27,792 nucleotides of DNA from a virus, in IMG/VR virus record IMGVR_UViG_3300001533_002010, positions 1 to 27,792 of that record, one strand, 5' to 3'. Below the pieces are notes generated by a model. The model made no database searches, was not told where the DNA came from, and was given only the letters and a program-made list of their open reading frames with translations. Numbering within the stretch: the first letter of the stretch is position 1; every line of letters begins with the position of its first letter. The position numbers and the translations under genes are program-made. Shown one piece after another: positions 1 to 27,792 of this stretch.

Positions 1-201
1 ATCAGGCTCCCTGGTGCCGGGTACTCACCGATTTGGCTGCGTTCTGACGGTATCGTCGTGGTGATGGAGACTGCCCAGCAGTTCGAGCCACGTTTATTGA
101 GTGCTTGTGAAATTTTTTTTGTGGGTTTACTGACGTTAAGTTGTGGTGGTGTATGGAGTTATGGGTATTGCGAAAAGATGGAATGTGGGTTTTTGGTTTG
201 A
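1..201 (+). CDS. Possible 3' end of an upstream gene (partial)
   Basis: Frame 1 is open from the first base to a TGA at 199-201, while the other two forward frames close within about 65 bases. The readable peptide includes PGAGYSPIWLRSDG and ends in a hydrophobic, Cys-containing stretch. I do not recognise it. The second half (after about base 105) is T-rich and unlike the GC-rich coding around it, so the true gene may end earlier or the frame may be open by chance. It could be the tail of a gene lying left of the window. Confidence 0.25.
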   Translation: MRLPGAGYSPIWLRSDGIVVVMETAQQFEPRLLSACEIFFVGLLTLSCGGVWSYGYCEKMECGFLV

Positions 202-316
202 AAATGCGGATTATGAATTTGGTTGGCGCGAGTTTTTATTGATTGTGCGACGTGGCTTTAATTTTGAAAGGGATGTGCAATGGGACGAACAAAAAAAGAA
301 CAGGCAGAAACATTGA
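161..316 (+). CDS. Small ORF overlapping the metallopeptidase start (tentative)
   Basis: An ATG at 161 opens a 51-codon frame rich in Trp and Phe (it begins MGIAKRWNVGFWFENADYEF), which runs 37 bases into the next gene in another frame. A GGAG lies only two bases before the ATG, which is too close for a normal ribosome binding site. The AT-rich composition resembles the small genes at 2704-3321. I do not recognise the peptide. It is either a small phage gene coupled to the metallopeptidase or a chance open frame. Confidence 0.2.
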   Translation: MGIAKRWNVGFWFENADYEFGWREFLLIVRRGFNFERDVQWDEQKKNRQKH

Positions 317-1161
317 CCATAACAATGCCGGCGGAAACTTTGGACCGTCGGCCGGACTGGGCGGAGCGGCTTGAGGATGGTCAGATCGAGCAGGCGTTTG
401 CGGCGGCGACCGAGACGCCGAATGTGATGACGGCCGCGGCCGGGGCGGTGGTCTGCGGCGGGACGATCTGGATGCCGGCCTGCGGCGATCTGCAGCGGCT
501 GTGCCAAGCGGTGATCAATACCGTCTATGAGCACCGCCATCTACGCGGCGGGCTGGTGCTGCTGGTGCTGCGGGATAAGACCGCCGACAGCGACGCACTG
601 GACAATGGCAAAATCATCCTCGGCGGCAAGGGCGTGAAGGCGACGCCCCAGATGCGGCTGATGAGCCGGATCGGACGCGGGCTAAAGTCGCCGGCCGATT
701 TTGTCGTCTGGCTCAATCATGTGTGGCTCGAGCACATCGGCGCGGTGGAAAAAGATGATGACGGGGTCTGGCGGCTGGTGCGGGATGCCGAGACGCTGCG
801 GCGAGTCTTTGCACTGATCGATCATGAGCTGTGTCACTGCGGGGCCAAGATCGTCGGCGAGTACATCGAGCCGGGCAAGGTGGACGGGTTTGTCCAGGAG
901 TTGGGAACGCGGCATATCTCCACTGAGCGAGACATCGTCGATGAGAAAGGTCGCATCCTGGTTCGGTCGTACAAAAAACCCGAGGTCGGCGAGTTTGTCT
1001 TTTGCGGACGCAAGCACGACCTTGAAGAGTTTAATGGTGTGATCCGCCGGCACGGCGCGTGGTCGTCGAACCTGCAGGCGTTGGTCGATGAGATCGCCGT
1101 CGCGGCGCCGATGCCGTTGTTTGACGATGCCGCCGCACCGTTGAAAAAGGCGAACGGCTAA
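280..1161 (+). CDS. Putative phage metallopeptidase
   Basis: This 293-residue protein matches the phage metallopeptidase family (PhageMetallopep type). The zinc-binding HExxH motif is seen as DHELCHC near residues 182-188. The family's downstream HDLEEF...RRHGAW block lies near residues 246-260. The upstream strand/helix block DFVVWLNHVWLEHIG is also typical. In this family the two His bind zinc and the Glu activates water; the substrate is not known. The ATG at 280 is preceded by AAAGGGA with a six-base gap. The stop overlaps the next start (TAATG), so the two are translationally coupled. Such genes often sit close to the packaging genes of siphophages. A processing role in the virion or against host proteins is inference. 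Confidence 0.8.
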   Translation: MGRTKKEQAETLTITMPAETLDRRPDWAERLEDGQIEQAFAAATETPNVMTAAAGAVVCGGTIWMPACGDLQRLCQAVINTVYEHRHLRGGLVLLVLRDKTADSDALDNGKIILGGKGVKATPQMRLMSRIGRGLKSPADFVVWLNHVWLEHIGAVEKDDDGVWRLVRDAETLRRVFALIDHELCHCGAKIVGEYIEPGKVDGFVQELGTRHISTERDIVDEKGRILVRSYKKPEVGEFVFCGRKHDLEEFNGVIRRHGAWSSNLQALVDEIAVAAPMPLFDDAAAPLKKANG

Positions 1162-1373
1162 TGGGCGCCGAATGGTTTGGGATCGCGGCAACCGGGCTGG
1201 CGATTACGGGGTGCTGGATGAATAACCGCAGGCGGCGGGTGTGCTTTTTGCTGTGGGGCATCAGCAACCTGCTGAGCCTGTGGATTCATGCGGATGCGGC
1301 CATCTGGTCGCTGGCGGTGCGGAATGCGGCGTTTCTGCTGCTGGCCGTCGAGGGCTGGCGGAAATGGAAATAG
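1161..1373 (+). CDS. Small three-helix membrane protein, PnuC-like in pattern
   Basis: This 70-residue protein has three hydrophobic segments (about residues 4-19, 27-43 and 47-63) with a basic RRRR loop between the first two and a Trp-rich RKWK end. The pattern of a WGISNLLSLWI helix followed by a helix ending in GWRKW recalls half of a PnuC-type transporter and similar small phage membrane proteins. It starts inside the stop of the metallopeptidase gene, so it is co-translated with it. It could be a holin-like protein, but I see nothing specific to holins and no endolysin nearby. Function unknown. Confidence 0.6.
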   Translation: MGAEWFGIAATGLAITGCWMNNRRRRVCFLLWGISNLLSLWIHADAAIWSLAVRNAAFLLLAVEGWRKWK

Positions 1374-1415
1374 TGGGTTTAGACGGGATTTATAAAAGAG
1401 AAAGGCAGGTGAACG

Positions 1416-1520
1416 ATGACAAAGATCGAGTGGACCAAAGAAACGTGGACAGGTAAAAAGGCAAAGCGGATCGCGAAAAAATCACTTGCCTCTAAATCGA
1501 GAAAGGTCACCCAAAAATAA
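1416..1520 (+). CDS. 34-residue basic micro-protein with a DUF5131-like start
   Basis: An ATG at 1416 has a good upstream AAAGGCAGG and reads MTKIEWTKETW followed by a Lys/Arg-rich tail. The first eleven residues closely resemble the conserved start of the phage Gp37/Gp68 (DUF5131) family, which normally continues with NPVTGC and a Cys cluster. None of that follows here. It is either the decayed front of such a gene or a separate basic peptide. The 125 bases from 1521 to the next start hold no gene I can support; the same frame stays open after the stop but does not resemble DUF5131. Confidence 0.4.
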   Translation: MTKIEWTKETWTGKKAKRIAKKSLASKSRKVTQK

Positions 1521-1645
1521 CCCCGAAGAAGTGCCGACGCGCCTCACCTTGTCTTGCATTTTGTCGCGCCGGCCGACTCGATAAAGATTCAGAATGGAAT
1601 AAACGACTTCGGTGAACAGGATAACGCAGATTGGAATCATTGTCA

Positions 1646-2617
1646 ATGGTCGATATCGCCGCCAAACAGCGGCACGTGCTGCTGTTGAAAAAAGTGCGGA
1701 ACAATCAGCCGTTGACCGCCGCGGAGATGCGCGAACTTAAAGGATACGAAGACTTGGGCAGAACAAAGCTAACCGCCAAAAAGAAGGTTAAGAAAACATC
1801 AGCGGCACGGACGCCGGGGAAGGGCGATGCGCGGGCGGTGTTTTTGGGCAAGCTCGACGAGTTGATCGCCCAGGCGGTGATGCCGGAGGCCAGGGCGTCG
1901 CTGGAAGGGCTCAAGGACTTTGTCGCCGGCTCGACGACGACGGCGATGCCGCAGCGGGCGGTGGCGGAGTTGTTGGGGGAAAAACCGGCGCGGATGGATT
2001 ATTGGGTCAATCGGCTCGGCGCGCCGCGGAATTACGACAAGACCATCCACCTCAAACAGTTTCTGGCGTGGTGGCGCGAGTGGCTCATCGAGCAGTATCG
2101 GTTCGACCCGTTCCGCGTGAAATTGGTCGATCTGGGGCCGTTCCTGGGCGTCTCGCGGCAGACGATTAACGAATGGCTCAAGGACGGCCTGCCGCGGAAT
2201 GCCGACAAGACGTTCAGCCTGCCGGCGGTGTTTGACTGGCGCGTCAAACAACTCGGCGGCAAACCGGCCGATAAGACCGCGGCGGCCAACCCCCTGCACG
2301 AAATCAAGGCCGAAAAGTACCGGATGGAAATTGAGGCCGCACGCGGGCGGCTGGTGGATCGGGCGGCGGTGGAGATGGGGCTGGCGGCGCGGGCGGGCGT
2401 GCTGGTGAACCTGATCGACCGCAAGGGCAGCGAGCTGCCGCAGCTGTTGGCGAATCTGACGGCCGAGAACATCAAGCCGGTGCTCGATGAGTTCTTCGGC
2501 GCGCTGCGGCAGGCGGCGGCGACGGTGCCGGAGGATATCGCCGCGGTGCTGCCGCCGGGGCGGCGGGAAAAGCTGGCGGCGTTTTTGGAAGAGTTGGCAT
2601 TGACGATGGAGGAGTGA
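1646..2617 (+). CDS. Putative terminase small subunit with two winged-HTH-like modules
   Basis: This 323-residue protein lies just upstream of the large terminase, the usual place for the DNA-recognition subunit. Two similar HTH-type modules follow one another. Residues about 103-147 read QRAVAELLGEK...YWVNRLGAP...FLAWWREW. Residues about 160-205 read LVDLGPFLGVSRQTINEWLKDGLP...VFDWRVKQ. The helical C-terminal part (residues 215-323) begins with KAEKYRMEIEAARGRLVDR, a pattern typical of Nu1/small-terminase proteins. The ATG at 1646 is chosen. A TTG at 1631 in the same frame is possible, but neither has a clear ribosome binding site. At about twice the length of lambda Nu1, it fits other long phage TerS-like proteins. 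The stop codon forms the first bases of a GACGATG repeat array. Confidence 0.65.
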   Translation: MVDIAAKQRHVLLLKKVRNNQPLTAAEMRELKGYEDLGRTKLTAKKKVKKTSAARTPGKGDARAVFLGKLDELIAQAVMPEARASLEGLKDFVAGSTTTAMPQRAVAELLGEKPARMDYWVNRLGAPRNYDKTIHLKQFLAWWREWLIEQYRFDPFRVKLVDLGPFLGVSRQTINEWLKDGLPRNADKTFSLPAVFDWRVKQLGGKPADKTAAANPLHEIKAEKYRMEIEAARGRLVDRAAVEMGLAARAGVLVNLIDRKGSELPQLLANLTAENIKPVLDEFFGALRQAAATVPEDIAAVLPPGRREKLAAFLEELALTMEE

Positions 2618-2650
2618 CGATGGACGATGGACGATGGACGATGGACGAAG
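2616..2650 (+). repeat. Heptad tandem repeat (GACGATG)5 at the TerS stop
   Basis: Four perfect GACGATG units and one GACGAAG unit run from 2616. The TGA of the upstream gene (2615-2617) overlaps the first unit. The array is followed by the purine-rich degenerate text GTGAAGAATTGAG that recurs between other genes of this window. It belongs to the heptad family described at 11261, 20098, 20435, 22812 and 26810. Confidence 0.9.
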
Positions 2651-2703
2651 TGAAGAAGTGAAGAATTGAGAAAATGGAAATTGAATATTGAAAGGAACGT
2701 GCG

Positions 2704-2823
2704 ATGGGAACGATTCGGCGATGGTTTAAAAGGATTTTTTTACGGACGTATGAGTACGAAGATGTTACGGACGATGGATTTAATCGAATCTTTTGCGAAT
2801 CTCTTCGTTTGGGGAAATCTTAA
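2704..2823 (+). CDS. Small basic hypothetical protein
   Basis: This 39-codon ORF starts at an ATG behind GAAAGGAACGTGCG, a leader nearly identical to those before 280 and 3115. The peptide begins MGTIRRWFKRIFLRTYEYED and is strongly basic at its front. RRWFKRIF resembles the VRWFKTII at the start of the gene at 3115, so the two may be diverged relatives. AT-richer than the structural genes. It overlaps the TTG-started frame beginning at 2793; a frameshift joining the two is possible but not shown. Confidence 0.4.
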   Translation: MGTIRRWFKRIFLRTYEYEDVTDDGFNRIFCESLRLGKS

Positions 2824-3041
2824 CGCCGGTTGACGGATATACGCCGGCGATTCGATGTCCGATGTTGGGCGACTGTCATCCGCGAAACAACCAGTTTGTC
2901 GTGTGTCAGATTGTCATCATGCCTCACGGCGGGTGGATCAAAATCAATGTGATTTATCGCCCCATCTGTTCGGCGTTGGTTTCTGTTTCGTCTGTGCCCG
3001 GCAGCCCCCGATGTCAAATTTTATTTGAAGGGCAGAATTAA
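2793..3041 (+). CDS. Hypothetical protein, TTG start or frameshifted continuation
   Basis: The open frame is 82 codons if the TTG at 2793 is used. It overlaps the previous small ORF by 31 bases in another frame. The peptide contains CPMLGDCHPRNNQFVVCQIV and MPHGGWIKINVIYRP, which look like real protein sequence rather than a shadow, with four Cys and several Pro and Gly. There is no clear ribosome binding site. It could be translated by coupling to the ORF at 2704, or both could be one gene broken by a frameshift. I do not recognise a family. Confidence 0.35.
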   Translation: MRISSFGEILTPVDGYTPAIRCPMLGDCHPRNNQFVVCQIVIMPHGGWIKINVIYRPICSALVSVSSVPGSPRCQILFEGQN

Positions 3042-3114
3042 GAATTTGTGATTATTTGTGTTTATCTGTGGCAAAAAAGAAATTGAAAATTGGAAATTTG
3101 AAATAGAAAGGACA

Positions 3115-3321
3115 GTGCGATGGTTTAAGACAATTATTAATCTTTTAGTCGAAAATGCGGGTTATACAGCAGGAGATTCTTCTCCTTGTAAGAGGTGGTA
3201 TGAACGCCATATGCCACTGATTGAAAAATATAGTCACTTTACTGACCCTGACAACATTCAAGAACTCCACTATTTGCGCCGCGAATTTGAACAACTTTAT
3301 TATGAGCGGTATAAGAAATGA
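3115..3321 (+). CDS. Small hypothetical protein, GTG start
   Basis: A 68-residue frame if started at the GTG at 3115, directly after GAAAGGACA. The frame can be extended upstream to 3058, but that part is made of intergenic repeat text (GGAAATTTGAAATAG) that recurs near 12870, so I prefer 3115. The nearby ATG at 3120 is in another frame and closes after two codons. The protein is AT-rich in codon use and ends in a charged helical stretch, ELHYLRREFEQLYYERYKK. Its stop overlaps the first possible start of TerL (ATGA), suggesting coupling. Function unknown. Confidence 0.45.
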   Translation: MRWFKTIINLLVENAGYTAGDSSPCKRWYERHMPLIEKYSHFTDPDNIQELHYLRREFEQLYYERYKK

Positions 3322-5312
3322 AAAATCGTCCCTCGTCCATCGTCGATTGTCCATTGCCGTCGCCGTTGCCGATGACGGACGGGGAGCGGGCGCAGTTGAC
3401 GCCGGCGCCGCGGGTAGCGGTCGATGAATGGATGGAGACGCGGTATCGGCTGCCGAAGGCGACCAGCGATGTCACGGGGCTGTATTCGTTTGACTACACG
3501 CCGTTTTTTCGCGAGCCGATGCAGCGGCTCAGTGAGCCGCCGGTCAAGGTGGGCATCGAGGCGTGCACCCAGGGCGGCAAGAGTACGCTGATGGTCGGGG
3601 TGTTCGGCTACCTGATCGAGTGCGATCCGGGGCCGACGCTGTTTGTGATGCCGCGCGAAACGGACGTCAAGCGCCGCGTCAACACCCGGATCCGTCCGGT
3701 GTTTGAGGCCAACGCCGACTTGATGCGGCACGTGAAGGCCCAGGACATCCGCAACATCAACATCGGCAAAGAGACGGTGTTCGACAACATGATCGCGTTT
3801 CTGGCCTGGAGCACGTCGCCGGCGGCGCTGGCGGACAACCCGATCTGCAATCTGCTGATCGATGAGCCGGGCAAGTTTGAGCAACTGGCCACCGGCGAGG
3901 ACACGTTTGAATCGCTGGAAGAACGATCGCGGACGTTCGCGATGCGGGCGCGGATGTTTTACGCGACCAGCCCGCAGGACGAGGGGGACATGACCGATAA
4001 GCAGTTTCGCAGCGGCACCGACGAGCGGTGGGCCGTGCCGTGCCTGCTGTGCGGGGCGTGGCATGAGATCGCCGCTACACGCCAGACGCTGCATCTGGAG
4101 GTGGACAACGACGGTAAGCTGTTTGACGCCGACGCCTACAAAGAGGGTGCCGCCGCGGCGTGGTACCAGTGCCCGCACTGCCAACGGCGATGGACCGAGC
4201 GGCAGCGGGGCCAATCGGTCGCCGCCGGCAAGTGGGTGGCCAAGACGCAGACCTTGCAGCCGGACGGCAAGCTCGTCGGGCCGCGGCCGCAGACCCGGCA
4301 TTTTACCTATCGCGAGAACGCGATGATGCTGCATCCGCGTTTTTGGCAGGCGTCGATGGAGGCGGCCAAGCTGGCCGCGGCGCTGGCCGAACGCGACGCC
4401 GGGAGCCTGGGCAAATACCGTAACTATGTCCGCAACCAAAAGGCGATGCCGTGGGTCGTGGTGGCCCAGACGATCAAGGATGAGACGCTGGCGTCGCGGG
4501 TGATCGACCTGCCGCGGCGGTGCGTGCCGGCCGAGGCCAAGATGCTGGTGGCCAGCGGCGACGTGCACGTCAACTTCGAGGGCGCCCTGCGGATCGACTA
4601 TGAGGTGCGGGCGTTTGGCGATGACCTGATCAACTGGGTGGTGCTGGCCGGGTCGGCGACCGATTGGGACACGTTCTGGCAGACGCTGATGCTGCCGTTC
4701 CCGTGGGCCGCCGACAGCGCCGCCGAGGAGCTGGACGTGGCGACGGTGTTTGTCGATGCGGGCGACCAGGCCGATACCGTCTATCAGCAGTGCGGGCGGT
4801 ACCCCGGCTGGGCGTGGCCGATCAAGGGCGTCGAGAGTCAGCGGACGCCGTTGTATTTGTCCAACCTGGAAAAAGTGCATGAGCAGCGTCACCGGCGCGG
4901 CAAGCGGCGGATGGCGGCGGCCCGCCTCACCGGCCAGCAACTGGTCCTGATCGACCAGAGTTTTTTTTCGGAGATGATCGTCAACTGGACCGACCCCGAC
5001 AAACAGACTGCCGGGGCGACGTACTATTACAGCCAGATTGTTGAGGATACGGCCGGGGCGTACTTCCGCGAGTTTGGCGGGATGCACCGCGTGCAGGTGG
5101 CACGGGGCAGCCATCGCGTCTGGACGTGGCGGCCGCGCGGCAAGGCGACGCCGGTGCACTTTCACGATACCGCCCGGTACGCGGCGGCGGCGGCGTGGTT
5201 TAACAAGGCCCACCTGATGCGGTCGGTCAGCGGCGACGACCTGCCGCCGGCACTGGCCCGGCGACGGCTGCCGCAGCGGGCGCGGCGCGTGGGCCGCATT
5301 GAGCGGGATTAA
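3318..5312 (+). CDS. Terminase large subunit, GpA family
   Basis: The ATPase/nuclease motor that packages and cuts phage DNA. ATPase signs, numbered from the ATG at 3318: Walker A TQGGKST (residues 84-90), Walker B NLLIDEP (about 178-184), and a coupling motif FYATSP (214-219). A treble-clef-like pair CLLC (242-245) and CPHC (285-288) sits where GpA proteins carry a zinc site. The nuclease region begins at VASGDVH (Asp 415), with a second acid in VFVDAGDQ (Asp 480). Length 664 fits the family. The start is uncertain: residues 3-12 are encoded by a reverse-orientation heptad repeat (3326-3353). An in-frame ATG at 3372 gives a 646-residue protein without it. Neither start has a good ribosome binding site; the first overlaps the upstream stop. 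The stop codon lies at the edge of a decamer repeat. Confidence 0.93.
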   Translation: MKNRPSSIVDCPLPSPLPMTDGERAQLTPAPRVAVDEWMETRYRLPKATSDVTGLYSFDYTPFFREPMQRLSEPPVKVGIEACTQGGKSTLMVGVFGYLIECDPGPTLFVMPRETDVKRRVNTRIRPVFEANADLMRHVKAQDIRNINIGKETVFDNMIAFLAWSTSPAALADNPICNLLIDEPGKFEQLATGEDTFESLEERSRTFAMRARMFYATSPQDEGDMTDKQFRSGTDERWAVPCLLCGAWHEIAATRQTLHLEVDNDGKLFDADAYKEGAAAAWYQCPHCQRRWTERQRGQSVAAGKWVAKTQTLQPDGKLVGPRPQTRHFTYRENAMMLHPRFWQASMEAAKLAAALAERDAGSLGKYRNYVRNQKAMPWVVVAQTIKDETLASRVIDLPRRCVPAEAKMLVASGDVHVNFEGALRIDYEVRAFGDDLINWVVLAGSATDWDTFWQTLMLPFPWAADSAAEELDVATVFVDAGDQADTVYQQCGRYPGWAWPIKGVESQRTPLYLSNLEKVHEQRHRRGKRRMAAARLTGQQLVLIDQSFFSEMIVNWTDPDKQTAGATYYYSQIVEDTAGAYFREFGGMHRVQVARGSHRVWTWRPRGKATPVHFHDTARYAAAAAWFNKAHLMRSVSGDDLPPALARRRLPQRARRVGRIERD

Positions 5313-5360
5313 ACAGCATTAAACAGGATTAAACAGCATTAAACAGGATTAAACAGGATA
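5311..5360 (+). repeat. Decamer tandem repeat, five units of AAACAGSATT
   Basis: Five 10-bp units alternate AAACAGCATT and AAACAGGATT, the last ending GATA. The TAA stop of TerL (5310-5312) is formed by the same text (GATTAAACAG). Unit length differs from the heptads and octads elsewhere, but the placement against a stop codon is the same. Confidence 0.9.
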
Positions 5361-5393
5361 AAAAAAAACACTTTAACACGAAAGGATTGACTG

Positions 5394-5693
5394 ATGCAGG
5401 ACACACCTCACCCCACAGCGGCGGTTACGGCACCGGCGCCGAAAAAAAAGAAACCGGCCACACAGAAAAAAACCACCGGCCGGGCCGGTGCGGCGGCGGC
5501 GTTGGCCGAGCGGTTTGTGCCGGGCATGACGCGCTGCCGCGTGCCCGGCTGCGGCGCACGGCTGATGGTCCGCAGCACCAGCAAACGGATGCTCGACGAC
5601 GGGCGGCTGCTCATCGAGCGGTCGGTCAAGTGCCAGGGGATCCACCGGCACACCTACACGCTGCCCGAGTTTGTCGATGTGACAAAAAAATGA
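5394..5693 (+). CDS. Small zinc-finger-like protein (Ogr/Delta-like pattern)
   Basis: This 99-residue protein has a Lys/Ala/Pro-rich first third and a compact second half, TRCRVPGCGARLMVRSTSKR...SVKCQGIHRHTYTL. A Cys pair is followed about 25-30 residues later by Cys and two His. That layout, with the Arg/Ser stretch between, recalls the zinc-binding Ogr/Delta late activators of P2-like phages. The second metal half is C/H rather than CxxC, so the match is only in pattern. The ATG at 5394 follows GAAAGGA at good spacing. It sits directly before a palindrome and a promoter-like site, which suits a regulator; that is inference. Confidence 0.5.
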   Translation: MQDTPHPTAAVTAPAPKKKKPATQKKTTGRAGAAAALAERFVPGMTRCRVPGCGARLMVRSTSKRMLDDGRLLIERSVKCQGIHRHTYTLPEFVDVTKK

Positions 5694-5698
5694 CTTAC

Positions 5699-5714
5699 TT
5701 TACAGATCTGTAAA
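5699..5714 (+). promoter_or_regulatory. Perfect 16-bp palindrome, operator candidate
   Basis: TTTACAGATCTGTAAA is a perfect inverted repeat. It begins six bases after the stop of the small zinc protein and ends eight bases before a promoter-like -35. The position is right for a dimeric activator or a repressor. No other copy was noticed in the window. Confidence 0.5.
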
Positions 5715-5722
5715 ACAGCCCC

Positions 5723-5752
5723 TTGCGGACCGCGGCCGATCCGGCCGATAAT
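5723..5752 (+). promoter_or_regulatory. Sigma-70-like promoter for the head genes (candidate)
   Basis: TTGCGG (5723-5728) and GATAAT (5747-5752) are separated by 18 bases. The -10 matches five of six consensus positions, the -35 three of six. The weak -35 plus the palindrome just upstream would fit an activated promoter. The other good promoter in the window (27015) also has a TTGCG -35. Confidence 0.45.
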
Positions 5753-5837
5753 GCTCTAAAGTGAATCGTTGATAGACAATTGAATACGGGTGTTTGCGGC
5801 GGCGGCTGATCCCTGCGGCGGCAAACGAAAGCAAATC

Positions 5838-5880
5838 AAGACGGCAATTGGGTGCCCAATCACTCGCTGCCGTCTTTTTT
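5838..5880 (+). terminator. Strong intrinsic terminator / attenuator hairpin
   Basis: AAGACGGCA (5838-5846) pairs with TGCCGTCTT (5868-5876), followed by a run of T. The loop contains a second small hairpin, ATTGGG/CCCAAT (5847-5860). It lies about 85 bases after the promoter-like -10 and ends 18 bases before the next start codon. It could end transcription from the terminase genes, or attenuate the head operon if that starts at 5752. Confidence 0.75.
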
Positions 5881-5898
5881 TGCGCCCACGGAGCACGC

Positions 5899-6105
5899 AT
5901 GGCCACAGCGGCACAAGATATTATTGACGCCATCGACGCGGCGATCCTGGCGGGATTGACCGGGCCGGGGCAGATCCGCAGCGCCGACGGGCGGATGATC
6001 ACGTATCGGTCGCTGACCGAGCTGAAGGACCTGCGGCAATTTTACGCCCGCCAGCTTGCCCGCAGCAGCGGCGGCACCGTACGGCTGGGGGACTTCAATG
6101 TTTGA
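5899..6105 (+). CDS. Head-to-tail joining protein, gpW-like
   Basis: This 68-residue protein sits between TerL and the portal, exactly where lambda W lies. Its pattern AILAGLTGPGQIRSADGRMITYRSLTELKDLRQFYARQLA matches the gpW fold: two helices around a small hairpin with the DGR-x-x-x-Y-x-S signature. In lambda, gpW plugs the filled head and prepares it for gpFII. The ATG at 5899 is preferred; an earlier in-frame TTG at 5794 would read through the terminator hairpin. The end overlaps the portal start by eight bases. Confidence 0.8.
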   Translation: MATAAQDIIDAIDAAILAGLTGPGQIRSADGRMITYRSLTELKDLRQFYARQLARSSGGTVRLGDFNV

Positions 6106-7588
6106 TCGCCTGTTTAAACGTGCGGCGTCCCCGTCACGCTCGGCACGCGGCAGCCGGGGGTTTGATGTAGTGACCCCCGACCGCACGCGGCGGGCGATGG
6201 CCTTTATGACCGGGCTGGCCGCGGCCGCCGACGCCCATCTGGACGGGCTGACGCTGGGGCGGCTGCGCGAGATGTGCCGGATGCACGACCGCCGCAGTGC
6301 GCTGTTTAGCGGGATGCTGGATCGGGCGGTCGATAATGTCTTTGGGGCGGACTTCGATTTTATCCCGCGCACCGACGACCGGGAATTGAACCGGCGGATC
6401 AAGACCTATATCACCGAGCAGATGCAGCCGGATCGGTTCGACGCGGCGGGCATGATGGGGATGGTCGAGGCCTGCCATCTGGCGCTGCGGGCGATCTGGA
6501 ACGATGGCGAGACGCTTTGGGTCAAACGGCCCGGCGGCGTGGTGATGGCCTTCGAGGCCGACCAGATCAACACCCCCAAACACGACAAAACCAACATCAC
6601 CCTGGGCGTGGAAAAAACCGCCGACGGCCGCCCGGTGGCGCTGCACTTAGACCAGCGCAAAAACGCCAACGACAGCGGCACCGTCTCGGCGTCGCCGGAG
6701 CGCAGCGTCCGCGTCACGATCCCTAACGCCATCTGGCCGGTGTTTCGCAAGCGGTACGGCCAGACGCGCGGGCTGCCGGTGATCGCGGCGGCCTTGAGCA
6801 GTTACGGGCGTCTGAATAATTATCTGGACTACGAATCGCTGGCCGCCGAAGGCAACGCGATGCTGGGCATCAAGATCACCCGCGAACCGGGCGATGAGGC
6901 ACTGCCCGGCGTGGTGGACAACGCCGACAGCGGCACGGCCTCGACGTTTGACAAGGTACAAAAGTTCGAACCGTTCAGCGTCTGGGACCTGCTGCCCGGC
7001 GAGGATGTCGGGCTGGTCAATTCCAGCCGCCCCGGCGATGCGTTTAGCCCGTACACCACCATGATGTGCCGGATCGTGGGCGTGGCGGTCGGGTTTCCGA
7101 TCGAACTGATGCTGATGGATTTTTCGGCGGGCAATTTTTCCAGCCAGCGCATGGCGCTGGAAGAGGCCCGCCGCAGTTTTCGGCGGTGGCAGCAGTTTTG
7201 TCATCGCAAGCTCTGTATGCCCTGGTATCGCTGGCAGATCGCCCGTGCGGTCGCCGGCGGCATCCTGCCGGCGCGAGATGACATTTTCAAGGCCAATGTG
7301 CAGTGGCCCGGCTGGCCGTACATCGAGCCGTACAAGGAGGCCAACGCCAACAAGATCGCCGTCGAAGGCCTGCAAAAATCGGTCAGCGAGTGCATCCGCG
7401 CCCGCGGCCTGGAGCCGTTGGAAGTGTTCGAGGAAATTGTCGCCGAACGCCAGTGGTTTGCCGATCACGGTCTGACGCTGACGGTGACCGAGACCCCGGC
7501 GCACGAGCCCAGCGGCGCCGCGGCGCCGGATGCCCCGCCGGAACCGACGCCCGTCCAAACCAACCCCGAAAACAGCGATGGAGGCTGA
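6098..7588 (+). CDS. Portal protein, lambda family
   Basis: This 496-residue protein fits the lambda gpB portal family in length and pattern. The DRAVDNVFGADFDFIPRTDD and LRAIWNDGETLWVKR segments are typical of its N-terminal half. LPVIAAALSSYGRLNNYLDYE and the GLVNSSRPGDAFSPYTTMM block are typical of its centre. The C-terminus is a disordered Pro/Ala tail. Twelve copies form the ring through which DNA enters. The ATG at 6098 overlaps the W stop, indicating coupling. Confidence 0.93.
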   Translation: MFDRLFKRAASPSRSARGSRGFDVVTPDRTRRAMAFMTGLAAAADAHLDGLTLGRLREMCRMHDRRSALFSGMLDRAVDNVFGADFDFIPRTDDRELNRRIKTYITEQMQPDRFDAAGMMGMVEACHLALRAIWNDGETLWVKRPGGVVMAFEADQINTPKHDKTNITLGVEKTADGRPVALHLDQRKNANDSGTVSASPERSVRVTIPNAIWPVFRKRYGQTRGLPVIAAALSSYGRLNNYLDYESLAAEGNAMLGIKITREPGDEALPGVVDNADSGTASTFDKVQKFEPFSVWDLLPGEDVGLVNSSRPGDAFSPYTTMMCRIVGVAVGFPIELMLMDFSAGNFSSQRMALEEARRSFRRWQQFCHRKLCMPWYRWQIARAVAGGILPARDDIFKANVQWPGWPYIEPYKEANANKIAVEGLQKSVSECIRARGLEPLEVFEEIVAERQWFADHGLTLTVTETPAHEPSGAAAPDAPPEPTPVQTNPENSDGG

Positions 7589-7590
7589 TC

Positions 7591-9027
7591 GTGAATTTGC
7601 AATCGCTTTTGATGGATTATATGACGTGTGCCAACTGGGCCGTTGATGAGCATCGGCTCAATGCCGCCATCGAGCTGGCCCGCCGCACGCTGACCGCCGG
7701 CGGCAGTGAGCTGATCCGGCTGCTGGAAACCCACGCCGCCGCCGCCCCGGCCACCGAGACGGCGCCGCAACTGGTCGTCGAAGGCGACACCGCGATTTTG
7801 CCGGTGACCGGCCTGATCACCAAATACGGACGGATGGTCAACAACGGCCGACCCAAGGGCACCGGACTGGATACCCTGTCGGGCCTGCTGGACTTGTCGA
7901 TGGCCGACGACGCCGTGCGGCGGATTGTGCTGCACATCGAAAGCCCCGGCGGCTCGGTCGCCGGGCTGGCGGACTTTGCCGATCAGGTGTTTGCCGCCTC
8001 GTTTGACAAACCCATCCTCGCGTTTGCCGACGATCTGGCCGCCTCGGCCGCCTACTGGATCGGCAGTCAGGCCAACGTTTTTTATGCCAGCCAGTCGGCG
8101 ATGGTCGGCAGCATCGGCGTCTATACCGTCGTGTCCGATATGACCGGGCTGATGGATAAGCTGGGGCTTAAATACCACCTTGTCCGCACCGGCGCCAACA
8201 AAGGCGTCGGCTATCCGGGCACCCCCGTCAGCGAGGACAATCTGACGGCGATCCAGGAACTGGTGGACGACGATTTTTCCATGTTTTTATCGCATATCCT
8301 GCGCGGCCGATCCGCCCGCGGGATGACCGACGCGACGCTGCGGCCCCTGGCCGACGGGCGGCTGTACAGCGCCCAAAAGGCCAAACGCGCCGGGCTGATC
8401 GACGGGGTGATGACCCTGGCGGCGGCCCTGGGCAAACGCCCGCGCGTCCGCACCGAGACCCGCCCGATTTCGGCCTTTGCGGCCGTTGACGAATTTGATG
8501 ACCCATCCGAAATTTTACGAAAGGAAAACACAATGGCTGAACACAACAACACCCCCGACACCACGCCGCCGACCCCCGCGGTCGATGCGGCCGGCACCGC
8601 CGCCGAGACCGAACGGGCTCGCATCCTGGGCATCCAGTCGGCGCTGGCCGACGCGGTCTTTGCCGAGCTTCGCGCCAAGGCCATCGCCGAAGGCTGGGAC
8701 CTGACGCAGGCCAAGGCCGCCGCGTTCGATGTCGCCGTCGCCGCCCGCGCCGCCGACGCCGAGGCGGACGGCCAAAAACAGGCCGAGCTCCAGCAGCGGC
8801 TGGATGCGATTGCCAACAGCGGCCACGCCGGCGAGCTGGACCCGACCGCCGAGAGCACGCCCGTCCAGCCGTTGGCCGGCTCGGCCGCCGGCAGCGCTGA
8901 GGCGTATCAGTCGGCCGTCGATGCCCTGATCGCCGCCGGCAGCAAGCCGTCGGCGGCCCATCGCGCTGTCGCCGTCAAACGGCCGGCCGATCACAAGGCC
9001 TGGCTGGCCGCGGCCCAACGCAAATAA
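7591..9027 (+). CDS. S49-family head maturation protease with C-terminal scaffold
   Basis: This 478-residue protein is the equivalent of lambda gpC. The SppA/ClpP-type fold shows HIESPGGSVAG (residues 115-125), the nucleophile in LAASAAYW (Ser 152) and the Lys in GANKGVG (Lys 204), giving the Ser-Lys dyad of this family. From about residue 290 the sequence becomes Ala/Glu/Gln-rich and helical, as expected for a fused scaffold. The GTG at 7591 has GGAGG six bases upstream, a strong signal; longer frames upstream only overlap the portal. Cleavage of scaffold and portal or capsid tails inside the prohead is the known family role. A second start inside the gene gives the scaffold alone. Confidence 0.92.
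   Translation: MNLQSLLMDYMTCANWAVDEHRLNAAIELARRTLTAGGSELIRLLETHAAAAPATETAPQLVVEGDTAILPVTGLITKYGRMVNNGRPKGTGLDTLSGLLDLSMADDAVRRIVLHIESPGGSVAGLADFADQVFAASFDKPILAFADDLAASAAYWIGSQANVFYASQSAMVGSIGVYTVVSDMTGLMDKLGLKYHLVRTGANKGVGYPGTPVSEDNLTAIQELVDDDFSMFLSHILRGRSARGMTDATLRPLADGRLYSAQKAKRAGLIDGVMTLAAALGKRPRVRTETRPISAFAAVDEFDDPSEILRKENTMAEHNNTPDTTPPTPAVDAAGTAAETERARILGIQSALADAVFAELRAKAIAEGWDLTQAKAAAFDVAVAARAADAEADGQKQAELQQRLDAIANSGHAGELDPTAESTPVQPLAGSAAGSAEAYQSAVDALIAAGSKPSAAHRAVAVKRPADHKAWLAAAQRK
8533..9027 (+). CDS. Nested in-frame scaffold protein (Nu3-like)
   Basis: An ATG at 8533, codon 315 of the protease gene and in the same frame, follows ACGAAAGGAAAACACA. This is the same style of ribosome binding site used by the genes at 5394, 9083 and 10219. 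It gives a 164-residue Ala/Gln-rich helical protein (AETERARILGIQ...; KQAELQQRLDAIANSG) corresponding to the scaffold half of the polyprotein. Lambda makes Nu3 from gene C in just this way. The internal signal is seen; its use is inference. Confidence 0.65.
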   Translation: MAEHNNTPDTTPPTPAVDAAGTAAETERARILGIQSALADAVFAELRAKAIAEGWDLTQAKAAAFDVAVAARAADAEADGQKQAELQQRLDAIANSGHAGELDPTAESTPVQPLAGSAAGSAEAYQSAVDALIAAGSKPSAAHRAVAVKRPADHKAWLAAAQRK

Positions 9028-9082
9028 GCCGCCGCACTCCGGCGGAAAAAACGAAAAAAAACTCTAACGAAAGGCAATACTT

Positions 9083-10126
9083 ATGAGTCTCGCACACAGA
9101 AACGAAGGGCCGATTACCTTAATCAGCGGCGAAGCGCTGGCTGAGGCGCGGCTGGTCAAACTCTCGACCGGCAAGGCCGTCTATGCCGCCGCCGGGGATG
9201 AACCGATCGGGATCACCGATGCGGCGGTGGCAAACAACGAGCGGGTGACGCTCTACCCCCTCAAGGGCCACATCGAGCGGGTCACCGCGTCCAAGGCCAT
9301 CAGCGCCGGGTCGGCGATCTTTGTCGCCGACGACGGCAAGGTCTCCGACGCGGCGGTCGGCAAACAGATCGGCATCAATTTCCAGGCCGCCACCGCCGAC
9401 GGCGGCAAGGTGGCCGCCCAGGTCTGGGGGCCGCGCGGCGGCAATGACATGCTCAGCGCCAAAGGATCGCTCTGCGAATTTTTTGATGACTTCCTGGACT
9501 TTAACACCGTCGCCACCACCGGCAAGTGGAATGTCACCGTCGCCGACGCCGGAGCCGGCGGCACCACCGGGATGACCGATGCGGCCAACGGAGTCGTGCA
9601 GGTCTATTGCGACGGCGACGACAACGACGAGGCGTATGTCTCGAGCGTGGCCGAATGCTGGAAGTTCCAAACCGCCAAGCGCCTGTACTTTGAAACGAAA
9701 GTCAAGCTGACCGAGGCCAACACCGACGACGCTAACTTCATCATTGGCCTCAGTGACACCGTTGCTGCCAATTCGCTGCAGAACGACGGCGACGGCCCGA
9801 TGGCCAGCTATGACGGCGCGGTGTTCTTCAAGGTGGACGGCACAATGAAGATCCAGTTTGAGACCTCCAACGCCGCCGCTCAGGTGACCAACGCGACACT
9901 GGCCGATTTTGCCAGCGCGACCGAGTACACGCTGGGCTTCTTCTACGACTTCAACGACGGCGTGACCGCCAAGGTGACCCCGTTCGTCAACGGCGTGGCC
10001 GGCACCACGCACGACCTGACCATCGCCGGGCTCGAAGAGATGCATATCCTCTTCGGCGTCAAGGCCGGCGGGGCCAACGAAGAGGCGCTGTTGGTGGATT
10101 ACATCCACATCGCGACCGAGCGGTAA
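9083..10126 (+). CDS. Capsid decoration protein fused to a lectin-like domain
   Basis: Residues 1-117 have the pattern of DUF2190-like capsid decoration proteins: small beta domain, GEPIGI-type turns, the block KAISAGSAIFVADDGKV, ending KVAAQVWGPRG. It lies between protease/scaffold and the major capsid gene, as lambda D does. Residues about 130-347 form an added domain beginning CEFFDDFLDFN...GKWNV and ending LLVDYIHIATER. That outline is typical of concanavalin/LamG-like jelly-roll domains found on virion proteins. Length 347 is three times a plain decoration protein. Start chosen at the ATG at 9083 behind ACGAAAGGC. The added domain could be displayed on the capsid surface to bind glycans; that is inference. 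Confidence 0.65.
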   Translation: MSLAHRNEGPITLISGEALAEARLVKLSTGKAVYAAAGDEPIGITDAAVANNERVTLYPLKGHIERVTASKAISAGSAIFVADDGKVSDAAVGKQIGINFQAATADGGKVAAQVWGPRGGNDMLSAKGSLCEFFDDFLDFNTVATTGKWNVTVADAGAGGTTGMTDAANGVVQVYCDGDDNDEAYVSSVAECWKFQTAKRLYFETKVKLTEANTDDANFIIGLSDTVAANSLQNDGDGPMASYDGAVFFKVDGTMKIQFETSNAAAQVTNATLADFASATEYTLGFFYDFNDGVTAKVTPFVNGVAGTTHDLTIAGLEEMHILFGVKAGGANEEALLVDYIHIATER

Positions 10127-10147
10127 GTGGCCAAGAAACTGATTTTG

Positions 10148-10177
10148 AGGCCGCCGGCGGCAGAGCCGGCGGCCTTT
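10148..10177 (+). terminator. GC-rich hairpin between decoration and capsid genes
   Basis: AGGCCGCCGGC (10148-10158) and GCCGGCGGCCT (10165-10175) form an 11-bp stem with a six-base loop, followed by only a short T run. It may be a weak terminator or an mRNA-stabilising end that lets the capsid gene be expressed at another level. Confidence 0.55.
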
Positions 10178-10218
10178 AACCCAAACGCACAATGCACACA
10201 AATTGAAAGGTAAATACA

Positions 10219-11184
10219 ATGGACCGCGAAAGCACCTCTGTTATCGTTCGCCCCGACCTGAACGCTCAGGTCAGCGAGTACATGGCCGCCAAGGCGGCCG
10301 GGCGGTTTTTGGCCCCGCGGGTGGCGCCTTTGTTTCGCAGCGCAACGGCCACCGGCCAGTATCCCATCTTCCGCCGCGCGGCGTTTAAGAAGATGGCCGA
10401 CCTCAAACGCAACCCCAACGGCAGCTACAACGCCATCAAAGGCTTCTTCGGCCAGGGCACGTTTGCCTGCGAGGACAACGGCCTGGAGTACCCCCTCGAC
10501 GACGCGCTCCGCCGCAAGTATGCGACTCTGTTTGACGCCGAGGCCGCCGGCAGCCAGATTCTGGCCCAACAGATCCTGCTCGGCTGGGAGTACCGCGTCG
10601 CCCAACTGTTCAGCGGCGGCGGGTTTACCAACACCAACGTGGCGACCGCCTGGACGACCACCGACACGGCGGTGCCTCTGGACGACCTCCAGACGGGCAT
10701 CGACACGCTCTGCGACAAATGGGGCGCACTGCCGGGCGATCTGTCGCTGATCATCCCGCGCGCCGACTTTGTCCAGCTCAACCGCACCGCCCAGGTCATC
10801 GACAAGGCCCAGTACACCTATCCGGGTGTTCAGCCGGCGAACCTGTCGGCGGCGGCCATTGCCGGGATGCTGGGCCTCAAAGAGGTGCTCGTCGCCCAAA
10901 GTGTCTATGACAGCACAGAAGAAGGCGTTGCCGAGTCCAACGCGATGTGCTGGACGGCCGGGGTGATGTACCTGACCGTCTGCGCCGACGAGGATGACCC
11001 CCTCGAAATGCCGTCGGCGGCACGCACCATCCTGTGGGCCGAGGACAGCTCCGAGCTGCCGACGATGGAAAGCTACCGCAGCGACGACCGCCGCAGCGAC
11101 ATCGTCCGGGCCCGCGCCAATACCGACGAAATCCTGCTGCTCGACGACACCAACCCGATGGTGTATCAGTTGACCAACACGTAA
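10219..11184 (+). CDS. Major capsid protein (HK97-fold type)
   Basis: This 321-residue protein sits in the position of lambda E. The N-terminal arm MDRESTSVIVRPDLNAQVSEY is followed by RVAPLF and YPIFRRAAFKK. LIIPRADFVQLNRTAQVIDK and LAGMLG-type turns mark the core, and the C-terminal half ends ARANTDEILLLDDTNPMVYQL. This arrangement is typical of phage major capsid proteins of roughly 300-350 residues, where several hundred copies build the icosahedral shell. The ATG at 10219 follows GAAAGG at a suitable distance. Hairpins lie on both sides, at 10148 and 11207. Confidence 0.8.
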   Translation: MDRESTSVIVRPDLNAQVSEYMAAKAAGRFLAPRVAPLFRSATATGQYPIFRRAAFKKMADLKRNPNGSYNAIKGFFGQGTFACEDNGLEYPLDDALRRKYATLFDAEAAGSQILAQQILLGWEYRVAQLFSGGGFTNTNVATAWTTTDTAVPLDDLQTGIDTLCDKWGALPGDLSLIIPRADFVQLNRTAQVIDKAQYTYPGVQPANLSAAAIAGMLGLKEVLVAQSVYDSTEEGVAESNAMCWTAGVMYLTVCADEDDPLEMPSAARTILWAEDSSELPTMESYRSDDRRSDIVRARANTDEILLLDDTNPMVYQLTNT

Positions 11185-11206
11185 GAAACGCTCGTTCCAT
11201 CCATGC

Positions 11207-11240
11207 GGGTGCGGCGGTCCGTCTCCTTGCCGCCGCACCC
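11207..11240 (+). terminator. Hairpin after the major capsid gene
   Basis: GGGTGCGGCGG (11207-11217) pairs with CCGCCGCACCC (11230-11240), an 11-bp perfect stem with a 12-base loop. There is no T run, so it may protect the capsid mRNA end or act only weakly as a terminator. Confidence 0.5.
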
Positions 11241-11260
11241 TGCCGGGACGCGATAGAATG

Positions 11261-11318
11261 GACGATGGACGATGGACGACGTGAAGAATTAAGAAAATCG
11301 TCAATCGTCAATCGTCAA
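11261..11318 (+). repeat. Heptad repeats in both related forms
   Basis: Two GACGATG units and one GACGACG (11261-11281) are followed by GTGAAGAATTAAG and then three TCGTCAA units (11298-11318). TCGTCAA differs by one base from TCGTCCA, the reverse-complement form of the first array, so both orientations of one heptad family are present in one gap. Confidence 0.85.
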
Positions 11319-11337
11319 TCGATAAGGAAACCTGCCG

Positions 11338-11637
11338 ATGAGCATCGACACCGGAATCTTGATCTTGATTATCACCCTGCTGGTGGGCTGCTATGCCCTG
11401 ATCATCGCCCACATGAAATACACCTCCGGTCAACTGGCGGCGATGTACGCGGCACTAAACACCCACATCCAGCGGGTGGATATCCACCCCAACGAGACGC
11501 GGTTTGTCAAAAAAGATGTCTGCGAACTGGCCCGCAAGACCTACGAAAGCAACGCCGACAAGATCGACGGCAAACTCGACCAGCAGTCGGCCATCCTGAC
11601 CGAGATCCGCGACCGCCTGACCCGGCTGGAAAATTGA
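11338..11637 (+). CDS. Membrane-anchored coiled-coil protein
   Basis: This 99-residue protein has one N-terminal hydrophobic helix (about residues 6-24, ILILIITLLVGCYALIIA) followed by a polar, probably helical tail ending in KLDQQSAILTEIRDRLTRLEN. It follows AAGGAAA and starts the accessory block after the capsid gene. The single helix plus coiled coil resembles some small phage membrane proteins near lysis or tail genes, but there is no endolysin here to support a holin or spanin call. The stop is the first part of an octad repeat array. Function unknown. Confidence 0.6.
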   Translation: MSIDTGILILIITLLVGCYALIIAHMKYTSGQLAAMYAALNTHIQRVDIHPNETRFVKKDVCELARKTYESNADKIDGKLDQQSAILTEIRDRLTRLEN

Positions 11638-11712
11638 GAATTAAGAACTCAAGAACCCAAGAACGCAAGAACCCAAGAACTCAAGAACTCAAGAATGAAG
11701 AATTGAGAATGA
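11635..11712 (+). repeat. Octad repeat array AAGAACNC
   Basis: The TGA of the upstream gene opens a purine-rich array of units such as AAGAACTC, AAGAACCC and AAGAACGC, about seven in a row. It is closed by AAGAATGAAGAATTGAGAAT. It fills the gap to the next start. Similar arrays lie at 12711, 17155, 18969, 20090, 22812 and 23743. Confidence 0.9.
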
Positions 11713-11716
11713 AGAC

Positions 11717-12259
11717 GTGTTAAATGCGCTGATTATTCCGGTTTTGATGCTGTCGGCGGAGATGATTTATCCGCCGACGCATCAGTACTTTATCCACCCC
11801 GACAATAAGGCGGCGGTGGTGGCGTACTCCAACTGGGATATTCAGACCCCGCGGCATTGGCAGGTGGATGCCCTGATTACGTGCCTTGACCACGAGGGGA
11901 TGCTGCGGTGGATGATCCTGGGCTGGTGCAGGGAGTACACCCTTAACGATTTTGCACAGTTGGCGAAGCAGTGGAATCCGCCGAGGACAGCCGCCCGCGG
12001 CCAGCCGCCCGCGGCCAGTGACCCAAACACCGTACCTGTCGAGCCGGTGGCCGAGCCGATGATCACGTTTCGGGTTTCGGCGGCGGCCAAAGCGGGCGGG
12101 GTGTATCATCTGCCAAGCTGTCGGTATGTCAATGATACAGCCAAGACGATTACTATCGACCAGGCGGAATTGTACCGGCCTTGCAAGGTGTGCACGCCGG
12201 ACGCCATAGAGAGCTTGATAGCGGAGTTTTTGCCGAAAGACCCGAATGACCTTGAATAA
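11717..12259 (+). CDS. Hypothetical protein with hydrophobic start and C-terminal HxxxC-CxxC site
   Basis: This 180-residue protein is read from the GTG at 11717. The first 20 residues (MLNALIIPVLMLSAEM) could be a short signal or anchor without a basic front. A central Pro-rich linker (about residues 87-113) leads to a small C-terminal module: VYHLPSCRYV...LYRPCKVCTP. His 131, Cys 135, Cys 156 and Cys 159 match the small Ada-type metal-binding motif often found at the ends of nucleases and secreted proteins. The first half (residues 20-85) is not recognised. It overlaps the next gene by 14 bases. Confidence 0.55.
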   Translation: MLNALIIPVLMLSAEMIYPPTHQYFIHPDNKAAVVAYSNWDIQTPRHWQVDALITCLDHEGMLRWMILGWCREYTLNDFAQLAKQWNPPRTAARGQPPAASDPNTVPVEPVAEPMITFRVSAAAKAGGVYHLPSCRYVNDTAKTITIDQAELYRPCKVCTPDAIESLIAEFLPKDPNDLE

Positions 12260-12713
12260 CGACATCATCCGATTGACGTATTTTCTCGCGGGTAAAATCC
12301 GGGGTCGCAAGAAACATATCGACCATCAGGACATCGCCCACGAAGCGTTTCTGCGCATTATGAGACGTGAAAAGCCAGTGCCGGAGCAGCATTTAAGTAC
12401 CTATATCGGGCGGGTGGTTCAGTGTGTCTATCGGGAATTTTACACCGACAAAACCGACCGCAAGCACGACGTGATGCTGACAGCGACGCGAGAACTGCCG
12501 GAGCGATCTTATATACCGGATACGTGGGTCGATACGCTTGACGAAGCCCTGCACGCGGTGATGACCGTCTGGCGCAAGTGTCCGCGGTATGCGGACTACC
12601 TGACCGACTTCCGCGCCCCGCGCGATGCGGCTAAACAGGACGGCCGGCATATTAACAATTACTATATCCGACGAAAACGGGCGCAGGAGTGTCTGCGAAA
12701 GGCGATGGTGTGA
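12246..12713 (+). CDS. Sigma-70 (ECF)-like regulator, putative
   Basis: This 155-residue protein has the two-part layout of ECF sigma factors. Residues about 10-68 resemble region 2: HQDIAHEAFLRIMRRE, then a helix with STYIGRVVQCVYREFY, matching the usual D-x-x-Q-E-x-F and IARN-like blocks. Residues about 97-155 resemble region 4: helix LDEALHAVMTVWRK, then YLTDFRAPRDAAKQDG, then HINNYYIRRKRAQECLRKAM as recognition helix and end. The similarity is in pattern only and the linker is short. If true, it could direct host RNA polymerase to phage promoters or act as a decoy. The ATG at 12246 overlaps the preceding gene. Confidence in a sigma-like fold is moderate; in function, low. Confidence 0.5.
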   Translation: MTLNNDIIRLTYFLAGKIRGRKKHIDHQDIAHEAFLRIMRREKPVPEQHLSTYIGRVVQCVYREFYTDKTDRKHDVMLTATRELPERSYIPDTWVDTLDEALHAVMTVWRKCPRYADYLTDFRAPRDAAKQDGRHINNYYIRRKRAQECLRKAMV

Positions 12714-12926
12714 CATCGACGATGGACGAATTTAATGAAGAACACAAGAACTCAAGAACTCAAGAACTCAAGAACCCAAGAATGAAGAATTGAGAATGAA
12801 GAAATTTAAGCCACGAATAAACACAAACAAAAAAAAATAATCGGTGAAAATCCGTGGTTATAAAAAATTTGAAATAGGAAATTTGAAACAGGAAACTGAA
12901 AACATAACACTGGCCGGGCGGGTTAA
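12711..12926 (+). repeat. Composite intergenic repeat region
   Basis: The stop codon is followed by a heptad pair (GACGATGGACGAA), an octad array (AAGAACAC, AAGAACTC, AAGAACCC), then GAAGAATTGAGAATGAAG. After that come AT-rich text with AATCCGTGGTTA (compare 27630) and GGAAATTTGAAACAGGAAACTGAAA. No gene is seen in these 213 bases. The part 12718-12797 is a longer copy of 22812-22875. Confidence 0.85.
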
Positions 12927-13193
12927 ATGAGCGATACAAAACAACAACTTGAAGCATCGAAGTCGGAACTGGAAAGCCGTGTTGCGACACTCCAGACCAA
13001 AGACGGCGCGGATGCGTTTGTGGCTGATAAACTGTCGCGGATTGAGGCGGCTTTGCCGCAGTTGTCGCCGTCGATGCAATGGCACGCCGGACGGGTATGC
13101 CAGCGCCTGCGAACAGAGCCTGAAGATGTGGTCGCGGAGGAGATAAATCGGCTGGAGGCCAAACGCGATGCAGAGACGGAGGTACGGCGCTAA
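12927..13193 (+). CDS. Small coiled-coil protein
   Basis: This 88-residue, strongly helical, charged protein (KQQLEASKSELESRVATLQ at the front, EEINRLEAKRDAETEVRR at the end) has a central segment with Trp and Cys. No recognisable family. Its stop overlaps the start of the fibre-like gene (TAATG), so the two are probably made together; it could be a chaperone or partner for that protein. No strong ribosome binding site is visible before the ATG. Confidence 0.55.
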   Translation: MSDTKQQLEASKSELESRVATLQTKDGADAFVADKLSRIEAALPQLSPSMQWHAGRVCQRLRTEPEDVVAEEINRLEAKRDAETEVRR

Positions 13194-14920
13194 TGGCAAC
13201 ACGCACCTTTACCACGACGGGGAACTTTAGCGATTCGGACAAATGGGCCGACGGCCTTGAGCCGGGTGCGGGCGATACCGTGGTGATTGCAGACGGTGTG
13301 GTCTGTACGATTAACGTCAATACGCCTTCCTTGGCGCACATCGGCACAGCCGGTACAGCCGGTACGGGGCGATGCGAGCTCGCTGACGGTGTTACCGTGA
13401 CGTTTGAGGCGATGGAAGCCGGGGCGTGTGGCTCCAATGGGTTTTTTCTATACGAGGGCACAGCGGCCGCCACGCTGGCCGGTACGGTCGTCGGCGGCAG
13501 CGGCGGGTCATTTGCAGTAGGCTGCCGCAATAAATCTACCGGCACACTCAACATCACCGGCGACTGTACAGGCGGCAGTTTCAATTATGCATACGGCAGC
13601 TTCAACAGCGCTGGCGGCACGATAAACATCACCGGCGACTGTACAGGCGGCAGTTCCAATCATGCATACGGCACCCTCAACAACGCTGGCGGCACACTCA
13701 ACATCACCGGCGACTGTACAGGCGGCAGTTCCGATTATGCATACGGCAGCTTCAACATCGCTGGCGGCACGATAAACATTGGCGGCGACAGCACAGGCGG
13801 CAGCGGATTGAACGCATACGGCAGCATCAACAACGCCGCCGGGACACTGAACATCATCGGCGACTCCATCGGCACAACAGCTATCGGGGCGTACCAGCGC
13901 GGCAGCAGCAACGCCGCCGGGACGATCCATATCCACGGCAAGGTCATTGGAGGAGCCACCTACGGCGTTTACATCCACTCCGATTCTCGCGGGCGTGCGT
14001 ATTTCTATGACGAGCTGGAGGATGGCACAGTCGTCGCGGCCCGCAACAACGCAGGGACGAGTGCTTATTGCTTTTTGGGTTATGGCAAGCAGTGGCTGGA
14101 CAACGCCAGTGAGCCGAAGGAGCTGCCAAGCTGGCTCATCACCGCCGAGGTCGAGAATGTCTATGATCTACAAATGATTCAGACGGCGGGACTTTTAGAA
14201 GGCAGGTTTGTCCAGACCGACGACATCACGATTGTTGCCGGGGAGACGGTCGCAAACGGAGGAATGAGCGACTTTGTTCCGATTGATGGGTTTGCCGGGG
14301 AGTTTACCGGATACGACACGGGAACGGGAATCCAGCACAGCATAGAGAATATTGAATCTCCCGCCGACGCGACATTTAACGGACTGTTCGAAGAGACAAC
14401 CGCGACGGCAAAACTGTTGTATATTCAGATGCCCAACGTAGCGATTGACGTCGGGACGGGTTTTTCCGCCGTTGTGCTCTGCTTAGTCAATGCTGGTCTA
14501 ATTTTCCGATGCTGGGCAAGAGGCAGCGTTAAGGCAATGTCTGGGCGGGGGCTTGTCGCTATCAACAACGGCGAAATAGAGGAATGCTATGCTCGCCTGA
14601 CAGACGGCACAAACCCGGTGGCGGAGCCGATTGCCGACAGCGGAACAGGAACCACTGAAAAGTGCTACCACAACAGAGAAGATGCGACACACGGCGTCTA
14701 TGTCATTGAGGCCAGCGCCAAAAATAAGAGTGCCTATGCGGGCTTTGACTTCGCGCGTGTTTGGAACATCGACAAAACAGAGACCCTCAACGACGGCTAT
14801 CCGTATTTAGACGGGCGTTCGGCGAGCGCCGCCGGGCTGGTCGGCGACGGGGCACTGGTAGGGGATGGGCCGTTGATCGGCGAGGCGGGGCTGATCGGCG
14901 AGGCGTTGATTTCGAATTGA
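13193..14920 (+). CDS. Beta-solenoid fibre-like protein with GLUG-like region
   Basis: This 575-residue protein has about six 25-residue repeats (residues 117-260) of the form GTLNITGDCTGGSSNHAYGS, as in parallel beta-helix or solenoid stalks. The first ~100 residues also look like beta-strand repeats (NFSDSDKWADG...). From about residue 430 there is a GLUG-like block, GLVAINNGEIEECYARLTDGT, ending FARVWNIDKTETLNDGYPYLDG. That ending is typical of large planctomycete and related surface proteins. The last 24 residues are four hexapeptides (LVGDGA, LVGDGP, LIGEAG, LIGEAL). There is no signal peptide. Position after the capsid gene and repeat architecture suggest a virion-surface or fibre protein; it is not a standard lambda gene. 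Confidence 0.6.
   Translation: MATRTFTTTGNFSDSDKWADGLEPGAGDTVVIADGVVCTINVNTPSLAHIGTAGTAGTGRCELADGVTVTFEAMEAGACGSNGFFLYEGTAAATLAGTVVGGSGGSFAVGCRNKSTGTLNITGDCTGGSFNYAYGSFNSAGGTINITGDCTGGSSNHAYGTLNNAGGTLNITGDCTGGSSDYAYGSFNIAGGTINIGGDSTGGSGLNAYGSINNAAGTLNIIGDSIGTTAIGAYQRGSSNAAGTIHIHGKVIGGATYGVYIHSDSRGRAYFYDELEDGTVVAARNNAGTSAYCFLGYGKQWLDNASEPKELPSWLITAEVENVYDLQMIQTAGLLEGRFVQTDDITIVAGETVANGGMSDFVPIDGFAGEFTGYDTGTGIQHSIENIESPADATFNGLFEETTATAKLLYIQMPNVAIDVGTGFSAVVLCLVNAGLIFRCWARGSVKAMSGRGLVAINNGEIEECYARLTDGTNPVAEPIADSGTGTTEKCYHNREDATHGVYVIEASAKNKSAYAGFDFARVWNIDKTETLNDGYPYLDGRSASAAGLVGDGALVGDGPLIGEAGLIGEALISN
13541..13970 (+). repeat. 75-bp in-frame tandem repeat inside the fibre-like gene
   Basis: Units begin at 13541, 13616, 13691, 13766 and 13841, with a weaker unit near 13919. 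The first three are nearly identical at DNA level (the stretch from GGCACACTCAACATCACCGG onward), the later ones diverge. The length of 75 bp keeps frame, so unit gain or loss would lengthen or shorten the solenoid. Confidence 0.85.
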
Positions 14921-14921
14921 A

Positions 14922-14940
14922 CACGGGCGAGACGCCCGTG
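14922..14940 (+). terminator. Short perfect hairpin after the fibre-like gene
   Basis: CACGGGCG (14922-14929) and CGCCCGTG (14933-14940) form an eight-base stem with a three-base loop, one base after the stop codon. No T run follows, so termination is unproven. Confidence 0.45.
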
Positions 14941-14971
14941 ATACGGAAACTTTGACATAGGAAATTGAACG

Positions 14972-15307
14972 ATGAATCTTTATTTAGAAAAAAACACGTA
15001 TGCCAACGGCTACATGGTGCTCATCGAGCAGGACAGCAAGCAGGTGTGGGACAAAACGACCGAGCAGGCCGTGGCGATCACCGCCGCCCACTACGCCGAC
15101 CGGTACGCCCTGTCGCCCGGCGACGATTCCGACGGCGTCGGGCTGTCGTGCTTTACCGTGCCGCCCACCCTGCCCAACGGCCGCTGGCTGGCGCTGTTTC
15201 GTGACAACGCCAGCCCGGCGAACACCGACGAAGCGGTCAAGGCCGTCGAGTTTGAAAAAACCGGCACCCGGATATGGCGGCTCCTGCCGATGCAGCGGGT
15301 GTATTAA
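14972..15307 (+). CDS. Hypothetical protein, small beta-rich
   Basis: This 111-residue protein starts at an ATG behind AGGAAATTGAACG. It contains SGDDSDGVG-like acidic turns (ALSPGDDSDGVGLSCFTVPP) and Trp-containing strands (NGRWLALFRDNA; TRIWRLLPMQRVY). No signal peptide or membrane helix. It lies between the fibre-like gene and two exported proteins and ends 15 bases before the next preferred start. I do not recognise a family; a virion accessory protein is the simplest guess from the context. Confidence 0.55.
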   Translation: MNLYLEKNTYANGYMVLIEQDSKQVWDKTTEQAVAITAAHYADRYALSPGDDSDGVGLSCFTVPPTLPNGRWLALFRDNASPANTDEAVKAVEFEKTGTRIWRLLPMQRVY

Positions 15308-15322
15308 ATGGAAATTTTGAAC

Positions 15323-15865
15323 ATGAAAATCTTAACGCTGGTATTGCTGGCGGCGGTCATGCTGGCCGCCGCAGAACGCATCGACCGCGACCCCGACCCG
15401 TCGGCAATAGATGCCGATGAGCAAGTGGTCTCGCAGTTTGTCCGCGCCCTGCCGGAGATCAAGCGGTCGGTTGACGAGAAACACTACACCGGCACGCTGG
15501 CCGAGGTACTGGCCGCCAAGCTCGCCGATACACGGGCGGTGCTGGACGAGGCGGCGCGGATGAATAAAAAGGCCGAGGGGGTTATCGCTGGTCGTGCGGA
15601 ATACGCCGTCCACGACAAGGCGATTAAGCAAGTGTACGACCGCCACACTGACGTTACGGCAGTGGCCGAAACCGAGCGGCTTGCGTCGTTTTTGGCCGCG
15701 GTCGTCGAGATCGTCAGCGACCCCAACGGACTGCCGCCGCCCGATACGGGCGCGTATATCGACGAGACGCTGCGGCGGCTTGATATTCTGGCGGTCTGTA
15801 TTGAGATCACAACCGTCGCAGAAACAGAAGAAGAAACCCAGACCGCCGCCGTAAAAGACCCGTGA
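15323..15865 (+). CDS. Exported helical protein of unknown function
   Basis: From the ATG at 15323 this is a 180-residue protein with a classical signal peptide, MKILTLVLLAAVMLAAA, and likely cleavage after AAA before ERID. The mature part is acidic and mainly helical (VVSQFVRALPEIKRSV; AEVLAAKLADTRAVLDEAAR), with no motif I recognise. An in-frame ATG at 15308 would add MEILN before the signal; GGAAATTTTGAAC before 15323 resembles the leader of the gene at 14972, so I prefer 15323. The stop overlaps the next start (GTGA). An exported protein made in a late phage operon suggests an envelope role. Confidence 0.6.
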   Translation: MKILTLVLLAAVMLAAAERIDRDPDPSAIDADEQVVSQFVRALPEIKRSVDEKHYTGTLAEVLAAKLADTRAVLDEAARMNKKAEGVIAGRAEYAVHDKAIKQVYDRHTDVTAVAETERLASFLAAVVEIVSDPNGLPPPDTGAYIDETLRRLDILAVCIEITTVAETEEETQTAAVKDP

Positions 15866-17157
15866 AAAACGTTGTGCTCAACATCCTGATCTGTGCGCCG
15901 TTGGCCTTTGCCGCCGACGCGGACTTTAACGATGACGGCCGGGTGGATTGGGCTGACTTTGCCCTGCTGGCCGCCGACTGGCGTCAGAGCACCCCCAGCA
16001 TCGCCACGCCGGCCGTGGACCTCAACGGCGACGGCACGGTCGATCTGGCCGATCTGGTTGTCTTTGCCGAGTCTTGGCTGGATCACGTCGCCGCCGTGCC
16101 GACCGCCCACGCCGTCAGTGTCAGCGGCACCACGCATACCTGGCTGCCGGTGGTGTTCAACGCGACCGACGACGGCAGGCCGCGCACGCCCGGCAAACTC
16201 AACTACATCCTGCAATCGTACCCCGACGCCCCGGCCCAACTGCTCGACCCGGCACGCGGGGCGGGGCTGTTTGCCGCCCGGCATATCCCCAAGACGGTGT
16301 CCAGTTGGGGCAATGCGGTGCTGTTGTGGACGCCCGAGGCCAACACCTACACATTTACGTATCTGGCCCACGACGGCGGCACCGCGCCGACAGGCGGGGC
16401 ATCCGATCCGGCGACCGTGACGGTGGCCGCGACGGCCTACACGCCCAACCATCTGGCCTTTGACGGGCGCGGACGGGTGACGTTTGACCACCACGCCGCC
16501 TACAATGTCGCCAGCGGCTGGGCGGTGCATCTGTACCTGCGCACCACGCGGCCGCACGGCGGGGTCATCGGCAAACGCGACGGCGACGGCCCCGGCTGGC
16601 AGCTCGACCTGGTCAGCGGCCGCCCGGTGTTTCGCCTGTTTGACGGCAGCGACCCGGCCGGCATTACGCTGGCCTGGAAGGGCGAGGGCGAATGGGCCGC
16701 GTCCACCCCGCGTATCGACGACGGCGGTTGGCACACGGTCGCGGCGGGCGTCTATACCGTCGATGAGGTCGTGTATGCGATGCTGGAGGTGGACAGTATT
16801 TGGTTCGATGACGGCGTGGTGCTGCCGTCGGCAGCCGCCTTTGCCACCACCGCCGACGTGGTGCTGGGCCGCACGGGGCGCGGCGGCTATCGCGGCGACA
16901 TTGATAAGCTGCGGTTTTTTGCCGCGTATAACCCGACCACGGTCGGCGGGATGATTATCGAGTTGGGCGACGAGCCCCTACGGCAAAGCACCCTCGAAAC
17001 CGCCCTGGTCTTTGGCACAGTCAGCGCGGTGCGGTTTATGTGTGATGAGGGCAGCGGCACAACCGTCACCGACGACAAGCAGGCCTTGACCGGCACGCTG
17101 GCCACCGGCGCCCAGTGGCTGCCGATCTATGACCCGTTTGTGCCGTCTTTGAATTGA
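15862..17157 (+). CDS. Exported protein with two dockerin-type repeats and a LamG-like domain
   Basis: This 431-residue protein starts at a GTG that overlaps the upstream stop. A signal peptide (residues 1-18, ending AFA) is followed at once by two dockerin-type calcium loops with their helices: DFNDDGRVDWADFALLAADW (21-40) and DLNGDGTVDLADLVVFAESW (53-72). Both carry the spaced Asp/Asn ligands. Residues about 85-190 form an Ig/cadherin-like beta domain. Residues about 195-385 look like a LamG/concanavalin-type fold (HLAFDGRGRVTFDHHAAYNVASGW; GWQLDLVSGRPVFRLFDG; LDNLRFF-type end DIDKLRFFAAYNP). Planctomycetes carry many proteins with this dockerin form, usually at the C-terminus. In a phage late region it is unusual; it could bind the host surface or glycans. 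Confidence 0.7.
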   Translation: MKNVVLNILICAPLAFAADADFNDDGRVDWADFALLAADWRQSTPSIATPAVDLNGDGTVDLADLVVFAESWLDHVAAVPTAHAVSVSGTTHTWLPVVFNATDDGRPRTPGKLNYILQSYPDAPAQLLDPARGAGLFAARHIPKTVSSWGNAVLLWTPEANTYTFTYLAHDGGTAPTGGASDPATVTVAATAYTPNHLAFDGRGRVTFDHHAAYNVASGWAVHLYLRTTRPHGGVIGKRDGDGPGWQLDLVSGRPVFRLFDGSDPAGITLAWKGEGEWAASTPRIDDGGWHTVAAGVYTVDEVVYAMLEVDSIWFDDGVVLPSAAAFATTADVVLGRTGRGGYRGDIDKLRFFAAYNPTTVGGMIIELGDEPLRQSTLETALVFGTVSAVRFMCDEGSGTTVTDDKQALTGTLATGAQWLPIYDPFVPSLN

Positions 17158-17209
17158 CGATGGAAGAATTAAGAACCCAAGAACTCAAGAACTTAAGAAT
17201 TAAGAATTG
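17155..17209 (+). repeat. Short heptad/octad repeat gap
   Basis: The TGA stop opens TGACGATGGAAGAATTAAG, followed by AAGAACCC, AAGAACTC and AAGAACTT octads and AAGAATTAAGAATTG. The next start codon follows directly at 17210. Confidence 0.85.
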
Positions 17210-17923
17210 ATGCAAGTACTCGAACTCAATACGGCGGTGACGGTCGCGCTGGGGCTGGCGGTCGATTGGCAGGATGGCAAGACCCTGCTGACCGAGACGC
17301 CGGCGCTGACGGACCTGGCCTGCACGCTCTATAAAAACGGCGTCGCCGAGACCAAGACGCTGGCCGGGGCGCTGACCGTTGACGCCCACGGGATGATCCT
17401 GCTGGATCTGACGGCGGCCGATACCGACACGGCCGGACGGCTGACGGCGGTGGTGACCAACGCCGTGATCGAAGGCTTTTCGACCGACGTGATCCTGCCG
17501 CGGATCGCCGAGTTCTCCGTGCTTACGGCCGCCGACTATGCCGCGTGGTGGACCGGCGGCGATGTGGAATCGCTGCTGCCCGATGCGGATGCGGCGATGA
17601 CGATGCTCCAGCGGGCGGCGGTCGAACAACTGCAGGTCTTCGGCGAGCCGGTGGTCTATCACCCGCACGACGACGTGGCGCAAACGATCGCCGCCGTCGT
17701 CACCCGCGGCGGCCCGGCCGGGCTGGGCGCCGCGCCCGGACGCGCCGAGCAGATCACCGTCAGCGTGCTCAACACCGATACCGGCGGCATCGCCACCGAC
17801 GCGGTCGATACCGGCAAGGACGCCGTCACCGTCGCCGCCCGGCTCGGCGATACCCCCCGCAAACGCCGCCTGCTCCGCCTGATCCATCAGGACGCGGGCA
17901 TGGCTACTTATGAGGTGCAATGA
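17210..17923 (+). CDS. Head-tail connector (FII-like) with an N-terminal beta domain
   Basis: This 237-residue protein reads from the ATG at 17210. Residues 1-105 form a beta-rich domain (MQVLELNTAVTVALGLAVDW...; LLDLTAADTDTAGRLTAVV) like the Ig-type N-terminal domains of phage fibre and baseplate proteins. Residues about 130-237 (DAAMTMLQRAAVEQLQVFGEPVVYHPHDD...ITVSVLNTD...LLRLIHQDAGMATYEV) have the layout of head-tail attachment proteins such as lambda gpFII. The Z-like gene follows with a four-base overlap, as in lambda. Lambda FII is about 117 residues, so the front half is an addition. No strong ribosome binding site; the start is set against repeat sequence. Confidence 0.6.
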   Translation: MQVLELNTAVTVALGLAVDWQDGKTLLTETPALTDLACTLYKNGVAETKTLAGALTVDAHGMILLDLTAADTDTAGRLTAVVTNAVIEGFSTDVILPRIAEFSVLTAADYAAWWTGGDVESLLPDADAAMTMLQRAAVEQLQVFGEPVVYHPHDDVAQTIAAVVTRGGPAGLGAAPGRAEQITVSVLNTDTGGIATDAVDTGKDAVTVAARLGDTPRKRRLLRLIHQDAGMATYEVQ

Positions 17924-18537
17924 TGGCCGACGTTTTTGTACAAGTCGATGAGCAGCAGATGCGGCGGGCGGCCAAACTTGTGGCGGCGATCCCCAACGGG
18001 ATGGAAAAAATTATGAGCCGGGCCATCAATACCACCGCGGTCACCGCCCGCAGCAAGATCGTCAAGGCACTGGCCGCCCGCACCAAGATGAAACAAAAGG
18101 ATGTGCGTAATGCGTTGACGTTTCAGCGGGCGACGTATCGCAATTGGCGTGCACGGATCGGGATCGGCAACAAACGCATCCCGTTGATTCAACTCAAGGC
18201 CAGACAAACGAAATCAGGCGTATCGTATGTCAATCCCGCTACCGGCGACCGCACGACCCTGCGGCATGCGTTTATCAAAACCGTTCGCGGCGGGGCGTTC
18301 GACGGGCAAGAGCATGTGTTGCGGCGGGCGAGGGCTGACAAGGCGTGGAGCGGTGGCGAATCGCCGTCAGGTCTGGTGCATCGGCTGCCGGTCTGGATTC
18401 GGTGGGGGCCGTCGCTGACGCAGGTCTATCAAAACGCCGACAATCTGGCCGCGGGCATCCAACAAGAGACCAGTCAACAGTTGACTAAAAATATTACAAA
18501 CCAAATTAAAGTGGTTTTGAATCAGGCAAAACGATGA
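17920..18537 (+). CDS. Minor tail protein, gpZ-like
   Basis: This 205-residue basic protein follows the connector, in the place of lambda Z. The pattern MRRAAKLVAAIPNGMEKIMSRAINTTAVTARSKIVKALAARTKM and the downstream KARQTKSGVSYVNP, then RLPVWIRWGPSLTQVY, is typical of the prophage minor tail protein Z family. That family helps complete the tail top so it can join the head. Two tandem ATG codons (17920, 17923) are possible starts; GAGGTG upstream fits either. The end overlaps the next gene by four bases (ATGA). Confidence 0.8.
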   Translation: MMADVFVQVDEQQMRRAAKLVAAIPNGMEKIMSRAINTTAVTARSKIVKALAARTKMKQKDVRNALTFQRATYRNWRARIGIGNKRIPLIQLKARQTKSGVSYVNPATGDRTTLRHAFIKTVRGGAFDGQEHVLRRARADKAWSGGESPSGLVHRLPVWIRWGPSLTQVYQNADNLAAGIQQETSQQLTKNITNQIKVVLNQAKR

Positions 18538-18971
18538 GCCAACCGATCATAGAACAGATTGCCGTCGCGATTGCTGACCTGGTGGACGGCATTACCGGGC
18601 TGACGGCCCTGCGGCCCAAGCGGGTGTTCTTTCTCGACGACGTCACCGGCGACGGGACGGTCGTGGTCACGCAGGATCAGCCGGAAAAGGGCGAATCGAC
18701 CCTGTACACGCAGGACTGGCTGCAGCCGTTTAGCCTGACGGCCCTGCTGACCGACAGCGACACGGCCACCGACAGTATCGATACGCGGCTCAACGCCATC
18801 CGCAGCGACCTGGAAAAGGCACTGCTGGCCGACCCGACGCTGGGCGGGCTGGCCATCGACACGGTGGTCGAGCCGCCGACGTACTTTAACGCCGAGGACC
18901 TGACGGGGGTCGAGGTGAAGATCACGGTGCACTACCGCACGCAATACGATGACCCGTATGCGCAGGCGTAA
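18534..18971 (+). CDS. Tail terminator protein, gpU-like
   Basis: This 145-residue protein sits between Z-like and tail tube genes. Its outline, two N-terminal helices (EQIAVAIADLVDGIT), a central YTQDWLQPFSLTALLTDSDTATDSIDTRLNAI segment and a final strand EVKITVHYRTQYDDPY, matches tail terminators of the gpU type. Lambda U is 131 residues. These form a hexameric ring that stops tail growth at the length set by the tape measure. The stop TAA is the first unit of a long octad array. Confidence 0.75.
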   Translation: MSQPIIEQIAVAIADLVDGITGLTALRPKRVFFLDDVTGDGTVVVTQDQPEKGESTLYTQDWLQPFSLTALLTDSDTATDSIDTRLNAIRSDLEKALLADPTLGGLAIDTVVEPPTYFNAEDLTGVEVKITVHYRTQYDDPYAQA

Positions 18972-19140
18972 GAACTTAAGAACTTAAGAACGCAAGAACG
19001 CAAGAACCCAAGAACGCAAGAACCCAAGAACGCAAGAACCCAAGAACCCAAGAACCCAAGAACCCAAGAACGCAAGAATGCAAGAACGCAAGAACGCAAG
19101 AATGAAGAAAATAATCAATAATCAATAAACAATAATCAAT
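18969..19140 (+). repeat. Longest octad array, followed by TAATCAA heptads
   Basis: From the TAA stop, about sixteen octads (AAGAACTT, AAGAACGC, AAGAACCC, AAGAATGC) run to about 19104. Then come four heptads, TAATCAA, TAATCAA, TAAACAA, TAATCAA (19112-19139). No gene is seen. Both repeat families therefore share one gap. Confidence 0.9.
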
Positions 19141-19159
19141 TGACTACGGAGATTAAACC

Positions 19160-20092
19160 ATGGCACTATCTGCCCCCTTAGCGGCCCGCCGCAATACGCT
19201 GCTGGTCAAACTCGAGACCGCCGCCGGTACCGCCGAGACCACTGGCCTCTTGGCCCTGCTGGCCTTTGACGTCAAGGCCGATCCGACCGCCGACTGGACC
19301 GAACGCAAGGGCACCGGCCAGCGGAGCGGACACACCGTCGTCGGCGCCCTGGGCGCGCGGACGGGACAAGTGACCTTCACCGCCGAGCTGCGGTGCGGCA
19401 CCGGCACGGTGCTGGACCCGGCGCTGGCGGCCTGCCTGCAGGCGTGCGGGGCGCTGAAGACCAGCGAAAGCTACGCCCAGGACACCGCCAACGCCCGCGC
19501 CGCGGAGGCGCGGGCGATCACGATCTGGCGAGAGATCGACGGCGTCCGCAAGGCCCTCGTCGGCGCCGCCGGCAACGTGACGATCAAGGCCGAAAGCGGC
19601 CAGCGCGTGCTGCTGGAGTTTGAGTTTAACGGACGCTGGATCGCCCCGACCGACCAGACGCTCTCGACGGCCGACCCGGTGACGACCACGCCGATGCGGG
19701 CCGCCAGCGGCACGTTTACCCTCGGCACCGAGACGATCAAAATCAACAGCTTTTCGCTCAACTGGGGCGCGACCCCGGCGCTGCGCGGCGATGTCAACGC
19801 TGCCGGCGGCGTGGCCTGCTACGACGTGCTGGACTTTGACCCGGAAGTGACGCTCGATCCGGAGTTTGACCGGGTCGCCGGGTATGACTTTTACGGCCTG
19901 TGGCTGGCCGGGACGACCGCGGCGATTGTCTTTGCCGCCGTCGCCGGCGACCGCACCGCGACGATCACCCTGCCGGCGGTCAATATCAAGTCCCTCGGCG
20001 AGGCCGAGCGGGACGGGATCGCGGCGCTGGACTACACCGGCGCCTGCATCAACGACGGGGCGACCCCGGCGGTGACCCTGGCGATTACGTGA
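19160..20092 (+). CDS. Major tail tube protein
   Basis: This 310-residue protein is in the place of lambda V. The start LAARRNTLLVKLETAAGTAET, the block GALGARTGQVTFTAELRCGTG, VLLEFEFNGRWIAP, and the repeated beta pattern LGTETIKINSFSLNWG fit the family of phage tail tube proteins of about 300 residues (Phage_tube_2 type). Hexameric rings of it stack to make the tail. The ATG at 19160 follows ACGGAGATTAAACC, a good site. GC-rich and well conserved in codon use. Confidence 0.78.
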   Translation: MALSAPLAARRNTLLVKLETAAGTAETTGLLALLAFDVKADPTADWTERKGTGQRSGHTVVGALGARTGQVTFTAELRCGTGTVLDPALAACLQACGALKTSESYAQDTANARAAEARAITIWREIDGVRKALVGAAGNVTIKAESGQRVLLEFEFNGRWIAPTDQTLSTADPVTTTPMRAASGTFTLGTETIKINSFSLNWGATPALRGDVNAAGGVACYDVLDFDPEVTLDPEFDRVAGYDFYGLWLAGTTAAIVFAAVAGDRTATITLPAVNIKSLGEAERDGIAALDYTGACINDGATPAVTLAIT

Positions 20093-20242
20093 GAATCGAC
20101 GATTGACGACCGACGAAGGACGACGTGAAGAATGAAGAACCCAAGAACCCAAGAACCCAAGAACGCAAGAATGCAAGAACCCAAGAACCCAAGAACTTAA
20201 GAACTTAAGAAATTAAGAACGCAAGAATTGAGGAAATAGAAA
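20090..20242 (+). repeat. Degenerate heptads plus octad array
   Basis: After the TGA come four degenerate heptads GACGATT, GACGACC, GACGAAG, GACGACG (20098-20125), then TGAAGAATG and about twelve octads (AAGAACCC, AAGAACGC, AAGAATGC, AAGAACTT). The array ends at the GAGGAAATAG ribosome binding site of the next gene. Confidence 0.88.
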
Positions 20243-20437
20243 ATGGAATTAACGACTGCACAAAAGGCGACGCTGATCCGCGACCATCATGGCGGGTTTG
20301 CCGACGCCACCGACGCCCAGTGCCTGGCCGTCTGGGACGCTCTGCCGGACGCGACACGGCAGGGGTACGCCGGAAAAATCAAAGATCAAAAAGAAAAAAT
20401 CAAAGATGCGGAGGCCGCCGCCGGCGGCACAAAATAA
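20243..20437 (+). CDS. Small helical protein between tail tube and chaperone genes
   Basis: This 64-residue protein starts behind GAGGAAATAGAAA. The front (TTAQKATLIRDHHGGFADATDAQCLAVWDALPDA) is helical and the end (KIKDQKEKIKDAEAAAGGTK) charged. No recognised family. The layout of a small gene between tube and G genes occurs in various siphophages. The TAA stop is the first three bases of a TAATCAA heptad array. Confidence 0.6.
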   Translation: MELTTAQKATLIRDHHGGFADATDAQCLAVWDALPDATRQGYAGKIKDQKEKIKDAEAAAGGTK

Positions 20438-20469
20438 TCAATAATCAATAATCAATAATCAATCGTCAA
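20435..20469 (+). repeat. Heptad array (TAATCAA)4 TCGTCAA
   Basis: Four perfect TAATCAA units starting exactly at the stop codon, then one TCGTCAA unit. The array joins the two heptad forms in register, which is direct evidence that they are one family. GGAG of the next ribosome binding site follows immediately. Confidence 0.93.
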
Positions 20470-20479
20470 TGGAGTTATT

Positions 20480-20884
20480 ATGCCTTTAGCGTTAGACCCG
20501 CAGCAGACGTTTTCCGTCGTGCTGGAAAGTGACAAGTCCCAGCCGCGGCCGCCGCGGTGGGTGTTTCGGTATTTAACCGCCCGGCAATTCCAACGGGTTG
20601 CCCGGCTGCAGGCGTCGCTGGATGAGGCCGCCGGTGATGAGGATGTCATCGATCGGCTGGTGGACGCGGTGCGGATCGGCCTGGTGGAGGTCGTCGATCT
20701 GGTCAACCAGCAGGGCTACTCCGTGACGGCGGCCGACGATCTGGCGGACGTGCTGACGGTCTTTGAAATTCAAGAGTTGATCGTCAAGCTCACGCAGCAG
20801 TTGCCGACATTTGAGGATAAAAAAAAATTCGACTCCTCGTCGCCCTCCGCTACGGCGGCGCCTGCAAACGATGCAAAGGCATAG
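20480..20884 (+). CDS. Tail assembly chaperone, gpG-like (unshifted product)
   Basis: This 134-residue acidic helical protein lies between tail tube and tape measure, as lambda G does. The core (RYLTARQFQRVARLQASLDEAAG...VVDLVNQQGYSVTAADDLADVLTVFEIQELIVKLTQQL) is followed by EDKKKF and a short Ser/Ala tail. Start at the ATG at 20480 behind GGAGTTATT. In lambda, G binds the tape measure and keeps it soluble during assembly. A run of nine A near the end allows a -1 shift into a second long frame. Confidence 0.75.
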   Translation: MPLALDPQQTFSVVLESDKSQPRPPRWVFRYLTARQFQRVARLQASLDEAAGDEDVIDRLVDAVRIGLVEVVDLVNQQGYSVTAADDLADVLTVFEIQELIVKLTQQLPTFEDKKKFDSSSPSATAAPANDAKA

Positions 20885-21183
20885 CCCGGTGCACCGATCC
20901 GCCGACGGCGCACAACCCCATCGAGCTGGTGTGCCCGACCTGCGAGGGCGACGGCTGCGAGGCGTGCGACGACGGGCGGCTGCTGATTACCGCCTGCCCG
21001 TTCGGTCAGCTCGATCAGGATGTGCTGCTGCTGGCCGATCTGGCCGGGCTGTACAAAAAGGGACTGCCGCCGGCCGACGGCGGGGCGCTCGACCAGACGA
21101 TGAACTTTGTCGCCGCCTGCCGGTTCTACTGGAACGAAGAGGCGGCCTGGAAAACCAAATTAGGAATATTGGATCATGGCTAA
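20480..21183 (+). CDS. Frameshifted chaperone, gpGT-like fusion with Cys-rich extension
   Basis: A -1 shift on the A run at 20819-20827 joins 116 codons of the G-like frame to 118 codons of the next frame, giving about 234 residues. The -1 frame has a TAA at 20818-20820 just before the slip site. After it the frame is open without interruption to a TAA at 21181-21183, overlapping the tape measure start by eight bases. The extension carries CKRCKGIARC and CPTCEGDGCEACDDG, a DnaJ-like Cys pattern, then helices ending FVAACRFYWNEEAAWKTK, as in T domains. Lambda makes GT in the same way. The shift itself is inferred from the frames and slip site. Confidence 0.72.
20819..20827 (+). other. Slippery A9 site for -1 frameshift
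   Basis: Nine A bases spell AAA AAA AAA in the G-like frame. The heptamer A AAA AAA (20821-20827) allows both tRNAs to re-pair after a one-base slip back. A stop in the -1 frame just upstream (20818-20820) shows the second frame is entered only here. No strong downstream stem is obvious by eye. Confidence 0.7.
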
Positions 21184-22798
21184 ACAAGATGTCAACGTGC
21201 TGATCCGGGCGCGGGATGAGGCCAGCAAAAAATTCGGGATGATCGGCCGCAGTGCGATGAGTATGGGGCAGATGATCCGCCGGGCCGCGGGGCTGGCGGG
21301 GGTCTATTTCGGCACGCGCGCCATCGTCAACACCATGCGCGAGTCGCTGGCCCTGTACAGCAAACAGATCGAGGCGGAGATCAAGCTCCAGCAGGCGTAC
21401 ATCGCCACCGGCGGCGCGGTCGGGCTGGCCACCGATGAGATGAAGAAATACGCCGCCGAGCTGCAAAAGGTTACCCGATTTGGCGATGAGGTGACGATCG
21501 AGGGGATGAGCCTGCTGATGACCTTCAAGAACATTCAGGGCGACGCCTTCAAACGCACGACCGAGCTGGCGATGGACCTCAATACCGCGATGGGCAAGGG
21601 CACCGGCTCGCTGAAAGAAACGATGTTGCAGCTTGGCAAGGCACTGAACGACCCGATTTTGGGACTGACGCAGCTTCGGCGTGTCGGCGTGTCGTTTACC
21701 GACGCGCAGGCCGACCAGATTCGGCAGTTGGTCAAAACGAACGATCTGCTCGGCGCTCAAACGATTATGATGGACGAACTGACCAGTCAGTTTGGCGGCC
21801 AGGCGCGGGCGGCGGTCAACAGCTACGCCGGGGCCGTCGAGCGGATGCGCAACGCCGTCGGCGACCTGAAGGAACGCATCGGCCAGGCGCTGACGCCGAC
21901 GATGCAGCGGTTTGCCGACAATATGAAGGTGTGGGCCGAGCGCAACGCCGACACTATGTATCGCTGGGTGGCCACCGGCATCAGCTACGTCGAGCTGATC
22001 ACGGACAGCTTTAAATCCTTGATTGCCTACCTGCGGACGGATTTTAAGAGCGCCATCGAATGGGTCTGGGACGCCTTCCTGCGCGTGATGAAACAGGCCG
22101 TCCACTCGGCCATTGATCTGGCTATCGCCGCCGGAAAGGGCATTGCCCGCGGCATAAAAATAGGGATGGACGCGACAGGCGGCAGGGAACGCCGCATTTC
22201 TGCGGAAGCAGAGCGCATCTATTTTGAACGCGGCGGCCCCTCTAAAAAGTCCGGGATTCGTCGCACGCCTTCAGATGCGGCGCTTTTTAACGAAGCACTC
22301 GAAGAGGCCTTTGTCCGGGAAAGAGAAAAGACGACCGAAAGCCTTATTGGGTCCACCTTGCGATTAATGGCCGGGGAGTGGGAAAAGACCATGGCGGACT
22401 TGCGGAAGTCCATGCCCGATGAGCTGGGCAAGTCGGTCGATGCGGCGATGGAGAAGCACCGCCAGCGGCTGGAGGCCATCGCCGCCGGTCAGTACGGCCG
22501 CCCGGAGATGCCGGGCGCGGGCGCCGGGCTGCTGCCCTTTGGCGGCGGGGCGGCGGGTGGACTGGGCGGCCTCGGCGGTGTCGCCGCCGTCGAGAGCCGG
22601 TTTTTAACCGGCGGCGGGATCAAAGACCCCACCGAGGGGATGACGGAATGGGAGCGGCGGACATGGGAATTGGAGCAGCGCCGTGAAAGGCGAGACAAAG
22701 AAGCCATGACTTATTTTAAACACTTGGAATATCTAAAGGATATGGGCAGCCGCCACGCCGCCGACCGGCTGGAATTGAAGCCTGCACGGTTTAAGTAG
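21176..22798 (+). CDS. Tape measure protein
   Basis: This 540-residue protein follows the G/GT pair. The N-terminal helix RARDEASKKFGMIGRSAMSM and the block TFKNIQGDAF...MGKGTGSLKETMLQLGKALNDPILGLTQLRRVGVSFTDAQADQIRQL...ELTSQFGGQARAA are classic signs of lambda-type tail length tape measures. Hydrophobic stretches occur near residues 35-50 and 310-330. A Gly-rich segment (about 440-470) precedes a charged end. It is shorter than lambda H (853), so the tail should be shorter; at about 1.5 angstroms per residue, roughly 80 nm (inference). The ATG at 21176 lies inside the end of the GT frame. Confidence 0.88.
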   Translation: MAKQDVNVLIRARDEASKKFGMIGRSAMSMGQMIRRAAGLAGVYFGTRAIVNTMRESLALYSKQIEAEIKLQQAYIATGGAVGLATDEMKKYAAELQKVTRFGDEVTIEGMSLLMTFKNIQGDAFKRTTELAMDLNTAMGKGTGSLKETMLQLGKALNDPILGLTQLRRVGVSFTDAQADQIRQLVKTNDLLGAQTIMMDELTSQFGGQARAAVNSYAGAVERMRNAVGDLKERIGQALTPTMQRFADNMKVWAERNADTMYRWVATGISYVELITDSFKSLIAYLRTDFKSAIEWVWDAFLRVMKQAVHSAIDLAIAAGKGIARGIKIGMDATGGRERRISAEAERIYFERGGPSKKSGIRRTPSDAALFNEALEEAFVREREKTTESLIGSTLRLMAGEWEKTMADLRKSMPDELGKSVDAAMEKHRQRLEAIAAGQYGRPEMPGAGAGLLPFGGGAAGGLGGLGGVAAVESRFLTGGGIKDPTEGMTEWERRTWELEQRRERRDKEAMTYFKHLEYLKDMGSRHAADRLELKPARFK

Positions 22799-22811
22799 CG
22801 TAGAACGGATT

Positions 22812-22875
22812 GACGATGGACGAATTTAATGAAGAACACAAGAACTCAAGAACCCAAGAATGAAGAATTGAGAAT
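22812..22875 (+). repeat. Second copy of the 12718 composite repeat
   Basis: From GACGATGGACGAATTTAATG through the octads to GAATTGAGAAT this copy equals 12718-12797, except that it lacks two AAGAACTC octads (16 bases). It lies after the tape measure gene. The heptad, the unique joiner and the octads are all shared, so the block was duplicated or moved as a unit. Confidence 0.9.
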
Positions 22876-22881
22876 TAAATT

Positions 22882-23745
22882 ATGGCGATTATTGGTGTTA
22901 CTGAGGACTGGCGGGCGCTGGCGATTGATGCGGCGGCCGATCTGGATGGGGCGACCGGGTCGATGGTGCGGCGGTTTCAGGTGAAGTTCGACGCCGCCGA
23001 CACGCCGTCGGAACGGGCGATTTTGGCGTTGACGGCCTCCTACGGCGGGACGGCGGTGCCGGCGTACTGGGCGGCGCACCCATCCGACGGGGACTACTTT
23101 GTCAAACGCAAATCTGTCGCGCCCGTCGGGCCGTTTGACTGGGATGTCACGTGCGTCTATGAGTACATCGAGAACCCCCTGCTCCAGCCGTACAGCGTCC
23201 AGTTTATTCCGCAGGGGACGATGGAGGCCATCGACAAGGCCGTCGATGACGCCGAGCTGTGCAACAGCAGCAAAGAGCCGTTCGATCCGCCGATTCAGGA
23301 AGAGTTTTACGACTTCGCGATTACAATCCAGCGCAACGAAGCGGCGTTCAATATCGCCACCGCCAACCCGTACCTCAACGCCGTCAACGGCGATGTGTTC
23401 AGTTTCTACGGCCGCAACAGCCAACTGTACAGCTTTGCCGCCGGGCAGGTGCGGTGCAAGAGTATCCAGGCCACCGAGCAGCGACACGGCCCGGCGTGGT
23501 ACTGGCAGGTGCAGTATGAGTTTGTCGTCCGCAACGACGGCTGGCTGCGGCGGATCCTCGATCAGGGCTTCCGGCGGCTGGAGAGCAACGAATACGTCCA
23601 GATCGCGGATGCCGACGGCAACCCCCTGACCCAGCCGGCCAAACTGGACGGCAGCGGCGGGGTGCTGGCGCCCAACGGCACGCCGGTCTATCTGGAATTT
23701 CAGACGAAAAAGGCGATGGCGTTTTCGGCGTTTAATTTTGTGTAA
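22882..23745 (+). CDS. Tail protein downstream of the tape measure, family not identified
   Basis: This 287-residue protein is in the position of distal tail or tip proteins. It is beta-rich with many aromatic residues: VRRFQVKFDAADTP, FDWDVTCVYEYIENPLL, NGDVFSFYGRNSQLYSF, AWYWQVQYEFVVRNDGWLRRILDQGF. The last block recalls phage structural proteins described near tape measures in non-model phages, but I cannot name a family. There is no clear ribosome binding site before the ATG at 22882, only purine-rich AGAATTAAATT. The TAA stop opens an octad array. Confidence 0.6.
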   Translation: MAIIGVTEDWRALAIDAAADLDGATGSMVRRFQVKFDAADTPSERAILALTASYGGTAVPAYWAAHPSDGDYFVKRKSVAPVGPFDWDVTCVYEYIENPLLQPYSVQFIPQGTMEAIDKAVDDAELCNSSKEPFDPPIQEEFYDFAITIQRNEAAFNIATANPYLNAVNGDVFSFYGRNSQLYSFAAGQVRCKSIQATEQRHGPAWYWQVQYEFVVRNDGWLRRILDQGFRRLESNEYVQIADADGNPLTQPAKLDGSGGVLAPNGTPVYLEFQTKKAMAFSAFNFV

Positions 23746-23865
23746 GAATTAAGAACACAAGAACCCATGAACCCAAGAACGCAAGAACCCAAGAACACAA
23801 GAACTCAAGAACTCAAGAACACAAGAACACAAGAATTAAGAATTTAAAATTAAGAATTTAGAATT
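23743..23865 (+). repeat. Octad array before the chitin-binding-like gene
   Basis: Starting at the TAA stop: AAGAATT, then units AAGAACAC, AAGAACCC, AAGAACGC, AAGAACTC, one of them changed to ATGAACCC. The array then decays into AATTAAGAATTTAAAATTAAG before the next ATG. No gene is present. Confidence 0.9.
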
Positions 23866-24984
23866 ATGTCAAAGACCTACGGACTGACCGAGCAGGACCG
23901 CCAGCGGCTCCAGCGGGCGCTGCGCTTTGTCGAAGACAACGCCCACCTCCTCCGCAGCTTCCGCCGCGTCCGCGGGATGCCGGCGGGGGGGGGCGGCGGC
24001 GGTACGTCGCTGCGCACGGCGTATTGTGCGGAGGATGCGCCGGACGGGACGGTGATAAGCTGCTGGCTGGATTACAACGGCCAGCCGGCAAAAGAATGGA
24101 ATCAAGATTATACCTTCCACTTGGGGCAATATGCCGAACACGACGGGGATGTGTACGAATCGCTGAAGGAGCTGAACCAAGACTATGAGCCGGGCGAGGC
24201 CGGGAGTGAGACGTGGTGGGAGGTTGTCGATGCGGGTACAACTGCCGAGGCATACGCGGCGGGGGTGACCTATGCGGCGGGCGGGCTGTGTACCAGTGGA
24301 GGAACGGCATACCGCAGCCTTAAAGATGATAATATTGCAAACACGCCTGCGTCATCCCCGGAATGGTGGACGGAGATTACAAAGGTCGATGTGGTCTGCC
24401 GGGTTGCCAATGGCCATCGGTTGGACTTTGCCTACCCGGTTTTGACGGCGGGCCAGCCCATTAACATCCAGCAAAAGGCCGGGCAATGGGACGCTGTGGC
24501 ATTGTTTGCAGGGGCGGAGGAATCGTGTGCCGAGGGCGGCCTTCTGGAGCTTATTAGCCATAGATTGACCGCCGAGCTATCAACCAGCAGCACCGATATG
24601 ATGGTGGCCGACCCTGGTTACGGACAGGGATTGCAATTTGACGCGAAAGCAAGTAGCGATTATATTATCCAGATTGACCTTATCTATTCGGCGGATGCGT
24701 CTATTAAGATTGACTTGAGCAATGCCGCCGCAGCAACTATTTCCGGTATATTCACAGGACACGATGGGGGCAGCTTCGCGGGCAAGGTTGTCACTGAATT
24801 TGAGTCCGCCGTTACATTTGCTGGAGGCGGGTATATCAAGGGAGAGCTTTTAATTAAGGCGACGGCCGCCGGCAAGATAAGTTTACGCTTTGGGGCGTCC
24901 GCCAACGGGCAAGAGTGTAAACTCCTGCCCGGCAGCAATCTACAGTACCGGAGGACGCACTATGTGTGGGTTGAGCCGGAATAA
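23866..24984 (+). CDS. Fibre-like protein with two CBM5/12-like modules
   Basis: This 372-residue protein starts with a helical, basic region (residues 1-37), then a Gly linker (41-46) encoded across a run of nine G. Two modules of the chitin-binding CBM5/12 pattern follow: residues about 78-121 (W...Y.LGQYAEHDGDVYESL...WWEV) and 129-171 (YAAGVTYAAGG...GTAYRSL...WWTEI). Residues about 230-372 form a beta-rich end (LSTSSTDMMVADPGYGQGLQFDAKASSDYIIQIDLIYS). A glycan-binding tail fibre is the likely role, with the modules as binding units; the C-terminal fold is not identified. Overlaps the next gene by 23 bases. Confidence 0.65.
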   Translation: MSKTYGLTEQDRQRLQRALRFVEDNAHLLRSFRRVRGMPAGGGGGGTSLRTAYCAEDAPDGTVISCWLDYNGQPAKEWNQDYTFHLGQYAEHDGDVYESLKELNQDYEPGEAGSETWWEVVDAGTTAEAYAAGVTYAAGGLCTSGGTAYRSLKDDNIANTPASSPEWWTEITKVDVVCRVANGHRLDFAYPVLTAGQPINIQQKAGQWDAVALFAGAEESCAEGGLLELISHRLTAELSTSSTDMMVADPGYGQGLQFDAKASSDYIIQIDLIYSADASIKIDLSNAAAATISGIFTGHDGGSFAGKVVTEFESAVTFAGGGYIKGELLIKATAAGKISLRFGASANGQECKLLPGSNLQYRRTHYVWVEPE

Positions 24985-26290
24985 TCCTATTATCCGAATG
25001 GGCACAGGAAAGCTCATCGGCAAAAATAATAAACTGGCCACTTCTCCGTGTGATGAGATTTATATATTGGGTCATGCGGGCTATCAGTATTTTCCGATTG
25101 CGTCCCTAAGCCGAACAACGTTAAAGCCGCTGGTCAAAAAGGAAGGCCCGATGGCCGGTGCTCTTTTTCCGGGAATATTGCCTGTCAAACACAGCCAACT
25201 ATACGTCCAAAACAGCCAACTGGTGACGTTGACGAAAGATGCCGAATCGCCGACAGGGGCGGATGCGTGGGCGTACAGTGCAATGTACGTTAAGGACATT
25301 GGTCTCAATCAAAGCAATCTTATTTATTCAAGCCATAGCGCACAAGCCGACACGTCTCTTCTTTCTGACGGCAATTTGGTTTTTGGCTTCAACGAAGGCG
25401 TGGGCTGGGATAACTACAATACGCATTTGATTATTTATTCCCCGGCGGGGGCTGTTATAGCGTCCGCAACATTGTCGAATTTCTTGTCCCGATCTTTTCG
25501 CGTTCAATCGGAATCCGGTAAGGTGCGTATTTATGTGTATGTTACTCGTGTCCATCCTGCGGACCATGAAGATTTGCAGTATGATGCGGTGGTGTGCTAT
25601 ACATTTAATGGGTTGTCGTTGGCTTATGACTGGTTATGGACAGATGACAGCGACCCGATGACTGCCCCGGGTCGATTGGCACGGATTTTAACGCCGCGAA
25701 TTGGAAGGGCGACCGAGGATACCTGTTATCTGGTGTCGGTTATCATTGATGATTTGAATCTGGAAACCGTTGCTCGTGTGTCTGTGATACAGTCGGGCGT
25801 TCGTCTATCGACGGTCGATGTTCCGTTGAACGAGTACGACGAAGGCTTGATTGGGGATCCGTACAATACCGACGGGCTATTGTCCGAGGCGGGCGTTGGG
25901 CTTAACCATTTGGACTTTCCTGAGTGTGCCGTGCACTTTGACGGCACAGACCATCTACTGTATATTCGGCCTTCGGCGGGTGACTACAAACCAACAACAC
26001 TGCACCGCGTGAATCTGACGCAGAATTGTTCCGTTACAAACCTTACCGCGGTCAGCTTTGCCGACGGTAAGCCAAAGGTACTGGGGATTTCGGCTGACAG
26101 GTATCGGCCTGAAGAATTTGACACGATCTTGCAATATAATAAAACACGGGCAGTATTAACGACGTTGGCACAGCCCGACACCATTATTGCCGAGGTGAGC
26201 AATGAAGAGGTCTATCACTATAAACAAGAGGTGCTTAGCTTTCCGACATTTACAGCCGCGCGGATAAATCGTTTCGTAGGAATACTATAA
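24962..26290 (+). CDS. AT-richer tail or fibre protein, unrecognised
   Basis: This 442-residue protein starts at the ATG at 24962 behind a perfect GGAGG at seven-base spacing; a longer frame from 24890 would only add overlap. It contains beta-rich repeats of 45-60 residues (LIYSSHSAQADTSLLSDGNLVFGFNEG; YDAVVCYTFNGLSLAYDWLWTDD; CAVHFDGTDHLLYIRPSAGDY), which suggest a beta-propeller-like fold, though no blade motif is certain. Codon use is clearly richer in A/T than in the head genes, which hints at separate acquisition. Its place after the CBM-like protein suggests a role in receptor binding or at the tail tip. Confidence 0.55.
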   Translation: MCGLSRNNPIIRMGTGKLIGKNNKLATSPCDEIYILGHAGYQYFPIASLSRTTLKPLVKKEGPMAGALFPGILPVKHSQLYVQNSQLVTLTKDAESPTGADAWAYSAMYVKDIGLNQSNLIYSSHSAQADTSLLSDGNLVFGFNEGVGWDNYNTHLIIYSPAGAVIASATLSNFLSRSFRVQSESGKVRIYVYVTRVHPADHEDLQYDAVVCYTFNGLSLAYDWLWTDDSDPMTAPGRLARILTPRIGRATEDTCYLVSVIIDDLNLETVARVSVIQSGVRLSTVDVPLNEYDEGLIGDPYNTDGLLSEAGVGLNHLDFPECAVHFDGTDHLLYIRPSAGDYKPTTLHRVNLTQNCSVTNLTAVSFADGKPKVLGISADRYRPEEFDTILQYNKTRAVLTTLAQPDTIIAEVSNEEVYHYKQEVLSFPTFTAARINRFVGIL

Positions 26291-26356
26291 TGTCCAAAAG
26301 ATAAATGGCCGGAATGAACTAAACATTAAGAATTAAGAATTGAAACGGAGTTTAAT

Positions 26357-26812
26357 ATGACCCTGACAAACACCTCCCGACTGGTGCTGGAACTTAAGCA
26401 AACCGCCACTGTCGGCGCCGCGGCGATCTCGGCGGCGATCAGCAAAAATCTCGAACTGGCCGTCGGCGACGCCGATGTGCTGCTGTCGATTGACGCCGTG
26501 ACGCCGGCCGATCCGTTTGCGACGGCCTACGATCTGGCCGATGAGACGCTGACCGACGTGCTGGCGCAGGCGGTCGATCTGGCCAGCATCGAGCTGCTGT
26601 ACTTTAAAAACAACTCCGAAAACGCCCTGACGCTCGGCGGCGGGGCCGCCGACATCGCCGCCCTGGCCGACGGCGTGGCGATTCCGGCCGGCGGCGAGGT
26701 GCTGCTCTGCGGCAGTCTGGCCGCCGGCGCCGGTGCCGACCAGATCACCGTTACCGGCACCGCCGCCGGCGACGCCTACGAGCTGCTGGTCGTCGGCACC
26801 GCGGCGGCATGA
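26357..26812 (+). CDS. Small Ala-rich beta protein at the end of the late operon
   Basis: This 151-residue protein follows a good ribosome binding site (ACGGAGTTTAAT). The sequence is Ala/Asp/Gly-rich with beta strands (DADVLLSIDAVTP, IELLYFKNNSENALTLGGG, PAGGEVLLCGSLAAG, DQITVTGTAAGDAYELLVVG). That pattern is common in small phage head or tail accessory proteins which present a stabilising beta domain. GC-rich again, unlike the gene before it. No specific family recognised. Its TGA stop is part of a heptad repeat. Confidence 0.6.
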   Translation: MTLTNTSRLVLELKQTATVGAAAISAAISKNLELAVGDADVLLSIDAVTPADPFATAYDLADETLTDVLAQAVDLASIELLYFKNNSENALTLGGGAADIAALADGVAIPAGGEVLLCGSLAAGAGADQITVTGTAAGDAYELLVVGTAAA

Positions 26813-26829
26813 CGATGGACGATGGACGA
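26810..26829 (+). repeat. Heptad repeat at the last structural stop codon
   Basis: TGACGATGGACGATGGACGA: two GACGATG units and part of a third, with the gene's TGA as the first bases. It is the same arrangement as after TerS at 2616. Confidence 0.85.
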
Positions 26830-26903
26830 AGTGACTGATCATTTCCCCTCGCACCGCCGTGGCCGCGGGATCGCCGGCACGACCCGCCCCCGGCATGTTT
26901 CAA

Positions 26904-26934
26904 TTGATTATTGATTATTGATTATTGATTATTG
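26904..26934 (+). repeat. Heptad array (TTGATTA)4, reverse of TAATCAA
   Basis: Four perfect TTGATTA units and TTG. This is the reverse complement of the arrays at 19112 and 20435, so here the element lies in the opposite orientation, in the gap that separates the late operon from the next transcription unit. The rest of 26830-26903 is GC-rich with no gene seen. Confidence 0.9.
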
Positions 26935-26986
26935 TTTTTTTTGCGCCGTAAGTCTTGTATTTTTCGGGGGTTATAAAAATATGCAC

Positions 26987-27000
26987 TTTTTTTAAAAAAA
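26987..27000 (+). promoter_or_regulatory. T7A7 tract upstream of a promoter
   Basis: Seven T followed by seven A, flanked by GCA(C) and TGC, end 15 bases before a promoter-like -35. A rigid or bent A-tract in this place could raise promoter strength or be a protein-binding site. Confidence 0.35.
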
Positions 27001-27014
27001 TGCTGATTTTGTGC

Positions 27015-27042
27015 TTGCGTTATGGCCGATATAGGTTATAAT
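27015..27042 (+). promoter_or_regulatory. Sigma-70-like promoter
   Basis: TTGCGT (27015-27020) and a perfect TATAAT (27037-27042) are 16 bases apart, in the AT-rich gap before the small zinc-ribbon gene. It would start a new transcript about 62 bases before the ATG at 27112. Confidence 0.6.
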
Positions 27043-27111
27043 AATAATCAATGGGACGGGAAGGCCGGACCCAAAAGTAAAGAGAAAATAGTAAAGAGAA
27101 AGGACAGGACG

Positions 27112-27279
27112 ATGAAGACAACAACAGATCGTTACATTGATCGCCCAGAGCTAAACCCCGCATATTTTTGCGAGGTTTGCGGCGAGACCTTAACCGAGTC
27201 GTACCCCGATGTACCAGGCTACACATGCACACAATGCCTGGCCGCCAATGTAATTGAGAGCGGGCAAGAGGCGGGGTAA
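27112..27279 (+). CDS. Small zinc-ribbon protein
   Basis: A 55-residue protein with CEVC (residues 20-23) and CTQC (39-42), a four-Cys zinc ribbon. The ATG at 27112 follows AAAGGACAGGACG. An upstream in-frame start at 27022 lies on top of the promoter's -10 and is rejected. The GC content is lower than that of the structural genes. Such small ribbons are common in phages and may bind nucleic acid or protein; no family is assigned. Confidence 0.6.
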   Translation: MKTTTDRYIDRPELNPAYFCEVCGETLTESYPDVPGYTCTQCLAANVIESGQEAG

Positions 27280-27285
27280 TATGAT

Positions 27286-27336
27286 ATGCCGCGCAAGTGG
27301 GCTATTATTGACCACCCCAAGCACGGCAGGCTGTAA
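27286..27336 (+). other. Short reading frame in frame with the next gene, closed by TAA
   Basis: The ATG at 27286 reads MPRKWAIIDHPKHGRL and stops at TAA (27334-27336). After the stop the same frame continues open through LSQEFGG to the ATG at 27358 and onward to 27567. It may be the front of a single 93-codon gene interrupted by a stop, or a short upstream ORF. Confidence 0.35.
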
Positions 27337-27357
27337 CTGTCGCAGGAGTTTGGCGGG

Positions 27358-27567
27358 ATGGACTCGCTGGACGGCGGCATGTATCGCTGGCGGCATGGAT
27401 TGGCTGTGCAGCTCCTGCCAGACGACACGATGGAGGCTCTATCGGCTCCGCACAATGACATAGAGACGATATTAAGTGCGGCGTGCGCGGGCTACCGCCA
27501 AGAGCGGCCGCTGATGGAGTGGGATAGCTACGCCGTCGCCACCATCGCCGAGGCCTGCGGGATTTAA
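27358..27567 (+). CDS. Small hypothetical protein
   Basis: A 69-residue protein starting at the ATG at 27358 with AGGAG nine bases upstream. It contains GGMYRWRHGLAVQLLPDDTMEALSAP and ends YAVATIAEACGI. No family recognised. It is followed by an intrinsic terminator and lies in the unit that starts at the promoter at 27015. The same frame extends upstream past an in-frame TAA to 27286, so the gene may be a shortened form of a longer one. Confidence 0.5.
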   Translation: MDSLDGGMYRWRHGLAVQLLPDDTMEALSAPHNDIETILSAACAGYRQERPLMEWDSYAVATIAEACGI

Positions 27568-27582
27568 CCGGCTCTTTACTTT

Positions 27583-27611
27583 CCCCGCGCCGGTATGGGC
27601 GGGGGGTTTTT
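27583..27611 (+). terminator. Intrinsic terminator before the HTH gene
   Basis: CCCCGC (27583-27588) pairs with GCGGGG (27599-27604) around a ten-base loop, followed by GG and five T. ACCGGC (27567-27572) can also pair with GCCGGT (27589-27594), giving an alternative fold. Confidence 0.65.
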
Positions 27612-27619
27612 GAAAAAAC

Positions 27620-27792
27620 ATGAAAAAAAATCCGCGAACATCCGCGACATCCGCGGTTAAAAAACAGGTTAATCTCCGGGCCGCCGTGCTGGCGGCGATG
27701 GCCGACAAGGGCTGGACGGCCTACCGGCTGGGCAAGGCTTCCGGCGTGCCGCCCAGCCACGTCGCACGCTGGCTGGACCCGACCCGCGCCGA
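27620..27792 (+). CDS. HTH (Cro/CI-type) regulator, 5' part
   Basis: Cut by the window end after 57 codons. Residues from about 17 read VNLRAAVLAAMADKGWTAYRLGKASGVPPSHVARWLDP. This is a helix-turn-helix of the Cro/CI (XRE) type with the A-Y-R-L-G-K-A-S-G-V...V-x-R-W core. The ATG at 27620 is read through ATCCGCG repeats; a later start is possible but would lose the first helix. It follows a terminator, so it probably has its own promoter or is read through. Likely a phage or element regulator of transcription. Confidence 0.65.
   Translation, partial: MKKNPRTSATSAVKKQVNLRAAVLAAMADKGWTAYRLGKASGVPPSHVARWLDPTRA
27630..27664 (+). repeat. ATCCGCGA repeat overlapping the HTH start
   Basis: Three close copies of ATCCGCG (in ATCCGCGAAC, ATCCGCGAC, ATCCGCGG) followed by TTAAAAAAC. 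Near 12850 a related AATCCGTGGTTATAAAAAA occurs. The units encode residues about 4-13 (NPRTSATSAV) of the next gene if it starts at 27620. Confidence 0.7.

Follow-up and report, generated by a model that had tools for sequence, protein, structure and literature searches.

We propose that positions 5,694 to 5,898 of the window (the whole stretch of 27,792 nucleotides analysed here, part of a 36,498-base IMG/VR virus record) act as the control region of a head operon and combine two separate conserved modules, a palindrome set at a fixed distance from a promoter-like site and a three-way-junction RNA ahead of the first head gene. We put forward this model as a whole tentatively, its chances falling somewhat short of even. 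Computation shows a conserved promoter geometry, a conserved RNA structure, complementarity between a loop of that RNA and its own stem, and association of the RNA with head and packaging genes.

In the window, TerS (1631–2617) and TerL (3318–5312) are followed by a gene for a zinc-ribbon protein of 99 amino acids (5394–5693, plus strand), which lies between TerL and W here and in relatives. Beyond it come a perfect 16-bp palindrome, TTTACAGATCTGTAAA (5699–5714), a likely operator or activator site whose position is kept in relatives; a −35-like TTGCGG on the plus strand (5723–5728), the TTG of which starts 16 nt past the palindrome centre; a −10-like GATAAT, also on the plus strand, 18 nt after TTGCGG (5747–5752); and a leader (5753–5837). 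W, the first gene of the head operon, encodes a gpW-like head–tail adaptor on the plus strand (5899–6105, ATG at 5899) behind a plus-strand GGAG (5890–5893) that is likely to be its Shine–Dalgarno sequence; the W product matches phrog_118 (E = 1.2e-6) and also phrog_2545 and phrog_5774. The portal gene (6098–7588), an S49 protease, a decorator-type protein (9083–10126, labelled from its gene place and not from a database match) and the major head protein (10219–11184) follow. The palindrome, the TTGCGG-18-GATAAT pair, the leader, the hairpin and the W start of the original prediction are all present, letter for letter, at these positions. Short tandem arrays with units of 7–10 bases (AAGAACNC, AATAATC, GGATTAAACA and others) sit in gene gaps of the window (2602–2648, 5306–5363, 11258–11321, 11643–11702, 12738–12789, 17164–17206, 18970–19140, 20128–20237, 20433–20463, 22832–22860, 23751–23866 and 26903–26934); 15 of 16 arrays tested were wholly or mostly non-coding, by a gene list that makes 87% of the window coding.

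The palindrome alone is weak evidence, since three perfect palindromes of at least 16 bp are present in the window where 0.7 are expected at its composition; a dyad with 8/8 pairs arises in 0.5% of shuffles of the gap before W. The promoter hexamers match at 8 of 12 positions only, and the pair was not among the sites listed by a promoter scan of the window. The portal and W proteins served as queries to find relatives; a TerL query found no viral contig and a portal alignment no genome contig, and blastn of 5690–5900 against cultured phages gave no match. Duplicates were dropped before counting (L003 = L007; L004 and L005 near L011; L006 = L015; L034 near L008; L026, L159, L163 and L165 of L025 or L158 type; L150 and L028 with L027; L245 = L174; L239 = L008). 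The relatives read with a complete TerL–W stretch carry a zinc gene there, and in most of them a dyad follows it. Its commonest core is CAGATCTG, with outer arms that vary (TTTACAGATCTGTAAA, TTCCAGATCTGGAA, CTCCAGATCTGGAG, GTCCAGATCTGGAC and ATACAGATCTGTAT).

Tested one by one, the single dyads are mostly not significant. Nine relatives (L002, L007, L008, L009, L010, L011, L012, L013 and L018) start W as if leaderless, and their dyad scores 50–54 nt ahead of W add up to 56, where 32.2 ± 2.7 is expected; 0 of 1,000 shuffles were as good, and none exceeded 44 at any position. The TTG starts exactly 16 nt past the dyad centre in 11 of 15 regions (the window, L002, L007, L008, L009, L010, L013, L018, L025, L027 and L035); at that point L011, L012 and L015 lack a TTG, and L019 departs from the pattern. 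The automatic dyad scan alone gave this offset in 8 of 15, with L007, L008 and L035 set by position afterwards. The distant L025 and L027 carry a palindrome of quite different sequence at the same offset, followed by TTGACA-16/17-GATAAT. Because the W ATG of the nine relatives, 50–54 nt past the palindrome centre, falls at the expected promoter +1, the palindrome centre is placed near −52; the window, L025 and L027 have a leader and a Shine–Dalgarno-like sequence, and transcription of the window would be expected to start at about 5759. This conserved geometry supports a regulated promoter with a site near −52, and a dyad at a fixed distance upstream, as in the 11 regions, is what characterizes an Ogr/Delta-type late promoter. 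What stands of the predicted activated promoter is the palindrome before a promoter-like site, beside a zinc gene and in a geometry that shuffling does not reproduce. We also observed GGGGG immediately ahead of the W ATG in L002, L009, L011 and L018, four of the leaderless relatives, and CCCCTTG after the palindrome in the window, L002, L025 and L027. In L019 (1876–2034) W is preceded by another strong hairpin, CCCCCCGC/GCGGGGGG, and the usual offset shows no clear palindrome. L035 (5014–6216), on a contig titled Candidatus Zixiibacteriota, outside Planctomycetota, carries W, a related zinc gene and a dyad whose TTG lies at the same offset.

We infer that the zinc protein encoded upstream of W is most likely the regulator that binds the palindrome, which may instead be bound by a host protein or another phage protein. 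The protein had been called Ogr/Delta-like. Its ligand pattern, C-x4-C-x26-C-x5-H (C3H), and the invariant C, C, C and H in the aligned proteins of 12 relatives bear out a zinc protein, but the Ogr/Delta identity was not supported: the spacing differs from the CX2CX22CX4C motif of Ogr, whose late promoter dyad is TGT-N12-ACA (PMC3931495, from the portion available), and a Pfam search of the window protein returned no match up to E = 10. Among 11 proteins tested, a SAP domain scored above the Pfam cut-off in L003, L006, L013 and L019 and SAP_new25 in L008; the proteins of L012 and L035 showed only sub-threshold traces, and those of the window, L002, L018 and L004 no SAP match. A model of the L010 protein (mean pLDDT 84.2, pTM 0.44) matched SAP domains in local Foldseek comparisons with a probability of 1.00 but an E value of 0.31–0.35. 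The prophage L174 encodes a NrdR-type zinc ribbon between TerL and W (29.5 bits, Pfam cut-off 27.2). The activator site of P2 Ogr and P4 Delta sits at −55, and these systems, like the window, join a small phage zinc protein to a dyad-symmetric site at late promoters. The window differs from them in its CAGATCTG palindrome core, in C3H ligands with other spacing, in the SAP domain of some relatives and in having no Pfam Ogr_Delta match above cut-off. It is plausible that the zinc protein works like Ogr.

The second module is an RNA of about 100 nt on the plus strand (5788–5887, delimited with two covariance models, R1 and R2, and a test of P1 partners). The leader has a folding energy of −55.7 kcal/mol against a shuffled mean of −45.1 (z = −2.6), and folding gives a three-way junction on the plus strand: P1 (5788–5791 with 5884–5887; CGGG/CCCG and variants), a P2 hairpin (5792–5826) with a 7-nt loop, CTGATCC (5806–5812), a linker, and a P3 hairpin (5831–5883). 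Immediately 5′ of the RNA on the same strand is the motif ACAATTGAATACGGG (5776–5790), which reads AAGTGAATAACGGG in several other copies. P3 has a terminator-like core (5838–5876; stem AAGACGGCA at 5838–5846 with TGCCGTCTT at 5868–5876) and a T-run (5875–5881), and encloses the plus-strand nested palindrome ATTGGG-TG-CCCAAT (5847–5860), in which the loop sequence CCCAAT is complementary to the 5′ stem strand. The stem, T-run and nested palindrome that had been read as a strong terminator are there, as one arm of a junction. P3 has the GC-rich hairpin and following U-run of an intrinsic terminator; a simple terminator scan of the plus strand did not list it because of the loop rule of that scan.

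Covariation supports the fold. With the alignment fitted to the structure, 14 of 27 pairs show double changes, in 50 cells, and 0 of 500 shuffles equalled the cells or the score; an earlier MAFFT alignment of five sequences gave only moderate covariation (72 of 500 shuffles attained its number of double-change pairs and 9 of 500 its score). P1 partners fit with 12.7 against 10.7 ± 0.36 for permuted partners (0 of 1,000 as good), and the copies in L025, L027, L158 and L160 are without P1. Complementarity between the P3 loop and the 5′ strand of the P3 stem, two bases apart, holds in 98.5% of 65 cells. At least five consecutive loop–strand pairs occur in all 23 copies with a 6-nt loop, out of 28 copies, where 2,000 loop shuffles gave 5.4 on average and 13 at most; among copies with other loop sizes, one of five has such complementarity. 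Two partners, the loop and the 3′ strand, are thus open to the 5′ strand. All 28 copies have a T-run of four or more T, and T columns are invariant in all ten rows of another MAFFT alignment. No conserved leader peptide was seen by eye; stems covary and lengths differ.

The core of the window hairpin is common to the hairpin before W in L025–L028, whose W is 34–36% identical to the query, and the same kind of contig has a second copy before the major head gene. R1 was built from five copies and R2 from 13; the window element, in both training sets, scored 62.2 bits with R1 and 58.7 bits with R2. R1 matched 24 of 392 Planctomycetota genomes at E = 0.1, two above 40 bits, and also found a copy in L156, a contig with gene content unlike these phages. 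R2 gave at least 40 bits at seven places in 6 of 397 genomes of the class of G299, two of the seven places (L173 and L174) having been in training; the 161 genomes of the order of G299 added G906 at 60.2 bits, and viral contigs preselected by an upstream-motif plus GGTGCC pattern added L244 (48.7 bits) and L251 (47.3 bits). As controls, 132 genomes of the Zixibacteria phylum (that of G002) reached 30.0 bits at best and 100 viral contigs, taken from loci matching a loose pattern, 20.5 bits, which makes 25–40 bits a grey zone. Seven of the 28 accepted copies score below 40 bits with R2 (L011 twice, L008, L230, L212, L234 and L235) and were kept for form and place. Model matches outside phage context or of wrong form (L175–L181, L210, L211, L213, L214, L233 and L236) and antisense matches (L222, L237 and L238) were not accepted, and the accepted set was formed without singly judging loci L182–L204 and L215–L220. 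Other searches gave chance matches: blastn of an L158 stretch against cultured phages hit 18 records at E = 0.5–6, and the five inspected all lay inside genes; of the loose-pattern matches listed, all were judged chance except the contig of L027, as were L157, L161, L162, L164, L166 and L167 from another search. The window record holds a single copy by an R2 scan that included 27000–36498 (L223).

Across several phage types, the accepted copies stand ahead of a W, decorator, major head, scaffold or terminase gene and, among those read, share the strand of that gene. In closer relatives a copy lies before the decorator gene (L007 and L012) or the major head gene (L007, L010, L011, L016 and weakly L008). 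PHROGs matches identify the downstream gene as major head protein for L232 (phrog_371), L234 and L160 (both phrog_1005), head maturation protease/major head for L224 (contig of L205), scaffold for L231 (contig of L212) and terminase large subunit for L229 (contig of L208); L227, L235 and L156 gave no PHROGs match and the L007 decorator only weak ones. Its neighbours thus associate the element with late head and packaging genes in several kinds of Planctomycetota-linked phage. At about 10140–10180, ahead of its major head gene, the window has a GC-rich hairpin then TTT at the place taken in relatives by the junction RNA. In L207 the junction RNA is followed directly (1615–1687) by a tRNA-Sec-like match below threshold (30 bits, cut-off 47); ARAGORN found no tRNA in L207 or L221.

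The two modules occur apart: nine relatives have the palindrome and no leader hairpin at W, so the modules need not work together, and the junction RNA is also found inside operons. Palindrome position and hairpin are each kept in relatives, as the original prediction had proposed to check, but as separate units. Its attenuator control of the head operon survives in that a terminator-like leader must be passed to reach W, but not as a joint device, and antitermination is possible.

We consider control by an activated promoter and an attenuator-type junction leader to be nearly an even proposition, in which zinc-protein binding, activity of the promoter, termination and regulation of read-through are all read from sequence. 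A regulator, most likely the zinc-ribbon protein, would bind the palindrome near −52 and activate a weak sigma-70-type promoter (−35 TTGCGG, −10 GATAAT), and the transcript would begin with the conserved junction RNA. P3 with its T-run would act as an attenuator, halting a share of polymerases near 5880 and letting the rest go on into W, portal and capsid. Once P3 has been read through, P1 (GGG/CCC) would close the junction just before the W ribosome site. In nascent P3 the 5′ strand may pair with the loop first and then swap to the 3′ strand, a swap that would time pausing or termination. Because the lower stem next to the T-run persists when the 5′ strand pairs with the loop, this form is no classical antiterminator, a point against the model. 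Conservation of the T-run favours termination, a position before capsid genes demands read-through, and P1 can form only once that has happened; an attenuator-type leader of late genes is therefore, we think, the most likely reading.

The main rival, which we rate as rather unlikely, is that late mRNAs start or are cut just upstream of the junction RNA, which would be a 5′ stability or processing element: the compact junction would block exonucleases and raise head-protein yield, and the T-run would only lengthen P3 by pairing with the A-rich strand. The dependence of P1 on read-through suits this proposal too, as do a Shine–Dalgarno-like sequence and ATG within 60 nt past the model match in 22 of 28 copies, and the copies inside operons, a costly place for a strong terminator; such copies before a capsid gene, if strong terminators, would lower capsid expression, which counts against the attenuator model. 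The T-run, kept in every copy while other stem pairs change freely as termination predicts, argues against a mere stability element.

It is also conceivable, though in our view unlikely, that the RNA belongs to an undescribed bistable class, portable among unrelated tailed Planctomycetota phages, which would act alone on RNA polymerase (put-like) or ribonucleases and set late head output, with the loop and the 3′ strand competing for the 5′ strand as a timer. HK022 put RNA, a phage leader of some 70 nt built of two stem-loops, has a bearing on termination (PMC9378689, from the portion available); the window RNA differs in having a terminator-like arm, in being closed by P1 and in preceding late genes, and a put-like effect on polymerase is a possibility only. 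Rfam 15 gave no match at the element for the window at the gathering threshold, for 5650–5950 and L160 at a permissive threshold, or for seven further loci. No description of such an RNA was found in the accessible portions of the open-licence literature. The Rhodopirellula-1 motif, a candidate structured RNA given for Planctomycetes and Proteobacteria (PMC2864571) and compared by table row only, may or may not be the same element.

A GC-rich stem and T-run would also be explained by ordinary intrinsic terminators closing upstream transcripts, the next gene having its own promoter, and the few weak Planctomycetota matches that resemble plain terminators with CGGCAG/CTGCCG stems (L214) agree with this. 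We nevertheless find it quite improbable, because most copies leave only tens of nucleotides from T-run to start codon, too little for a promoter, P1, P2 and the loop complementarity would be superfluous, and the promoter-like site of the window is upstream of the hairpin.

A further proposal concerns the palindrome, which could serve repression or Q/AlpA-like loading of an antiterminator in place of Ogr-like activation. Lambda pR′–tR′, with Q, has a promoter, a short leader and a terminator before late genes. That layout, shared by AlpA before lysis genes (PMC9371919, from the portion available), resembles the window and favours such loading. However, the AlpA site lies between −35 and −10 in the same source, whereas the TTG of the window −35 starts 16 nt beyond the palindrome centre, placing the site upstream of −35; the conserved three-way-junction leader, recurring inside operons, is a further difference from both systems. 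PF06530, one Q type, matched none of nine phage records, mostly fragments, and 2 of 14 controls. We judge this proposal very improbable. It is likewise unlikely that a single-subunit phage RNA polymerase promoter is to be read into AAGTGAATAACGGG; PF00940 matched 0/9 records, but also 0/14 controls.

We found nothing on late-gene control in Planctomycetota phages in the literature portions available. The promoter geometry and an RNA that models can recognize together provide a handle for finding late operons in these phages, and a terminator-like RNA directly before capsid genes, with a loop that competes with its own stem, offers a testable case.

Follow-up and report, generated by a model that had tools for sequence, protein, structure and literature searches.

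In this study, a 27,792-nt stretch of viral DNA, hereafter the window, which belongs to the 36.5-kb record of an uncultured virus (IMGVR_UViG_3300001533_002010), was analysed for the way in which its tail assembly chaperone is expressed. Judging from the sequence and its relatives, we consider it moderately probable that the locus makes a pair of products, G (134 aa) and GT (234 aa), by transcriptional slippage at a run of nine adenines (A9), and that the T part carries a four-cysteine (Cys4) knuckle. Transcriptional slippage, possibly accompanied by ribosomal slippage, is favoured over classic -1 ribosomal frameshifting because slip runs among related phages peak at A9, sites with at least nine As are without strong hairpins, and both shift directions occur in one T family. 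The features concerned are as follows.

19160 to 20092, + strand: upstream tail protein gene (PHROG 290, minor tail protein, E=4.2e-11)
20480 to 20884, + strand: G part, tail assembly chaperone, 134 aa without slippage (ORF between the tail protein and the tape measure)
20818 to 20820, + strand: TAA stop of the -1 frame, just 5' of the usable slip positions (sequence)
20819 to 20827, + strand: A9 slip site, containing the in-phase heptamer A AAA AAA at 20821-20827 (sequence)
20827 to 21183, + strand: T extension in the -1 frame, 118 aa and stop (ORF, coding signature, profile match)
20838 to 20860, + strand: weak 7-bp hairpin (folding; not stronger than shuffled sequences, z -0.4)
20863 to 20892, + strand: CKRCKGIARC, extra cysteines (alignment; not conserved in relatives)
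20932 to 20967, + strand: conserved four-Cys knuckle CPTCEGDGCEAC (also in two relatives, L093 and L010; between two predicted strands)
21064 to 21096, + strand: LPPADGGALDQ core (alignment; common to zinc-less members of the same T family)
21176 to 22798, + strand: tape measure protein, TMP (PHROG tape measure families, best E=1.2e-40)

In the 5' to 3' direction, the module consists of tail completion/neck, tail terminator, the PHROG 290 tail protein, a 64-aa ORF, the chaperone G and the tape measure, and by its position the product of the PHROG 290 gene is probably the tail tube protein. G is a small gene directly 5' of the tape measure gene, with an alternative frame overlapping its 3' end. 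Pfam and PHROG searches gave no significant match for G or for the fusion (GT); the AF2 model of G is of low confidence (pLDDT 58), and its BFVD matches include several annotated tail assembly or tape measure chaperones (E 0.01-0.2). No Rfam families or tRNAs were detected within the window. Short tandem arrays were noticed in the intergenic gaps at 11643-11702, 12734-12789, 17164-17206, 18970-19102, 20128-20237 and 23751-23866, with further ones at 11296-11321, 19110-19140, 20433-20463, 26903-26934 and 5306-5363; their units are of an 8-nt AAGAACCC type and a 7-nt AATAATC type, with one 10-nt GGATTAAACA array, and are alike across many gaps of the same module. A separate ORF, 13193-14920, harbors coding 75-nt repeats (25 aa) at 13540-13865.

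In the chaperone frame the slip site reads GAT AAA AAA AAA TTC. The heptamer A AAA AAA follows the X XXY YYZ pattern in phase with the G frame, and the run also has the homopolymer length, about nine A or T, that is expected for transcriptional realignment. A stimulatory hairpin, typical of such sites but not obligatory, was not found 3' of the A9 of the window (z -0.4 and -0.2 in two foldings). Stops interrupt the -1 frame at 20812 and 20818-20820; from 20821 it is open, and its next stop is at 21181-21183, where the end of T overlaps the start of the TMP (ATG at 21176) by 8 nt. The predicted fusion comprises 116 + 118 = 234 aa, and the identical product would result whether ribosomes slip by -1 over the final two AAA codons or one A is inserted in the mRNA; around the junction, FEDKKKIRLLVALR, it would read ...TFEDKKKIRLLVALRYGG... 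(...FEDKKK-IRLLV...). The slip site and the open -1 frame with its preceding stop are exactly as the initial annotation described, and the fusion of about 234 residues and the 8-base overlap with the tape measure start, which it also proposed, are borne out by the sequence. Elsewhere on the + strand of the window, A9 runs were observed only at 5360-5368 and 12829-12837, both between ORFs and outside the main coding regions.

Taken by itself, the open -1 frame counts for little, because the +1 frame is likewise open over the same stretch (20781-21200, stop at 21201). Codon-usage log-likelihood over 20885-21180 was +29.8 for the -1 frame, -57.4 for the 0 frame and -47.3 for the +1 frame, and the GC content of the -1 frame at codon positions 1/2/3 was 0.66/0.48/0.84, which resembles that of the known genes (0.61/0.45/0.78 in the TMP). 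For comparison, loci with the same tail module were gathered by tape-measure alignments. Two of them, L093 (IMGVR_UViG_3300028920_000161) and L010 (IMGVR_UViG_3300031965_000253), both from uncultured phages, each combine a G gene with a slip site (A7C and A7, respectively) and a -1 extension in which a Cys knuckle precedes lP..G(G/A)..Q. When a profile made from these two T extensions only was searched against 531 ORFs of both strands, the -1 ORF of the window was the sole significant match (E=3.7e-6, next E=1); with the Cys region removed from the profile it still ranked first, at a non-significant E=0.2. On this genome codon signature and profile match, the -1 ORF is a real and conserved coding sequence, and there is support for a tail-chaperone fusion of the G/GT type with -1 access. 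In viral_contigs, searches with G, GT, the tail completion protein and TerL returned no close relatives, and none of GT was found among isolate phages; a single-protein search of genome_contigs with the TMP returned none, and a TMP alignment search of the same collection returned seven loci in bacterial genomes.

The same arrangement with a canonical slip heptamer was present in 231 of the 323 TMP loci. Relatives retain a slip site together with an open alternative frame, as the proposed fusion required, with a run length that varies. In 117 clusters, which are not phylogenetically independent and were collected by a detector that registers only -1 arrangements with a canonical heptamer and may have misassigned some GC-rich loci, the slip-site A runs numbered 31 for A6, 13 for A7, 4 for A8, 22 for A9 and 3 for A10, giving a second peak at nine, while background A runs in the same loci fell steadily (293, 93, 23 and 1 for lengths six to nine). 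The A9 slip runs were found in all three codon phases (10/6/6). A strong downstream hairpin, taken as z below -2.5, accompanied 21 of 44 A6-7 clusters versus 0 of 25 clusters with A>=9 (p=8e-6), a contrast that was noticed post hoc and then tested on mostly the same loci. The second batch alone, with three A>=9 clusters and seven A6-7 clusters (one with a strong hairpin), was too small to replicate the contrast and neither confirmed nor contradicted it. Hairpins are likewise missing at A8 sites (26 loci, many near-identical), which means that nine is no strict boundary. Strong hairpins 3' of the slip site were recorded at L010, L093, L042, L053, L109, L025, L118 and L044, and not in the window. 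In L010, a 14-bp hairpin at 3521-3567 begins 6 nt past the A7, within the T frame, at the place where the window has its extra cysteines.

Polymerase slippage predicts +1-frame T domains at A9, and this prediction was set before looking. Six T clusters (the L198 group, L314, L209, the L245 group, L317 and L195) display a +1-frame T at exactly A9; in each, both the G gene and the T domain are genuine, and in several no start codon is available for T. The individual loci seen with a +1 T domain behind an exact A9 were L198, L205, L206, L209, L245, L250, L314, L317 and L195. A profile of the T family that contains them gathered 118 loci, in which +1 access occurs only at A9 (16 loci) or at A8 (the isolate Cellulophaga phage phi39:1). 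For -1 access, the sites are A9/A10 (Bacteroides phage Bacuni_F1, an isolate, is among these), A8 and A7, the last mostly accompanied by hairpins. Counted as loci and not as independent events, +1 access, confined to A8-A9, was seen in 17 of 51 long-run loci versus 0 of 63 short-run loci. It is important to note that +1 was not seen in the T family of the window itself; the mixed direction was observed in a different T family, at the same locus. In Bacuni_F1 (L327, MT635598.1, 1214-1866), G and T, annotated as two hypothetical proteins, are joined at A9 in the -1 direction. Use of both directions among orthologues is the criterion of Antonov et al. for transcriptional realignment (PMC3711429), and bacterial RNA polymerase slips efficiently in vivo on nine As (PMC5009743). 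In the literature searched, whose coverage was partial, we found no description of transcriptional slippage for tail chaperones.

We therefore give most weight to a mechanism, favoured on these comparative data, in which RNA polymerase would slip on the A9 and add one A (or remove two) in a minority of transcripts, and the slipped mRNAs would be translated normally into the same protein as a -1 ribosomal slip would yield. Ribosomes may contribute on the same A AAA AAA, and both mechanisms may act together at A9. By analogy with lambda, where the role of G/GT is known (PMC5009743, PMC4493119), the tape measure protein would be coated by many G and few GT, with the T part serving to recruit the tail tube protein. 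The single putative Cys4 zinc knuckle would probably fold or stabilise a small T domain rather than form a DnaJ chaperone module. It is only a little better than an even chance, in our judgement, that the G:GT ratio is set by polymerase slippage at a tuned A9 both here and in about one in five of the T clusters examined for this tape-measure family; on this view, either the ribosome (A6-7 with a hairpin) or the polymerase (A9, no hairpin) would run the switch, with T in -1 or +1. The initial annotation had proposed a programmed -1 frameshift as in lambda; its fusion in the -1 frame stands, and its ribosomal sense gives way to the comparative data, which point rather to slippage of RNA polymerase at A9.

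A possible reading that we hold to be doubtful is classic programmed -1 ribosomal frameshifting, which would use the A AAA AAA at 20821-20827, the long A run taking the place of the hairpin, and would give the same GT product and role. It has on its side the in-phase heptamer, the lambda paradigm (PMC5009743) and the closest T relatives, in which strong hairpins lie 6 nt downstream of the slip (L093, A AAA AAC, z -4.8; L010, A AAA AAA, A7, z -6.4), a ribosomal signature. Ribosomes slip on A runs too, and the absence of a hairpin fits either mechanism if the run is slippery enough. This reading nevertheless leaves the peak at exactly nine As and the +1 T domains at A9 unexplained, and the hairpin of the relatives is absent from the window (z -0.4). 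It is very unlikely that the T extension is a separate gene expressed by re-initiation or coupling from its own start, the GTG at 20929: this start would give 84 aa in the T frame, which has no ATG, GTG or TTG before it, but the N-terminal part of the extension would be lost, L093 has no ATG, GTG or TTG in the T frame ahead of its Cys site, and T frames without a start before the domain are found in L245, L209, L314, L317 and L195. A separate extension gene with its own start, which would have counted against the fusion as first proposed, was not found among the homologues. That the break is a homopolymer assembly or sequencing error, the true run being A10 and the gene one ORF, is hardly credible: homopolymers are error-prone and the record is an uncultured virus contig, but A9 recurs in 22 T clusters (-1) and six (+1) from many samples and in the isolate Bacuni_F1, and in-frame fusions were seen in none of the 118 loci of the second T family.

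Alongside polymerase slippage, the preferred reading assigns a cysteine-bearing T domain to the fusion. The T extension has nine Cys, and the knuckle pattern C-x2-C-x-G-x-G-C-x2-C is shared by three divergent phages (the window, L093 and L010); in the AF2 model of T, which is weak (pLDDT 62), strands at residues 35-37 and 53-55 flank it. From the motif and this model, the knuckle is a probable single zinc site. It resembles a modular insert placed after the slip junction and ahead of the core, because T domains with the same core and without the Cys insert exist (L131, L053, L109, L128 and L100). At least four Cys including a CxxC were recorded in 14 of 117 T clusters, and a double CxxC in 7 of 117 T clusters versus 0 of 117 matching G proteins. 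Cys pairs at the same place also occur in other T families, namely the DUF1799-type L013, L044, L111 and L118, and in L025 and L042, which suggests that a zinc-type T is uncommon, not unique. A DUF1799 (PF08809) identity for the T of the window was rejected, as no Pfam family matches the fusion.

A DnaJ-type Cys-rich domain has four CxxCxGxG repeats and two zinc sites. Such an identity was rejected for the extension, which has one conserved CxxCxGxG with an adjacent CxxC and no fold match: structure searches with the T model gave no matches, and phmmer against the DnaJ-like BSD2 gave E=0.06. The sole match of the T-alignment search in viral_contigs, L090, was likewise set aside as an unrelated acidic protein with CPKCEGEGCDHC; since it carries this motif though unrelated, the motif itself is generic. 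With respect to zinc, the proposal of the initial annotation that the T part binds the metal remains probable from the conserved Cys4 motif, and loses the first motif, CKRC, which is not conserved in relatives. Its label of a DnaJ-like zinc domain comes down to a CxxCxGxG-type motif similarity with one of two motifs conserved, and its view that zinc binding is unusual for a T domain does not agree with Cys pairs in about one in eight T clusters, DUF1799-type included.

Textbooks present the G/GT switch as a ribosomal frameshift. Should a substantial group of phages use transcriptional slippage instead, annotation rules that seek only -1 heptamers would miss or misplace T domains, and cases in support of this gap are the +1 T domains at A9 and Bacuni_F1, whose two parts are listed as separate hypothetical proteins. 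If true, this would allow two ways of fixing the same protein ratio to be compared in nature. Additionally, the Cys knuckles suggest, from their sequences, that metal-dependent T domains exist.

With reference to known systems, the locus resembles lambda G/GT in that a single gene ahead of the tape measure encodes two nested products, with T reached in -1 near the 3' end of G. The lambda slip site is GGGAAAG. Unlike lambda, the window combines an A9 slip without a hairpin, a Cys4 knuckle in T and a comparative signature of polymerase slippage, and no sequence similarity to lambda G/GT was detected. L093 and L010 share the Cys4 knuckle, the lP..GG..Q core, the -1 access and the TMP family with the window, L010 also the same 8-nt overlap, but they slip at A7C/A7 with strong hairpins and are without the extra CKRC. 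DUF1799 (PF08809) T domains, such as those of L044 and L013, likewise follow a -1 slip before the TMP, with Cys pairs that lie past the slip site and ahead of the core, but the T core domain of the window is different. The DnaJ/BSD2 Cys-rich zinc domain shares the CxxCxGxG-type motif, which in the window, unlike there, sits in a frameshift extension. As in Thermus thermophilus dnaX and the IS630-type transposases, which use transcriptional realignment, the site is a long A/T run for which a downstream hairpin is not needed, and in IS630 both directions occur among orthologues.
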